DNA of 64,000 nucleotides from Rhizobiaceae bacterium (GCA_017644005.1 JAEPMJ010000002.1:558001-622000), one strand, 5' to 3'. Shown: positions 1 through 64,000, counted from the first letter of the stretch. Translations and numbers: made by a program. Notes: generated from the sequence alone by a model not told the origin.

Positions 1-222
1 ACGCCTTCAGCAAGGCATGACCGATCCATGGTCGGTAGCGTTAGGTGCAGCTGTCGCACCGATCAGCCGCTCATTTGACCCCCGGTATTCGGCGATGCTC
101 AAGAACCGGTAGGTTCGATGAGCCCGTCGAGCGGCAGAGCTTCCATCTGAGCCGTGGAGATGTTCGTTCCCCGTGGCTGTCCGTTCCGCCGGCAGGCCCT
201 GTCGTCTTCGGCCAGGCGCTCC

Positions 223-1014
223 TCAGGCTCCGATTCCCGAAAAAAAGCTCAGCGCATAATCGTCGGCGGGCACAAATAGTCGCTGGAAATAGACGGGCCT
301 GCGCTCGGGGCCGTAGGCTTCGGCGAAGATTTCGTAGATGTGACCGCCGAGCTGGAGGCCCAGGCGCCTTGCGGAGATGCTGTTGGCCGGCGCCAATTGC
401 ACAGTCTGGGACGTGCCCTGGACAAAGATGCCGTAACGCGCCTCGAGCTCGGTGCGGATGTTCACCATCCTCCACTCGTCCGGGTGGGTTTCCGCGAGGC
501 CCGGAACCAGGACCGGATCAAGATACATTTCGGCGCCGAAAGGTGCGCAGCCGGATACCGCGTAGCGGCGCGAGATGCGGCAGTATGCGGGTTTCGGGCC
601 GAGAAAGTCGGTCCATATGCCGGTCTGTTCGACCATATCGATGTCGACCAGTTCGGCGATCGGACGTACGCGCTTCCCGTCACGGCGAGATATGAAACGA
701 AAATGCCAGATCGAGGATGTCAGGGGTTCGGTCGACGCCACCTTGCTGCCGTCGCCGCGTCGGCGCACGATGATGCCCACTTCCTGAAGCTGGCGAAGCG
801 CCACCTGCACCGTGCCGAGGCTGACCCCCAGAATCGCCGCCAGTTCCTTCTCTGGCGGCAGAACGTCCCCCGGTTTGAGCGTTCCCTCACGCATCGCGGC
901 GCTCAGCGCCAGGCGTGCCGCGGTGCGTTTGGTGCGGCCGGGCCGCACGGCTTCGTTCATAAAGGTACTCAGCGGATGGGCTTCCGCCGGCACTGCTCGT
1001 TTTGCTGATTTCAC
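223..1014 (-). CDS. GntR family transcriptional regulator (HutC/UTRA-like C-terminus)
   Basis: N-terminal wHTH 'GTLKPGDVLPPEKELAAILGVSLGTVQVALRQLQEVGIIVRRRGDGSKV'; effector-type C-terminal domain; last gene of the tctCBA-gntR run. Confidence 0.85.
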   Translation of the reverse strand: MKSAKRAVPAEAHPLSTFMNEAVRPGRTKRTAARLALSAAMREGTLKPGDVLPPEKELAAILGVSLGTVQVALRQLQEVGIIVRRRGDGSKVASTEPLTSSIWHFRFISRRDGKRVRPIAELVDIDMVEQTGIWTDFLGPKPAYCRISRRYAVSGCAPFGAEMYLDPVLVPGLAETHPDEWRMVNIRTELEARYGIFVQGTSQTVQLAPANSISARRLGLQLGGHIYEIFAEAYGPERRPVYFQRLFVPADDYALSFFSGIGA

Positions 1015-1026
1015 TGCGGTTCCTGG

Positions 1027-2514
1027 TCAGCTCTTTCTGAAGGCCCGGGCGAGAACGACAAGGCCGAGCGCCAAGAATATCACCGAAATGGGGCTGCTGA
1101 ACACCGAGCTGAAATCAGCTTTGTACAGCAGCAGCGTCTTTCGCAGCGAAGCTTCGAACATGCCGCCCAGCAGAAAGCCGATAACCAGGCATACGATGGA
1201 AAAGCCGGTGTGGCGCATCAATAGGCCGAGAACAGCGAAACCGAGCATTACCGCCACCTCGAACATCGACTGGTTGGGCAGATAGACGCCGGCGATGCAA
1301 AGCGCGATGACGGGCGGCAACACCGCACTGCGCGGGGCGCGGGCAATATGCGCCCAGATACTGATTCCGACGCGGCCGACCGCCAAATGGATGAAATTGG
1401 CGATCAGCATCGAGGCGAACAGCGCGTAGATGATGTCGCCATGCATGGTCAGCATGAACGGTCCCGGCACTATGCCGTGGATCATGAAGGCGCCGATCAG
1501 AAGGGCCGCGGCGATATTGCCGGGGATGCCTATGGCTATCGTCGGAATGAGGTTCGACCCGACGACGGCGCTGTTGGCGGCTTCCGTCGCGACGATGCCG
1601 TCCGGATTGCCTTTGCCGAAACTGGAGGGATCCTTGGATGCCCGCCGCGCGGCGCCGTAGCTCAGAAAGGCCGCGAGCGTAACGCCAAGTCCAGGCAACA
1701 TGCCGACACCAGAGCCGATCATCGCCGAACGGATTATGGTGCGCCAGTGGCTGAAGAACTCGCCTGCCGTCAATCTGTTGGCAGCGCGGTCATTGGCCCA
1801 TAACGAAGCGGTGGCTCGCCGTTCGCCGTAGCGGTGCAACGTCGTCATCTGTTCGAAGATCGACGACAGGGCCAACGCCCCGATCGCCACGCCGGTCAGC
1901 GGAAAGCCGTCGAAGAGCTCCACTTCGCCGAATGTCATGCGCGGCGTGCTGTCGATCGGATCAAGGCCGATAGTGGCGAGAAAAATGCCGACAAAGATGG
2001 CGATCAGCCCCTTGAGCGGCGACTCGCTTGCCAGCCCGGCGAGCAGTGCGAAAGCGAAGAAAAGAACCGAAGCGAGCTCGAGCGGGCCGAACTGAAGCGC
2101 GATCGCCGCGAATGGCGCGGCCAAAGCGATTAAAAGCAGGTCCGACAGCGTATCACCGGTGACCGACGAATAGAGCGAGTATTTCATCGCCTTGCCGCCC
2201 TGACCCTTGCATGCCATCGGGTGGCCGTCAAAAGCGGATGCGGCCGATTCCGGCGTACCCGGCGTGTTGAGCAGAATCGAAGGCACCGCGCCGCCGGACG
2301 TTCCACCCTTATTGACGCCGACAAGGAAAGCTATCGCCACCAACGGCGACATATAGAATGTCAGCGGAATGAGAACCGCCATGGCTGTCACGCTGCCGAG
2401 CCCCGGTATGACGCCGATGACTATTCCAAGCGCGATGCCGAGCGCTATGAACAGCAGGTTGGTGACGGTCAGCGCCGCTTCGAACCCGGCAGCCAGGTGC
2501 AGCAGAATATCCAT
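1027..2514 (-). CDS. tctA: Tripartite tricarboxylate transporter permease, TctA family
   Basis: 495 aa polytopic protein, TctA motifs 'GVIPGLGSVTAMAVLIPLTF', 'GVNKGGTSGGAVPSILLNTPGTPESAASAFDGHPM'. Confidence 0.93.
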   Translation of the reverse strand: MDILLHLAAGFEAALTVTNLLFIALGIALGIVIGVIPGLGSVTAMAVLIPLTFYMSPLVAIAFLVGVNKGGTSGGAVPSILLNTPGTPESAASAFDGHPMACKGQGGKAMKYSLYSSVTGDTLSDLLLIALAAPFAAIALQFGPLELASVLFFAFALLAGLASESPLKGLIAIFVGIFLATIGLDPIDSTPRMTFGEVELFDGFPLTGVAIGALALSSIFEQMTTLHRYGERRATASLWANDRAANRLTAGEFFSHWRTIIRSAMIGSGVGMLPGLGVTLAAFLSYGAARRASKDPSSFGKGNPDGIVATEAANSAVVGSNLIPTIAIGIPGNIAAALLIGAFMIHGIVPGPFMLTMHGDIIYALFASMLIANFIHLAVGRVGISIWAHIARAPRSAVLPPVIALCIAGVYLPNQSMFEVAVMLGFAVLGLLMRHTGFSIVCLVIGFLLGGMFEASLRKTLLLYKADFSSVFSSPISVIFLALGLVVLARAFRKS

Positions 2515-2541
2515 GCCGTCACACGCCGTTTTCGGTTTTTT

Positions 2542-3045
2542 TCACGGCAGCTGCACCGTGAACAGGTGCCACGCCGCCAGATCGATGGCCAATGGGAAAA
2601 GAACGGCGATGGCAACGATGGTCGGCCACGATCTCTGCCCCGACAGAAGCAATCCGGCGGCCACCACCAATGGCATCACATAAACGAAGCCGATGTTTGT
2701 GACGCCCAGGTAGATGGCGATGCTTGCGATACCCCATATTGCGGGTACGACAAGCGCCGGCCAGTTGGAGACGGGATGCGCCGCACGGCATTTCAGGGCG
2801 GCGGAGCAGGCGAGGGTTGCGCCCAGCAGCGTGACAACCCATGCGGCCAGATTCGGCATGAAGGCGGGCGAAACGTCATAGCTGCCGGCGGACGCGTCGA
2901 CATGATTTGGAATGAGCCAGAAGAGGCCGGCAAGGCCCATCAGGGTCAGGACACAGCCGCTCGCCAGATTGACGACGGGAGAGGTTGCGTTCTCCACGCC
3001 GTCCTTGCTGTCTTGTGTTTTCTCGGGCTGCGTACCTGCCATCAA
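2542..3045 (-). CDS. tctB: Tripartite tricarboxylate transporter small permease, TctB family
   Basis: 167 aa hydrophobic protein between tctA and tctC, overlapping the tctC stop. Confidence 0.8.
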   Translation of the reverse strand: MMAGTQPEKTQDSKDGVENATSPVVNLASGCVLTLMGLAGLFWLIPNHVDASAGSYDVSPAFMPNLAAWVVTLLGATLACSAALKCRAAHPVSNWPALVVPAIWGIASIAIYLGVTNIGFVYVMPLVVAAGLLLSGQRSWPTIVAIAVLFPLAIDLAAWHLFTVQLP

Positions 3046-3995
3046 TGCGCAACCTGCGCAACCGTGCGCAGCGAGCTGATCGTTGCTTCCATGTCCTCGG
3101 TCAGTGCTTCGGAGCCGACAAATTTCGACGGAAACAAAAGCTTGTTTTCGAGCAGGTCCAGATATCCGGGATCCTTGACCGCTGCCTCGATGGCCATGTT
3201 GAGCCTCGCCACGACATCGCCGGCAAGTCCCCTAGGGCCGACGATCAGCATGTGACCAGGCATGGAGATATCATATTTCTCGCGGATCGAGGGAGCATCA
3301 GGCGATGCTGCGAGCCGCTCCGCGTTCATCGACGCAAGCACCCTGATCTGGCCGCCATAACGGCCGTGAATGCCGCCGCTCCAGGCGAAATCGATCTTGC
3401 CGGCGAGCAACAGCGGAACCATCTCGCCGCCGCCCTTGGTCGGGATGCCGGTCCATTCGATGCCTTCCTTGCCGGCGATATATTCAAGGAAAGCGCGCGA
3501 CATAGCGTTCTGGTCTGCATAGGTCAGCCCAGCCTGCTGTTTGGATCTCGCCAGCAAATCCTCAAAGCTCGTATCGGGCGAGTCCTGCCGCACAACAATC
3601 GCCTGCTGATACTCCGAAATCTGCGCGACATAGGTGAAGCTGTCGACGTCGTATTCCACCTTCAGGGTGAGCGGCGTCCAGGTCAGCGGATCGGAGCCCG
3701 ACAACATGATTGTGTAGCCGTCCGGCGCCGAAGCCGCGATTTCCGTGGAACCGACCGCCCCGCCGCCGCCCGGGCGCGTCTTGACGATGACAGGCTGGCC
3801 AAGCTGGTCGCCAAGCGCCTTGGCGAACACCCGGGCCAGCGTCTCGGTGCTGCCGCCTGCCTGATACGGGACGATAAGGGTCACCGGCCGGTCGGGGTAT
3901 CCCGCCCAGGCCTCCGTGGCGAGACCGAACACGCTGCCGATGGCGACGACTGCAACCGCAGCCAGCAGGCTGCGCCTTGAAGAGCTGGTTTTCAT
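3042..3995 (-). CDS. tctC: Tripartite tricarboxylate transporter substrate-binding protein, TctC/Bug family
   Basis: Signal peptide followed by 'YPDRPVTLIVPYQAGGSTETLARVFAKALGDQLGQPVIVKTRPGGGGAVGSTEIA'. Confidence 0.93.
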   Translation of the reverse strand: MKTSSSRRSLLAAVAVVAIGSVFGLATEAWAGYPDRPVTLIVPYQAGGSTETLARVFAKALGDQLGQPVIVKTRPGGGGAVGSTEIAASAPDGYTIMLSGSDPLTWTPLTLKVEYDVDSFTYVAQISEYQQAIVVRQDSPDTSFEDLLARSKQQAGLTYADQNAMSRAFLEYIAGKEGIEWTGIPTKGGGEMVPLLLAGKIDFAWSGGIHGRYGGQIRVLASMNAERLAASPDAPSIREKYDISMPGHMLIVGPRGLAGDVVARLNMAIEAAVKDPGYLDLLENKLLFPSKFVGSEALTEDMEATISSLRTVAQVAH

Positions 3996-4052
3996 GCGTT
4001 CCTCCCTTTTTCAGCGCCATGCGGTGCAACGCGCCTGATTGACCTCCGATCT

Positions 4053-4068
4053 AAAACTACATAGTTTT
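4053..4068. promoter_or_regulatory. Inverted repeat AAAACTA-CA-TAGTTTT in the tctC/DUF3604 divergent region (candidate GntR operator)
   Basis: Perfect 7-bp arms with 2-nt spacer, read directly from sequence. Confidence 0.45.
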
Positions 4069-4105
4069 GGCCAAGTTGTCGATAGCTTACGTTAGGAGAT
4101 GCAGA

Positions 4106-6415
4106 TTGCTGGCGGATCAGGACGAAACGGACTTCCGACTTGGGCCAATCCCGCGCGACCTTATCGGCGACGGCGGTGTCGCCGTTATGCCGGGCGCAGA
4201 CCCGGCGCTCTACGGATCGGCCCGGCTGTCGCCCCTGGGTGCCGTCGAGGTCCGCAGCCCGCAGACTTTCACGCTCACCTATACCCTGGGCCGACTGGGC
4301 TTGGACGATACCGGCTCGATATGCGTCTGTTTTCGCGCCATGGGCGACGCGGGCGCTCTGCAGGTAGCGGATCCCACAGCGCCGAATTTCGTCAGCGCGC
4401 GCTGTTCGGGTGACGGGCTGATTGAGCTGCAGCCGGCCAGTGGCCAGCGGCCCTGGAACAAATGTCTGATCGCGCGATTGCAGGGGGGCTATCTCAGCGA
4501 GGGTGACACGATCACCATCGTATTTGGGGATACTGCCAGCGGATCGCCGGGCTGGATGATGCAGACAGTGGCTGAACGCGCCTTTGAATTCAGGGTGCTG
4601 GCCGACGTTGTGGCGACGGGGCACCCTGTCCCCATTGCCGATCGCTTATGGGTTCCGGTCGTCGCCGGACCACCAGCCACCTGGAAGGCCGTGCTGCCGA
4701 CATTGCGCAGGCCGGGCGAAAGCTTCCACCTCGGTATCAAGGCCGAAGACATCTGGGGCAACCCGACAGCCAAAGCTACGGGTCAGATCCAGCTCAGGGC
4801 GAATATGGCTGTGGACGGACTTCCTGCGTCGGTCACCTTCGACGGCACGCAGCGCGCCTTGTCCGTCGAAGGGCTAAAAGTGTCGGAAGAAGGCGTTCTC
4901 AGGATCGAGATCATCAAGAACGGGGAGAAACTCGCCGTTGCCGGACCGCTGGTCATTCGCCGCGGCGATATCGCATCCTACTGGGGCGACCTGCATGGTC
5001 AGACAGGCGAGACCGTCGGCATCGGCACCGTCGAAGACTATTTCGATTTCGCACGCAACCTGGCATTCCTCGACGTCACCAGCCATCAGGCCAATGATTT
5101 CCAGGTAAATGCGGCATTCTGGAGCCACCTCAACGCGCTGACTGCGGAATTCGATCAACCGGGCCGGTTCGTCGCCTTCCCGGGCTACGAATGGTCCGGC
5201 AACACCGCCGTCGGCGGCGACCACAATGTATTTTTCCGTCACGAGGGCCGACCCATTCACCGCTCCTCGCACGCGCTCCTGCCCGACCGCAGCGACGTGG
5301 CGAGCGATGCATCCGATCTGAAGGCGCTTTACGCCGCGCTGAAGGACGAAGACTGCGTCATGTATGCACATGTTGGCGGTCGTTACGCCAATATCGCCTA
5401 TGCGCACCACCCGCTCCTGGAGACTGCTCTGGAACTTCATTCGGCTTGGGGCAGCTTCGAATGGCTGCTGACCGATTCCTTCAAACTCGGCTACCGCTGC
5501 GGCGTGGTTTGCAACAGCGACGGACACAAGGGCCGGCCCGGCGCCAGCTATCCCGGCGCCTCGGTGTTTGGCGCCTATGGCGGGCTAACCTGCTTCCTTG
5601 CCGAGCGACTGGACCGCGACGCCATCTTCGAGGCGATGCGGCGGCGGCATCACTACGGAACGACCGGCAGCCGAATTCACGTGGAGCTGAAGCTGGTTAT
5701 GGACGAACCCGGTCGTATCTACGAGCGCAATCCCGACGCGATACCCGATGCGGCCTGTACCGAAAGCCGTGTTGCGACCATGGGGGACATCGTGCGCACC
5801 GCAGCAGATACTGTCCGGGTCGAGCTCGAAATAGAAACGCCATCCGCCATTCTGGAGGTTGCCGTCTTCAACGGCGAGACCATGGTCGAGACGTTCCGCC
5901 CCTATGATACCGCGGACCTTGGCAATCGATATCGCGTCACTTGGTCGGGAGCCGAATACCGTGGTCGCGGCCGCGACACCGCCTGGCGCGGACGCGCGAG
6001 GTTTCGCGGCCGGCAAATCCGGCGGTTCGAAAAATTCAACGTCTGGAATCATGAGCGTCGCTTCGGGCAGCTCGGCAGCGACACGGTGATCTGGAACGCT
6101 GTTACGACCGGGAATTTCAGCGGATTCGACGTCTGGCTGGATGACGATGAGGCTGGCGAGTTGGAAATCGCAACGAACCGCGGAAAGCTCTCCGTGCCGT
6201 TGGCCGAACTTGGCAGCGAGGATGCTGTGCTCCATGCTGGCGGTTTGCAGCGCTGCATTGCAGTCTCCCGACTGCCGGAAACGCTCAACGCGACGATGAC
6301 GAAAACTTCCTGCAACGTCGCGTTACGGCCTGAAGGCGACAATCCTGTCTGGGTGCGTATCACGACTGAAGACGGCCATCGGGCCTGGACCAGCCCTGTC
6401 TACCTCATCCGGTAG
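4106..6415 (+). CDS. DUF3604 domain protein (PHP-like putative metallohydrolase)
   Basis: Long ORF (track start 4067) with 'GDLHGQTGETVGIGTVEDYFDFAR', 'FPGYEWSG', 'AHVGGRYAN', 'ELHSAWGSFEWL', 'CNSDGHKGRPG'. TTG at 4106 preceded by AGGAG is the more likely start because the 4067 TTG lies inside the inverted repeat. Confidence 0.8.
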   Translation: MLADQDETDFRLGPIPRDLIGDGGVAVMPGADPALYGSARLSPLGAVEVRSPQTFTLTYTLGRLGLDDTGSICVCFRAMGDAGALQVADPTAPNFVSARCSGDGLIELQPASGQRPWNKCLIARLQGGYLSEGDTITIVFGDTASGSPGWMMQTVAERAFEFRVLADVVATGHPVPIADRLWVPVVAGPPATWKAVLPTLRRPGESFHLGIKAEDIWGNPTAKATGQIQLRANMAVDGLPASVTFDGTQRALSVEGLKVSEEGVLRIEIIKNGEKLAVAGPLVIRRGDIASYWGDLHGQTGETVGIGTVEDYFDFARNLAFLDVTSHQANDFQVNAAFWSHLNALTAEFDQPGRFVAFPGYEWSGNTAVGGDHNVFFRHEGRPIHRSSHALLPDRSDVASDASDLKALYAALKDEDCVMYAHVGGRYANIAYAHHPLLETALELHSAWGSFEWLLTDSFKLGYRCGVVCNSDGHKGRPGASYPGASVFGAYGGLTCFLAERLDRDAIFEAMRRRHHYGTTGSRIHVELKLVMDEPGRIYERNPDAIPDAACTESRVATMGDIVRTAADTVRVELEIETPSAILEVAVFNGETMVETFRPYDTADLGNRYRVTWSGAEYRGRGRDTAWRGRARFRGRQIRRFEKFNVWNHERRFGQLGSDTVIWNAVTTGNFSGFDVWLDDDEAGELEIATNRGKLSVPLAELGSEDAVLHAGGLQRCIAVSRLPETLNATMTKTSCNVALRPEGDNPVWVRITTEDGHRAWTSPVYLIR

Positions 6416-6631
6416 GATCGCGCCTACTTCGCGGTTGCTGCGGACATCCGTTCACGCGCCCTCACACGTCAGCCGCGCGAGTGCGCGCGCAGGAAACGTC
6501 CTCATACCCCTCACCTTGGGCGGGACGGCGGAGAAACCGGAACCGGTTGGCATGGGCATCTGCGCGGTGCGACAGCTGCGGCCCGGTGGAGTTCAGGACG
6601 TCGCAGCACCGTCAGGCATCAGCTCGATCGC

Positions 6632-7621
6632 CTAGCAGATGGAAATTGCCTCGGCTGTCTGGAACGATCGCGTCGCGGCATCAGCCAACAACTGAGCTCG
6701 CAGCCCGTCTTCTATTCCGGGTTCGATGGGTTTCGAATTTGCAATACAGTCAACGAAATGCGCCATTTCGGCGCGATAAGCGGCCTCGTAGCGTTCCAGA
6801 AAGAAATGTTGCGCAGGTGATTTTGTGAACCCCGCCGAGTTCGCAATTTCGACCGTGTTTTCAAGAACGTTTTCGGCGCGTAGCATTCCCTTTGCGCCAT
6901 GCACTTCGATCCGCTGGTCGTAGCCGTAGCTGGCGCGCCTGGAATTGGTGATCTGGCAAATGCGGCCACTGGACGTCGAAAGCGTCACGGCTGCGGTATC
7001 CACGTCACCCAGCCTCCCGACCTCGGCGTCGACGAGTGCGGCGCCAACGGCATAGACCGACACCGGCTCCTCACCAAGCAGGAAGCGGGCCATGTCCAGA
7101 TCGTGGATCATCATGTCGCGAAACAGCCCACCGGAGGATTTGACGTAGCCAATAGGCGGCGGTGAGGGATCGCGGGACTGAATGGTGACAATCTCGACAT
7201 CGCCGATCTCGCCCGCCGCGATGCGCGCATGCACGTTGGCGAAATTCGGATCGAACCGGCGATTGAAGGCGGTCAGAAAAGGTACACCCGCGGCCTCGAC
7301 CGCCTTGATGCAATCGCGGATCCGGTCGGCGGACAAATCCACGGGCTTTTCACAGAAAATCGCCTTGCCGGCGGCGGCGGCGGCATGAATGAACTTGTAA
7401 TGAGTGTCGGTGGGCGTGCCGATGACAACCGCGTCCACGTCGGCGCTTTCGATCAGCGCGATGGGCTCCATGACCTTCGCGCCGGTCTTGTTGCCCAGCA
7501 TCCTGGCTGGCTCCCCGAAGGCATCGGCGACGGCAGAGACCCGTGCCCCCTCCGTCTGCGCGATGGAACGGGCGTGAACCTGGCCGATACGGCCGCAGCC
7601 CAGAAGTCCGATTTTGAGCAT
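6632..7621 (-). CDS. iolG: Inositol 2-dehydrogenase (Gfo/Idh/MocA family)
   Basis: 'IGLLGCGRIGQVHARSIAQTEGARVSAVADAF', 'EKPVD', 'MIHDLDMARFLLGEEPVSVYAVGA'; operonic with iolB/C/D. Confidence 0.88.
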   Translation of the reverse strand: MLKIGLLGCGRIGQVHARSIAQTEGARVSAVADAFGEPARMLGNKTGAKVMEPIALIESADVDAVVIGTPTDTHYKFIHAAAAAGKAIFCEKPVDLSADRIRDCIKAVEAAGVPFLTAFNRRFDPNFANVHARIAAGEIGDVEIVTIQSRDPSPPPIGYVKSSGGLFRDMMIHDLDMARFLLGEEPVSVYAVGAALVDAEVGRLGDVDTAAVTLSTSSGRICQITNSRRASYGYDQRIEVHGAKGMLRAENVLENTVEIANSAGFTKSPAQHFFLERYEAAYRAEMAHFVDCIANSKPIEPGIEDGLRAQLLADAATRSFQTAEAISIC

Positions 7622-7622
7622 G

Positions 7623-8453
7623 TCAGCCTGCCTTCAGAGCTTGAAGCACCGTACGGGTGGCGGCAACGAGTTGGCCGTGCGTTTCGCCGAGTATCTGCAA
7701 GCGGTCGAAGCGGGTCGCATCGCGGTTCACAGCTTCGCGCAACGCATGTCCGAAAGCCATCCGCAACTCGGTTCCGATGTTGAATTTGCAGATCGAAGAA
7801 CCTCGCGCCAGCGCACGGCGCTGCGCCATTGGCACACCAGAGCCTCCATGAATGACCAGAGGCACCTCGGTTGCAGCTTCGATGGCCCGGATTGACGCCT
7901 CGTCGAGCCCCCCTTGCTGATCCCCTTGCAGATGCACGTTGCCAACGGAAATGGCCATTGCATCCACACAAGTCCCCCGTGCGAATTGTGCGGCTTCCTC
8001 CGGGTCGGTTCTCGCAGAACCTTCGCCGCCCGAATAGCCGACAAAGCCGATCTCGCCCTCGCAGGAGACGCCCGCGCCATGAGCAAGTTCCACGATGGCG
8101 GCGGTTTCCTCGATATTCTGGGAAAGCGGTTTGCGCGATCCGTCATACATTACCGAGGTAAAGCCGCTGTCGATCGCAATGTGGCAATCCTCTGCGGTGT
8201 AACCATGATCGAGATGAGCAACCACGGGTACGGAAGCCCCTTCGGCCAGATGTCGGAACATGGCACCGAGCACCGGTAGCGGAGTATATTCGCGGCACGA
8301 AGGCCCGGCCTGCAGGATCACCGGACAACCCTCGGCCTCGGCCGCAGCAACATACGCGCGCATGTCCTCCCACCCGAGAGTGACAAGCCCCGCCACCGCG
8401 TAGCCGTCACGGAGCGCCGGTTTCAGAACCTCGGACAGTGTGACAAGGCTCAT
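7623..8453 (-). CDS. Class II fructose-bisphosphate aldolase family protein (IolJ-like)
   Basis: 'VPVVAHLDHGYTAEDCHIAIDSGFTSVMYDGS', 'LVIHGGSGVP'; inside iol operon. Confidence 0.82.
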   Translation of the reverse strand: MSLVTLSEVLKPALRDGYAVAGLVTLGWEDMRAYVAAAEAEGCPVILQAGPSCREYTPLPVLGAMFRHLAEGASVPVVAHLDHGYTAEDCHIAIDSGFTSVMYDGSRKPLSQNIEETAAIVELAHGAGVSCEGEIGFVGYSGGEGSARTDPEEAAQFARGTCVDAMAISVGNVHLQGDQQGGLDEASIRAIEAATEVPLVIHGGSGVPMAQRRALARGSSICKFNIGTELRMAFGHALREAVNRDATRFDRLQILGETHGQLVAATRTVLQALKAG

Positions 8454-9307
8454 TTGAACTTTGCCACCATGTCCATGATGCCGGGGATCGTGTTCAGCTG
8501 TTCCGCGTGGGTCGGCTGGAAATACTGTCTCAGGCTGCGCTGACTGAAGCCGCCGAGAATGGTGAAGTAGTACATTTCGTAACCTGGCAGGACAGCGCAG
8601 GGGTGGTAGCCCTTGTCGATCAGGAAAGTTGAGCCGTCGACGATGTGGTAGGCATCGCCTGGTTTATCTTCCTCACGTTGCAGCATCTGCAGGCCGGAAC
8701 CATAGTTCGGGCGGAAGCGGAAATTGTAGGTCTCGTCGTGGCGTGTCTCGATCAGTTCGCCATTTTCATCGAGCCGGTCGGTGTCGTGCTTGTGGGAGGG
8801 AAAGCCGGACCAGCCGCCCTGCCCCACCGTGTAAAGCTCGGAAACCAGCAGGCGACCGACCTTGTCATGGTGACCCGTGCCAAGGATGTGCTTGATCTTC
8901 CGGTGCGTTTTCGTGTCGTCCGACCCATACTGCACCACATCCAGATCGGCGGCGCGGACAGCGAAAGGCTCCAGCTTCTTGTCGTATTTCGCGCCGGCGA
9001 TGAAGGTCTCGGTAGAGTCCGTCGTGCAGGTGATGCGGACTTTTGCACTGGTCGGAACGTAGACGCCCTCGGGCTCACCATCCCATACGTTCTCGACGCG
9101 GTTGCCTATGCCGTCGAAGACCGCGCCGTCAACACTGACATCCACGGTGCCGGTTGCAGGGACGACGCAGGTTTCATAATCGTCGACGATATATTCGAAG
9201 CTCTCGCCCTTCTTCAGCTTCACGATGTTGAAGTAGTTCAGCGGCACCAGATCATGATACGCGTCGACAACCGGCTTGTTGGCATTGTCATAGGGCGGAA
9301 TGTGCAT
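8450..9307 (-). CDS. iolB: 5-deoxy-glucuronate isomerase
   Basis: IolB-like 'GGWSGFPSHKHDTDR', 'DGSTFLIDKGYHPCAVLPGYEMYYFTILGG'. Confidence 0.88.
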   Translation of the reverse strand: MHIPPYDNANKPVVDAYHDLVPLNYFNIVKLKKGESFEYIVDDYETCVVPATGTVDVSVDGAVFDGIGNRVENVWDGEPEGVYVPTSAKVRITCTTDSTETFIAGAKYDKKLEPFAVRAADLDVVQYGSDDTKTHRKIKHILGTGHHDKVGRLLVSELYTVGQGGWSGFPSHKHDTDRLDENGELIETRHDETYNFRFRPNYGSGLQMLQREEDKPGDAYHIVDGSTFLIDKGYHPCAVLPGYEMYYFTILGGFSQRSLRQYFQPTHAEQLNTIPGIMDMVAKFK

Positions 9308-10298
9308 TGACCTCTCCTTGGGTCTCGGTTGGGCCGGGATGGTCGGCCAGGAAATCTTCCAGTTGTCTGGTGGTGGGCATTGCCGGAGCGCAGCCTGGTT
9401 GGCTCACCACGATGGAAGCGCAAGCTGAGCCACGCAGAACCGCGTCGCGCAGCGTCCGTCCCATGGCAATTCCGGCCAGAAGACCTGCAAGGAAGGCGTC
9501 GCCCGCGCCGTTGGGCTTGATCGCGGTGACAGGATAAATGCCGGTGCGGATCTCCTTGCCTTCAGCAAAGGTGATCGCTCCATCCTGCCCCATCTTGTAG
9601 ATAACCAACTTGCCGTCAGCGGCCAGTTCACGCGCCTTGTCCAGCCCCTTCTCGATGCCGCCCGCCATGAAACCAAACTCCTCGTCGTTGCCGACGATCA
9701 GATCGCTCTGCTCTCCCGCGCGCGTCAGCACTTCGGAAGCGACCTCCGCCGAAGGCCAGCTGTAAGGGCGATAGTCGAGGTCGAAGATTACCGGCAGTCC
9801 GGCCTTTCGGGCGCTTTCGAAGGCGCGAAACGTCGAACTGCGCGAGGGTTCGGCGGCGAACACGGTTCCGGCGGTGATCAGTGCACCGAAATCTCCATAA
9901 TTCACCCGGTCCACATCCTCTTCCTTCACCTGGAAGTCGACCGCATTGTTCCGGTAGATGCAGAGCTGGAAATCGTCCATTGTGCTTTCGTAAACGGCGA
10001 GAGAAACGCGGTATTCCCCACCGATGACTTTCACGTACTGCGTATCGACCCCATAGTGGCGCAACCGGTTGGTGCAGAAACGCCCGATCGTGTCGTCACT
10101 GACCGATGTCACCAGCGCCGAATGCATGCCCAGCTTGCGCAGCCCGACACAGATATTGGCCGACGAACCGCCAAGATCGGCGAGAAAGGTCTCCGCGTTC
10201 TCCGCCTTGACGCCCTGGGGAGCAGCAAACAGGTCCATACCCGCCCGGCCGAATACGGCGAAGCGGCCTCGCTCGATGGCCTCGATCAACCGCTTCAT
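9288..10298 (-). CDS. iolC: 5-dehydro-2-deoxygluconokinase (PfkB family)
   Basis: Start refined to 10298 (MKRLIEAIERGRFAVFGRAGMDLFAAPQG) with ATGA overlap with iolD; 'LGGSSANICVGLRKLG', 'KPNGAGDAFLAGLLAGIAMG'. Confidence 0.9.
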   Translation of the reverse strand: MKRLIEAIERGRFAVFGRAGMDLFAAPQGVKAENAETFLADLGGSSANICVGLRKLGMHSALVTSVSDDTIGRFCTNRLRHYGVDTQYVKVIGGEYRVSLAVYESTMDDFQLCIYRNNAVDFQVKEEDVDRVNYGDFGALITAGTVFAAEPSRSSTFRAFESARKAGLPVIFDLDYRPYSWPSAEVASEVLTRAGEQSDLIVGNDEEFGFMAGGIEKGLDKARELAADGKLVIYKMGQDGAITFAEGKEIRTGIYPVTAIKPNGAGDAFLAGLLAGIAMGRTLRDAVLRGSACASIVVSQPGCAPAMPTTRQLEDFLADHPGPTETQGEVNAHSAL

Positions 10299-12184
10299 CA
10301 AATTCCCCGCCGCTGCTTGATACGCTCGGCTTCCAGGCCTTCGTGCGCCTTGCGCACGCGGTCGCTGTCTGTCACGTGCGGCGTTCCGACTTCCCACCAG
10401 GCGTGGCCTTCGGCCGTCCAGCCTTCGTAGGCATCGACATCCATGACAATCACGTAGCTTTTGTCCGACGCCTTGGCGCGCTTGAACGCCTCCGCCAGAT
10501 CGGCAGCGCTGTCGACCTTTTCTGCTTCGGCGCCCATGGAAGCCGCATGCGCCACAAAGTCCACGCCAAAGGGCTCCGGGATAGTCGGGCAATCCTCCAG
10601 CAGGTTGTTGAAGCTCTCATTGCCGGTGTTGTTCTGCAGCTTGTTGATGACTGCGAAACCGCCATTGTCGAGCAGCAGCACGATCAGCTTTTTGCGGCTG
10701 AGCACGCTGGAATAGAGGTCCGAATTCAGCATCATGTAGGATCCATCGCCGCAGAAGGCGATGGTGTCATGCTCGGGCTCGCGCTCCATCTGCGCGATGC
10801 GAGCACCCCAGGCGCCGGCGATCTCGTAGCCCATGCAGGAAAAGCCGAATTCGACATCCACCGTTCCTGTTGCAAGCGTGCGCCAGTTGGCTGTGACTTC
10901 TGCCGGAAGCCCTCCGGCCGCCGCAACCACGCGGTCGCGCGGGTCGCAGAGATCGTTCACGACGCCGATGGCCTGGGCATAGGAATTCGGTCGGTTGCCG
11001 GGTTTGACGTTCTCCGCGACGTAGTCGTTCCACTTCCGTCGCGCGTCCATGGCAAAACGCATCCAGGAGTCTGGAGCGGTGTAGTCGAGCGCTTCGCCCA
11101 GCGCGATCAGCGACAGTTTCGCGTCACCCACGACCGGTAACGATCTGTGCTTGATTGCGTCGTGACGTGCGGCATTTATCGAGACGATCTGCGCATCCTT
11201 GGCAAACGCCGTCCACGAGCCCGTAGTGAAATCCTGCAGCCTCGTGCCGACAGCCAGGATCACATCCGCCTGCTCGGCTACCGCATTGGCGCTCTCTGAG
11301 CCTGTCACGCCGACGGGACCGGTGTTCAACTCGTGCGTCGCCAGCATGTTTGCGCGACCGGCAATGGTTTCGACCACCGGAATTCGGTGCCGTTCGGCAA
11401 AGGCGGTCAGTTCCGCCACCGCGCGGGAATATTGTACGCCACCGCCAGCGATGATTATCGGGCGCCTTGCCGCCTTGACCGCAGCCACCGCATCGGCGAT
11501 CTCGGCGGTGTCCGGCGATTGGCGGCGAATGCGGTGTGTCTTTTCGGCAAAGAACTCGACCGGATAGTCGTAGGTCCATCCCTGCACATCCTGTGGCAGG
11601 CCAATGAATGCCGGTCCGCAATCCGCAGGGTCGAGCATAGTGGCTACAGCTGCGGGAAGTGTTTGGATCACCTGTGCGGGATGGCAGATGCGGTCCCAAT
11701 AGCGCGTGCATGGCTTAAAGGCGTCGTTCACACCGACAGTCGGATCGTAATAGTTCTCCATTTGCTGCAGCACAGGGTCGGGCAACCGCGTAACGAAGGT
11801 ATCGCCGCACAGCATCAGCATCGGCAAGCGGTTCGCGTGAGCCAGACCGGCTGCTGTCAGCAGATTTGCGGTACCAGGCCCGGCTGAAGCTGTGCAGAAC
11901 ATTAACCGCTGACGCAGCCACTGCTTGGCGTAGCCGGCAGCTGCAAATCCCATGCTGGTTTCGTTCTGGCCGCGATAGAGCGGCAGCTCTTCCCTCATGC
12001 CGTACAACGCTTCGCCGAGACAGGTCACGTTGCCGTGTCCGAAGATGCCGAAACCGCCGCCGCAGAGCCGCATCCGGGTTCCGTCGATCTCTATGTACTG
12101 GTTGGCGAGCCAGCGGATGATTGCCTGGGCCGCGGTCAGCCGGATGTTGTCGTCGGACGCCGTCATATTCGTCTGAGCCTCCAT
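10298..12184 (-). CDS. iolD: 3D-(3,5/4)-trihydroxycyclohexane-1,2-dione acylhydrolase (ThDP-dependent)
   Basis: 'TAAQAIIRWLANQYIEIDG...GGGFGIFGHGNVTCLGEALY', 'YRGQNETSMGFAAAGYAK', 'FCGDGSYMMLNSDLYSSV'; start refined from the track ORF. Confidence 0.92.
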   Translation of the reverse strand: MEAQTNMTASDDNIRLTAAQAIIRWLANQYIEIDGTRMRLCGGGFGIFGHGNVTCLGEALYGMREELPLYRGQNETSMGFAAAGYAKQWLRQRLMFCTASAGPGTANLLTAAGLAHANRLPMLMLCGDTFVTRLPDPVLQQMENYYDPTVGVNDAFKPCTRYWDRICHPAQVIQTLPAAVATMLDPADCGPAFIGLPQDVQGWTYDYPVEFFAEKTHRIRRQSPDTAEIADAVAAVKAARRPIIIAGGGVQYSRAVAELTAFAERHRIPVVETIAGRANMLATHELNTGPVGVTGSESANAVAEQADVILAVGTRLQDFTTGSWTAFAKDAQIVSINAARHDAIKHRSLPVVGDAKLSLIALGEALDYTAPDSWMRFAMDARRKWNDYVAENVKPGNRPNSYAQAIGVVNDLCDPRDRVVAAAGGLPAEVTANWRTLATGTVDVEFGFSCMGYEIAGAWGARIAQMEREPEHDTIAFCGDGSYMMLNSDLYSSVLSRKKLIVLLLDNGGFAVINKLQNNTGNESFNNLLEDCPTIPEPFGVDFVAHAASMGAEAEKVDSAADLAEAFKRAKASDKSYVIVMDVDAYEGWTAEGHAWWEVGTPHVTDSDRVRKAHEGLEAERIKQRRGI

Positions 12185-12243
12185 GGAATTTTTCCCCCGC
12201 CAGCGAATGCCGCTTGCGAGCCATCGCATCTCACGATACTGGT

Positions 12244-12261
12244 TTTGCAACCGGTTGCAAA
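12244..12261. promoter_or_regulatory. LacI-family type operator TTTGCAACCGGTTGCAAA (18-bp perfect palindrome)
   Basis: Between divergent iolD and Gfo/Idh gene; core TTGCAACCGGTTGCAA repeated upstream of the LacI/ABC pair at 16542. Confidence 0.85.
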
Positions 12262-12286
12262 TCTTATTTCGGGAATAGGCGCTTTG

Positions 12287-13387
12287 GTGGAGATTGGAAT
12301 AGGCATCGTTGGCGGCGGCTACATGGGCAAGGCGCACGCAGTGGCCATGTCTGCGGTCGGCGCTGCCTTCGGCACTACCCTGCGCCCGCAACTCGAAATG
12401 GTCTGCGCATCCTCTCCCGAACGCGCGGAGCGATACCGCATGGCCTATGGTTTTGCGCGGTGTACTGGGGATTGGCGGGTGCTGGTGTCCGATCACCGGG
12501 TCGATGCCATCGTCATCGCAAGTCCGCAGGAGACTCACCGGATGATAGCTGAGGCTGCTTTCGCCCTCGGCAAACCGGTGCTCTGCGAAAAGCCGTTAGG
12601 AGCCTCTCTTGAAGACAGTTCGGCCATGGCCGCGGCGGCCGAAGCCGCAGACGTCGTCAATATGGTGGGCTTCAACTACATCCGCACCCCGGCCAGCCAG
12701 TTCGCCCGGCAACTCGTCGAAGCCGGCGAGATCGGCGAGATCACCTGGTTCCGTGGCGAGCATACCGAGGATTTTCTGGCCGATCCGCAGACCCCCGCAA
12801 ATTGGCGAACGACTGGAATGGCCAACGGCACGATGGGTGATCTTGCGCCGCATATGGTCAATGCAGCGCTGGCGTTGATGGGACCGATCGCAAAGGTCAT
12901 CGGCAACCATGAGACAGTCCACAAGACCCGCTCTGGCGGCAAGGTAACCAACGACGATCATGCCCAGATGATGTGCCGGTTCGAGAACGGTGCAATGGGA
13001 CAGATGTACTTCTCGCGCATCTCGACTGGACGCAAAATGGGCTATGCCTTCGAGATATCGGGAACCAGGGGCGCCATACGTTTCGACCAGGAGGATCAAA
13101 ACACCCTCTGGCTCTACCGGATGGAGGGGCCCGAAGCGACGCGCGGGTTCACCCGGATCCTGACCGGCCCGGCGCACCCGGACTACGCGGCTTTTTGTCA
13201 GGGTCCCGGGCACGGCACTGGCTACCAGGACCAGATTATCATTGAAGCCAAGGACTTCCTCCATGCGATCGAAGCCGGCGAGGCTAAATGGCCGACTTTT
13301 CGGGATGGGCATGAGGTCAACCGTGTGATCGCCGCTACCCTGGCCTCAGCGGAAGCTGGAACATGGAAAAATATCAGTGACTTCTGA
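12287..13387 (+). CDS. Gfo/Idh/MocA family oxidoreductase
   Basis: GTG (or TTG 12284) start giving 'VEIGIGIVGGGYMGKAHAVAMSAVG', 'CEKPLGAS'; the upstream ORF extension overlaps iolD. Confidence 0.85.
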   Translation: MEIGIGIVGGGYMGKAHAVAMSAVGAAFGTTLRPQLEMVCASSPERAERYRMAYGFARCTGDWRVLVSDHRVDAIVIASPQETHRMIAEAAFALGKPVLCEKPLGASLEDSSAMAAAAEAADVVNMVGFNYIRTPASQFARQLVEAGEIGEITWFRGEHTEDFLADPQTPANWRTTGMANGTMGDLAPHMVNAALALMGPIAKVIGNHETVHKTRSGGKVTNDDHAQMMCRFENGAMGQMYFSRISTGRKMGYAFEISGTRGAIRFDQEDQNTLWLYRMEGPEATRGFTRILTGPAHPDYAAFCQGPGHGTGYQDQIIIEAKDFLHAIEAGEAKWPTFRDGHEVNRVIAATLASAEAGTWKNISDF

Positions 13388-14298
13388 TGACGGAGCATCG
13401 ACCAATGACGATTCGGATCGGTAATGCGCCCTGTTCCTGGGGTGTCGAATTCGCGGATGACCCGCGCAACCCGGCCTGGCAGCTTGTTCTCAGGGAATGT
13501 GCTGACGCGGGCTACAAGGGGATTGAACTGGGCCCGGTGGGCTTTATGCCGGAAGACCCTCAGGAACTCCGCGAAGGCCTGGACGAGAACGGGCTGGAAT
13601 TGATCGGCGGAGTGGTTTTTCGCCCCTACCACGACCCGGCCGCATGGGACGACGTTCTGGACGCGACGCACCGCACCGCCAGGGCACTGAATGCACATGG
13701 CGCGCAGCACATGGTCCTGATCGATTCGATCTCGCCTCGCCGCGCGCCAACTGCGGGCCGCGTCGGAGAGGCGGAACAGATGGGTAAGGCCGAGTGGGCT
13801 GCCTATCGCGACCGCATCGTCGAATCTGCCCGCATCGGAATCGAGGAATACGGGCTCACGGTAGGTATCCACGCCCATGCGGCGGGCTTCATGGATTTCG
13901 AGCCGGAACTTGAGCGGCTCTTGGATGAGGTCGACGAGAAAATCCTGAAGATATGTTTCGATACCGGACATCACTCCTATGCCGGGTATGATCCGGTGGC
14001 CTTCATGAAGAAGCACATCGGTCGAATTTCCTACCTGCACTTCAAGGATATCGACCCGAAGGTAAAAGCCCGGGTGATCGCTTCGCGCACCGGTTTTTAT
14101 GACGCTTGCGGCCAGGGTATTTTCTGCAACCTCGGCAAAGGCGACGTCGACTTCCCGGCCGTCCGACAGGTGTTGCTGGACAGCGGGTTCGAGGGTTGGT
14201 GCACAGTGGAGCAGGATTGCGATCCGAGCCTCGATCCCGACACTTTGGGCAATGCCCGCAAGAACCGCCAATATCTTGAATCCATCGGCTTCAAATAG
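13387..14298 (+). CDS. Sugar phosphate isomerase/epimerase, IolE-like (2-keto-myo-inositol dehydratase/isomerase family)
   Basis: TIM-barrel motifs 'APCSWGVEF', 'GIHAHAAGFMDFE', 'KICFDTGHHSYAGYDPVAFMKKHIGRISYLHFKDID'; in inositol cluster. Confidence 0.78.
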   Translation: MTEHRPMTIRIGNAPCSWGVEFADDPRNPAWQLVLRECADAGYKGIELGPVGFMPEDPQELREGLDENGLELIGGVVFRPYHDPAAWDDVLDATHRTARALNAHGAQHMVLIDSISPRRAPTAGRVGEAEQMGKAEWAAYRDRIVESARIGIEEYGLTVGIHAHAAGFMDFEPELERLLDEVDEKILKICFDTGHHSYAGYDPVAFMKKHIGRISYLHFKDIDPKVKARVIASRTGFYDACGQGIFCNLGKGDVDFPAVRQVLLDSGFEGWCTVEQDCDPSLDPDTLGNARKNRQYLESIGFK

Positions 14299-14310
14299 GA
14301 AAGCAAGGAA

Positions 14311-15444
14311 ATGACGAAACTGAAATGGGGCATGATAGGCGGCGGCGAAGGTAGCCAGATCGGTCCGGCACACCGCCTGGGTGCACTGGCCGACGGACGG
14401 TTCGAGTTCGTGGCAGGCGCGTTGGACCATCGCCCCGAGGTGGGCCGGGCCTATGCTGAGAAACTGGGTATTGTCGGCGACCGAGCCTATGGCGATTGGA
14501 CCGAGATGCTGGCCGGCGAAAAGGCGCGCGAAGACCGGATCGATCTGGTCACGGTCGCAACACCGAACGCCACGCATTTTGAGATCACCAAGGCATTTCT
14601 CGAAGCTGGCTTCAACGTGCTTTGCGAGAAGCCGATGGCCATGACCGTGGAAGAAGGTGAAGAAATTGTCCGCGTGGCTGAAAAATCCGGCAAGATCTGC
14701 GCCGTGAACTACTGCTATTCTGCCTATCCGATGGTGCGCCAGGCACGTGCGATGGTGCGCAACGGCGAGATCGGAAGTGTCCGGCTTGTGGTGACGAATT
14801 TCTCGCACGGCCATCACGGCGGTTCGACCGACGCGGACAATCCCCGAATACGCTGGCGCTATGATCCAAAAGTAGCCGGTGTTTCTGGCCAATTCGCCGA
14901 CTGCGGAATCCACGCGCTGCACATGGCAAGCTTCATCTGTGATGATGAGGTGGCTAGTCTTTCGGCGGATTTCGTCTCGACCGTTGCTGGCCGCGAACTG
15001 GAGGACGACGCAATGGTCAACTTCCGCATGTCCGGTGGCACCGTGGGCCGGCTCTGGACCTCGTCGGTGGCAATAGGGCGACAGCACGGTTTCGACATCC
15101 AGATATTCGGCGAAACCGGCGGCTTGCGTTGGGCTTCAGAGCAGCCCAACCAATTGATCTACACGCCGGCCGGCCAGCGAACGCAGATCATCGAGAAGGG
15201 CGAAGGCGGGTTGCATGAGGATGCCCGGCGCCTTTCGCGGGTATCGATTGCGCATCCTGAGGGATTTCCGCTTGCGGTAGCCAACATCTACTGTGAGTTG
15301 GCCGACGCGATCGCTGGCCACAGCAGAGATGGACTGCCGGGTGCGCCGGCGGGCGCGCGATCGATTGCGGCCGTACACGCAGCCGTGGCGTCCGCCGACG
15401 CCGATGGCGCCTGGATAGACGCTCGACCACCGATGTACCGGTAG
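14311..15444 (+). CDS. Gfo/Idh/MocA family oxidoreductase
   Basis: 'KWGMIGGGEGSQIGPAHRLGALADG', 'VLCEKPMAMTVEEGEEIV'. Confidence 0.85.
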   Translation: MTKLKWGMIGGGEGSQIGPAHRLGALADGRFEFVAGALDHRPEVGRAYAEKLGIVGDRAYGDWTEMLAGEKAREDRIDLVTVATPNATHFEITKAFLEAGFNVLCEKPMAMTVEEGEEIVRVAEKSGKICAVNYCYSAYPMVRQARAMVRNGEIGSVRLVVTNFSHGHHGGSTDADNPRIRWRYDPKVAGVSGQFADCGIHALHMASFICDDEVASLSADFVSTVAGRELEDDAMVNFRMSGGTVGRLWTSSVAIGRQHGFDIQIFGETGGLRWASEQPNQLIYTPAGQRTQIIEKGEGGLHEDARRLSRVSIAHPEGFPLAVANIYCELADAIAGHSRDGLPGAPAGARSIAAVHAAVASADADGAWIDARPPMYR

Positions 15445-15451
15445 AAACGCC

Positions 15452-16456
15452 TCAAGCTGTCGGCGGAGGCCGCAACGTACCCCGCTCGACCACGGGGCAG
15501 GAGTAGATTCGCGCCTCGGGATAACGGTCCGGATTTTCAAGCAACGCAAGCATCAGCTCGATCGAGGAAGAAATGATCTGTTCGATCGGCTGATGGATGG
15601 TGGTGAGGTTGATATTCTCCCAACCTGCCATTTCCATGTCGTTCAACCCGATGATGCCGATGTCCCCGGGACAGGACAAACCTCGGTCGGCGATGGCCGA
15701 AAGCGCTCCTATGGACAGCACGTCGTCGCCGCAGAAATACGCCTCGGACGGCTTCAGGTTCAGCAGCCGCAACATCTCGCGGCGACCCGCGTCAAAGGAA
15801 TACGCTTCGGCGAAGGAATAGCTGCTTCGGATTTCGGGATGTAGTGCCAGCTCGGACATGAAGCCGGCGTAGCGGTCCTGAGTTGAAGTTGCCGTCTCCG
15901 GCCCGCCAAGGAACGCCACATCGGTATAGCCGCGCGAGACCAGCGTCCGGGCAGCCAACCTCCCGGCCTCGCGGTTGTCGATTGTGACGACGTGCACCTC
16001 GGGAGATGACGAATAGCGGCCGAACGAGTGAACCACCGGCACACCCGCATCGCGGAAAGCCCTGGCGAACTCGGGCGGCAAGGTGGATGACGCCACCACG
16101 ACGCCGTCGACGGAATACTGGCGTAACATGCGAACGGAGTTACCCGGCTCCAATTCATCCGAAAGATTGACCAGCAGCGGGCGCAGCCCTTTGTCCTGAA
16201 GTCCACGGGTAAAAAGATCGAAGACTTGCAGGAAGATCGGATTATGGAAGTTGTTGGACACCAGTCCGATCAACTTGGTCCGACCGGTGGTTAGCGACGA
16301 TGCCAGCGCATTGGGGCTATATCCCAGCTCCAGGGCAGCTTTCTCCACCTTGCGGCGCATCTTGTCGGAAACCGAAGCGCCATCGGTAAATGTACGCGAC
16401 ACCGCAGAGCGCGAGACCCCGGCGCGTTCTGCAACCTCTTTCAACGTCACCGGCAT
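15452..16456 (-). CDS. LacI family transcriptional regulator
   Basis: 'VTLKEVAERAGVSRSAVSRTFTDGASVSDKMRRKVEKAALELGYSPNALASSL'. Confidence 0.95.
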   Translation of the reverse strand: MPVTLKEVAERAGVSRSAVSRTFTDGASVSDKMRRKVEKAALELGYSPNALASSLTTGRTKLIGLVSNNFHNPIFLQVFDLFTRGLQDKGLRPLLVNLSDELEPGNSVRMLRQYSVDGVVVASSTLPPEFARAFRDAGVPVVHSFGRYSSSPEVHVVTIDNREAGRLAARTLVSRGYTDVAFLGGPETATSTQDRYAGFMSELALHPEIRSSYSFAEAYSFDAGRREMLRLLNLKPSEAYFCGDDVLSIGALSAIADRGLSCPGDIGIIGLNDMEMAGWENINLTTIHQPIEQIISSSIELMLALLENPDRYPEARIYSCPVVERGTLRPPPTA

Positions 16457-16541
16457 CTCTCTGAATTCTCCCTAACCCCTACTCAGTAACGGCATTACAA
16501 CGAGTCTACAATCGATAGAGCTTGCGGCAAGGCCATTCTCA

Positions 16542-16557
16542 TTGCAACCGGTTGCAA
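16542..16557. promoter_or_regulatory. LacI-family type operator TTGCAACCGGTTGCAA (16-bp perfect palindrome)
   Basis: Between lacI-type gene (-) and ABC substrate-binding gene (+); identical core to 12245-12260. Confidence 0.85.
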
Positions 16558-16647
16558 AAATACATGATGTGTGGTTAAGTTGGTTCATTGACCCAAGTCG
16601 ATCTCCGAGAGTCGGGGCGGCAAGGTGCATATTCTGGGAGGAATTAC

Positions 16648-17598
16648 ATGTTTTCAACGGTGAAGAAGATCGCCATGGCAGCCGCGGTTGCTGCACTGCC
16701 GCTGACGGCAGCGTCGAGCGCATTGGCAGATGGTGAACGCTACATATTGGTCAGCCACGCTCCCGATAGCGACAGCTGGTGGAATACCGTCAAGAACGGA
16801 ATTGCACTCGCTGGCAAGCAGATGGGTGTCGAGGTCGAATACCGCAATCCCCCTACGGGCGATCTCGCCGATATGGCGCGGATCATTGATCAGGCTGCAG
16901 CCTCGGGTCCCAATGGTATCATCACCACGCTGGCCGACTACGACGTGCTGAAAGGGCCAATCGCCAACGCTGTCGACAGCGGGGTTGATGTCATCATCAT
17001 GAATACGGGCAGTAGCGAACTGGCCCGCGAAGTGGGTGCGCTGATGTATGTCGGCCAGCCTGAATATGACGCGGGTTATGCTGCCGGTCTTCGCGCCAAG
17101 GCTGATGGCGTGGGTTCCTTCCTGTGCGTCAACCACTCGATCCAGCAGCCCACGCTGGTTGAACGTTGCCAGGGTTTCGCAGACGGACTCGGCGTCGAAC
17201 TGGGCAGTTCCATGCTCGACAGCGGCGCCGACCCGGCCGAAATCAAGAACCGTGTTCTGGCCTATCTTTCCGCCAACCCGGATACCGACGCGGTACTGGC
17301 GCTTGGGCCCGTTTCAGCCGACCCCACCCTGCTTGCGCTGGAAGAAAACGGAATGGCAGGTGACATCTATTTTGGCACGTTCGACCTGGGTGAGGAAATC
17401 GTCAAAGGCATCAGGTCCGGGGTGATTCAATGGGGTATCGACCAACAGCCCTTCCTGCAGGCTTATCTGCCCGTGGTGATCATGACCAACTACCACCGCT
17501 TCGGAGTTCTTCCGGGTAATGACATCAACTCCGGTCCGGGCTTCGTAACCAAAGACGGCCTTGAATTGGTCGGAAAATTCGCAGGCGAATATCGTTGA
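16648..17598 (+). CDS. Sugar (inositol-like) ABC transporter substrate-binding protein
   Basis: Signal peptide, periplasmic-binding-protein fold 'YILVSHAPDSDSWWNTVKNGIALAGKQMGVEVEYRNPPTGDLADMARIIDQA'; ATG 16648 preceded by GGGAGGAAT. Confidence 0.88.
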   Translation: MFSTVKKIAMAAAVAALPLTAASSALADGERYILVSHAPDSDSWWNTVKNGIALAGKQMGVEVEYRNPPTGDLADMARIIDQAAASGPNGIITTLADYDVLKGPIANAVDSGVDVIIMNTGSSELAREVGALMYVGQPEYDAGYAAGLRAKADGVGSFLCVNHSIQQPTLVERCQGFADGLGVELGSSMLDSGADPAEIKNRVLAYLSANPDTDAVLALGPVSADPTLLALEENGMAGDIYFGTFDLGEEIVKGIRSGVIQWGIDQQPFLQAYLPVVIMTNYHRFGVLPGNDINSGPGFVTKDGLELVGKFAGEYR

Positions 17599-17605
17599 CT
17601 TGAAG

Positions 17606-17631
17606 GGGCGCAGCCATGGCTGCGCCCTTTT
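17606..17631 (+). terminator. GGGCGCAGCC-AT-GGCTGCGCCC-TTTT hairpin between substrate-binding and permease genes
   Basis: 10-bp palindromic arms followed by T4, located 7 nt after the stop codon. Confidence 0.65.
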
Positions 17632-17674
17632 GTTGTCCCGCCCCTGAGGTCCCGATCCACGCGGAGCAAAGCAA

Positions 17675-18799
17675 ATGGCAAACGCGGCACAGTCCACGGC
17701 AAAACCCGACGAACGCGTCAAAGAGATTTCAGCGCTCCGCAAGGCGTTGATACGTCCCGAACTGGGCGGCATCGTCGGAACCGTCGCAGTGTTCACTTTC
17801 TTTTTTCTGTTCGCTTTCGACAGCGGCATGTTCAGCAGTCAAGGTATCATGAACTGGTCCATCGTCTCGGCACAGTTCATGATCATCGCAGTGGGTGCCT
17901 GCCTTCTGATGATAGCCGGCGAGTTCGACCTCTCGGTCGGTTCGATGATCGGTTTCGCCGGCATGATGATTGCGATTTTCACCGTCTCCTATGGGTGGCC
18001 TGTCTGGATGGCGATCCTCACGGCCTTTGCGCTGTGCATAGCCACAGGAGCGCTCAATGGCTGGATCGTGATACGCACTGGTCTGCCGAGCTTCATCGTG
18101 ACACTTGCATCCCTCTTCATTCTCCGCGGCTTCACCATCTTTCTGCCGCAGGTCATTGAGCGCAAAACCATAATCGGCGGCATCTCGGATGCCGCGGAGG
18201 GCGACTGGCTGGCTCCGATCTTCGGCGGAAAAATCCTGCAGGGCCTGTTCGCGTGGCTGGGCGAAGCCGGGATAATTGCCACCTTCGAACGGGGCACGAA
18301 TGCAGGAAAGCCGGTCGTCGACGGCATCCCCATGCTGATCGTCTGGGCAATCGTGTTGATTGTCTTCGGTCACGTCCTTCTGACCAAGACGAGGTTCGGC
18401 AACTGGATCTTTGCAGCCGGCGGTGATGCCGAGGCAGCCCGCAATTCGGGTGTTCCGGTCAACAAGGTCAAGATTCTGATGTTCATGTTTACGGCATTCT
18501 GCGCCACCGTTTTCGCGGTCTGCCAGGTGATGGAGTTCGGTTCGGCCGGTGCCGATCGCGGCCTCCTGAAGGAGTTCGAGGCGATCATTGCGGTGGTCAT
18601 CGGCGGCGCGCTTCTGACAGGGGGCTACGGCTCGGTTCTGGGGGCGGCACTCGGTGCGCTGATCTTCGGCATGGTCCAGCAGGGGCTGTTCTTCGCCGGT
18701 GTCGAAAGCTCCCTTTTCCGGGTTTTCCTCGGCGTGATCCTCCTGGGGGCCGTCATTCTGAACACCTACATTCGTCGCATTATCACAGGGGAGCGTTGA
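17675..18799 (+). CDS. Sugar ABC transporter permease (RbsC/AraH type)
   Basis: 'GEFDLSVGSMIGFAGMMIAI', 'NGWIVIRTGLPSFIVTLASLFILRG'. Confidence 0.9.
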   Translation: MANAAQSTAKPDERVKEISALRKALIRPELGGIVGTVAVFTFFFLFAFDSGMFSSQGIMNWSIVSAQFMIIAVGACLLMIAGEFDLSVGSMIGFAGMMIAIFTVSYGWPVWMAILTAFALCIATGALNGWIVIRTGLPSFIVTLASLFILRGFTIFLPQVIERKTIIGGISDAAEGDWLAPIFGGKILQGLFAWLGEAGIIATFERGTNAGKPVVDGIPMLIVWAIVLIVFGHVLLTKTRFGNWIFAAGGDAEAARNSGVPVNKVKILMFMFTAFCATVFAVCQVMEFGSAGADRGLLKEFEAIIAVVIGGALLTGGYGSVLGAALGALIFGMVQQGLFFAGVESSLFRVFLGVILLGAVILNTYIRRIITGER

Positions 18800-18800
18800 G

Positions 18801-19622
18801 ATGACTGAAAACGGCAAATTCCGTCACGGCGATCCCAACCGCGACTCCGCCGCTATCATCGAGATGAAGAACATCGAAAAGCACTTTGGTAGCGTGATCG
18901 CACTGGCGGGTGTCAGCTTCGATGTGAAGCCGGGAGAATGCCACTGCCTTCTGGGCGATAACGGTGCCGGCAAGTCGACCTTCATCAAGACAATGTCAGG
19001 TGTGCACCAACCGACGGCGGGCGAAATTTACTTCGAAGGAAAGCCGATGCATTTCGATGACCCGTGCGACGCGATTTCCGCAGGAATCGCCACGGTTCAT
19101 CAGCACCTCGCCATGATCCCTCTGATGAGCGTGTCGCGGAATTTCTTCATGGGCAACGAACCTGTGCACAGGGTGGCGGGCATCCGACTCCTGGACAAGG
19201 CACATGCCGATGCCGTGACTATGGAAGAAATGAGGAAAATGGGCATCAACCTGCGAGGTCCCGACCAGGCCGTCGGCACGCTGTCGGGCGGCGAGCGTCA
19301 AACGGTTGCCATCGCCCGTGCGGTCTATTTCGGCGCCAAGATCCTGATTCTCGACGAGCCGACATCGGCGCTCGGCGTGCGCCAGACCTCCAACGTGTTG
19401 GCGACGATCGACAGGGTTCGCAAGCAAGGGGTCGGCGTGGTTTTCATCAGCCACAACGTTCGCCATGCTTTGGCCGTCGGGGATCGTTTCACCGTGCTCA
19501 ATCGCGGCAAGACCCTGGGTACCGCCAAACGCGGCGAAATCTCACCCGAGGAGCTGCAGGATTTGATGGCTGGCGGGCAGGAGCTTGCCGAGCTTGAAGG
19601 CTCGCTTGGCGGCACGGTCTGA
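18801..19622 (+). CDS. Sugar ABC transporter ATP-binding protein (single ABC domain)
   Basis: Walker A 'LLGDNGAGKSTFIKTMSG', signature 'LSGGERQTVAIARAVYFGAKILILDEPTSAL'. Confidence 0.93.
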   Translation: MTENGKFRHGDPNRDSAAIIEMKNIEKHFGSVIALAGVSFDVKPGECHCLLGDNGAGKSTFIKTMSGVHQPTAGEIYFEGKPMHFDDPCDAISAGIATVHQHLAMIPLMSVSRNFFMGNEPVHRVAGIRLLDKAHADAVTMEEMRKMGINLRGPDQAVGTLSGGERQTVAIARAVYFGAKILILDEPTSALGVRQTSNVLATIDRVRKQGVGVVFISHNVRHALAVGDRFTVLNRGKTLGTAKRGEISPEELQDLMAGGQELAELEGSLGGTV

Positions 19623-19796
19623 TCCAGACGGTATTCTCCCGGGCTGTACCGCCTAGTGAATATATAGGCGATTTATGCACTTGACGACAGGTCGGTGCAT
19701 AGTCGCCATTTCTCCCCAAATCGACGACTTGTGCGATGGCCGTATGGAACGGCCTCCGGTGCCTTGATGCCCGCCACCATGACGCCTGTCCGCGCG

Positions 19797-21188
19797 TCAG
19801 ACGGTAGGGTTGAGCTCTAAGCGTCGGCCGCGCCCGTAACCGTCGGAGATTACGCCGCCTTCAACGATGACGTCGCCTCTGGAGATTACCGTTTCGGGCC
19901 AACCCGTCACCGTCCTGCCTTCAAAGGGGTTGTAGCCGACATTGTCGTGCAGGTCGTCGGGTCCGAAAGTCACTTTTCGATCCGGGTCCCAGATCGATAT
20001 GTCCGCGTCCGCTCCGACGCGGAGAACTCCTTTCGAACGCAGACCGAATATCCGCGCCGGGCCTGCAGCTGTGACTTCCACGAACTTGCAAAGGTCGAAC
20101 CGGCCGCTTGAGACCATGGCGTCAAAAAGAAGTGGCATACGCACCTCGAGCCCCGGCATGCCGTTAGCGATCCGGTTGAAGGGAGCGTCAGCGCCGTTGG
20201 CTAGTTTGCCGGTATCATCGAACCGGAACGGCGCGTGATCGGAGGTCACCAATTGAATGTCGCCCAGCGCGAGAGCCCTCCACAGCGCTTCCTGATCGTC
20301 CGGCGTCCGCTGCGGCGGACTACACATGAACTTGGCCCCCTCGAGGCCGGGTCTGTCGAGTTCATCGTCGGTCATCAGCAGATAATGCGGGCAGGTTTCG
20401 GCTCTCACCCGACTGCCCCTCTGGCGAGCCTGCCGCACCAACTCAACGCCCTCGCGCGTCGAAATGTGGAACAGCAGCACCGGCTGATCGAGAAATTCCG
20501 AAAACCGGATCATACGCGCGACAGCCTCAGCCTCCGCGAGACGAGAATGAGCGACCGCATGGAATTTCGGCGCCGTGTTGCCTGCAGTCAGGCTCCGTTC
20601 GGTCGCATGGGCGATGATGGCGTGGTTTTCGGCATGCACGCATATCAGGTCACCGGCCTTCCGGGCCGCCGCCATCACCTGCAGAATCTTCGTGTCATCG
20701 AGACGGATATTGTAGGTCGTGAATATCTTGAGGGAGCGGTGGCCGCGCTCTGCAAGCGCGACGATATCGCTCTCAAGCGACCCGCATTCGGGGTCCGATA
20801 CGATGATATGAAAGGCATAGTCGATCAGCGCGCCGCGCTGCGCCCGGCGTTCATAATCTTCAACAACCGGAATGAGTTCCTGCCCCTTGTGCTGCGCAGC
20901 GAACGAAACGCATGTGGTCGTGCCCCCAAAGGCAGCCGACCGCGTCGCGGTTTCGAACGTATCGGCATTCAGAAGACCGTTGCCCGAAACCTGTTCGATG
21001 TGACAGTGCGTATCCACACCGCCCGGCAAAACAAGCCGGCCCCGGGCGTCGACCTCTCTGACACCTCTGCCGACATTGCGCGCAATAGCGGCGATCCGCC
21101 CTTCAGAAACACCAATATCGGCTTCGGCAATCCCGTCAGCGTCAACGACCGTTCCGCCTCGAACAACCAGATCGAATTCCTGGGCCAT
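19797..21188 (-). CDS. Cyclic amidohydrolase (D-hydantoinase/dihydropyrimidinase family)
   Basis: 'PGGVDTHCHIEQ', 'GHRSLKIFTTYN' (carboxy-Lys position), 'HAENH', 'FHIST', 'TSDHAPF'. Confidence 0.85.
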   Translation of the reverse strand: MAQEFDLVVRGGTVVDADGIAEADIGVSEGRIAAIARNVGRGVREVDARGRLVLPGGVDTHCHIEQVSGNGLLNADTFETATRSAAFGGTTTCVSFAAQHKGQELIPVVEDYERRAQRGALIDYAFHIIVSDPECGSLESDIVALAERGHRSLKIFTTYNIRLDDTKILQVMAAARKAGDLICVHAENHAIIAHATERSLTAGNTAPKFHAVAHSRLAEAEAVARMIRFSEFLDQPVLLFHISTREGVELVRQARQRGSRVRAETCPHYLLMTDDELDRPGLEGAKFMCSPPQRTPDDQEALWRALALGDIQLVTSDHAPFRFDDTGKLANGADAPFNRIANGMPGLEVRMPLLFDAMVSSGRFDLCKFVEVTAAGPARIFGLRSKGVLRVGADADISIWDPDRKVTFGPDDLHDNVGYNPFEGRTVTGWPETVISRGDVIVEGGVISDGYGRGRRLELNPTV

Positions 21189-21241
21189 CGTCTTGTTACC
21201 AACTCACCGGACTAGGAGGCGCAATGCAATTGACTTGACCA

Positions 21242-22210
21242 TCAACCGGCGTTCGCCACGTGGCACGCAACCTGGTTGATGAGCCTCGGAACATCCCGCC
21301 TGCATCGATCGACAGCCACCGGGCAGCGGGGATGGAATGCACATCCCGGAGGCGGATTGATCGGGCTGGGTATCTCGCCCTGCAGGCGTGTCCGGTCCGA
21401 TCTGCCCCCGTCGACCTTCGGCACCGCCTCGAACAGCATTTTCGTGTAGGGATGACGCGGATTGGCGAAAAGCTCTGCGACCTCGCCGATTTCCACGATG
21501 CGACCGAGGTAAAGAACGCCAACGCGCGTCGCCATGTAGCGCACGACTGCCAGGTCATGGCTGATGAAGAGATAGGTAAGGCCAAGCTGCTCCTGCAGCC
21601 TGCGCATCAGGTTCAGAATCTGCGCCTGCACCGAAACGTCGAGCGCCGAGGTAGGTTCGTCGCAAACGATGAACTGCGCCTCCGAGGCAAGCGCCCGTGC
21701 GATCGCCACTCGCTGACGTTGACCGCCGGAAAACTGGTGCGGGTATTTCTTTCGATCGTCGGGGTGGAGGCCCACCAGCTCCAGGAGCTCGTCGATGCGC
21801 TTCGATAGCTGCGCCTTGTCCGCCACGAGATTGAGCGTCCGGATCGGTTCGGCCACGATTCGCTCGACGCGCCAACGCGGATTGAGGCTCGCATAGGGGT
21901 CCTGAAAGACCATTTGTATGCCATGTCCGCCTGCGGCACGAACCGTTTGTAGCGAGCTGTCAATGACCACTTCGCCCTGAGAAGCATCCAGCAGACCGAC
22001 AACAATCCGGGCGAGTGTTGACTTCCCCGAGCCGGACTCGCCAACAAGCGCAAATGTCTCGCCGCGCTTTATCTCAAATTCCACGTCGGTCAGCGCATTG
22101 ACAATCTGGCGGGGCTTGCCGCTAAACTTGCGGTTGATCCAGCTGTCGGAGATGTCGAACTGGCGCCCGACTTTGCGAATGGAAACCGATCCGTCCGATT
22201 GCGGTATCAT
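21242..22210 (-). CDS. Oligopeptide/dipeptide-type ABC transporter ATP-binding protein (DppF/OppF-like)
   Basis: 'GESGSGKSTLARIVVGLLDASQGEV', 'FSGGQRQRVAIARALASEAQFIVCDEPTSALDVSVQAQILNL'. Confidence 0.92.
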   Translation of the reverse strand: MIPQSDGSVSIRKVGRQFDISDSWINRKFSGKPRQIVNALTDVEFEIKRGETFALVGESGSGKSTLARIVVGLLDASQGEVVIDSSLQTVRAAGGHGIQMVFQDPYASLNPRWRVERIVAEPIRTLNLVADKAQLSKRIDELLELVGLHPDDRKKYPHQFSGGQRQRVAIARALASEAQFIVCDEPTSALDVSVQAQILNLMRRLQEQLGLTYLFISHDLAVVRYMATRVGVLYLGRIVEIGEVAELFANPRHPYTKMLFEAVPKVDGGRSDRTRLQGEIPSPINPPPGCAFHPRCPVAVDRCRRDVPRLINQVACHVANAG

Positions 22211-23196
22211 GCGGCGCGCCTCTCGCTGTTATAGAGGTGACAGGCGACCTTACGACCTTCGTGATCCATGAGTTCAGGCCTCTGAATAGCGCACGGTTCA
22301 AACTTCCGGCCGCACCGCGAATGAAAGGCGCAGCCCTCCGGTATCGCCGTCAGCCGTGGCATCGAACCCGATATCTGAACCAGTTCGCGGTCGGTTCCAG
22401 TAACAGTCGGAATCGCCCCCATCAAACCACGCGCATAGGGATGCAGCGGCTGCGAAATCAACTCGTCCCTGCGACCGATCTCAGCAATACGCCCGGCGTA
22501 GACAACCGCCACCCGGTCGGCGACCTCCGCGATAACACCCATATCGTGGGTCACTAGCATAATCGCGACACCGCGCTCGTCACACAACGCGCGCAACAGG
22601 TCGAGAATCTGTGCCTGAACCACGACGTCCAGAGCCGTTGTCGGCTCATCCGCGATGATCAGTTCGGGGTCAGCGCAGAGCGCCAGCGCGATGACCACAC
22701 GCTGACGCATGCCACCGGAAAATTCGTGCGGGAATGAGTCTATGCGTTCCTCGGGCGAGGGAATTCCGACCTCACCCAGCAGTTCGATTGCCCGCTTCCG
22801 CGCCACGCTGGGCGAGCAGTCAATATGTGTGAGAATCGTCTCGACGATCTGGTCACCCACCCGGAATAGCGGGTTCAGGCTTGTCAGCGGGTCCTGAAAC
22901 ACCATGCCGATGCGCCTTCCGCGAACTCGTCGCATCTTCGACGCCGGCAGATTGTCGATCCGCTCTCCACCAAGCCAGATTTCTCCGCCGGACACCTTGC
23001 CAGGCGGCACGATCAGGTTGGCGATTGCGGAGCCGGTCAGCGACTTGCCCGCGCCCGACTCGCCCACGACGCCCAGCACTTCACCGCGACCGATTTCGAA
23101 CGAAATGTTGTCGATCGCCTTCAGAGCGCCGAAACGCGTGTCGAACTCTACCGAGAGGTTTCGAACCGAAAGGACCGGCTCATCTGGAGGAGTCAT
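22207..23196 (-). CDS. Oligopeptide/dipeptide-type ABC transporter ATP-binding protein (DppD/OppD-like)
   Basis: 'VVGESGAGKSLTGSAIANLI', 'FSGGMRQRVVIALALCADPELIIADEPTTALDVVVQAQILDLL'. Confidence 0.92.
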   Translation of the reverse strand: MTPPDEPVLSVRNLSVEFDTRFGALKAIDNISFEIGRGEVLGVVGESGAGKSLTGSAIANLIVPPGKVSGGEIWLGGERIDNLPASKMRRVRGRRIGMVFQDPLTSLNPLFRVGDQIVETILTHIDCSPSVARKRAIELLGEVGIPSPEERIDSFPHEFSGGMRQRVVIALALCADPELIIADEPTTALDVVVQAQILDLLRALCDERGVAIMLVTHDMGVIAEVADRVAVVYAGRIAEIGRRDELISQPLHPYARGLMGAIPTVTGTDRELVQISGSMPRLTAIPEGCAFHSRCGRKFEPCAIQRPELMDHEGRKVACHLYNSERRAA

Positions 23197-23197
23197 T

Positions 23198-23653
23198 TCA
23201 GATACCCTTCACGCTGGCATATTCTTCCAGCTCGGCATCTGTGTAGAGCTGCATGAATTCGACCTCCAAGCCACCGACATCCTCGTTGAGGAAAGCCACG
23301 AAGCCTTCCGGATGCGGGTGCTTCCCGGCTACGCCGCAGGCCACACAGGTTTTGAGCGTCGCCCCCTTGGCTATAGCGGCATCCAGCGCATCTTCGATCG
23401 AGGGAACAGCATAGCAGATGTGATGCAGCCCCTCGGACCCGCGCTCCTTGAGCCATGCATCAAAGCGGCCGCCCGGTTCAAGCGACTGGCAGAGCTGATA
23501 CTCAATCCCTCCAACCCGAAACAGGGCAACGCGCGTCTTCGACTTCGCGTAATCGACAATTTCGGCATCATCGCCGGCGGACAAAAGCGCGCGGTATTTT
23601 TCGAGCGCCTGCTCCGCGTCGCGGACCGCAAAAGCCATATGCTGAATCTTCAT
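23198..23653 (-). CDS. VOC family protein (glyoxalase/methylmalonyl-CoA epimerase-like)
   Basis: 'MKIQHMAFAVRDAEQALEKYRALL', 'LHHICYAVPSIEDALDAAIAKGA', 'VAFLNEDVGGLEVEFMQ'; start refined. Confidence 0.8.
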   Translation of the reverse strand: MKIQHMAFAVRDAEQALEKYRALLSAGDDAEIVDYAKSKTRVALFRVGGIEYQLCQSLEPGGRFDAWLKERGSEGLHHICYAVPSIEDALDAAIAKGATLKTCVACGVAGKHPHPEGFVAFLNEDVGGLEVEFMQLYTDAELEEYASVKGI

Positions 23654-23726
23654 TTGCCACCGCTTCAGGGTGCTGCGTTCCAGCACCCAGTCATCCATCT
23701 TCGATATTTGCGACAGACAAAAGTTA

Positions 23727-23743
23727 GTATAATTGTCTAACAA
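23727..23743 (-). promoter_or_regulatory. Shared 17-bp motif, copy A: TTGTTAGACAATTATAC (candidate GntR/FCD operator)
   Basis: In divergent VOC/AllA-like promoter; 15 of 17 positions identical to copy C at 42906. Confidence 0.6.
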
Positions 23744-23772
23744 AGTCGATCCCGATTTCGGAGAAAAAACGG

Positions 23773-24261
23773 ATGCCCTCACCGCCCAGTCAAGGCGTAC
23801 GCAAGATCGAAACGATTACCGAAAGCGCCTTCGCGCCTTTCGGCAGGATCCTGAGACACCCGGGCGGACGCGACAGGCTTTATCTCGATTGCGCATTCGG
23901 AAATGCGCGCGGTTCGCGCAAAGCAATGTGGATCAACAATCCGCCGCAGGCACGGTTTCCGGTTGCAATTCGCAGACTGGAAAAGCACCCCTTCACACCG
24001 CAGGCGTTCCTTCCGATGCATGAAAGCGAATATCTGGCCATTGCCTGTCTATCCGACGAGCGAGGCGACCCGATACCGTCATCACTTCGCGCATTCCGGG
24101 TTACCGGTCCAACTTCGATCGTCTACTCGGCGAACGTATGGCACCACGGACTGCTGTCATTTCGCGCCGACACCAACTTTGTCGTTCTGCAGTCCATTGC
24201 GGGCCGCGGAGACGACGTCATTCACACATTCGACAGCGAGATTGAGCTTCACGATGACTGA
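23773..24261 (+). CDS. Ureidoglycolate lyase family protein (AllA-like)
   Basis: 'ITESAFAPFGRIL', 'FLPMHESEYLAIACL', 'VWHHGLLSFRADTNFVVLQ'. Confidence 0.7.
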   Translation: MPSPPSQGVRKIETITESAFAPFGRILRHPGGRDRLYLDCAFGNARGSRKAMWINNPPQARFPVAIRRLEKHPFTPQAFLPMHESEYLAIACLSDERGDPIPSSLRAFRVTGPTSIVYSANVWHHGLLSFRADTNFVVLQSIAGRGDDVIHTFDSEIELHDD

Positions 24262-25168
24262 ACCGAATTCCCCGTCGCTGGAACGCGATTTCATCGGATA
24301 CGGGCGACGGCCAATGGTCGCTCCGTGGCCGAACGGCGCCCGCATCGCCGTAAATATCTGCGTCAACTACGAAGAAGGATCCGAGCAATCGGTCCCCGAC
24401 GGTTTTGAACGATCCGAAGGCGGGCTTACCGAATCCAGAGCACATGAATTCAACGGGCGCGACCTGGCTGCCGAATCGATGTTCGAATATGGGAGCCGCG
24501 CAGGCATATGGCGCGTTCTGCGTATCCTCGAGGAATCCGGCGTGCCCGCAACGATCTTTGCATGCGCACTCGCTCTTGAGCGCAATCGCGAAGTCGGCGC
24601 CGCAATCGGCGAATTGGGTTACGATATCTGCGCCCACGGCTGGCGCTGGGAATATCACAGCCGGCTCACCAAGGCACAGGAACGTTCCTTAATCGCAAAG
24701 TCCTATGCATCTATTGAAACACGGACTGGCATCAGGCCGGCTGGCTGGTATTGCCGTTACGGGCCCAGCCTCAACACACGCAGCCTGGTCGTGGAGCACG
24801 GCGGCTTCCTTTACGATTCGGACGCCTATAATGACGATCTGCCGTATTGGCGCCGAATAGGCGAGTGCGACCATCTGATCATTCCCTACGGGCTGGTCTG
24901 CAATGATGCCAATTTCATGCGCGGCGGCATGGCCACGGCAGATCAATTCTATTCACTGCTGAAAGATACGTTCGACCTGCTGTACCGCGAGGGTGAAAGC
25001 CGGCCGGCGATGATGTCGGTCGGCCTGCATCCACGGATCATCGGTCACCCCGGCAGAGCTGCCGCCCTGCAGCGTTTCATCGACCACATCTCGAACTTCT
25101 CCGATGCATGGATATGCCGCCGCAGCGATATCGCCTTGCACTGGCACAATGCCAATCGCCGAACCTGA
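24254..25168 (+). CDS. Polysaccharide deacetylase family protein, PuuE-type allantoinase-like
   Basis: 'RDFIGYGRRPMVAPWPNGARIAVNICVNYEEGSEQ', 'YGSRAGIWRVLRILEE', 'GYDICAHGWRWEYH', 'DSDAYNDDLPYW'; ATG 24254 overlaps the AllA-like stop. Confidence 0.78.
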   Translation: MTEPNSPSLERDFIGYGRRPMVAPWPNGARIAVNICVNYEEGSEQSVPDGFERSEGGLTESRAHEFNGRDLAAESMFEYGSRAGIWRVLRILEESGVPATIFACALALERNREVGAAIGELGYDICAHGWRWEYHSRLTKAQERSLIAKSYASIETRTGIRPAGWYCRYGPSLNTRSLVVEHGGFLYDSDAYNDDLPYWRRIGECDHLIIPYGLVCNDANFMRGGMATADQFYSLLKDTFDLLYREGESRPAMMSVGLHPRIIGHPGRAAALQRFIDHISNFSDAWICRRSDIALHWHNANRRT

Positions 25169-25205
25169 ATGTGAGCCGGCAGCGAGATAACGGCGGCGAA
25201 GTACT

Positions 25206-25922
25206 TCAGCCGGCTTTCCATTTCTCGAACTCGGCCAGTGTCTTTTCATTCGGCGGATAGGTGCCCGACAGTGGCGCGCCGTCACGCACTTTGGAGATGA
25301 CGAACTCCTCGAGAACTTCACGTTCACTTGCGATGCGCGCAATCTCCGCCGCCATGTGACGCGGTATGACCACGATCCCGTTTGCGTCGCCCATAACAAT
25401 GTCGCTGCCATATACGGCAACTCCATCGCACTCGACCGGTCCGTTCACTTCCACAACCATGCGATGCGATGTAAGCGGCGTGGCGGCATTCCCCGTGCAG
25501 AAAACGGGCAGCTCGATTTGCGCGATCGCGGCGGCGTCCGAGACTGAGCCATCCAGCACCACACCTGCGACGCCCACACCTTTCATGTAGGTCGTCATGA
25601 TGTCCCCCATGAAGGCAGTGCGGGTTTCACCACCCATGGCAACCACAAGCACATCACCGGCCTTCAGCTGGTCGACGGCCGCGGCCTGAAGATTGGGCGA
25701 TGAGCCTTCTGCGATCGACGTCACAACATCTTCGCGCGCTGCGATCGTCCGGACAGTCAATGCGGAACCGACAAACTTGTTGGAGCTGCCGTTCAGGGCG
25801 CGCGGTCGGAACATGAAAGTGTTTTTGTAGCCGTTCTTCCAGAGCGTTGACACAACGGTGGGGACCGCGGTCCTCATGAGCATGTCACGGATATCGGTTT
25901 CCAGGGGGACAGTGGCAGACAT
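25206..25922 (-). CDS. RraA family protein / 4-hydroxy-4-methyl-2-oxoglutarate aldolase-like
   Basis: 'AGDVLVVAMGGETRTAFMGDIMTTYMKGVGVAGVVLDGSVSDAAAI', 'GDANGIVVIPR'. Confidence 0.82.
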   Translation of the reverse strand: MSATVPLETDIRDMLMRTAVPTVVSTLWKNGYKNTFMFRPRALNGSSNKFVGSALTVRTIAAREDVVTSIAEGSSPNLQAAAVDQLKAGDVLVVAMGGETRTAFMGDIMTTYMKGVGVAGVVLDGSVSDAAAIAQIELPVFCTGNAATPLTSHRMVVEVNGPVECDGVAVYGSDIVMGDANGIVVIPRHMAAEIARIASEREVLEEFVISKVRDGAPLSGTYPPNEKTLAEFEKWKAG

Positions 25923-25946
25923 GATAACTCCTAATCAGGCAGACGC

Positions 25947-26711
25947 TCAGCCGGCCATCCAGCCGCCGTCGGCGACCAGACGCGAGCCAGTGGTGAAAGA
26001 AGAATCGTCACTCGCCAGAAAAAGCACGGCCTTCGCCTGCTCCTCCGGCAGCCCAAGACGGCCGAGCGGGTGGCGCGCTATGGATTTCTGCTCGGCGGCG
26101 GCAGGGTCTGGGTTACGCGCGAATGCACGGCGCAACAGCGGCGTATCGATGGCGCCCGGCACCAGAAGATTGACGCGGATGTTCTCCGGCGCGTGATCAA
26201 CAGCCATTGTCCTGCAAAGGCTGTCGAGCGCACCTTTGGTCGCCAGATAGGCCGCGTTTGACTTGCCGCCCACATATGCAAGTTGAGAACCCACAAAGAT
26301 GATTGAGCCGCCGCCACGGCGGCGCATCGAAGCGACGGCCTCGCGGGCCCACAGGAACGACCCGGTCAGATTGGTGTTCAGAACGGCGTTCCATTGTTCG
26401 AGCGACGTGTCGGGGACATTGGTTCCGGTCGACCAACCAGCCGACGCGAGAAGAACGTCAAAGCCGCCAAAGGCGCGCTCGACCTCGGCTGCTTGCGTGG
26501 CAACAGCGTCTTCATCGCCCGCATCTCCGCTCAGCAGGATAAGCCGGTCTCCGGCGTTCAACTCAGCAGCGGCACTTTCAAGGGTAGTGCGGCTGCGGCC
26601 GGTGATCGCGACGCGGGCGCCCTCCTCCAGAAACAGCCGCGCGCTTGCAAGACCTATCCCCGACCCGCCGCCGGTAATGACGGCCACCTTGCCTTCAAGT
26701 TTGCCTGCCAT
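25947..26711 (-). CDS. SDR family oxidoreductase
   Basis: 'GKVAVITGGGSGIGLASARLFLEEGARVAITGR', catalytic 'YLATK'. Confidence 0.9.
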   Translation of the reverse strand: MAGKLEGKVAVITGGGSGIGLASARLFLEEGARVAITGRSRTTLESAAAELNAGDRLILLSGDAGDEDAVATQAAEVERAFGGFDVLLASAGWSTGTNVPDTSLEQWNAVLNTNLTGSFLWAREAVASMRRRGGGSIIFVGSQLAYVGGKSNAAYLATKGALDSLCRTMAVDHAPENIRVNLLVPGAIDTPLLRRAFARNPDPAAAEQKSIARHPLGRLGLPEEQAKAVLFLASDDSSFTTGSRLVADGGWMAG

Positions 26712-26755
26712 GATCCCTGCCGCCACTCCACCTCTGGTACAAGTACATTGTTAGC

Positions 26756-26772
26756 TTGTAATACAATATGAC
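26756..26772 (+). promoter_or_regulatory. Shared 17-bp motif, copy B: TTGTAATACAATATGAC (candidate GntR/FCD operator)
   Basis: In divergent SDR/DapA-like promoter; contains perfect palindrome TTGTA-A-TACAA. Confidence 0.6.
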
Positions 26773-26818
26773 GCCTGATAGGAATAGCAAAAATTCGTCA
26801 CAGAAGGGATCGCCGCGC

Positions 26819-27718
26819 ATGCTGACAGTCGACGCCAAGGGTGTATTTCCGATCGCGCCAACCCCGTTCGACGACGGCGGGAAGCTCGATTTTGCCTCAA
26901 CCGCGAAGATGGTCGATACGTTCCTTGGTTCAGGCGCCACCGGACTGACGATCCTGGGAATGATGGGCGAGGCTCCGAAGCTGACATTCGAAGAATCGGT
27001 GGCGTTCGCGAAATGCGTGATGAAGGCCGTCGACGGAAAGGTGCCGGTCGTTGTCGGCGTTTCGTCACCTGGTTTTGCCAACATGCGCCAGCTCACGCAG
27101 ATCGCCATGGATATCGGCGCAGCGGGCGTGATGGTCGCGCCTGGCGGAAGCTTGAAGACCGACGAACAGATCCTCAACTATTTCGGAACTGTCGTGGAGA
27201 CGATTGGAGAAGACGTACCCTTCGTTCTTCAGGACTTCCCCCTCACCACCAATGTGGTCATGAGCGTTCCCGTGATCCAGAAGATCGTGGAACAGCACCC
27301 CTCCTGCGTTATGCTGAAACACGAGGACTGGCCCGGTCTGGAGAAGATATCCAAGCTGCGTGCCGCAGGCGGAGGGCGCCGGATCTCGATACTGTGCGGC
27401 CATGGCGGGCTTTTCCTGCCTTTCGAGATGGAACGCGGCGCCGATGGCGCCATGACCGGATACGCCTATCCGGAAATGCTGACCCGGGTCGTTGAGTTGA
27501 TGAACGCCGGCAAGCGTGAGGAAGCACACGATCTCTTCGATCGACACCTTCCGCTGGTACGCTACGAAACCCAACCCTCGCTCGGCCTTGCTGTGCGAAA
27601 ATACGTGCTGAAGAAGCGCGGAATTATCGCATCCGACCGTCTCCGCAAACCAGGACCCGCGTTAAGCGCTGCAACCGTCGCTGAAATTGAATGGATGATC
27701 CGCCGCATAGAACGGTAG
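26819..27718 (+). CDS. Dihydrodipicolinate synthase/N-acetylneuraminate lyase (DapA) family aldolase
   Basis: 'GVFPIAPTPFDDGGKLDF', 'GATGLTILGMMGEAPKLTFEE', 'LQDFPLTTNVVM', 'CVMLKHEDWPG'. Confidence 0.85.
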   Translation: MLTVDAKGVFPIAPTPFDDGGKLDFASTAKMVDTFLGSGATGLTILGMMGEAPKLTFEESVAFAKCVMKAVDGKVPVVVGVSSPGFANMRQLTQIAMDIGAAGVMVAPGGSLKTDEQILNYFGTVVETIGEDVPFVLQDFPLTTNVVMSVPVIQKIVEQHPSCVMLKHEDWPGLEKISKLRAAGGGRRISILCGHGGLFLPFEMERGADGAMTGYAYPEMLTRVVELMNAGKREEAHDLFDRHLPLVRYETQPSLGLAVRKYVLKKRGIIASDRLRKPGPALSAATVAEIEWMIRRIER

Positions 27719-27738
27719 GAACCAGGGAGAATAGCCAG

Positions 27739-28518
27739 ATGGAACTGAACCTCTCCGGCAGGAAGGCCCTTGTCATGGGCTCCACCAAGGGACTTGGGTA
27801 CGGCATCGCGAAGGCCCTTGCAGCCGAAGGTGCTACGGTCGGCATCGTTGGGCGCACGCTGGAGAACGCGACCGAGGCTGCGTCAACTGTTGATGGCAAC
27901 GCACACGGCTTCGCCTGCGATACGGCGAACGCCGAGCAGGTCGACGCCCTATTCTCGAATGCCACCGCGCAGATGGGTACGATCGATATCCTTGTTCTGA
28001 ATGGTGGCGGCCCGCCTCCCGGCAGCGCGCAGGGTGTAAGTTCGGATCAATGGCGCGCATCATTCGATTCCATGTTCGTGAATCTGGTTCGGCTGGCAGA
28101 TTTGGCTCTTCCGCACATGATCGAGGCGCGGTTCGGCAGGATCATCTCAGTTATTTCGTCAGGCGTTATCGAACCGATTCCCAATTTGGCGATCTCCAAC
28201 GCGATCAGGCCGGCCCTGGTTGGCTGGGGCAAGACGCTGGCGGGTGAAGTCGGCAAACATGGAATAACGGTGAATGCCATCGCGCCAGGGCGGATCGCAA
28301 CCGACAGGCTCAAGCAACTGGATGCCAACAACGCACAACGGTTGGGCAAATCCGTCGATGAGATTCAGTCGGCGTCACAGGGCCGCATTCCGGTTGGACG
28401 GTATGGCAGGCCCGATGAATTCGGATCTGCGGCGGCCTTTCTGGCAAGCGAAAGAGCCTCTTTCATCACAGGCTCGATTCTGCGTGTCGACGGCGGCCAG
28501 ATAGCAAGCATCTCCTGA
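27739..28518 (+). CDS. Atypical SDR-like protein lacking the YxxxK catalytic motif
   Basis: 'RKALVMGSTKGLGYGIAKALAAEGATVGIVGR'; 'ISSGVIEPIPNLAISNAIRPALVGWGKTLA' where YxxxK is expected; C-terminal 'ITGSILRVDGG'. Confidence 0.85.
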   Translation: MELNLSGRKALVMGSTKGLGYGIAKALAAEGATVGIVGRTLENATEAASTVDGNAHGFACDTANAEQVDALFSNATAQMGTIDILVLNGGGPPPGSAQGVSSDQWRASFDSMFVNLVRLADLALPHMIEARFGRIISVISSGVIEPIPNLAISNAIRPALVGWGKTLAGEVGKHGITVNAIAPGRIATDRLKQLDANNAQRLGKSVDEIQSASQGRIPVGRYGRPDEFGSAAAFLASERASFITGSILRVDGGQIASIS

Positions 28519-28538
28519 AATCGACAGCCAGTTTGCCG

Positions 28539-29942
28539 ATGAGCCCTGATTTCCTGGAAAACCTGGCGGCAACAGTAGGTCAGGCAAATCTGTTAACTTC
28601 CCACGACGACCGGGTACCCTTCGACACCGATTGGAGGGGCGTTCTCAACGGGCGGTCGCTCGGTGTCGTGCGCCCTTCCAGCGTAGAAGAAGTTGCAAAT
28701 ATCGTTCGGCTATGCGCTGCAAACTCCATCGGGATCGTACCGCAGGGTGGCAACACGGGCATGTGCGGCGGGGCAACGCCCGATAGCTCCGCGCAGCAAA
28801 TCGTCGTGAGCCTGACGAGAATACGTGCGATCCGGGAACTCGACACCAGCAGCAACTGCATGACTGTCGAGGCCGGCCTGTCGCTTGCCGAGGCGCAAAT
28901 GGCGGCCACTGGCAAAGGGCTGATGATGCCGCTCAGCATTGCATCCGAGGGATCGGCCACCATTGGCGGCGCGATCAGCACCAATGCGGGCGGTGTAAAC
29001 GTGCTTCGCTATGGAAACATGCGCGACCTTACGCTCGGCATCGAGGCCGTCCTTGCTGACGGGACAATCTGGTCTGATCTCAAGAAGTTGCACAAGGACA
29101 ATACCGGCTACGATCTCAAACAGCTGTTCATCGGCGGCGAAGGGACACTGGGAATCGTGACTGCGGCATGCATCAAGCTCCACCATCCACCGTCGTCCCG
29201 CCTGACCTTCCTGGCCGGCATAGAGTCTGTCGAGTCGGCATTGGCCGGCCTTGACGATATCCGCGGCCGCTTCGGCAATATCGTGGAATCCTGGGAACTT
29301 TTCTCGGACGTGTCGGCAAAACTGCTGATGCAGAACTGCGGCTATGAGAAACTCCCGGTGCAGGCCTCCCATCCATGGTATCTGCTCGGCGAGTTAGCGC
29401 TTCACGGCGACGGGGACGAGGATATCTGGGCCGAGCGGCTGGTCGAAATGGCCGACCGGATGCGGTGCGACGACATAATTCTGGCCACGTCTCAATCGCA
29501 GCGCGAGAGCTTGTGGGCGATCCGGGAAAATATCAGTGAGGCAGAGCGCACCCAGGGCAAGGGCATCAAACACGATGTCTCCGTCCCCGCCGGCTCGATA
29601 CCGGAACTGATCACCAGCGTTCTGGACGGTTTCGAAATGCGCTTTGCCGATTGCCGGATCAACATTTTCGGGCATGTCGGCGATGGCAATCTGCACATCA
29701 ATGCCATCCCCCGGGAGACCGGCCACCACATAAAGGCCGATACGGCGGCTGCGATTTCCGAACTGGTCTACGACGCAAGCGCTGCGCTGGGCGGGAGTTT
29801 TTCGGCAGAGCACGGCATCGGCAGCATGAAGACGGCGCAGATGGCAAAATACAAACGCGCCCCGGCACTCAACATGATGCGGCAGATCAAATCCGCTTTC
29901 GATCCCATGGGAATTTTCAATCCAGGGAAGATGCTGCCCTGA
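28539..29942 (+). CDS. FAD-binding oxidase (GlcD/D-2-hydroxyacid dehydrogenase-like, PCMH fold)
   Basis: 'GIVPQGGNTGMCGGATPD', 'GGAISTNAGGVNVLRYGNMRDLTLGIEAVLADG', 'FGHVGDGNLHINAIPR', 'FSAEHGIGSMK'. Confidence 0.9.
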   Translation: MSPDFLENLAATVGQANLLTSHDDRVPFDTDWRGVLNGRSLGVVRPSSVEEVANIVRLCAANSIGIVPQGGNTGMCGGATPDSSAQQIVVSLTRIRAIRELDTSSNCMTVEAGLSLAEAQMAATGKGLMMPLSIASEGSATIGGAISTNAGGVNVLRYGNMRDLTLGIEAVLADGTIWSDLKKLHKDNTGYDLKQLFIGGEGTLGIVTAACIKLHHPPSSRLTFLAGIESVESALAGLDDIRGRFGNIVESWELFSDVSAKLLMQNCGYEKLPVQASHPWYLLGELALHGDGDEDIWAERLVEMADRMRCDDIILATSQSQRESLWAIRENISEAERTQGKGIKHDVSVPAGSIPELITSVLDGFEMRFADCRINIFGHVGDGNLHINAIPRETGHHIKADTAAAISELVYDASAALGGSFSAEHGIGSMKTAQMAKYKRAPALNMMRQIKSAFDPMGIFNPGKMLP

Positions 29943-29945
29943 CGA

Positions 29946-30677
29946 TCAGGAAAGACCGCTCATGCGCGCGACCTCTTCGCTCTGACGCCGTCTCGCCAGA
30001 AAGTGCTTATCAAGAGCCACTTTGAGTTCATCTCCGGAATCGGGCGAGCGGACTTGTTTTTCGATGAACTTCAGCAGGGCGATGTGTCGGTCGACGACCG
30101 TCGACAACTTGATGTCCCGATATCGCGCCAAATTGAAGATGATCAATACGTGGCGGGCGATGGTCTTCCACATCGAGATCGCGACTTCGTTGCCCGATGC
30201 ATTTGCGATCGCCAGATGAAAATCCAGATCGGCGCGAAGCATCTCGCCGAAATCGTCCGCATCCGCTGCCCGCCGCATACGATCGATGACTGCACGCAGA
30301 TCGGAAAGTGACCCGCTATCCTTCTGCCAGTTGCGGATGGCGTCCCGCAGCAGAACCAGCTCCAGCATGAGCCGTATTTCGAATACCTGCTCGACCTTCT
30401 TCTGACCGTAATCGGCGACCCGGTAACCGCGATGGCCGCCACCCACCAATATTCCCTGCGTGGCGAGAATCTTCAGCGCCTCGCGCACCGGCACCCGGCT
30501 TACCTGAAAACGCTTGGTCAATCCGGTTTCGACAATTCTCTCCCCCGGTCGAAGGTGACGCGTGGCAATTGCCTCCGCAATTGCGTCAGCAATAGCGTCA
30601 GGCAGGAGGGCGCGCTTCGGAAGCGGAAAACCACCTTCCACATCCTCAACATCATCAACCGCAGTTTCTGTAGCCAT
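29946..30677 (-). CDS. GntR family transcriptional regulator (FadR/FCD subfamily)
   Basis: 'LRPGERIVETGLTKRFQVSRVPVREALKILATQGILV', FCD 'FEIRLMLELVLLRDAI...DLDFHLAIANASGNE'. Confidence 0.92.
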   Translation of the reverse strand: MATETAVDDVEDVEGGFPLPKRALLPDAIADAIAEAIATRHLRPGERIVETGLTKRFQVSRVPVREALKILATQGILVGGGHRGYRVADYGQKKVEQVFEIRLMLELVLLRDAIRNWQKDSGSLSDLRAVIDRMRRAADADDFGEMLRADLDFHLAIANASGNEVAISMWKTIARHVLIIFNLARYRDIKLSTVVDRHIALLKFIEKQVRSPDSGDELKVALDKHFLARRRQSEEVARMSGLS

Positions 30678-30733
30678 CTTGCTGCAACTACCTGACTTAT
30701 GTTCCTGGACCCGGCAGTTCCGCCAAATCCGAT

Positions 30734-31801
30734 TCAGTTCACATTTATAGCGATTTGTCTGCCATTCCGGTCAAATTCGAAACCGTGTCGGTGAAGTTGT
30801 GGCAGATTTATACAGCTACGCAAGGAACCGTCGCGCAAATACTCCACGACCGCCAATGTTGATAGCCGGCGCATATCGCGCAGGCTCTGAGGTGTATAAA
30901 ACGCGGCATGCGGGGTGACGAGCAGCCTTCCCTCTAGCCAGCTTTCGCCTTTGGTCCATGCATCCAGCAATGGGTGCGAGCGATCGAGTGGCTCAGTAGA
31001 CAGAACGTCAAGTCCGGCAGCGCAAATGCTGTCGTTCCTGAGCCCGTCATAGACTGCATCAAGGTCTACCGTTCCTCCACGCGACGTATTGACGAGTATC
31101 GCATCGGGCTTCATCCGTTCGATTGCCGCATGATCGATTATGTTGCTTGTGTCGCTGGTCAAAGGACAGTGCAGACTGACGATGTCGCTTGTCGCAAGAA
31201 GCTCGTTCAGCGTTTTGCATCGATGGAACCCGAACGAAAGCTCGGTTCCCGCCTCGACATAGGGATCGTAAAAGGCGACGTTCATTTCAAACGCCCGTGC
31301 GCGCAGCGCTGTGGCGCGGCCGATTCTGCCCAGCCCGATAATCCCGAAAGTCATGCCGCGGATGCGCCTGACGGGCCGAACCGGCAACTGCAGCGTGCTC
31401 CAGGCGTCGTCCCGCACCAGCAGCCGGTTGTTGTAGGCGGTCGTTGCGCGCAGCAGATCCAATGTCATCGCGATTGTGTGATCTGCCACCTCGACCGTCC
31501 CGTAGTCCGGTGTGTTGCAGACTGGGATGCCCCGCTTGGCGCAGGCGTCGATATCAATGTGATTGTACCCGACACCTGCCTGCACGACGATCTTGGCGCG
31601 ATCCATATCGTCGACCAGTTTCGAGGGAAGCGCATGGCGGCTGCGGCAATTGACGATCGCATCTGCCGCCTTCAGTGCATCCGCACTGATGGCTCCGTCC
31701 TCCGGACGGATGATGTCGTACTCGAATCCCGCGCCCGTCACTTCCCGCTCGATATCGGGTTCCCCCGCAAATTGCGGGTCTATGATGAGAAGGCGGGTCA
31801 T
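30734..31801 (-). CDS. NAD-dependent D-2-hydroxyacid dehydrogenase (C-terminal-binding-protein-like)
   Basis: 'GMTFGIIGLGRIGRATALRARAFEMNVAFYDPYVE', 'LVNTSRGGTVDLDAVYDGL'. Confidence 0.9.
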   Translation of the reverse strand: MTRLLIIDPQFAGEPDIEREVTGAGFEYDIIRPEDGAISADALKAADAIVNCRSRHALPSKLVDDMDRAKIVVQAGVGYNHIDIDACAKRGIPVCNTPDYGTVEVADHTIAMTLDLLRATTAYNNRLLVRDDAWSTLQLPVRPVRRIRGMTFGIIGLGRIGRATALRARAFEMNVAFYDPYVEAGTELSFGFHRCKTLNELLATSDIVSLHCPLTSDTSNIIDHAAIERMKPDAILVNTSRGGTVDLDAVYDGLRNDSICAAGLDVLSTEPLDRSHPLLDAWTKGESWLEGRLLVTPHAAFYTPQSLRDMRRLSTLAVVEYLRDGSLRSCINLPQLHRHGFEFDRNGRQIAINVN

Positions 31802-32949
31802 TGGTGGCTCGCTTCGGCGACTTCAGCTGGTGCAAGGCCGATCTCCGCCAGTGCCTCGTCTATCGCCGACAGAACGAAGTTCATGTCGCTCTCGACCAGA
31901 TCGCCCATCACGCCAATGCGGAATGTGCCGGTTGCCGTCAGACGACCGGGGAAAATCACAATGTTGCGCTTCTCCAGCGCCTTGTAGAATTTCTGAAACG
32001 AGTAGTTCGGGTCGTCAGGGTCGTGGAATGTCGCGATAATCGGCGCCGCAACGTCATCGGGCAGAAGTGTACGGAACCCCCGCTGACGCAACCCGTCCAC
32101 CAGCCTGCGCCAATTGCTGCGGTATCGCTCCAGCCTCGTAGCCTGTCCACCTTCCCTGCGGTGGCGCTCGCAGGCTTTTGCCAGTGCTCCCATGACATGG
32201 GTAGGGGGCGTCCAGCGCCACCAGCCGGTCTCTTCAAAGAACTTCCATTGTGCGTGAAGATCGAGACATGCGCTCCGGGAATTGCCTTTCGCGGCTTCAA
32301 GCGATGACTTTCTGGCGATGACGATACCGACACCCGGAACGCTCTCAAGGCACTTGTTCGGCGAGACGAAGATCGCCTCGAGATCGAGGGCAGCCGCATC
32401 GATGGCGAATCCGCCGAACGAGGCAACCGCATCGACCATGAACTTCTTGTTCCGTTCGCGCGCAACCTCGCTGATCATCTGAATGGGATTGAGGACGCCG
32501 GTTCCGGTCTCCGCATGACAACAGATGATATGCGTAATCTCCGGGTCGTTATCGAGCGCCCGCTCGATATCCTCGCGCGTAGGAAGCGGCAGCATCGGCA
32601 ATTCGAGAACGGCGAGAGGGACCCGGATGCTCTCCGCAAGTTCGCGAAGACGCTGTCCGTAGAAGCCGTTCTGGATGACCAGCAGCTTGCCCCCTTCCGG
32701 GATCAGTGTCTGATAACCGGCCTCGATGGCGTAGGTGGCGCTGCCCTGCACCAATACGCACTCATGCGTATCGGCGCCGTTGCATATCTCCAGCATGTAG
32801 CGACGCACGTCGGCCGTTAGTTTGGTGTGCTCCTCCGCATTCGGGCTGCGGTCGCGCAACATCTCCCGCTTTACCTCGTCGGAGACCGTAAGCGGACCGG
32901 GCGTCAGCAGGTAGAAGTCGTGACGGCGTTCGTTGAGCTGCGTGCTCAT
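31798..32949 (-). CDS. Class V aminotransferase, PhnW (2-aminoethylphosphonate--pyruvate transaminase)-like
   Basis: 'YLLTPGPLTVSDEVKREML', 'VLVQGSATYAIEA', 'APIIATFHDPDDPNYSFQKFYKALEKRNIVIFPGRLTATGTFRIGVMGDL'. Confidence 0.8.
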   Translation of the reverse strand: MSTQLNERRHDFYLLTPGPLTVSDEVKREMLRDRSPNAEEHTKLTADVRRYMLEICNGADTHECVLVQGSATYAIEAGYQTLIPEGGKLLVIQNGFYGQRLRELAESIRVPLAVLELPMLPLPTREDIERALDNDPEITHIICCHAETGTGVLNPIQMISEVARERNKKFMVDAVASFGGFAIDAAALDLEAIFVSPNKCLESVPGVGIVIARKSSLEAAKGNSRSACLDLHAQWKFFEETGWWRWTPPTHVMGALAKACERHRREGGQATRLERYRSNWRRLVDGLRQRGFRTLLPDDVAAPIIATFHDPDDPNYSFQKFYKALEKRNIVIFPGRLTATGTFRIGVMGDLVESDMNFVLSAIDEALAEIGLAPAEVAEASHQ

Positions 32950-34979
32950 TGGCGGGTCTCCTTGGCAAATTCCTCCAGATCAGTCCGGAGACGTTGAATT
33001 TCGGCACTCAGCCGCGCGCGGGCAGGTTCGATTTCGCCAATCAGCGAAACCAGATCGCTCGCGTCGTCGCCTGCGAGGCCAGGCACTACATTCAAGTAGA
33101 TTTCGGATCTGCGCTTCGACCTGACTGCCAGACCGAGCTGCATCAGCAGCCCATTGAGCTCGCACATCGTCTCGTCGTCGAATACCGCCTCCCAGGCGTC
33201 GCGCTCAGGTCCGAAATTATAGAAATCGTCGTTGCTCTTGGCAGCGCTCCTGGAATCACGAAGGGCTTTCGTTGCCTGCTCGTCGACTTGGCCATTGTGG
33301 AGCACCACGCCATAGTCGTCTCGCGCCGCAGCCTCACTCACATAACCGAACAGCACGTCCTCGCGCACCATTTCGGCAGGACGCAGAAGCGGGTCTCCAT
33401 AACCCCCGCCACCTGGGGTCATTATCGTGACGATGTCTCCGGGCTGCGGGTGAAAGATGTCCAGCTTGCCAAGTTCGCGTTCGCCCGGGAGGCCAAGATT
33501 GACCACCACCCTCGCGCGCTCGCCTGGCTTGCCTCCGGCCACGCCCCACGGCCTGAATACGAACCGTTCCATCCCGCGGCCAAGAACGGCGCTGCCATGC
33601 TTGGCGATCTTGACGCTGAAAACCACGCCGGTGCCGCCGCGCCAGCGGCCGGCGCCACCGGAATCGCGTCGAAGCGCATAGTTCGTGATCGTCGCGGCCG
33701 CCTCTTCCTCGGTCTTCTCGATAGGCGTGTTGCGCTGGTTGGCGAGACTGGAATCACGTCCGTCGACGCCGTCTGCCCCGGAGCGAGCGCCGGTGCCGCC
33801 AACCAGCGATTGCAGCACCATCACATTTCGGGCGCCCGACCTCGCATCCTGCTCGACCAGCACCGACGGGATCATGATCCCGCCGCTGGGTGCAGGCATG
33901 AGGCTTGGTTTTGCTTTGGTCATCGCGCCGACCAGTGCTTCGTTCAGCCGGATCGCCGTCGCGCTTCGGATCCCGACGGCCGCAGGCGGCTCGGGATTCA
34001 GAATGCTCCCCAGTGGCGCTTCGACTGTCACGTTGTTGAATACGCCGTGGTTCAACGGGATGCTGCGATCGTTACTGAAGACGAAGTGCATCAGCTTCAG
34101 CGTGAGCCATGGGTGCCGCTTGCCGCCGGTCGGAATGTTGTAGGCGGCTTCGACCTGAGGGTCGGATCCCGTGAAGTCGAGATGAACGTGCCCGTCCTTC
34201 ACGATCATCTTGCAGCGGACACGCACTGGAATTCTCGAATTGTAATCGTCATCGAGATAATCCCAGAATTCATATGTTCCGTCGGGAATTGTCTGTTGAA
34301 CCTTTAACGCCTTGATGCCGGCATACTCCACCAGGTCCTGCTGCGCATGCATCAGCGTGTCGACACCATGCTGCTCGATCAGGCCCAGTATGCGCTTCTC
34401 CCCGACACGCAGCGCGGCGAGCATCGCCTTGATATCTCCCAGATTGACGTCAGGCGTACGGCAGTTCGCGCGATAGAAGGTGAGAAAGTCCTCGTTCATC
34501 TGACCGGCCTTGACGATCTTCATGGGGGCTATCTGCAGCCCCTCCTGAAAGAGGTCGGTGAACTTGGGCGATATGCTTGACGGTACGCCCCCACCAATGT
34601 CGGCGGAGTGAATGAAATCCCATGCATGCGCCACGATGCGGCCGTCATGGAAGATCGGGCGAATGAGATGCAGGTCCGGCATATGGGTTGCCAGTCCCTC
34701 GCTCTCATAAGGGTGATTTGTGATCACCACGTCGCCAGGCTGAAGTTCGGGAATGCGTTCCAGCGTCGGGCCGACATTGCTGTCCAGGAAGCCCGAGACG
34801 CCTAGAAAGTTCGGATAGGCAAAAAAGCGCCCTTCCGGTGTCGCAAGCGCGGTCCCGAAGTCACCGGCTTCTTTCACATAGGTGGTGCGTGCCGAGCGCT
34901 GCAGCGTGATCGCCATCTCTTCCGTGATCGCGGTGAATTTGTGGAAGAAGATTTCGATTGTAATCGGGTCTAGTTTCAT
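32946..34979 (-). CDS. hyuB: Hydantoinase B/oxoprolinase family protein
   Basis: 'DPITIEIFFHKFTAITEEMAITLQRSARTTYVKEAGDFGTALATPEGRFFAYP', 'VVITNHPYESEGLATHMPDLHLI'. Confidence 0.93.
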   Translation of the reverse strand: MKLDPITIEIFFHKFTAITEEMAITLQRSARTTYVKEAGDFGTALATPEGRFFAYPNFLGVSGFLDSNVGPTLERIPELQPGDVVITNHPYESEGLATHMPDLHLIRPIFHDGRIVAHAWDFIHSADIGGGVPSSISPKFTDLFQEGLQIAPMKIVKAGQMNEDFLTFYRANCRTPDVNLGDIKAMLAALRVGEKRILGLIEQHGVDTLMHAQQDLVEYAGIKALKVQQTIPDGTYEFWDYLDDDYNSRIPVRVRCKMIVKDGHVHLDFTGSDPQVEAAYNIPTGGKRHPWLTLKLMHFVFSNDRSIPLNHGVFNNVTVEAPLGSILNPEPPAAVGIRSATAIRLNEALVGAMTKAKPSLMPAPSGGIMIPSVLVEQDARSGARNVMVLQSLVGGTGARSGADGVDGRDSSLANQRNTPIEKTEEEAAATITNYALRRDSGGAGRWRGGTGVVFSVKIAKHGSAVLGRGMERFVFRPWGVAGGKPGERARVVVNLGLPGERELGKLDIFHPQPGDIVTIMTPGGGGYGDPLLRPAEMVREDVLFGYVSEAAARDDYGVVLHNGQVDEQATKALRDSRSAAKSNDDFYNFGPERDAWEAVFDDETMCELNGLLMQLGLAVRSKRRSEIYLNVVPGLAGDDASDLVSLIGEIEPARARLSAEIQRLRTDLEEFAKETRQ

Positions 34980-37057
34980 CCCTGCACCTCTCTCCTGAGC
35001 CTGAGAGTGCCCTGCCTGCCCGCTTCGGCGTTCCAGCCGGGCAGAAGGAAAATCGTGGTATCCGGCTGTTCGATTACCGCCGGCCCGTTGACCGTCGCGC
35101 CCTGGCCGAGCTCTTCGCGCCGGTACACGGCTGCATCCAGGTACCGTCCGCCGTACCAGATCTTGCGCGCGGCGATAGTAGTCGGCCTCGCATCGCCCAC
35201 ATTCGGCAGCGTGACCGGCGCTACGCGCCCGATGACGCCTAGCCGCAATGTCGATGTTTGCAGCGCGCTGTCCGGTTCGTTGAAACCGTAGAGTTTCTGA
35301 TGTTCATCGTGGAAAAGCTGGCTGACAAGCGCCGCTGAAAGTCGCTCTCTCTGCTCAGGCGGGATAAATATTTCCAGCTCATAAGCCTGGCTTGGATAGC
35401 GCAGGTTGATCGACACCGCGAAATCATGCGCGCCAATCAGATCGCCTTCCTTTTCGACCCAGCGGCGTGCCTCGTCTTCCATCTCGGCAAGTTGGGCTGT
35501 CAGCCTGTTCCAGTCGTCCTGCGCGCGCTGCCCGGAACCACCGATCAGGTATCGTGCATTCGTTACATAGTCGCGGCGTACATCAGCCAGTACCGCGCCC
35601 AGGGCGCAGAATGTACCGGGTGCGGTCGGAACGAGAACCGAGGTGAGACGTGCCTCATCGGCAAGCAGGTTTGCGTGCGTGGCGCCGGCACCGCCATAGG
35701 CCATGAGCGAAAAGTCCCGCGGGTCGACGCCGGCATGCGCCAGAAGCTTGTTGATCTCTGTCGCCATCTTGGCCGTCGCAACCCGAATTGCCGCTTCCGC
35801 GGCTTCAAGCGCTCGATCAGGGCCTTCCATGCCCAACTGCTCGGCAATCGCATCCAGCGCGTTCCGCGCCGCCGCGGCGTCGAGTTGCATGCGGCCACTG
35901 AGGAAGTTGTCGGGATCGATGATCCCCAAGGTCACGTAGCAATCCGTAACCGTCGGCTTGTCGCCGCCGCGGCCGTAACAGATCGGGCCGGGCGCGGCGC
36001 CGGCGGAAAGCGGTCCGACCTTGAGGAGACCAAGGTCGTCTACCCACAAGATGGATCCGCCGCCAGCGCCGATCGCCGCAACATTCACGACCGGCATCAT
36101 CAGCGGAAAGTCTCCGACGAAGGTCGATGATGTGAATTCGGGGGTTCCCCGCTGGCAAACAGAGATGTCGGCGCTCGTTCCGCCCATATCGAAGGTAATG
36201 AGCTTGTTGATGTCGCTCGCCGCGCCGACCCTTGTTGAGGCGACCACCCCCGACGCTGGACCCGACAAAACCGTGTCGATCGGTCGGCTGCGCGCAGTGT
36301 CGATACCCAGTGTGCCGCCATTGTTGGCCGTGATGTAGATGGGACATTCGAGTCCCACCGATTTGACACGGCTTTCCAGCCTGTCGAAATAGCTGGTCAT
36401 CAATGGCTGGATATAGGAGTTCAATCCGGCAACCAGGCATCGTTCGTACTCTCTGATTTCCGGCCAGACTACGCTTGATTCTGTAATCAGAAGGCCGCCA
36501 AGCTCGTTGCGCAGGGCGTGTCCTATTTCGATCTCAAGCGAAGGGTCGCGGTAGGAGTTAAGCAGCATGATAGCGACTGCTTCCACGTCAGCCGTCTTCA
36601 ATTGCGCTGCCAGTTCTTTGATTTCCGCCGCATCCACACCCTGAAGAACGCGGCCTCGCGCGTCCATTCGGGCCGACACCTCGAATACGAGATTTCGCGG
36701 GACGAGTGGCGTTTCGCGAGGTTCAGTGAAGTCGTATGAACTGGGCAATCGCATACGCGCGATTTCCAGCACGTCGCGTGTTCCCTGCGAGACAACCAGC
36801 GCCATCCTTGCGCCGCGCCTCTGGATGATCGCATTCAGTCCAATGGTCGTTCCGTGAACGATCAGTTCTACCGACTGCGCTGATATTCCGTGGTTTTCGA
36901 TCAGGGCACGTATGCCCTGATCGACGGCTGCCGAGGGATCGTCCGGCACGCTCGGTTCTTTGTGGAACCAGAGTTCCCGCTCCGCCATGTCCGCAAGGAC
37001 GAAGTCGGTAAAAGTTCCGCCGACGTCAATGCCAATGCGGTAACGCTTTTCTGCCAT
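34976..37057 (-). CDS. hyuA: Hydantoinase/oxoprolinase A family protein
   Basis: 'RYRIGIDVGGTFTDFVLADM', 'VHGTTIGLNAIIQRRGARMALVVSQGTRDVLEIARM', 'TFDMGGTSADISVCQ'; start refined with GAGAGGA RBS. Confidence 0.93.
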   Translation of the reverse strand: MAEKRYRIGIDVGGTFTDFVLADMAERELWFHKEPSVPDDPSAAVDQGIRALIENHGISAQSVELIVHGTTIGLNAIIQRRGARMALVVSQGTRDVLEIARMRLPSSYDFTEPRETPLVPRNLVFEVSARMDARGRVLQGVDAAEIKELAAQLKTADVEAVAIMLLNSYRDPSLEIEIGHALRNELGGLLITESSVVWPEIREYERCLVAGLNSYIQPLMTSYFDRLESRVKSVGLECPIYITANNGGTLGIDTARSRPIDTVLSGPASGVVASTRVGAASDINKLITFDMGGTSADISVCQRGTPEFTSSTFVGDFPLMMPVVNVAAIGAGGGSILWVDDLGLLKVGPLSAGAAPGPICYGRGGDKPTVTDCYVTLGIIDPDNFLSGRMQLDAAAARNALDAIAEQLGMEGPDRALEAAEAAIRVATAKMATEINKLLAHAGVDPRDFSLMAYGGAGATHANLLADEARLTSVLVPTAPGTFCALGAVLADVRRDYVTNARYLIGGSGQRAQDDWNRLTAQLAEMEDEARRWVEKEGDLIGAHDFAVSINLRYPSQAYELEIFIPPEQRERLSAALVSQLFHDEHQKLYGFNEPDSALQTSTLRLGVIGRVAPVTLPNVGDARPTTIAARKIWYGGRYLDAAVYRREELGQGATVNGPAVIEQPDTTIFLLPGWNAEAGRQGTLRLRREVQG

Positions 37058-37090
37058 CAGATCCTCTCGCATCCCAGTTGGTCTTCTCGT

Positions 37091-38680
37091 TCAGTCTTTC
37101 TTGACCCAGCGGATCTCAAGCCAGTTGTCCGGCCGCACGGGTGCTTCCACATTGGGCTGCATCGCATAGACGAGAACCTGGTGGTGGACCGGGACATAGG
37201 CCATGTCGTCCTTGATCATCTTGTACATGGCCATCATCTGCTGGTTGCGGGCCTCAGGGTCCATCTCGACCGCCGCCGCGCGGATTGCTTCGTCGAGCGC
37301 GCTGTTTGAGTACAGGGCGTAGTTGTAGATGCCCTGGCCGCTGTCGTCGTTGCGTGTCGCCAGCAGAGTTTCGAGCGCGTACATCCCGTCGAAATACGGG
37401 GAGTTGAAGCCCATCAGGAACATTGACGTGTCACGCTCCCAGAGCATCGGGAAGTACTTCGCGCGCGGCATCAGATTGAGGCTGACGTCAAGCCCGATCT
37501 GGGTCAGCATCGAGGTAACGGCTTTGCAGATCTGTTCGTCGTTGATGTAGCGGTTGTTGGGGCAATCGAGACGGATTGCAAAACCATCCGGAAAGCCGGC
37601 CTCCGCGAGCAGCGCCTTGGCTTTTTCCGGATCGTAACCCGCACGCGCATCCAGCGACGCATCGTAGCCCGCATTGCCGGGAGCGAGAATCTGTCCGGTC
37701 GGCGTCGCCAGACCGCGCATCACGGTCTTTGCGATAGCCTCGGCATTGATGGCATGGTCAATCGCCTGGCGAACACGCAAGTCCTTGAACGGATTCTTAC
37801 CGCCGGCGTCGCCGTGCCTCAGCGCGTCACTGCTCTGATCGAAGCCGAAAAAGATCGTCCGAAACTCGTCGGTTTTCTCGATCTTGATATCCGGGTTCGC
37901 TTCGAGCCTTCCGACGTCCTGGCTTGGCACGTCGATTACAAGGTCGATTTCGTTGGACACCAGTGCGGCAATACGGGTCGGATCGCTTGAGATCGGCGTA
38001 AAGATAATCTCGTCGATATCCCCCGCCATGTCTCCCCAGTAATCCGCGTTGCGCTCGAGAACGGTTTTGCTGTCGGGTTCGCGGCTCCGCAACTTATACG
38101 GACCGGTGCCATTGGCATTCAGAACCGAGTAGGTTTCCTGCGCGTCACGCAGATTCTGAGGCTCCTGAACATTGTGCTCTTCGGCCCAGTCCCGATCCAT
38201 GATGAAGATGTAGGCAAGCTTGTCGAGGATGAGCGGATCGGCTGCCTTGGTGACGATCTCCACCGTGTGGTCATCGACGACACGTACGTCCTCGATAGTC
38301 GACACGAAGTTCGAAAACTGCGACGTCGGCTGCTGGGAGCGCTTGATTGAGAATGCCACATCGTCCGCGCCAAATGCCGAGCCGTTGTGGAAGGTAACGC
38401 CTTCGCGCAGCTTGAAACGCCACTCGGTCGGGCTCAGATTTTCCCAGCTCTCGGCGAGGGCCGGGACTTTTTTCAGCTCACGGTCGCGCGTGATGAGCGC
38501 GTCATAGACCATCGACACGACCGATATGGTCGTCGAGATGTTCTGTGCTTGCGGGTCCATGGTGCCGGCATCGGCCTGAGCTGCAATGCGCAGGGTCTCG
38601 GCAGATGCGACAACGCTCGCACCCGCAATCATGGCCGCTGCGGCCATAGCGGTTATGCTGTTCTTCGCATTTAGTTTCAT
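37091..38680 (-). CDS. Peptide/nickel-type ABC transporter substrate-binding protein (SBP_bac_5)
   Basis: Signal peptide; 'GTMDPQAQNISTTISVVSMVYDALITRDRELKKVPALAESWENLSPTEWRFKLREGVTFHNG'. Confidence 0.92.
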   Translation of the reverse strand: MKLNAKNSITAMAAAAMIAGASVVASAETLRIAAQADAGTMDPQAQNISTTISVVSMVYDALITRDRELKKVPALAESWENLSPTEWRFKLREGVTFHNGSAFGADDVAFSIKRSQQPTSQFSNFVSTIEDVRVVDDHTVEIVTKAADPLILDKLAYIFIMDRDWAEEHNVQEPQNLRDAQETYSVLNANGTGPYKLRSREPDSKTVLERNADYWGDMAGDIDEIIFTPISSDPTRIAALVSNEIDLVIDVPSQDVGRLEANPDIKIEKTDEFRTIFFGFDQSSDALRHGDAGGKNPFKDLRVRQAIDHAINAEAIAKTVMRGLATPTGQILAPGNAGYDASLDARAGYDPEKAKALLAEAGFPDGFAIRLDCPNNRYINDEQICKAVTSMLTQIGLDVSLNLMPRAKYFPMLWERDTSMFLMGFNSPYFDGMYALETLLATRNDDSGQGIYNYALYSNSALDEAIRAAAVEMDPEARNQQMMAMYKMIKDDMAYVPVHHQVLVYAMQPNVEAPVRPDNWLEIRWVKKD

Positions 38681-38757
38681 TTGGATTCCTCCTGGTTGCA
38701 GATAAGTGCCGTTTACCGACATCTTGCTATTGCTCAGCCCGGCATTGCCGCCGAGCT

Positions 38758-39726
38758 TCATTTCAGCCTCGGATTGAGCGCATCGCGCAGGAAATCACCG
38801 AGCAGGTTGATGGACAGGACGAGGATCAGCAGCGCCGCGCCGGGCATGATCGCGATCCACCATTCGCCCGAAAGCAGATAACTGTTGCCGATACGGATGA
38901 GCGTACCCAAAGACGGCTCCGTGGGGGGAATACCAAGCCCGACGAACGAGAGCGTTGCCTCCAGGATGACGGCGATGGCCAGATGGATCGTCCCGATGAC
39001 AAGCACGGAAGTCATCACGTTGGGCATGATGTGGCTGAAGAGAATGGTGCCTGTCCGCACGCCGATAAGCCGAGCTGCCGCCACATAATCCTGCCTGCGC
39101 TCGACCATAGTCGCGCCCCGGACCGCGCGCGCATACTGAACCCAGCCGGAAAGGCCGATCGCGACAATAAGAACGAAAGCGGCGATCTCCTCATGTGCAC
39201 TGGCGCCAAAGGCCGCACGCGAGACCCCGTCGATCATCACCGCGATCAGAATGGCGGGAAAAGTCAGCTGAATGTCGGCCACCCGCATGAGAATGGAGTC
39301 GGTAATTCCTCCGACATAACCCGCGATCAGGCCGACGCTGACGCCAATGCATATCGCAAGTGCAACACCTCCCAATCCGACGAAAAGCGAGACGCGAAGC
39401 CCGTAGATGATCGCCGAGATCATATCGCGGCCCTGATCATCGGTGCCGAGCGGATAACGGTAGTCACCCTCCGGCAGCCATGCAGGCGGAAGGAAGGCGT
39501 CCTCGAGGCGCAACGCGGCAAGGTCGAAAACCGGATAGGGTGCCACAAGGTCGGGAAAGGCTGCGGCGAGCGCAAACAACAGCATCAGGAAAGATGCAAC
39601 GATTGCCGAGGGGCTTCGGGAAAACTCGTAGAGAAGGTCGTATTTGTAGACCGCCGCCCGGAGCTTCGCCCATACGCTGGCGCTCGGCACGTTCGGGTTC
39701 GAAGAGGTTTTATCGGTTTCAGACAT
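38758..39726 (-). CDS. Peptide-type ABC transporter permease (DppC-like)
   Basis: 'YPLGTDDQGRDMISAIIYGLRVSLFVGLGG', 'ILEATLSFVGLGIPPTEPSLGTLI'. Confidence 0.93.
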   Translation of the reverse strand: MSETDKTSSNPNVPSASVWAKLRAAVYKYDLLYEFSRSPSAIVASFLMLLFALAAAFPDLVAPYPVFDLAALRLEDAFLPPAWLPEGDYRYPLGTDDQGRDMISAIIYGLRVSLFVGLGGVALAICIGVSVGLIAGYVGGITDSILMRVADIQLTFPAILIAVMIDGVSRAAFGASAHEEIAAFVLIVAIGLSGWVQYARAVRGATMVERRQDYVAAARLIGVRTGTILFSHIMPNVMTSVLVIGTIHLAIAVILEATLSFVGLGIPPTEPSLGTLIRIGNSYLLSGEWWIAIMPGAALLILVLSINLLGDFLRDALNPRLK

Positions 39727-39733
39727 CTCGCCG

Positions 39734-40711
39734 TCACCCCTTCCCGGAAGAAATGCTTATGCGCGGATCGATTGCGAAGTACAGAAGATCAACGATCAAA
39801 TTGATGAAGACAAAAAGCGCTGCGATAACAATGAGGTATGCAGCCATCATTGAGACGTCCGCGGCTGCGACCGATTGCAGGAACAGCAGGCCCAGCCCCG
39901 GCCACTGAAAAACGGCTTCAGTGATCACGGCAAACGCGATGACAGATCCGAGCTGAACACCGACAACGGTTACGACCGGGATGAGCGTGTTGCGTAGCGC
40001 GTGACGGAAGTTGACCGATCGTTCCGACAATCCGCGCGCGCGCGCAAATCGGATGTAGTCTGTCCTGAGCACTTCGAGCATTTCCGCCCGAACAAGGCGC
40101 ATGATCATCGCAATCTGGAATACGGCGATCGTCAGCGCCGGCATCAGCAGCGCCCGCAATCCGTCCAGGGTCAGCAATCCTGTCTTCCAGCCGGCGATGT
40201 CGACTGTCGTGCCCCGCCCGTAGGACGGCAACCACATCAAGTTCACGCTGAATATCCAGATCAGCAATACGCCCATAAAGAACGACGGAAGCGAGATGCC
40301 GAACAGCGAAGCGCCCATGATAATGCGGCTCGATATCCGGTTCTTGTAGATCGCTGCGTAGACGCCGGCCGGTATGCCGAATACGACAGCTATCAACATG
40401 CCGGACACGGCCAGTTCGAATGTGGCGGGAAAACGCTCTGCGAGCACGGCGCCAACGGGTCTGCCCAATCTGTAGCTGATGCCGAAATCGCCGCTGAGGA
40501 CATTGCCTATATAGGACACGAACTGAACGATTATGGGACGATCCAGGCCCAACTCGGCGCGCAAGGCCGCGCGCTGCGCGGGTGTGGAATCCGCACCGAG
40601 GATCGCCACCAGCGGATCGCCCAGATAGGTGAACATCGAGAAAGCGATCGCGATCACGATGAACATCACGATTGCAATCTGAAGCAGCCGGTTAAGCAGG
40701 AAGCCAACCAT
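39734..40711 (-). CDS. Peptide-type ABC transporter permease (DppB-like)
   Basis: 'LNRLLQIAIVMFIVIAIAFSMFTYLGDP', 'ARARGLSERSVNFRHALRNTLIPVVTVVG'; start refined. Confidence 0.93.
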   Translation of the reverse strand: MVGFLLNRLLQIAIVMFIVIAIAFSMFTYLGDPLVAILGADSTPAQRAALRAELGLDRPIIVQFVSYIGNVLSGDFGISYRLGRPVGAVLAERFPATFELAVSGMLIAVVFGIPAGVYAAIYKNRISSRIIMGASLFGISLPSFFMGVLLIWIFSVNLMWLPSYGRGTTVDIAGWKTGLLTLDGLRALLMPALTIAVFQIAMIMRLVRAEMLEVLRTDYIRFARARGLSERSVNFRHALRNTLIPVVTVVGVQLGSVIAFAVITEAVFQWPGLGLLFLQSVAAADVSMMAAYLIVIAALFVFINLIVDLLYFAIDPRISISSGKG

Positions 40712-41898
40712 TACGCGCGCTCCTTCCAACCTGCCGACCTGATCGCATCGCGAACAGCAGTTGCAACATAGGAAAAATCGGATTCCTGATTGTAGGCGTA
40801 GGCGCAAAGCCGCAGCCAAAGCGCGCCCGAAATGGGCGCAACGATCGCATCGATCCTGTTATTCGACCAAAGTGCTTCGCGCAGAGTCGCCGCGGACTCG
40901 TGATCGGCATCGACGGCGGCAGGAACGCGGACAGTGGTCATTGCGCCGAAGCAGTCCCCGTGCGCGCCTATTTCTGTTCCCAGTTCGGCTGCGACGGTTC
41001 GCCCGCCCGCAATTGCCAATTGCCGGTTGCGTGCGCGCATTGCACGCCCGCCAAGCCGGCCGTGCGCCTCTAGCGCAAAGGGCACGCTCAACCAGGCGGA
41101 GGCATCACGAGTTCCGATCTTGGCGAATTCGGCAACCAGTCCCTTTCCGTATGCATGCGATATGATCGAGGGGTGAATTTCGACGTCGTTGCCCACACCA
41201 GCGACGATGAACGCCGCGCCCTTGGGCGCGCCAAGCCATTTGTGACAATTTCCGACATACCAGTCGGCACCGATTTTCCCGATGTCGAGCTCGACCATGC
41301 CTGGCGCATGCGAGCCATCCACCAGAACCTGAATGCCTTTGGCGTGGCACCTGCGGACTATTTCATCAACCGGAAACACAATTCCCGACGGCGAGGCAAT
41401 GTGATCGATGACGACCAGTCTGGTGCGTGAGTTGCATTCGGCAAGAACGCGCTCTACCAGCAAACCGGGATCAGCCAGCGGCATGGGAACTGCAACTTCC
41501 ACAAACTCGGCCGCAGCGCGGTCGGTTACATAGCGGAGGATGTTCCGCACGGCATTGTAGACATGATCGGTCGTTACGATGCGATCGCCGGGCGCAAAGT
41601 CCAAAGACCGCAGGATTGCATTCACACCACTGGTCGCATTTTCGACCATGACCGTGTTCGCCGGGTCGGCGCCGACTTCCGGTGCCAGGAACCCTACAGC
41701 CTCACGAATCAACCCCGGCAGGTCATTCATGAAAAACCGCGCCGGCTGAGCCTCCATCCGCTCGACCCAACCGTTCTGGTGGTCGAGTACGTCGCGCAGA
41801 GTTGCGCCATAGGCCCCGTGATTGAGGTAGACCATGTCGCTGTCGAGATGAAACAGCGGCTTGAGAGAATGGCCGTAGTGAAACGCCGGCGCATTCAT
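40711..41898 (-). CDS. Class V aminotransferase family protein (isopenicillin-N epimerase-like)
   Basis: 'MVYLNHGAYGATLRDVLDHQNGWVERMEAQPARFF', 'DGSHAPGMVELDIGKIGADWYVGNCHKWLGAPKGAAFI'. Confidence 0.88.
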   Translation of the reverse strand: MNAPAFHYGHSLKPLFHLDSDMVYLNHGAYGATLRDVLDHQNGWVERMEAQPARFFMNDLPGLIREAVGFLAPEVGADPANTVMVENATSGVNAILRSLDFAPGDRIVTTDHVYNAVRNILRYVTDRAAAEFVEVAVPMPLADPGLLVERVLAECNSRTRLVVIDHIASPSGIVFPVDEIVRRCHAKGIQVLVDGSHAPGMVELDIGKIGADWYVGNCHKWLGAPKGAAFIVAGVGNDVEIHPSIISHAYGKGLVAEFAKIGTRDASAWLSVPFALEAHGRLGGRAMRARNRQLAIAGGRTVAAELGTEIGAHGDCFGAMTTVRVPAAVDADHESAATLREALWSNNRIDAIVAPISGALWLRLCAYAYNQESDFSYVATAVRDAIRSAGWKERA

Positions 41899-42878
41899 CA
41901 GATGTCGACCTGTTCGCCACGCGCGGCCGACAGGCCGACGGCTTCGAATGCCGCTACGCCGTTCAGTATGTCGTCACGAGATATCGCCGCGCCGGCCCCC
42001 CCTCTGATCGCCGCGCCGAACGCCTCCAGCTGAATGCGCCTGGTATCGACCGGATCGTAGTCGCGCACCTCTCGCTTGCCGGACAGGTCCGTCAGCACAA
42101 GGCAGTTCTCGCCACTGAGCTCGGCGGTGCCGTTCGTACCGAATACCTGTAGGCGGAACGTCGGCGCGGTGGCCATCAGCGTCGTAAGGAATGCGCCCGC
42201 TCCGCCCTCGAGTTTGAAGGTGGCGTAGGTCGTATCGTCCATCTGAATGTCGAGAAACTGGCGTCGCGACTCCGCATAAACAGATTGGATCGGCGCGCAG
42301 AGGTGGATGATGAGATCGATCATATGAATGCCCGCGCCGGCCAAGCCGCCCGCCGGGCTTTCACCGCCGCGCACACGCCAATGATCGCCCTTGTATGCGG
42401 ACGCGACATTGCCGGAGAAATTGGACTCCACGTACAGAATACGTCCCAGCCGACCCTCATCGAGCATCTCTTTGAGGTCGACCACCGACGGAAGAAACCG
42501 GCGGTTGTGACCCACGGCCACCACAAGGTCGGCTGACGCCTGAGCAAGCGCACGCTCGGCCGACGCCTTGGTCAAGGTAAACGGCTTTTCCACGAAGACC
42601 GGCTTTCCGGCTCGTGCACAGGCAATGATCTGCTCCTCGTGCGTAGAATGCGGGGTGGCTAGAACGACCCCATCCACCTTGCCCTTCGCGAGAACGCTGT
42701 TGAGATCAGAGCATATGTCGAGCCCGAGACGGTCGGCATCTGCCCGAACCCGATCCGCGTTGCGCGATACAACGGTGGCGAAGCGTACGGACCGGCTTTT
42801 GCCCTGGACCGCTTCCACCAGCTGCATCCCCCAGCGCCCCATGCCCATGATCGCCAGATTGGTGATGGTCTGTGTCAC
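41898..42878 (-). CDS. Gfo/Idh/MocA family oxidoreductase
   Basis: 'LAIMGMGRWGMQLVEAVQGKSRSVRFATVVSRN', 'FVEKPFTLTKASAERAL'. Confidence 0.87.
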   Translation of the reverse strand: MTQTITNLAIMGMGRWGMQLVEAVQGKSRSVRFATVVSRNADRVRADADRLGLDICSDLNSVLAKGKVDGVVLATPHSTHEEQIIACARAGKPVFVEKPFTLTKASAERALAQASADLVVAVGHNRRFLPSVVDLKEMLDEGRLGRILYVESNFSGNVASAYKGDHWRVRGGESPAGGLAGAGIHMIDLIIHLCAPIQSVYAESRRQFLDIQMDDTTYATFKLEGGAGAFLTTLMATAPTFRLQVFGTNGTAELSGENCLVLTDLSGKREVRDYDPVDTRRIQLEAFGAAIRGGAGAAISRDDILNGVAAFEAVGLSAARGEQVDI

Positions 42879-42905
42879 GCTTCGTTCTCTTGCCTAAACT
42901 TCATC

Positions 42906-42922
42906 TTGTTATACAATCATAC
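42906..42922 (+). promoter_or_regulatory. Shared 17-bp motif, copy C: TTGTTATACAATCATAC (candidate GntR/FCD operator)
   Basis: In divergent Gfo-Idh/GMC promoter; TTGTnnnACAAT pattern common to copies A and B. Confidence 0.6.
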
Positions 42923-42963
42923 ATATTTTGCATTGGCAATTGCCATTTTGAGAGAAGGCGATC

Positions 42964-44511
42964 ATGGAAACGGATGCCCTCGTGATCGGCACAGGCCCGG
43001 TCGGAGCAGCTGCTGCCTGGCGCCTCGCGACCCACGGCGTCAAAGTGACCTGCGTCGAGCAGGGAGACTGGTTCCCTGACAATTGTCCGCCTCCGGATTC
43101 TCCGCACTATTCCGAGCTGACGAAGAGCAAGCTGCATACCAATCCCAATGTCAGGTCAGGAGTGGCTGACATTGCAATCGACGACGAAGACAGTGCGATC
43201 AAGCCTGCATTCGGCAGCAATGTCGGCGGCAGTTCGCTTTATTGGGCTGCGCATGCACCAAGATTTCGTCCAGATGACTTCATGGTCCGCGATACCGACG
43301 GAGTCGCCGACAATTGGCCGCTCCGCTATGCGGACCTGGCGCCCTACTACAGCCTGAACGAGGCCATGACGGGCGTCGCCTTTATCCCCGGCGATCCGAC
43401 TATTCCGCGACGCATGCGGCCTGCGGAAATTTACCCGCCCATGAACGACGCAACCCGGTGGATCGCCGGCGTTCTGGCAACGCGCAACTGGCATGCCTGG
43501 CCAACCGACATCGTGGTCGGCAGGCCGACGGAACACTGCGTGCATGACGGGCCGTGCAATATCGGCTGCGCAACCAGACGCGCCTCCGGGGCCGATAGAA
43601 ATTACCTGCCAGCGGCAATGGGCAGAGGCGCCAGGTTGCTCACCGGAACTCGGATCGTCGCGCTCGAGCACGGGCGAGACGGGCGCGTCACGGCGGCCGT
43701 TGCCGAGAGTGAAAACGACCGGTTCACCATCAAGGCACAGAAATACATACTGGCTGCGAACGGCCTGCACACGCCGCATCTTCTGCTGCTCTCCAGTTCG
43801 GGCAAATTTCCCAACGGTCTTGCGAACGGGACCGGACTCGTTGGCCGCCGGCTGATGCTGCATCCGTACGCGTGGGTCGATGCGATATTCGGCGAGCCAT
43901 TTGCGCGCCCGGGACCGGGTCAGCAGGGCGGTGTCATTTCGCTTCAGTTCAGAAATAGCCGAAGTGCCGGACAGCATGTCCGAGGCGCGCGACTCCAATT
44001 TTCCGCCCGACCTTCCTCACATATGGCAGTCGAGTCGCTCGCCTCCTCGGCACCCGTCCCGGTGGAAAATGCAGCTGATCGCATCGTCGGCTTCAGCATC
44101 TGCGCCGAGGATCTGCCAGAGCTACATAATCGCATCACCCTGTCAGACCGGACAACTGATTCTGAGGGTAGACCCGTACCCCGTATGATCTATGAGGTTT
44201 CGGAGAATTCACGAACGATTCTCGACGGAACTATGAACCAAGTTGCAGCGCTCTTCAGCGATTTGGGTGCCATTTCGACCTTCCGGACGCCGCTCAAAGA
44301 ACAGGCGGGATTTCACATAATGGGGACAGCAGTAATGGGGCGTGACCCCCAAAACTCAGTTACCGACGAATGGGGACGCTGCCACGAAGTGGACAATCTG
44401 TTCATCGCGGATGCCAGCGTGTTCGTAACCGCCAGCACCATGAATCCGACAGCGACAGCCCAGGCGCTTGCGTTGCGACAGGCCGACCGGATCGGCCTCG
44501 ATCGGCGATAG
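42964..44511 (+). CDS. GMC family oxidoreductase
   Basis: 'DALVIGTGPVGAAAAWRLATHGVKVTCVEQGDWFP', 'VGGSSLYWAAHAPRF', C-terminal 'LFIADASVFVTASTMNPTATAQALALRQADRI'. Confidence 0.9.
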   Translation: METDALVIGTGPVGAAAAWRLATHGVKVTCVEQGDWFPDNCPPPDSPHYSELTKSKLHTNPNVRSGVADIAIDDEDSAIKPAFGSNVGGSSLYWAAHAPRFRPDDFMVRDTDGVADNWPLRYADLAPYYSLNEAMTGVAFIPGDPTIPRRMRPAEIYPPMNDATRWIAGVLATRNWHAWPTDIVVGRPTEHCVHDGPCNIGCATRRASGADRNYLPAAMGRGARLLTGTRIVALEHGRDGRVTAAVAESENDRFTIKAQKYILAANGLHTPHLLLLSSSGKFPNGLANGTGLVGRRLMLHPYAWVDAIFGEPFARPGPGQQGGVISLQFRNSRSAGQHVRGARLQFSARPSSHMAVESLASSAPVPVENAADRIVGFSICAEDLPELHNRITLSDRTTDSEGRPVPRMIYEVSENSRTILDGTMNQVAALFSDLGAISTFRTPLKEQAGFHIMGTAVMGRDPQNSVTDEWGRCHEVDNLFIADASVFVTASTMNPTATAQALALRQADRIGLDRR

Positions 44512-44552
44512 GATCATACGCGAATGCCGCTCGATAGACGAAAGGAACAAGG

Positions 44553-45251
44553 ATGAACCTGGTATTTGCCGCTCCAGTCACGCCGACCGTGGCGGTGGCG
44601 GAAACCGAAGATAGATTTCCCGTTCGGCGTATCTTCTGCGTCGGAAGGAACTATGCCGCGCATGCACGCGAGATGGGGCAGGACCCTGAACGCGAGGCGC
44701 CTTTCTTTTTCAGCAAGCCGGCTGACGCTGTCGTCGAGGCTGGTCGGGCCGTCCCCTACCCACCGCTCACGCAAAACCTCCACTACGAAGCAGAACTTGT
44801 GGTGGCGATAGGGCTTGGTGGCCGGGAAATCCCGAGTGCCGATGCGCTGTCGCATGTCTGGGGGTATGCGATCGGCAACGACCTGACGCGGCGCGACCTT
44901 CAGCTCGCCGCGCGCGAGAAGGGCCGTCCCTGGGACTTCGGCAAGGCGTTCGACAATTCAGCCGTGGTCGGTCCGATCCACCCGGTCGCGCGCGTTGGAC
45001 ACCTAACCAAGGGGACCATCGGCCTTACCGTCAATGGCGAAACGAAACAGAGAGCCGACCTGGCCGACATGATCTGGCCGGTTCCCGACATCATTTCGAT
45101 TCTCTCCGGCTCCGTCGCGCTGAAACCCGGAGACCTGATCATGACCGGAACGCCGGAAGGCGTGGGACCGCTCGAGATCGGCGATGTCTGCATTGTCACC
45201 ATCGACGGGCTGGGATCGATCTCGACCAAGATCGGTCCCAAGGACAGCTAG
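44553..45251 (+). CDS. Fumarylacetoacetate hydrolase family protein
   Basis: 'FCVGRNYAAHAREMGQDPEREAPFFFSKPADAVV', 'IGNDLTRRDLQ', 'IMTGTPEGVGPLEIGD'. Confidence 0.93.
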   Translation: MNLVFAAPVTPTVAVAETEDRFPVRRIFCVGRNYAAHAREMGQDPEREAPFFFSKPADAVVEAGRAVPYPPLTQNLHYEAELVVAIGLGGREIPSADALSHVWGYAIGNDLTRRDLQLAAREKGRPWDFGKAFDNSAVVGPIHPVARVGHLTKGTIGLTVNGETKQRADLADMIWPVPDIISILSGSVALKPGDLIMTGTPEGVGPLEIGDVCIVTIDGLGSISTKIGPKDS

Positions 45252-45531
45252 GCGACTTGCATTCAACCTCGGTGCACCGCCAGAGCGCCTGAGTCGAGGA
45301 CGCCCAATCCAGACGGGTGCTGGCCAGCCGATCGTTTTTTGAAGGCAGCTCCTGTCATTGTTCGGCCGAGGCGCGTTACAACCCCATCGAATTTGGCAGC
45401 CGCGGCACCAGTGCGGGGAAACGCCACCAGAACGGCCAATCGTACCAGGTCGGCGCAGACAAATGGCCGTGTTCCCGTAGACACGGTTCGCAACGGAATG
45501 TGCAGGGCGACACTGTGAATGACGAACACGT

Positions 45532-46728
45532 TCATGCCGATCTCAGCGCCCTCCGGTCCAGATCTTCGGGCAGCCCGCCATGGCGCGAATGGCCGGCGAC
45601 AGGACGCACCGACCTGGTGTGGTCGCGATGGGTCAAGGATACGGTCCGGGCAGCAGCCATGGCGCCGGCGGCCGTGATGCCGGGCACGACGTCGACGGCG
45701 ATTCCATGCGCCCGCAGCATGGCGATCTCTTCCCCGGCGCGACCACAGATTATGGGATCCCCCGATTTCAGCCGCACCACACGCTTGCCGCGCCCGACAA
45801 GGTTGAGCATCAGCGCATCGATTTCATGCTGCCGGCAACTCGCCTTTCCGCCGCGTCTGCCGACGTGAATGCGCTTCGCCTCCCGGCGTGCCATCTCCAG
45901 CACACCGTTCGAAACAAGATCGTCGAACAGGATCACATCCGCCGCCTGCAGCGCGCGCACGGCCTTGAGCGTAAGAAATTCCGCATCGCCGGGGCCCGCC
46001 CCGACAAAGGTGACCGTACCGGATAGAGATCGCCCGGCATCGGCAAGTCGCTCGATCTCGTCGGCAATCCCGCCGATGTCGTGTTCCGCAGGAGGCGCAT
46101 GGAAGGCGCGATCGGCGAAAGCTTCCCAGAAGGCGCGGCGCGGCGTACCGGGTGCAAGCCTGTGCATCGCGGCAGCGCGCAGACTTGCGGCAAGCTCCGC
46201 CCAGGCAGCGAGAAAAGTCGGGAGCAGGGTCTCAATGCGTCGCCTGATCGCCTGTCCCAGAACCGGTGCCGCTCCGGCAGTGGAAACACCGACGACCACG
46301 GGCGAGCGATTTACGATTGCGCCGAACTGGAACTGGCAGAAACGCGGCCGGTCGATCACGTTGACCGGCGCTCCCGCGGATTGCCCGGCGTCGAGAAAGT
46401 CGGCGGCTTCGCCATCGTCCTCGGCATCGCAGATGGCGATGGCCGAATCGAGGAGGTCGTCCGCCACCCAGCGTCGGCGGTGAAGGATGAAGGACCCGGC
46501 GGACGCGCCCTCTCGCAGAAGATTCTCGAACGTATCGCAGAGGCTTGCCGCATGGACATGGACCACGGCGCCGCTGGCTGCCAGAAGTTCCGCTTTCCAT
46601 GCGGCAGCCGCCGTGCCGCCTGCCACGATTGCCCGTTTTCCCGAAAGGTCGAAGAAGACTGGAAGGACTGCGAGCGGCGCTATACGCGCCGGAGATCGCT
46701 CACTCGGCTGCCTGGAGGCGATATGCAT
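45532..46728 (-). pseudogene. cysG: Siroheme synthase CysG, 3'-truncated (precorrin-2 dehydrogenase domain plus incomplete uroporphyrinogen-III methyltransferase domain)
   Basis: 'PVFFDLSGKRAIVAGGTAAAAWKAELLAASGA', 'GTVTFVGAGPGDAEFLTLKAVRALQAADVILFDDLV', 'VVRLKSGDPIICGRAGEEI', 'VSLTHRDHTRSVRPVAGHSRHGGLPEDLDRRALRSA*' stops before the C-terminal part of the SUMT fold. Confidence 0.72.
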
Positions 46729-49366
46729 CGATAATCCCTTTGATTTCCGCGCGGCAGGATCCGCAGTTCGTTCCCGCTGACAGCGACCTGCCGACGGCCT
46801 CGACCGTGTTACAGCCCGATCGCACTGCTGCGGCGATCTGATTGATGCCGATCCCGAAGCACGAGCAGACCATGGCACCTGCATCCGGGCGATCCGTCCC
46901 GCTCCTGCCCGCGACCACGCGGAAGCGGGAGCGCTGGTCCATGTGGCTTTCGGCGAATTGTCCGATCGCCCATTCCCGCGCGACGGCGACGGGTGTCCGG
47001 GAAAGATAGAGAGCGCCAAGAAGCTTCGCGTCTTCGAAAGCCGCCATGCGATGGTCGCCCCGCCGGGCGTCGCAATAGGCGAGAACCTCGACGTCATCGC
47101 CGTTTCCACTCAGCCCCAGAAGACGACGGAAAGTGGTTTCGTGCTCCGGTGTCACATCCTTGAACGCAAGCTCGATTCGCCAGCCGCCATCGGCTCGCGC
47201 CAGCGCCCAATAGTCCAGGCCTTCAGTGTTCGGACGCCGTGCGGAGATGGCGAAACCGTAGCAACTCGCCTCATATCGTTCGAGGCGTATGGGGACATTC
47301 TTGGAAGCTGGCTGCCCCGAATGTGGATCCGTCACCGTAGCGACCAGCGCACACACCCGGGCGAGCGCCGCGAACTCATCGGTCCAGTGCATCGGCACGA
47401 AGACCGAACCCGGCCTTTGCCTTGCCGTTACGAGCGCCCGAACCACCGCTGCGCCATGCCGGCTCTCGACGCGAACCAGGTCGGCGTCGCCGATGGACAA
47501 CCGAGCGGCGTCCTGCGGGTGGATTTCGGCGAAGGGCTCCGCCATATGGGCCGAAAGGCGCGAGCTCTTTCCGGTGCGCGTCATCGTGTGCCAGTGATCG
47601 CGCACGCGGCCCGTGTTGAGGGTCAGGGGAAACGTCGCGTCGGCCATGGCGGCACGGGGCGGGCGGGGCACCACGAAACGCGCCCTGCCGTCACCGGTGA
47701 AGAATCCTCCCTTCGCGAAGAAGCGCCGTTGCGCAGGCTGCGCTCCATCTTCCCGGGGCCATTGAAAGGGCCGCAGCTCCCGATAGTCCGCGTCCGAAAC
47801 GTCCCGATAGCCCCCGATGTCGAAATCACGCTTGCCACCGTTCTCGAAAGCAGAAAGTGCGGCATGTTCCCGGAAGATATCGGCAGCGGAGCGGTAAGCG
47901 AAAGCCTCGCCAAACCCCATCCGCCGGGCCACCTCCACAAACTGCCACCAGTCCGCACGCGCCTCGCCGGGAGCTGGGAGAAAGGCGCGTTGGCGCGAGA
48001 TGCGCCGCTCGGAATTTGTGACCGTGCCATCCTTTTCGCCCCAGGCTGTCGATGGCAGCTTCACGTTGGCATGCCGGATCGTGTCGGTCTTTGCAGCCAC
48101 ATCCGAAACGACGACGAAAGGACAATCCCGCAACGCCTGCGCCACCGCATCGGCATCAGGAAGACTGTCTACGGGGTTGGTCGCCATGATCCAGATGGCC
48201 TTGATCCGGCCGTCGGCGACAGCCCTGAACATCTCCACCGCCTTGAGGCCGGGCTTGTCCGCCATACGCGGCGCGTTCCAGAAGCGCTGGACGAGGGCCC
48301 GATGCCCTGCATCTTCGAGCGCCATATGCGCCGCCAGCATGTTGGCGAGCCCGCCCACTTCCCGCCCACCCATGGCATTGGGCTGTCCGGTCACCGAGAA
48401 CGGGCCCATGCCCGGTCGCCCCAGGCGTCCCGTGGCCAGATGGCAGTTGATGATCGCATTGACCTTGTCGGTTCCGCACACGGACTGGTTGACGCCCTGG
48501 CTATAGACCGTGACGACTTTGTCCATGGAGGCGAAAAGACGATAGAAGGTCTCCAGATCTTCCGGGGCTAGCCCCGTTTCCGCTGCAACCCGCGCACCGT
48601 CGAAACCGGCCGCAGCCGCAAGCGTTTCATCGAAACCGCTCGTATGCCTGTCGATGTAGTTCCGCTCAGTCGCGCCGACCTCGGCGAGATGACGCAGCAG
48701 GCCGGTGAACAGAGCCACATCGCCATCCGGCGCGATCGCCAGATGCAGATCGGCAAGACCGGCGGTCGCCGTGCGGCGGGGGTCGATCAGAACGACCTTC
48801 ATCGAAGGCCGCTTGTCCCTGGCAGCGGCCAGCCGCTGATAGAGGACCGGATGGCACCAGGCGAGATTGGAGCCCACCAGCACGACAAGATCGGCGAGTT
48901 CCAGATCCTCATAGGCGCCAGGCACGGTATCGGACCCGAACGCCCTTTTGTGGCCGGCGACTGACGAAGCCATGCACAGGCGGGAATTGGTGTCGATGTT
49001 GGCGGCGCCGACAAAACCTTTCATCAGCTTGTTGGCGACGTAGTAGTCCTCGGTGAGGATCTGTCCCGAAACATAGAGGGCGACCGACTCCGGGCCGTGC
49101 CGCTCAATGGCCTCGCGAAAACGACCGGCGACCGTGCTGAGCGCCTCGTCCCATGAGGCTCGCCGCCCGCCGATCTCGGGATGGAGAAGCCTGTCGTCAA
49201 GCGCCAGTGTTTCACCCAGCGCGGATCCCTTGGAACACAGCCGGCCGAAATTCGCGGGATGGTCGGGATCACCGGCGATCTCCACCGAGCCATCCGGCTG
49301 CGGCGTCGCCAGGACCCCGCAGCCGACACCGCAATAGGCGCAGGTCGTGCGGACGGTCTCAGCCAT
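46700..49366 (-). CDS. nasA: Assimilatory nitrate reductase catalytic subunit, molybdopterin type, with C-terminal BFD-like [2Fe-2S] domain
   Basis: 'MAETVRTTCAYCGVGCGVLATPQPDGSVEIAGDPDHPANFGRLCSKGSALGETL'; C-terminal 'MVCSCFGIGINQIAAAVRSG...GTNCGSCRAEIKGII'. Confidence 0.93.
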   Translation of the reverse strand: MAETVRTTCAYCGVGCGVLATPQPDGSVEIAGDPDHPANFGRLCSKGSALGETLALDDRLLHPEIGGRRASWDEALSTVAGRFREAIERHGPESVALYVSGQILTEDYYVANKLMKGFVGAANIDTNSRLCMASSVAGHKRAFGSDTVPGAYEDLELADLVVLVGSNLAWCHPVLYQRLAAARDKRPSMKVVLIDPRRTATAGLADLHLAIAPDGDVALFTGLLRHLAEVGATERNYIDRHTSGFDETLAAAAGFDGARVAAETGLAPEDLETFYRLFASMDKVVTVYSQGVNQSVCGTDKVNAIINCHLATGRLGRPGMGPFSVTGQPNAMGGREVGGLANMLAAHMALEDAGHRALVQRFWNAPRMADKPGLKAVEMFRAVADGRIKAIWIMATNPVDSLPDADAVAQALRDCPFVVVSDVAAKTDTIRHANVKLPSTAWGEKDGTVTNSERRISRQRAFLPAPGEARADWWQFVEVARRMGFGEAFAYRSAADIFREHAALSAFENGGKRDFDIGGYRDVSDADYRELRPFQWPREDGAQPAQRRFFAKGGFFTGDGRARFVVPRPPRAAMADATFPLTLNTGRVRDHWHTMTRTGKSSRLSAHMAEPFAEIHPQDAARLSIGDADLVRVESRHGAAVVRALVTARQRPGSVFVPMHWTDEFAALARVCALVATVTDPHSGQPASKNVPIRLERYEASCYGFAISARRPNTEGLDYWALARADGGWRIELAFKDVTPEHETTFRRLLGLSGNGDDVEVLAYCDARRGDHRMAAFEDAKLLGALYLSRTPVAVAREWAIGQFAESHMDQRSRFRVVAGRSGTDRPDAGAMVCSCFGIGINQIAAAVRSGCNTVEAVGRSLSAGTNCGSCRAEIKGIIDAYRLQAAE

Positions 49367-49727
49367 GATCGCAGATTTCCGCAACCGCCGCCGCTGAGCC
49401 GCGGGACAGCGCCAGAAGTATCCGCTGGCCTTCCAAACGCACCGGAAACGTAGCCGTGCCGCCCTCGTCCGCGCCCTGCGCCCTGCCCGTTTCCAGCGAG
49501 ATGATCCAATTATGCAGAGGGCAGGTGACACAGTCATCGTGAACGATGCCCTGGCTGAGCGGCCCTGCCCTGTGGGGACACTTGTCCTCGATGGCGAACA
49601 CCCTGTCGTCGGCCGTGCGGAACACGGCGATGGTCGTATCCCCGTTTCTGACGCAGCGTGCGCCGCGCTGCGGAATGTCGTGCAGCGTGCCGACCGACAC
49701 CCATTCCTGTCCGGTCATCTTCATCAC
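49359..49727 (-). CDS. nirD: Nitrite reductase small subunit (Rieske-type)
   Basis: 'FAIEDKCPHRAGPLSQGIVHDDCVTCPLHNWIISLETG'. Confidence 0.93.
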   Translation of the reverse strand: MMKMTGQEWVSVGTLHDIPQRGARCVRNGDTTIAVFRTADDRVFAIEDKCPHRAGPLSQGIVHDDCVTCPLHNWIISLETGRAQGADEGGTATFPVRLEGQRILLALSRGSAAAVAEICDHG

Positions 49728-52168
49728 TCAGCCGCCTCCAGCGGAAGTGTCGCCATCGGCCTGAACTCGTGCTTGTCCTTGCCGGATGCGCGCTCCGACC
49801 AGGGATCGACCTGAGCGAATGTCTGGGAAAAGACGAAGCGGTCGTAATAGGTCTTCCGCCTGTCCGCATCATCCATGATCTGGCGGCGGACCTCGTCGTA
49901 ACCGACGCGCTTCGCCCATTTGTAGATGCGCTCCAGATAATGGCCTTGTTCGCGATACATCTGGACGAGCGCAACGATGTGCTCCAGGGCCTCGTCCTCG
50001 GTCCTTACGAAGCCGAGCTTTTCGGTGCCTTTGATGTCCAGACCCGCCGCCCCGGCAAAATGGATCTCAAAGCCGGATTCCACGCAGATGACACCGACAT
50101 CCTTGCAGGTGGCTTCGGCGCAGTTGCGCGGGCATCCCGAGACCGCCATCTTCACCTTGGCCGGCGTCCACGATCCCCACATGAATTTTTCGATGCGAAT
50201 GCCGAGGCCCGTCGAATCCTGCGTGCCGAAACGGCACCAGTCGGAACCCACACAGGTTTTCACGGTGCGCAGACCCTTGGCATAGGCATGCCCGGACACG
50301 AAGCCCGCCTTGCCGAGCTCGGCCCAGACCGCAGGCAGGTCCTGCTTGCGGATGCCCAGCATGTCGATCCTTTGTCCTCCGGTGACCTTCACCGCCGGGA
50401 TATCGAACCTGTCGACCACATCGGCGATCGCCCGCAGTTCGGCGGACGACGTCACTCCGCCCCACATGCGCGGTATCACCGAATAGGTGCCGTCCTTCTG
50501 GATGTTGGCGTGCACGCGTTCATTGATGAAGCGCGACTGGTAATCGTCGGCGTATTCGTCGGGCCAGTCGCTGACGAGATAGTAGTTGAGTGCCGGGCGG
50601 CATTTGGCGCAGCCGCACGAGGTCTTCCATTCCAGTTCCTGCATGACGGCGGGTATGGTCTTCAGCCCCTTCGCCCTGATCAGCCGCCGGACGTCGTCAT
50701 GTCCGAAATCCGTGCAACCGCACACCGGTGTTACGGCAGTCGGATTATAGGTATCGCCGAGCGTCAGGGAGAGAAGCTGTTCCACGAGCCCCGTGCAGGT
50801 TCCGCAGGAGGCGGACGCCTTGGTGTGAGCGCGGACATCGTCCAGCGACGCCAACCCCTTCCCGGTGATCGCGCCAGTGATCGTACCCTTGCATACGCCG
50901 TTGCAGCCGCAGATTTCCGCATCATCCGGCAAGGCTGCAACGGCCGCAATAGGGTCCAGTTGGGCACCTCCCTGATAGGCCTGCCCGAAGATCAGCGTTT
51001 CACGCATATCGGAAACGTCCGTGCCCTTCTTGAGCATGTCGAAGAACCAGCCGCCATCCGAAGTCTCGCCGTAGAGCACCGCACCCAAGATCCGGTTGTC
51101 CTTCAGGACGAGGCGCTTGTAGACGCCCGCGCTGGCATCGCGCAGAACGATCTCTTCCCGGTCATCGGCCTCGGCGAAATCGCCTGCGGAATAGAGGCTG
51201 ACACCGGTCACCTTGAGCTGGGTGGCCGTTTCGACCGGCCGGAAGGCCGCGTCCTCTTTGACAAGCGTTCTGGCCGCGACCTTCGCCATATCGTAGAGCG
51301 GCGCGACTAGGCCGTAGCAGATGCCCTCATGCTCCACGCATTCGCCAATGGCGAGAATGTCAGGATCCGAGGACGTCATGTGATCGTTGACGACGATGCC
51401 TCGTTCCACATGCAGGCCGGCATCGGTTGCAATGCGCGTTTCGGGACGGATGCCGACCGCCATGACCACAATATCGGCCGCATAGATCGTGCCATCGTCG
51501 AGAAGCACCGCTTCCGCCCGATCATCGCCGAGGATCGCCTTGGTCTGCGCTTCGGTGTGAATCCTGATGCCACGATTCTCGAACTCCTTCTTGAGGAGAT
51601 ATCCCGCGGCGGGATCGAGCTGGCGGTCCATGAGATGCCCCATGAGGTGCAGCACCACCACCTCCATGCCGCGGCCGCGCAACGCGGCGGCCGCCTCCAG
51701 CCCGAGAAGGCCGCCGCCAATAACTACTGCCTTGGCGTTCGGCTTTTCCGCCGCTGCAACCATGGCGTTGACGTCGTCAAGGTCGCGGAAGGCCATCACG
51801 CCGGGCAAGTCCCTGCCCGCGACGGGAATGATAAAGGGCGCGGAGCCGGTGGCGATCACCAGCTTGTCGTAACGGGTTTCTCCCCTGGCGGTCAGGACCA
51901 CCTTGCGCTTGCGGTCGATCCTGGTGACCGTCTCGCCGAAGCGGCAGGTCACGTGGTTTGCCACATACCAGTCTTCGTCGTGGGTGACGATCTGCTCGAA
52001 CGCCTTGTCCCCGGCCAGCACGGGCGAAAGCATGATGCGATTGTAATTTCCGCGTGGCTCCGCGCCGAAGAGGGTCACGTCGAAGGCATTCGGCTCGGCC
52101 TCGAAAAGCTGCTCGAGCATGCGGCCCGAGGCCATGCCAGCCCCAACCACGACAAGTTTTTCAGTCAT
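49724..52168 (-). CDS. nirB: Nitrite reductase (NAD(P)H) large subunit
   Basis: 'KLVVVGAGMASGRMLEQLFE', 'CGCNGVCKGTITGAI', siroheme 'GSDWCRFGTQDS...VSGCPRNCAEATCKDVGVI'. Confidence 0.95.
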   Translation of the reverse strand: MTEKLVVVGAGMASGRMLEQLFEAEPNAFDVTLFGAEPRGNYNRIMLSPVLAGDKAFEQIVTHDEDWYVANHVTCRFGETVTRIDRKRKVVLTARGETRYDKLVIATGSAPFIIPVAGRDLPGVMAFRDLDDVNAMVAAAEKPNAKAVVIGGGLLGLEAAAALRGRGMEVVVLHLMGHLMDRQLDPAAGYLLKKEFENRGIRIHTEAQTKAILGDDRAEAVLLDDGTIYAADIVVMAVGIRPETRIATDAGLHVERGIVVNDHMTSSDPDILAIGECVEHEGICYGLVAPLYDMAKVAARTLVKEDAAFRPVETATQLKVTGVSLYSAGDFAEADDREEIVLRDASAGVYKRLVLKDNRILGAVLYGETSDGGWFFDMLKKGTDVSDMRETLIFGQAYQGGAQLDPIAAVAALPDDAEICGCNGVCKGTITGAITGKGLASLDDVRAHTKASASCGTCTGLVEQLLSLTLGDTYNPTAVTPVCGCTDFGHDDVRRLIRAKGLKTIPAVMQELEWKTSCGCAKCRPALNYYLVSDWPDEYADDYQSRFINERVHANIQKDGTYSVIPRMWGGVTSSAELRAIADVVDRFDIPAVKVTGGQRIDMLGIRKQDLPAVWAELGKAGFVSGHAYAKGLRTVKTCVGSDWCRFGTQDSTGLGIRIEKFMWGSWTPAKVKMAVSGCPRNCAEATCKDVGVICVESGFEIHFAGAAGLDIKGTEKLGFVRTEDEALEHIVALVQMYREQGHYLERIYKWAKRVGYDEVRRQIMDDADRRKTYYDRFVFSQTFAQVDPWSERASGKDKHEFRPMATLPLEAAE

Positions 52169-52199
52169 GATGTTCTTTCCGTTTTCTCAGAACGTGCTT

Positions 52200-53477
52200 T
52201 CAGGCCGGCTGCGGGGCGGCCCGGCGTTCCATCCTGCGGATGGCAAGGTGCATCCAGACGATGGCGAAGGCGACGATGACGAACAGAGCCATGAAACAGC
52301 TCGTCCAGAGGCCGGTGACATCGTTCAGGTAGCCGAACAGCAGCGGCAGGATGAAACCTCCGAGACCGCCAATCATTCCGACCATGCCGCCGACCGCGCC
52401 CACATTGTCGGGGTAGTAGACCGGGATGTGCTTGTAGACGGCGGCCTTGCCGAGGCTCATGAAGAAGCCAAGAACGAAGACCAGCGCTATGAAGGCCCAC
52501 GGGCCCACCGCGAACTGGAAGGTCATGGGGCCTTCGATGCCCCGCACGACATAATCGGCCGCCGGAAGCGACAGGATGAACGTGCATGCTGCGGAAGCCG
52601 CGAAGGTCCAGTACATCACTGCGCGCGCGCCGGCCCTGTCGGAGAGCGCGCCCCCATAGGCACGGAATACCGAGGCGGGCAGCGAATAGGCAGCGCCGAT
52701 GAGGCCGGCTGTCTTGATATCGAAGCCATAGACTCCGATCACATAGCGCGGCAGCCACAGGGCGAGCGCCACGAAGGCACCGAAGACGAAGAAGTAGTAG
52801 AGAGAGAAGCGCCAGACCTGAACGTTCTTCAGCGGCTCGAACTCGGAAGCGAAGCTGCGGCGCCTGATCTGCCCCGTGCGCTGAGCCCGGATCACCGGAT
52901 CGTCGCTCGTGGTGAACCAGAACACCAGCGCTGTAATCGCGAGGGCCGCTGCCCACAGTTGCGCGACGGTCTCCCAGCCCCAGGCTACCAACACGAACGG
53001 TGCAACGAACTTCGTCAGCGCCGCGCCGACGTTTCCGACACCGAAAATGCCGAGAGCGGTGCCCTGCTTTTCGGTGGGAAAAAAGCGAGAGACATAAGCC
53101 ACGCCCACTGCAAAGGACCCACCGGCCACGCCCACGCCAAGTGCTGCAAGCAGCACCGTCGCATAGCTGTCCGCGAGAGACAGGAGAAGGGTCGCGAACG
53201 CTGCCGTCAGCATCGTTGCCGTGTAGACGAGACGCCCGCCATAGCGGTCGGTCCAGATCCCGAGGATCATGCGCACGAGCGATCCTGTCAGGATCGGTGT
53301 GCCGACGAGCAGCCCGAACTGGGTTTCGCTCAGTCCCAGGTCCTCCTTGAGGCGGATACCGATAATGGAAAAGATCGTCCACACGGCGAAGCAGACCGTG
53401 AAGGCAATGGTGGACATGGTGAGCGCGCGGCGCGATGTCGTGTCTTGCGTCGGCGTGGCTGGCTGCAACGTGATCAT
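52200..53477 (-). CDS. narK: Nitrate/nitrite MFS transporter
   Basis: 'FAVWTIFSIIGIRLKEDLGLSETQFGLLVGTPILTGSLVRMILGIWTDRYGGRLVY'; start refined from the 446-aa track ORF, which would extend into the leader. Confidence 0.88.
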   Translation of the reverse strand: MITLQPATPTQDTTSRRALTMSTIAFTVCFAVWTIFSIIGIRLKEDLGLSETQFGLLVGTPILTGSLVRMILGIWTDRYGGRLVYTATMLTAAFATLLLSLADSYATVLLAALGVGVAGGSFAVGVAYVSRFFPTEKQGTALGIFGVGNVGAALTKFVAPFVLVAWGWETVAQLWAAALAITALVFWFTTSDDPVIRAQRTGQIRRRSFASEFEPLKNVQVWRFSLYYFFVFGAFVALALWLPRYVIGVYGFDIKTAGLIGAAYSLPASVFRAYGGALSDRAGARAVMYWTFAASAACTFILSLPAADYVVRGIEGPMTFQFAVGPWAFIALVFVLGFFMSLGKAAVYKHIPVYYPDNVGAVGGMVGMIGGLGGFILPLLFGYLNDVTGLWTSCFMALFVIVAFAIVWMHLAIRRMERRAAPQPA

Positions 53478-53538
53478 CGGTTCTTTCAATCCAACTGCGT
53501 GAGCCTCAGGAGAGGCATGGCTTCGATAGAGAGGACAC

Positions 53539-53607
53539 AAAAGAAAAAGGCTGCCCGACTGTCCGTCGCTCCCCGCTAAGCGGGTGCGAACCGACCGTCT
53601 GGCAGCC
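53539..53607 (-). terminator. Intrinsic terminator/attenuator in narK-nirBD-nasA leader
   Basis: Minus strand GGCTGCC...GGCAGCC outer stem, inner TCGC-A-CCCGC-TTA-GCGGG-GA-GCGA, followed by TTTTTCTTTT. Confidence 0.85.
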
Positions 53608-53634
53608 TTGCCTCAAGCGCCCATCGTTGGACGC
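53601..53634 (-). promoter_or_regulatory. ANTAR-type two-hexaloop leader RNA element (NasT antitermination target)
   Basis: P1 GCGTCC-AACGAT-GGGCGC (53617-53634), 4-nt linker TTGA, P2 GGC-AAGGCT-GCC (53601-53612); both hexaloops have A1 and G4; P2 overlaps the terminator 5' arm. Confidence 0.78.
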
Positions 53635-53675
53635 GAACTTATCTTAGGTGTCCCCTCTGGACCCGTTTACTGCAA

Positions 53676-53691
53676 TGCATCATCCATGCCA
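53676..53691 (-). promoter_or_regulatory. Candidate sigma54 promoter TGGCATGGATGATGCA
   Basis: GG-N10-GC spacing with TGGCA-TG at -24 and TGC at -12, about 40-60 nt upstream of the two-hexaloop element on the same strand. Confidence 0.65.
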
Positions 53692-53858
53692 GTTCCGCCG
53701 CAAACAGATTTTTCTCTTTAATTTTAAATAGTTAGAAAGCGCCATAAGCAGAATAGCCTTCGCAGGTGCAGCACGACCCTGTCTAATTCAGCGTCTCGAT
53801 GCATTCGAAATGGGCAGCCAGGGGAATATGCCTGAACTAAAATCCGGCTTCCGAAAGC

Positions 53859-55088
53859 TCAGCGAAGGGCAGGTCGCTGGCTGGCGATATAGGCGTCGAG
53901 ATGTGCGGGATCGAAGACGGCACCATCGAAAAAGCCATCCGGGCCAAGGACAAGCTGTCCGGCTGAAACGCCGACGGGGGTGGGCACGGCCAGCGCCCCT
54001 TCAACCTTCATGCTGGCTGAGGGCAGCGGCACGCCGAGCGGCTTGAGCGCGGCGCGGTAGATGTCGGGCCGGAACGACCGCCGTGCCGTCTCCGCGTTTT
54101 CGGCACTGTGCGACACTTGCCCCCAGCGCACCATCTGGGAGTAGAACCAGAGCGCATGGCTCTGCCAGGGAAAGATCGCCGCCTTCTGCGCGGGAACGAA
54201 AAAATCCTGAAACCGCCGCGTCCCGCCACCGGTTTCCAGCTCTCCATCGAGCGCCGCGCGCAGCAGCGCGGCAGGCTGGTTGAGATAGGCCGGGGCCGAC
54301 AGGAGGTCGGCTAGCTCGTCGTGGTTGCCAACTGCGCCGCACCAGAGGGAGGCGCGGTGCAGCGCCCGCAGAAGCCTCTCGAGCAGCGAGCCGTGCTCCC
54401 CGGCCCAGTCCTCGCGCACACCCAGAACCTTTTCGGGGCTCGACCGCCAGATCGCCGCCTTTACCGTGACGATATGCGCAAGGCCGGCGGCCACAGCCAC
54501 GCTGTTCCACGGTTCACCCACACAAAAGCCGTCGATGCGACCGGCGGCCATTGCATCCGACGTCAAGGGAGGTGGAACAATGACGATCTCAACATCTCGC
54601 TCCGGATCGATGCCGCAGGCAGCAAGCCAGTAGCGAAGTTCGAAATTGTGCCCCGAATGGGGATGGACAACGCCGAAGCGAAGCGTGTCGTCGCCTTTTC
54701 TGTGCCGGCGCTCGATCACCGCGCGCAGGGCGGCGCCGGCCGCCGCCGGATCGTCGGGGCCCGTCGCCCCCTCCCCGGCCATCGCCGCCCACAGCTCTTG
54801 GCTGACGGTGACCGCATTGCCGCCAAGGCCGAGCGACATCGGCGCAAGCAATCCGAGCCGCATGGGAGTCAAGCCGAGATTGGCGGCGATGGGCATTGGC
54901 GCCAGCATATGCGCCACTTCGAAATGTCCGACGGCTATGCGGTCGCGAATGTTCGCCCAGGACGTCTCACGCACGAGCGTCAGTGCAATGCCTTCTTCCT
55001 CCGCAAATCCCTTCTCACGCGCGGCAACAAGAATGGCACTGTCGAGGAGCGGCAGAAAGCCGGCCGTTAGGGGAACGCTGGCGCTCAT
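53859..55088 (-). CDS. nasS: NrtA/CmpA-like nitrate-binding protein lacking a signal peptide; NasS-type nitrate sensor
   Basis: 'PLTAGFLPLLDSAILVAAREKGFAEEEGIALTLVRETSWANIRDRIAVGHFEVAHMLAPMP'; adjacent to ANTAR protein. Confidence 0.85.
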   Translation of the reverse strand: MSASVPLTAGFLPLLDSAILVAAREKGFAEEEGIALTLVRETSWANIRDRIAVGHFEVAHMLAPMPIAANLGLTPMRLGLLAPMSLGLGGNAVTVSQELWAAMAGEGATGPDDPAAAGAALRAVIERRHRKGDDTLRFGVVHPHSGHNFELRYWLAACGIDPERDVEIVIVPPPLTSDAMAAGRIDGFCVGEPWNSVAVAAGLAHIVTVKAAIWRSSPEKVLGVREDWAGEHGSLLERLLRALHRASLWCGAVGNHDELADLLSAPAYLNQPAALLRAALDGELETGGGTRRFQDFFVPAQKAAIFPWQSHALWFYSQMVRWGQVSHSAENAETARRSFRPDIYRAALKPLGVPLPSASMKVEGALAVPTPVGVSAGQLVLGPDGFFDGAVFDPAHLDAYIASQRPALR

Positions 55089-55090
55089 GC

Positions 55091-55684
55091 CTATCCTCCT
55101 CCAAGGAGTTTGGATGCGGTGATCAGGCTATGCGCGATCTCGGAAATCTTGCGGTTTTGGTCCATCGCCGCGCGTCGCATGCGGCGGTAGGCCTCGTCCT
55201 CCGAAAGCCCCTGGGAGCGCATGAGGATCCCCTTGGCCTTTTCGACGATCTTGCGGGATTCGAGCTCGTTGCGGGCATCCTCCAGCTCGCGCTCCATGCG
55301 GGAGAATGCGTTGAACCGGCTGATAGCCATGTCGAGGATCGGCTTCACCCTTTCCTGCCTCAGCCCGTCGACCACATAGGCCGACACGCCGGCATCCACC
55401 GCCGCCTCGATAGCGGCTTGATCGGACCGGTCGACGAACATCGCAATCGGGCGTTTCACGGCGCGCGAGAGACTGAACATGCTTTCGAGCATGTCGCGAT
55501 TGGGATTTTCCAGGTCGATGACGATGACATCCGGCTGCGCGTCACGGACGCGACTGGCGATGGCGTGTACGTCATGAACCAGTGTCACGTGATCATGCCC
55601 GGCCTCACGAAGTCCAGCCTCGATGATCGAGGCGCGGATCGTGTTTTCGTCAATGACCAGGATAGATAGCTGCTTGGCCGTCAT
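55091..55684 (-). CDS. nasT: NasT-type response-regulator-like ANTAR antiterminator
   Basis: Receiver-like N-terminus plus ANTAR 'SRKIVEKAKGILMRSQGLSEDEAYRRMRRAAMDQNRKISEIAHSLITA'; start refined. Confidence 0.92.
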   Translation of the reverse strand: MTAKQLSILVIDENTIRASIIEAGLREAGHDHVTLVHDVHAIASRVRDAQPDVIVIDLENPNRDMLESMFSLSRAVKRPIAMFVDRSDQAAIEAAVDAGVSAYVVDGLRQERVKPILDMAISRFNAFSRMERELEDARNELESRKIVEKAKGILMRSQGLSEDEAYRRMRRAAMDQNRKISEIAHSLITASKLLGGG

Positions 55685-56078
55685 GCTCCATTTTTCACGT
55701 ACGCGCTCGTATTGTGCAATGCAAGATGCGAAGGACGCCACTTTCGGGCCACCCGGCCTGCCATCGAATTTCGGCTGCAGGAGAGATGCTGGCCATTTCA
55801 GCACCGAGACATTCCAGGCGCCGGGCGGAGGGCCGTTCTCCCAGCTGAAGCAGCTCTACTTGGTTCGCTCTGATCCCGGGTGCTTTGAAGTTTCGGTCCA
55901 TCTCCTCTGCCGCAAACTGATTGCGGTTCGGTCGAGGGGAAAGCACGACCGCTCTAGCCTGCGGGAGCACGCAACCGGGGATGTCAGCAGGCCTTTTCCA
56001 GGCTGGTCAGCGCTCCCCAGGCTACCTCCGAGGCCACCTGATGAGAGCACGACTCCACGCCTGTCTCCATGACACCGA

Positions 56079-56094
56079 ATTGACTTTTGTCAAT
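56079..56094. promoter_or_regulatory. Candidate SorC operator ATTGAC-TTTT-GTCAAT
   Basis: 6-bp inverted repeat upstream of the SorC gene; contains TTTGTCAATCA, shared with the mtnK/ABC divergent promoter. Confidence 0.55.
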
Positions 56095-56125
56095 CACCAT
56101 GAATAATGTCGAGAGGAGGCGCGGA

Positions 56126-57091
56126 ATGGCTTATCGTTCCACAGACCAGATCATACACAAGGCCGCCTGGCTATATTATACGCACGGCCTGCGTCAGGAC
56201 GAGGTGGCGCAGCGGCTGAACATTTCGCGTGCTTCGGTCGCCCTTTATCTGCGCAAGGCCCGAGAGGCCGGCATCGTCAACATCTCCACCTCCACGCATC
56301 TTTTCAGCGGCGAGCGCCTTGCCCGTCAGATGGAGGATGCCTTTGATCTGGAGACCGTTTGGCTCGTGGGCGAGAATTCCCTTTCACCCTCGCCTGCCGC
56401 CGAAATCCCGACGCTGGCTGCCAATGTCTTTCTCGAAATGGTCGAGAACGGCAATCAGGTCTGCGTCGCCTGGGGCCGCACCGTCTACGACATCGCCGAC
56501 GCCATGAACTATGCCGACCGCGAAGGCGTCACTGTCGTGGAAATGTGCGGCAACCTCGGCTCGCCCTATGCCTATCGCCCCGACCAGTGCACGATGGAGA
56601 TCGCCCGGCGGCTCAACGCCAAGGGGCTCAACTTCTACGCACCGCTGGTGTTGAGCACCGAGGAACTGGCCCACGCCCTGCGCGAAGAGCCTGTCATCCG
56701 CGAACAGCTCGACGGTATCAGCGACTGCGATCTGGCCCTCTTCACGGTCGGCGCGCTTGATACCGACAGCCATGTCATCAAATGTGGCGCCCTTAGCATC
56801 GAGGAACTGGAGAAGCTCAAGGCGATGGGGGCCACCGGCGTTATCGCCGGCCAGATCATCACCGCCGATGGCAGGTTGCTCGACTGCGATTACAACAGGC
56901 GCATGATCTCGGCAGATTTCGATGCCATCCGCGCCATTCCGAAACGCCTGATGGTGGTGCAGGAGGACGAAAAACTCGAACCTCTGAAGGCCGCCATCGC
57001 CGGGCGTTTCTTCACCCATCTGGTCACCACCTCCTCCATGGCGGCCGCGCTTTTGAAGCACCACGCCGCCAGTGAATCGACGCCGGCCTGA
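56126..57091 (+). CDS. SorC/DeoR-type sugar-binding transcriptional regulator
   Basis: 'HKAAWLYYTHGLRQDEVAQRLNISRASVALYLRKAREAGIVNI'; start refined with GAGGAGG RBS. Confidence 0.92.
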   Translation: MAYRSTDQIIHKAAWLYYTHGLRQDEVAQRLNISRASVALYLRKAREAGIVNISTSTHLFSGERLARQMEDAFDLETVWLVGENSLSPSPAAEIPTLAANVFLEMVENGNQVCVAWGRTVYDIADAMNYADREGVTVVEMCGNLGSPYAYRPDQCTMEIARRLNAKGLNFYAPLVLSTEELAHALREEPVIREQLDGISDCDLALFTVGALDTDSHVIKCGALSIEELEKLKAMGATGVIAGQIITADGRLLDCDYNRRMISADFDAIRAIPKRLMVVQEDEKLEPLKAAIAGRFFTHLVTTSSMAAALLKHHAASESTPA

Positions 57092-57136
57092 TCTCTCGCC
57101 GGCAAGCGCAACTCTTCAGGACAGTACAGGACCGAC

Positions 57137-59191
57137 ATGCAGAACCTCTGGAAAGACAGCGAAGCCGAAAAGCTCGTCGAGCATTACGCTGCAAAGGGCA
57201 TCGACCGCGATCTGGCGCTGCGCGTCTACACGACCCGACTTCTCGGCGGCGAGCCGCGTCTTGTCCTTCATGGCGGGGGCAACACCTCGCTGAAAAGCAG
57301 GGCCGCCGACATTCTGGGCCGCGAATATGATGTGCTGTGCGTCAAGGGTAGTGGCTGGGACATGGGTGTAATCGAGCCCCAAGGCCTGCCCGCCGTGAAG
57401 ATGGACGCACTCCTCGCCGCCCGCAAACTCGATGCCCTGGCCGATGAAGACATGGTCGCCATGCAGCGCGCCAATCTCATCGATCCGGGTTCCCCCAACC
57501 CCTCCATAGAAACCCTGCTGCATGCCTTCCTGCCCCACAAATTCGTCGATCACACCCATTCCACCGCGATCCTCGCGCTGGTCGATCAGGAAGACTCCGA
57601 AGCCCTCTGCAAGAAGGTCTTCGGCGATCGGCTGGGCTTCGTGCCCTATATCAAGCCGGGCTTCGACCTCGCCAAGGAAGCTGCCGACATCTACGACAGA
57701 GATCCCTCCGTAGAGGGCCTGATCCTCGACAAGCACGGCATCTTCACCTTCGCCGAAGACGCCAGGACTGCCTACGATCTCATGATCGAGTTCGTCACGA
57801 TGGCCGAAGATTACGTGGCCGAGAACGGTAAGGCGCCGTTCAATCCGGTCACGCTGCCGAAGGAACTCGCCACCCCGTCCGAGATCATGCCCTATCTGCG
57901 CGGTGCCATCGCTATCGACGAGGGTGAGGGCAAGTATGGCCGCATGGTCTGCGACTTCCGCACCTCGCCCAAAATACTCGACTATGTGAACGCCGACACG
58001 GCTGAAGAACTCGCCACCCGCGGCGTTTCCACGCCGGACCTCTCGATCCGCATCAAGACTGGCCCCATGGTCCTGCCCGCTCCCGAAGCCGGCAAGCTTG
58101 ATGACTATGGCAAGCTGATCCGCGAAAAGGTCGGCGAGTTCTCCGCCCGCTACAAGGAGTATTTCGCGACCAACAACGCCGCCGACGATGTCGAGCGCAC
58201 CATGCTCGATACCATGCCACGCCTGACGCTGGTGCGCGGTCTCGGCCTGATCGGCCATGGCCGCAGCATGAAGGAGGCCAAGATCGCCGCCGATGTGGGC
58301 GAGATGCTGGTGGAAGCCGTGACCGGCGCCGAGGCCATCGGCTCCTTCCATCCGCTGGCGCTCTCCGACCTTTTTGAGCTTGAATACTGGTCTCTCGAAC
58401 AGGCCAAGCTTGCGTCCAACAAACCCAAGCCGCTCTCCGGCCAGGTCACGCTGGTGACCGGTGGTGCCGGCGCCATAGGAGCCGCCACGGCAAAGCTCTT
58501 CGCCGCTCAGGGCTCCCATGTCGTCGTCGTTGACATGCATGCCGACAAGGCGGACGAGGTCGCACAGAAAATCGGCAACGCCGCCATCGGTATCGGTGCC
58601 GACGTGACGGATCCTGCCGCCGTCCGCGCTGCCTTTGACAGGGCGCGCGATGTGTTCGGCGGTGTCGACATCGTCGTCTCCAATGCGGGCGCTGCCTGGC
58701 AAGGCAAGATCGGCGAACTGGAGGATGCCACGCTTCGCCGGAGTTTTGAGCTCAACTTCTTCGCCCATCAGAGCGTCGCGCAGAATGCGATCCGGCTGTT
58801 CAAACAGCAGGGCACGGGCGGCGTGCTTCTCTTCAACGCCTCCAAGCAGGCGGTCAATCCGGGTGCGAATTTCGGTGCATATGGTCTGCCGAAGGCAGCC
58901 ACGCTGTTCCTGTCGCGGCAATATGCGCTGGACTACGGCTCGATCGGCGTACGCTCCAACGCCGTCAACGCCGACCGCATCCGCTCCGGCCTTCTCACCA
59001 ACGAGATGATTGCCAACCGCTCCACCGCGCGCGGCCTGTCGGAGAAGGACTATATGGGTGGCAACCTGCTCGGCCTTGAAGTGCGCGCCGAGGACGTGGC
59101 GCAGGCATTTCTGAACCACGCCCTTGCCGAGCGCACCACGGCGGACGTGACCACTGTCGACGGCGGCAACATCGCGGCGGCTCTGCGGTAG
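57137..59191 (+). CDS. Bifunctional class II aldolase/short-chain dehydrogenase (RhaD-like fusion)
   Basis: N-terminal aldolase 'LVLHGGGNTSLKS', 'HTHSTAILAL', 'LILDKHGIFTF'; C-terminal SDR 'VTLVTGGAGAIGAATAKLFAAQG', 'YGLPK'. Confidence 0.9.
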   Translation: MQNLWKDSEAEKLVEHYAAKGIDRDLALRVYTTRLLGGEPRLVLHGGGNTSLKSRAADILGREYDVLCVKGSGWDMGVIEPQGLPAVKMDALLAARKLDALADEDMVAMQRANLIDPGSPNPSIETLLHAFLPHKFVDHTHSTAILALVDQEDSEALCKKVFGDRLGFVPYIKPGFDLAKEAADIYDRDPSVEGLILDKHGIFTFAEDARTAYDLMIEFVTMAEDYVAENGKAPFNPVTLPKELATPSEIMPYLRGAIAIDEGEGKYGRMVCDFRTSPKILDYVNADTAEELATRGVSTPDLSIRIKTGPMVLPAPEAGKLDDYGKLIREKVGEFSARYKEYFATNNAADDVERTMLDTMPRLTLVRGLGLIGHGRSMKEAKIAADVGEMLVEAVTGAEAIGSFHPLALSDLFELEYWSLEQAKLASNKPKPLSGQVTLVTGGAGAIGAATAKLFAAQGSHVVVVDMHADKADEVAQKIGNAAIGIGADVTDPAAVRAAFDRARDVFGGVDIVVSNAGAAWQGKIGELEDATLRRSFELNFFAHQSVAQNAIRLFKQQGTGGVLLFNASKQAVNPGANFGAYGLPKAATLFLSRQYALDYGSIGVRSNAVNADRIRSGLLTNEMIANRSTARGLSEKDYMGGNLLGLEVRAEDVAQAFLNHALAERTTADVTTVDGGNIAAALR

Positions 59192-59224
59192 GGGCTGTAA
59201 TCGCCCGCCGGTCAGCACAAATGC

Positions 59225-59250
59225 AAAGGGCGGCCCGAGAGCCGCCCTTT
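59225..59250. terminator. Bidirectional terminator AAAGGGCGGC-CCGAGA-GCCGCCCTTT
   Basis: Perfect 10-bp inverted repeat between convergent aldolase/SDR and substrate-binding genes. Confidence 0.85.
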
Positions 59251-59272
59251 CCAGTTCAAAACCCCTTGCGCC

Positions 59273-60328
59273 TCAATCGCGCGGCGGCAACGGCATCCAG
59301 GCTGGAACGGCCACATCCGCATGGGCGAACTGCGGCATCTTGGCCGAGAGATCGTCCATGTTCTTGATGTCGCCGTCGTTGAGCGCCTGCTGCGTGATCA
59401 GGGTCGGCGGAACGATGACGCTCTTGCCCGGCTCCTCACCGGCCAGAAGCATGGCGAGCGCACGCACCGAAACCTCGCCCACAACGGCAGGGTTGGTCGC
59501 AGCCGTCGCCACCCAGGCGCTGCCTGGCTCGCGCATGGCCGAGATGTCGGCGGTGGACACGTCGGCCGAGTAGATCTTGACGCTGTCCGACAGGCCCGCC
59601 TCGTCCACGGCAATCTTCACGCCCTTGGCGAATTCGTCATAGGGCGCGAACATGACCTGAATGTCCGGGTTTGCCGTAACCACCGAGCGCGCCTGATTGG
59701 CAACCGAATTGGCAATCGGATTGTCGAGCGTGCCGAACTGCGCCACTTCCTCGATGCCAGGATATTTTTCCTTGAACGCGCGCCACGTCTCGTCGCGGCG
59801 GTCGAGCGGCGCGATGCCGGCCACATAGACATAGCCCGCCTTCCACTCTTCGCCATTGTCCTTGATCGCCTGTTCCAGCGCCAGCCGCGCAAGGTCCCGG
59901 TCGGACTGCTCGATCTGCGGGATCGCATCATTCTCGACATTCACGTCGAAGGCCACGACCTTGATGCCCGCATCGACGGCGCGCTGGGCCGCTTCCTTCA
60001 TGGATTCCGTCAGTCCGTGCTGGATGATAATGCCATCAACGCCGAGCGCGATCGCCTGATCCACCATGTCGGCCTGAAGGGCGGCGTCCTGGCGGCTGTC
60101 CAGCACGCGCAGGTTCACGCCCAGCGCCTCGGCCTGCTTCTCCACGCCCGAAAGGTAGGCCTGGAAGAAGTCGCCGGTGGAAAGATAGCGCACCAGCGCG
60201 ATTTCCACGTCACCCGGATTGTCGAAAGGCGCAGGCTTGTCCTGCGCACCGGCGGCCGCCGGCAGGAGCATGGTGGCCCCGGCGAGCGCCGCGGCCATCT
60301 TGCCCAGAAGTCTGCGTGAAATTTCCAT
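59273..60328 (-). CDS. Sugar ABC transporter substrate-binding protein
   Basis: Signal peptide; 'VEIALVRYLSTGDFFQAYLSGVEKQAEALGVNLRVLDSRQDAALQADMVDQAIALGVDGIIIQHG'. Confidence 0.9.
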   Translation of the reverse strand: MEISRRLLGKMAAALAGATMLLPAAAGAQDKPAPFDNPGDVEIALVRYLSTGDFFQAYLSGVEKQAEALGVNLRVLDSRQDAALQADMVDQAIALGVDGIIIQHGLTESMKEAAQRAVDAGIKVVAFDVNVENDAIPQIEQSDRDLARLALEQAIKDNGEEWKAGYVYVAGIAPLDRRDETWRAFKEKYPGIEEVAQFGTLDNPIANSVANQARSVVTANPDIQVMFAPYDEFAKGVKIAVDEAGLSDSVKIYSADVSTADISAMREPGSAWVATAATNPAVVGEVSVRALAMLLAGEEPGKSVIVPPTLITQQALNDGDIKNMDDLSAKMPQFAHADVAVPAWMPLPPRD

Positions 60329-60386
60329 GTTTTCCTCCACTCCGTTACATTTGTTGCAGTCGAAATATGTTGCGGCGGCCGAGCGC

Positions 60387-61454
60387 CTACCTTGCATTCC
60401 TCGCCAGAAGCGCAAAGGTGAAGATCAGCGCGATGACGAGCACCGCCCCCTTGACGAAATCCTGTGTGTAATAGGGCACGTTCATCATGGTCAGCCCCTG
60501 CAGGAGCACACCCACGAACAGCGCACCGATGGCCGTGCCGAATGCGTTCGGCTTGGCGGCGCCCAGCACCGCAAAACCGATCAGTGCCGCCGCCACCGCA
60601 TCCAGAAGCAGATTGTTGCCCGATGCGATGTCGCCGCGCCCGAGGCGCGCCGCCAGAAGAATGCCGCCAATGGAGGCGAAGACGCCCGAAATCACATAGG
60701 CCCAGATACGGTAGGCCTTGACCGGCGCACCCGCAAACTCAGCGGCCCGTGCATTGGAACCCGCCGCATACATCATACGGCCGAACCGCGTATATTCGAG
60801 AAAGAACCAGATCAGGATCGCCAGCACGATCAGCACCACCACCGAGGCCGGCACGAGGTTCTCTATAAAGAGATCAAACCGGTGCCGTCCGAGCGCCAGA
60901 AAGGCCTGGCTGAACGTGCCTTCGGCGGTCGAGCCGTCGGGCAGCGTCATGCCTGTGGCGATGGAGCGCCCTTCGGTCGGTATGCGTTGCAGGCCGATCA
61001 GAAGGAACATCATGCCAAGCGTCGCCAGAAGGTCGGGCACGCGCATGTAGCAGATGATGAGACCGTTGATCAGCCCGACTAGCGCGCCGATGGCGAGACA
61101 CGCCAGAACCGCAACGAGCGCATTCTGCTCCAGCACCACCATTACGTAGGCCGCCGCCATCATCGAGCTTGTGGCGATGGAGCCGATGGAAAGGTCGAAT
61201 CCCCCCACCACCAGCGTCGCCGTCACGCCAAGCGCCAGAATGCCGGTGATGGACACCGACTGCAGGATGAAAACCGCCGCCTGCGGCGAGGTGAAGCCGC
61301 GAGTAGCAAGCGAAAAGAACACGATCAGCCCAACGAGCAGGCTAAGAAAGCCATAGCGGATTGCCAGCTCGCGCATTGAAAGTCTGTCTTTCGGCCGCGC
61401 ATCAGCCTTTGCTTCCACCGCACTCTCCCGTGCCGTCTGGCTGTTCATTCTCAA
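60387..61454 (-). CDS. Sugar ABC transporter permease (RbsC type)
   Basis: 'VGGFDLSIGSIATSSMMAAAYVMV', 'GLINGLIICYMRVPDLLATLGMMFLLIGLQRI'. Confidence 0.92.
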   Translation of the reverse strand: MRMNSQTARESAVEAKADARPKDRLSMRELAIRYGFLSLLVGLIVFFSLATRGFTSPQAAVFILQSVSITGILALGVTATLVVGGFDLSIGSIATSSMMAAAYVMVVLEQNALVAVLACLAIGALVGLINGLIICYMRVPDLLATLGMMFLLIGLQRIPTEGRSIATGMTLPDGSTAEGTFSQAFLALGRHRFDLFIENLVPASVVVLIVLAILIWFFLEYTRFGRMMYAAGSNARAAEFAGAPVKAYRIWAYVISGVFASIGGILLAARLGRGDIASGNNLLLDAVAAALIGFAVLGAAKPNAFGTAIGALFVGVLLQGLTMMNVPYYTQDFVKGAVLVIALIFTFALLARNAR

Positions 61455-62969
61455 TCAGCTCCCTGCCACTTCCAAACGCTGCCCGGCGACTTCCGCCAGA
61501 AGCCGGTCCATATCCACATCGGCATTGCGGTGCTCGCCGACAATAGTGTTCTCCGACATGACGAGAATGCGATCGGCCGTTTCCAGAGCCTCATCGAGTT
61601 CGGTCAGAAAAATCAGTGTCGCCCGCTCGCTGGCGCTCTCACGCAGCTTGGCCGCAATGTCGTGGCGGGCTGCAATGTCGACGCCCTGAAACGGTTCGTC
61701 GAGAATGAGCAGCCGCGATTTCTGAGTGAGCCAGCGCGCCACTGTCACCTTTTGCTGGTTGCCACCCGAAAGTGTTGCCAGATCGTCGCGCTCGGAGCGG
61801 CAGACGATTTTGAGGTCGGCGATCTGGGCGCGCGCCGTCTGGCGTTCGCTTCGCCGCCGCATCACGCCCGCATTCGCGAAACGCGGCAGGAAGGGCAGGC
61901 TCATATTCTCATAGATGTTGAATTCCGGCACGATGCCGGTGGAGGCGCGGTCCTTGGCAACGAGAAAGACACCATCCCTGATCGCCCTTGCCGGTGTCTT
62001 CGGAGCATAGGGTTTGCCATCGAGCTCCATCGTGCCCGAAAGCGGCGCATGAATGCCGAACAGGGTCTCGGCAAGCTGCGTCTTGCCCACCCCCACAAGC
62101 CCGGTCACGGCTACGATCTCGCCAGCCCCCAGATCCATGGAGATTGGATTCGCGCCCCGCGCGATCCGCAGGTCGCGCACCGAAAACACCGGGGTTCCAG
62201 CCGCACGGACGTCAATGCTGTGGCGGCCGAGATTTTGCCCCAGCATGGCGTTGACCGCGCCTTCATAATCGAGCGGCTTTTCATCGAACTGGCCGACAAT
62301 CGCCCCGTCGCGAAGGCTCACGATCCTGTCGGCCAGACGGCGGATATCCGACATGCGATGCGAGATGTAGAGAACGGCGACGCCCCGCGCCTTCAACCGG
62401 TCGATCAGCGCAAAAAGCCGCTCGGCCTCATTGCTCGAAAGTGAGGAGGTCGGTTCGTCGAGGATCATCACCTGGGGCTCATGCGACATGGCTCGGGCAA
62501 TCGCCACCATCTGCCGGTCGGCGAGTGAAAGGTCGGTCACCTCCGCGCCGAGGTCGATCCCGAGCCCCATGCGCTCGGCCACTTCCCGAGCCTCGCGCCG
62601 CACCCTGCGCGGATTGAAGAAAATGCCGCTGCCTGCGCCGTTCAGACGGTCGAGCACCAGGTTGCTGGCCACGTCGAGCGCACCCACGACACCGTCATTG
62701 ATGTTCTGATGAACCGTCACCACGCCGGCGCGCATCGCCTCTGCCGGGGTGGCAGGAGAGAAAGGCTTGTCCCCCAGCATCATCACGCCGCGGTCGGCGC
62801 GGTGAACACCGCTCATGACCTTGACGAGCGTCGACTTGCCGGCGCCATTGGCGCCCATCAGAACGGACACCTCGCCAGCGCGCAGGTCGAGCCCCACACC
62901 ACGCAACACGGCATTGGGTCCGAACGCTTTGGTCAGGCCGGCAATTCGAAAAACGGCGGTGTCGCCCAT
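61455..62969 (-). CDS. Sugar ABC transporter ATP-binding protein (tandem ABC domains, RbsA type)
   Basis: 'LMGANGAGKSTLVKVMSGVHRADRGV', 'LSLADRQMVAIARAMSHEPQVMILDEPTSSLS', 'LSGGNQQKVTVARWL'; start refined. Confidence 0.93.
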   Translation of the reverse strand: MGDTAVFRIAGLTKAFGPNAVLRGVGLDLRAGEVSVLMGANGAGKSTLVKVMSGVHRADRGVMMLGDKPFSPATPAEAMRAGVVTVHQNINDGVVGALDVASNLVLDRLNGAGSGIFFNPRRVRREAREVAERMGLGIDLGAEVTDLSLADRQMVAIARAMSHEPQVMILDEPTSSLSSNEAERLFALIDRLKARGVAVLYISHRMSDIRRLADRIVSLRDGAIVGQFDEKPLDYEGAVNAMLGQNLGRHSIDVRAAGTPVFSVRDLRIARGANPISMDLGAGEIVAVTGLVGVGKTQLAETLFGIHAPLSGTMELDGKPYAPKTPARAIRDGVFLVAKDRASTGIVPEFNIYENMSLPFLPRFANAGVMRRRSERQTARAQIADLKIVCRSERDDLATLSGGNQQKVTVARWLTQKSRLLILDEPFQGVDIAARHDIAAKLRESASERATLIFLTELDEALETADRILVMSENTIVGEHRNADVDMDRLLAEVAGQRLEVAGS

Positions 62970-63008
62970 GCTCTCCTCCCAATGTAACGCTAACAGGTAA
63001 CAAGCATA

Positions 63009-63025
63009 TGTCAACATGATTGACA
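63009..63025. promoter_or_regulatory. Candidate SorC operator TGTCAA-CATGA-TTGACA
   Basis: Inverted repeat in the ABC/mtnK divergent promoter; 63017-63027 TGATTGACAAA is the exact reverse complement of TTTGTCAATCA at 56086-56096. Confidence 0.55.
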
Positions 63026-63259
63026 AATGACAGTGCATTGGTAGCGTGGTGCCAGAACTGACAGCATGAGAGAGTGGTGATTACCGAACTCGGCACGTGC
63101 CTTTCACGCTCCCGGTTCGGGAGGAACGGGACGTAAGATGAACAGGCTGGACTTGCGCTTCTTCTCACCTCCGGGAGGGAAAATGATGCGGGAACACGGG
63201 CGGATGCAGGATGCGCACCATCACACAAATGCTCGGTGCGAATGGGAGGAGACAGAAAG

Positions 63260-64000
63260 ATGAAAGAGAACGCCTTCGAGCCCCTCACGGTGGAAACCTT
63301 GCCGGATCGCCTGGGCAGCATTCCCGAGATTGCCAAGCGTCTCGGCGGCGCGCCCACTGCATGGAAGGTCCGCGAAGTGGGCGATGGCAATCTCAACCTT
63401 GTCTTCATCGCGCAGGGTGAAGCGCAAACGCTCATCATCAAGCAGGCACTGCCTTATGTCCGCCTCGTTGGCGATAGCTGGCCCCTGCCTCTGAAGCGCT
63501 CCTTCTTCGAATATCACGCCCTTATACGGCAGGAACAGCGAGCCCCGGGCTCCGTGCCTGCGGTCTACTATTTCGATGAGACGCAGGCACTGATCGCAAT
63601 GGAGTTTCTGTCGCCTCACATCATTCTGCGCCGCGCTCTCATCGAGGGGCAGGAACTGCCGAAGATCGGCAGGGATCTCGGTCTCTTCATGGCCCGTACC
63701 CTCTTCCGCGGGTCCGACCTTTCCATGAAGGCAGCGGACCGCAAGGCCGATCTCGCGCTCTTTGCCGACAATGTCGACCTTTGCGACATCACGGAAAATC
63801 TCGTCTTTTCCGATCCCTATTTCGAAGCGCCGATGAACCGGCACACCCCGGGTCTCGACGCGCTGGTGAAAGAGCTGCGCGCCGACCGTGACCTGAAGGT
63901 CGCCGCACAGCGTATGAAACATCTCTTTGCTTCAAAGGCCGAGACCATGGTGCATGGCGATCTGCATTCAGGCTCCGTCATGGTCACGAAGGAAGACACC
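63260..64000 (+). CDS. mtnK: S-methyl-5-thioribose kinase, partial (truncated by window end)
   Basis: 'EVGDGNLNLVFIAQGEAQTLIIKQALPYVRLVGDSWPLPLKRSFFEYHAL', 'MVHGDLHSGSVM'; RBS GGGAGGAGA. Confidence 0.9.
   Translation, partial: MKENAFEPLTVETLPDRLGSIPEIAKRLGGAPTAWKVREVGDGNLNLVFIAQGEAQTLIIKQALPYVRLVGDSWPLPLKRSFFEYHALIRQEQRAPGSVPAVYYFDETQALIAMEFLSPHIILRRALIEGQELPKIGRDLGLFMARTLFRGSDLSMKAADRKADLALFADNVDLCDITENLVFSDPYFEAPMNRHTPGLDALVKELRADRDLKVAAQRMKHLFASKAETMVHGDLHSGSVMVTKEDT

Follow-up and report, generated by a model that had tools for sequence, protein, structure and literature searches.

Does a gene for 5-methylthioribose (MTR) kinase, mtnK, that lies near a fused aldolase-dehydrogenase and a sugar ABC importer form one catabolic pathway with them and, if so, for which sugar? 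MTR is a sugar waste product of S-adenosylmethionine. The original prediction, for the end of a 64,000-nucleotide stretch of Rhizobiaceae DNA (the whole stretch analyzed, here called the window), was that these genes make up a compact DHAP shunt for 5-deoxypentoses or MTR. The DHAP shunt, a salvage route described only recently, clears S-adenosylmethionine by-products, which are made by all cells, and both this shunt and 5-deoxyribose salvage have been described with stand-alone aldolases (PMC12632272, PMC10986504, PMC6079011, PMC5893883). Each enzyme class in the cluster, like the DHAP shunt itself, is already known; what appears to be new, judging from sequence, is a fused aldolase-dehydrogenase inside the shunt and the combination of this enzyme with an importer of the MTR type.

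Organization of the locus

We found that the SorC regulator, the fusion of an aldolase with a short-chain dehydrogenase (SDR), the RbsABC-type importer, and the divergent mtnK described in the original prediction are all present and intact (Table 1). The importer is a complete Rbs-type system, with a binding protein, one permease gene, and a double-ABC ATPase. The prediction had also pointed to the DNA just past position 64000 as the place to look for mtnA, and this gene is found there, directly downstream of mtnK. The contig runs 2755 bases beyond the window, and no further convincing gene was found between mtnA and the contig end at 66755. The SorC open reading frame was listed at 56087-57091 (+) with a TTG start; since this TTG falls inside an operator-like palindrome, we consider the ATG at 56126 to be the better start.

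Table 1. Features of the locus, with positions counted from the first letter of the window
Feature	Position	Strand	Evidence or remark
Candidate SorC operator, perfect palindrome TTGACTTTTGTCAA	56080..56093	.	Ahead of regulator-aldolase operon
SorC/DeoR-type sugar-phosphate-responsive regulator	56126..57091	+	PF04198, 162 bits; start based on the RBS and the location of the palindrome
Fused class II aldolase-short-chain dehydrogenase	57137..59191	+	NF006192, 1094.8 bits
Periplasmic binding protein, predicted 5-methylthioribose/5-deoxypentose binder	59273..60331	-	Best PDB match, 4RY8
Importer permease	60387..61454	-	PF02653, 142 bits; RbsC-type, 167 bits
Importer ATPase, two ABC domains	61455..62975	-	PF00005, two stretches; AraG/RbsA-type
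Divergent promoter region, importer versus mtnKA	62976..63259	.	Half-site pairs of SorC-palindrome motif around 63010-63033
mtnK, 5-methylthioribose kinase	63260..64525 (window end, 64000)	+	TIGR01767, 498 bits (cut-off, 275)
mtnA	64522-65631 (past window)		TIGR00512, 434 bits (cut-off, 279); overlaps mtnK end by four bases

The fusion protein

The fusion is 684 amino acids long, with a class II aldolase domain (PF00596, residues 31 to 226, 82.6 bits) followed by an SDR part at about residues 436 to 680 (PF00106 at 436 to 619). Its nearest named relative, from Nitratireductor sp. B36, is 96% identical. The score with NF006192 is well above the cut-off of 639; the NCBIfam name of this family is just "bifunctional aldolase/short-chain dehydrogenase," without a functional assignment. 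With the rhamnose model TIGR02632 (RhaD_aldol-ADH), the fusion scores 489.8 bits, below the cut-off of 567.75. Thus, of the earlier description as a "RhaD-like" aldolase fused to an SDR, the fused build stands and membership in RhaD_aldol-ADH does not.

In an alignment of 127 relatives, residues E125, H139, H141, H200, D466, N540, S569, Y582, and K586 are nearly invariant within the clade of the fusion. By analogy with RhaD and FucA, we take H139, H141, and H200 to be metal ligands and E125 to be the catalytic acid, while N540, S569, Y582, and K586 are presumably the SDR tetrad and D466 the NAD-preferring acid, by analogy with SDRs. In the same alignment, position 125 is Asp and position 540 is Leu in most RhaEW-type proteins.

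The class II aldolase of a DHAP shunt is thus represented here by the PF00596 domain, with its His and Glu residues conserved. It is not of the stand-alone, FucA-like Ald2/DrdA type found in all described shunts, and the fusion is present instead; the chemistry of the DHAP shunt does not demand the stand-alone build. The aldolase-then-SDR domain order is shared with RhaEW (Chloroflexus, B. subtilis YuxG, and alphaproteobacteria), a fusion that in vitro combines ketose-1-phosphate cleavage with aldehyde oxidation by NAD+ and whose aldolase product was seen only with NAD+ (PMC3870299).

Gene context across the Hyphomicrobiales

Among 199 genomes sampled evenly from the order Hyphomicrobiales, MtnK scores above its cut-off in 44 and a fusion of this clade occurs in about 27. 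In at least 11 of the 199, no more than about 12 kb separates mtnK from the fusion (binomial p about 2e-20), so their clustering goes beyond chance. The seven genes of the cluster are syntenic across the order: the commonest arrangement, seen in 43 loci, is identical to the gene order of the window, and further loci have the same seven genes with small rearrangements or additions.

We also compared 127 fusion-bearing loci, 107 with a member of the fusion clade (at least 45% identity) and 20 with a member of the RhaEW group, whose proteins in this order are 33 to 37% identical to the fusion. In the fusion clade, mtnA, mtnK, or mtnP lies nearby in 80/107 loci and rhaI in 1/107, and that sole locus (L095) also has a RhaEW-type copy. 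In contrast, RhaEW relatives adjoin rhaI in 15/20 loci and mtn genes in 0/20. The Fisher p values for this difference in context (1e-10 and 2e-14) take no account of relatedness, and the set of named loci is weighted toward Mesorhizobium. A 67-row tree separates the two groups by long branches with full support, and just two changes account for the mtn and rha contexts. The phylogeny proposed earlier as a check on the aldolase/SDR thus places it in an mtn-linked clade rather than a rha-linked one.

The association also has its variants. Other families have MtnP-apt-mtnA-fusion operons, in which the phosphorylase MtnP replaces the kinase MtnK. At one locus (L100), a stand-alone FucA-like class II aldolase occupies the slot of the fusion, with the importer, mtnK, mtnA, and SorC all present alongside, and at three others (L096, L104, and L109) the importer and mtnKA are present and the fusion is absent. 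No mtn gene is in view at 27/107 fusion loci, some of which are at contig ends. Since fusion copies of 48 to 49% identity sit with an FGGY kinase (L086, L087, and L089), the clade is not confined to a single substrate.

The importer and its predicted substrate

By sequence, the best PDB match of the binding protein is 4RY8 (234 bits, E 2.5e-68; the next match has 138 bits), which the PDB names a 5-methylthioribose transporter solute binding protein. A model of the binding protein built from 35 orthologue sequences reached a pLDDT of 88 (45 for a single-sequence prediction), and a Foldseek search with this model again ranked 4RY8 first (39% identity, E 1.8e-32). This structure is of Tlet_1677 from Thermotoga lettingae, and the 39% identity spans the whole mature protein; the host belongs to a distant phylum. 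We found no mention of 4RY8 in the text of papers. Across the families sampled, mtnK-mtnA is accompanied by binding proteins that are 67 to 98% identical. Because the closest match is a methylthioribose-binding protein, MTR or a similar 5-substituted 5-deoxyribose is favored, and the predicted substrate of the importer is most likely MTR.

Regulation

The SorC regulator scores below the cut-off of both the DeoR(Bacillus) model (156 bits) and the LsrR model (103 bits). The palindrome TTGAC-N4-GTCAA lies 32 bases before its preferred start, and the window has no other exact copy; when up to one mismatch is allowed, it is found upstream of SorC in 61/73 loci, versus 0.8% in shuffles. The divergent promoter between the importer and mtnK carries GTCAACATGATTGACAAATGACA, which contains imperfect paired copies of the motif. 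Such a pair, with at most two mismatches, occurs in this promoter in 64/66 loci, versus about 8% in shuffles, and GTCAA-N5-TTGAC occurs in 57/66. A motif ahead of both operons fits a single SorC regulon, for which the support is moderate because the comparison used related loci and mononucleotide shuffles.

Other salvage genes in the genome

Profile searches with named families covered a genome that is 93% complete, so absences from it are not absolute. We found no MtnP above its cut-off, no MtnB or MtnD (acireductone dioxygenase), and no RuBisCO-like protein (MtnW) in this genome, and so neither the universal salvage pathway nor the isoprenoid shunt is recognizable. The lack of a rhamnose isomerase gene (rhaI), noted earlier for the surroundings of the fusion, extends to the whole genome, which has no match to TIGR02629, a model of the rhizobial-type isomerase only. 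With MtnP, MtnB, MtnD, the RuBisCO-like protein, and rhamnose isomerase not found, the fusion is the only recognized outlet for the MtnA product, and free MTR or 5-deoxyribose, arriving by import or released by a nucleosidase, has no route but this MtnK and MtnA. Judged by their sequences, the strongest MtnP and MtnN matches that fall short of the cut-offs are purine nucleoside phosphorylases and one protein resembling an MTA/SAH nucleosidase (L191, 554-1201); the latter could be a source of internal MTR.

Alternative explanations

The closest characterized relative with the same two-domain build is RhaEW (PMC3870299), and the fusion does reach 490 bits with TIGR02632; it might then be a rhamnose enzyme (rhamnulose-1-phosphate aldolase plus lactaldehyde dehydrogenase) with mtnK as an incidental neighbor. 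We consider this very unlikely and rejected it on the rhaI search, the clade, and the gene context: the TIGR02632 score is below the cut-off, the rhizobial-type rhaI model has no match in this 93% complete genome, long branches set the fusion apart in its own clade, most RhaEW proteins have Asp and Leu in place of E125 and N540, and RhaEW-type paralogues adjoin rhaI in the same genomes that hold fusions (G105 and G103). It is similarly improbable that mtnK and mtnA, which are common to the universal methionine salvage pathway, feed that pathway while the aldolase-SDR belongs elsewhere, since this genome has no detectable MtnB, MtnD, or MtnW; we rejected this reading on the failure to find MtnB and MtnD. 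Lsr systems combine a SorC regulator with an Rbs-type importer, and with a kinase also present the locus could resemble a system for uptake of the autoinducer-2 signal. There are weak matches to the LsrR and LsrA/B/C/D models, but every one is far under the Lsr cut-offs, the kinase is an MTR kinase rather than an FGGY kinase, the binding protein scores 36 bits with LsrB (6dsp) versus 234 bits with 4RY8, and neither mtnA nor this aldolase belongs to Lsr systems. An Lsr function, rejected because the matches are weak only, is the least probable of the alternatives.

A narrower variant of the DHAP shunt, in which 5-deoxyribose, derived from 5'-deoxyadenosine, or some other ribose substituted at C5 is the main substrate instead of MTR, is conceivable though rather unlikely. 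DrdK of B. thuringiensis accepts both 5-deoxyribose and MTR (PMC6079011), and the E. coli shunt handles both (PMC10986504); the annotation of the nearest solved binding protein, however, is for MTR.

A proposed DHAP shunt for external MTR

The position of mtnA next to mtnK, the lack of a rhaI match, the mtn-linked clade of the fusion, and a binding protein nearest 4RY8 all support the original prediction of a DHAP shunt. We conclude that the cluster very probably forms a complete and regulated unit for the catabolism of external MTR, and probably also of 5-deoxyribose. The free sugar would enter through the ABC importer, be phosphorylated at C1 by MtnK, and be isomerized by MtnA to a 5-substituted 5-deoxyribulose-1-phosphate, which the aldolase half of the fusion would cleave. 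The products would be DHAP and, from MTR, 2-(methylthio)acetaldehyde or, from 5-deoxyribose, acetaldehyde. The NAD-type SDR half of the same polypeptide may then turn this short, reactive aldehyde into an alcohol or an acid. SorC probably senses a phosphorylated intermediate and would control both operons through the common palindrome. A dedicated importer implies that rhizobia and their relatives may scavenge MTR from other organisms as a source of carbon and perhaps sulfur.

Similar combinations of a kinase or phosphorylase, MtnA, and a class II aldolase that yields DHAP and an aldehyde make up the DHAP shunts of E. coli ATCC 25922 (mtnK-mtnA-ald2-permease), R. rubrum, and R. palustris, and the E. 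coli cluster includes a transport gene (PMC12632272, PMC5893883). Those systems have Ald2 and the regulator MtnR, whereas the present cluster has an SDR-fused aldolase of the RhaEW build, a SorC regulator, and an ABC importer with an MTR-type binding protein. The same three chemical steps are found in 5-deoxyribose salvage by drdK-drdI-drdA of Bacillus thuringiensis, and some drd clusters have sugar transporters (PMC6079011), but DrdA is stand-alone and FucA-like, without a fused dehydrogenase. For methylthioacetaldehyde in the DHAP shunt, an alcohol dehydrogenase has been presumed and not named (PMC5893883); if our reading is true, the fused aldolase-dehydrogenase names this aldehyde-handling enzyme, and NF006192, which is widespread, would gain a testable role. 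We found no publication that links a fused aldolase-dehydrogenase to mtnK or mtnA, and a prior mention in the 2020 Mol Microbiol survey by North and colleagues (PMC7237333) is possible.

The most surprising by-product of this analysis is a set of genes for a RuBisCO-like protein and a split transketolase, absent from this genome, that accompanies the importer-mtnK-mtnA unit in Rhizobium, Ensifer, Devosia, and others. We regard as unlikely a broader scheme in which the fusion serves the DHAP shunt specifically, with the aldehyde-handling dehydrogenase built in, and, in these sister loci, the importer-mtnK-mtnA unit drives an undescribed second branch. In that branch, a DeepYkr-like RuBisCO-like protein would isomerize the ribulose-1-phosphate, and the split transketolase, which takes the place of the cupin methylsulfurylase, would cleave the resulting 1-substituted xylulose-5-phosphate into glyceraldehyde-3-phosphate and a two-carbon aldehyde unit.

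A RuBisCO-like protein and a split transketolase adjoin the importer-mtnK-mtnA unit in relatives

At 15 to 16 loci from other genomes, a RuBisCO-like protein and a split transketolase pair adjoin the importer-mtnK-mtnA unit, with the aldolase-SDR fusion present in some and absent in others. The closest solved structure to this RuBisCO-like protein is 3QFW (246 bits), of the R. palustris DeepYkr type, and the split transketolase pair best matches that of Carboxydothermus (6YAJ). In R. palustris, 5-methylthioribulose-1-P is isomerised by the DeepYkr type, after which a cupin acts (PMC5893883). In contrast, the cupin's position is filled by the transketolase in the loci found here, and this replacement suggests an undescribed branch.

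Feature sets and their positions
Set	Location	Coordinates
RuBisCO-like protein and split transketolase	L104	2101-5269
Same	L073	15014-18121
Same	L090, L091, L092, L096, L145, L150, L154, L155	
Same	L157-L159, L162-L164	
Nitrate assimilation: NirB-like nitrite reductase, nitrate MFS transporter, NrtA-like protein, ANTAR regulator (NasT-like)	window	49724-55804

Other contexts of the fusion

At three loci (L086, L087, and L089), the fusion copy (48 to 49% identity) has a xylulokinase-like kinase of the FGGY type and a SorC regulator as neighbours, which means that part of the clade is used for another sugar. No mtn gene was found within 10 kb of four fusions with 62 to 70% identity, from Kaistia (L169), Methylocapsa (L180), a Rhizobiales isolate (L149), and Paramagnetospirillum (L188). 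In the MtnP-type operons of one genus (L075, L076, L077, and L084), a membrane protein, matched to the MgtC/DUF4010 pfam from the L075 copy only, lies between mtnA and the fusion. Within the window, the nitrate assimilation set, assigned by reading the sequence alone, is adjacent to the cluster and apparently unrelated to it.
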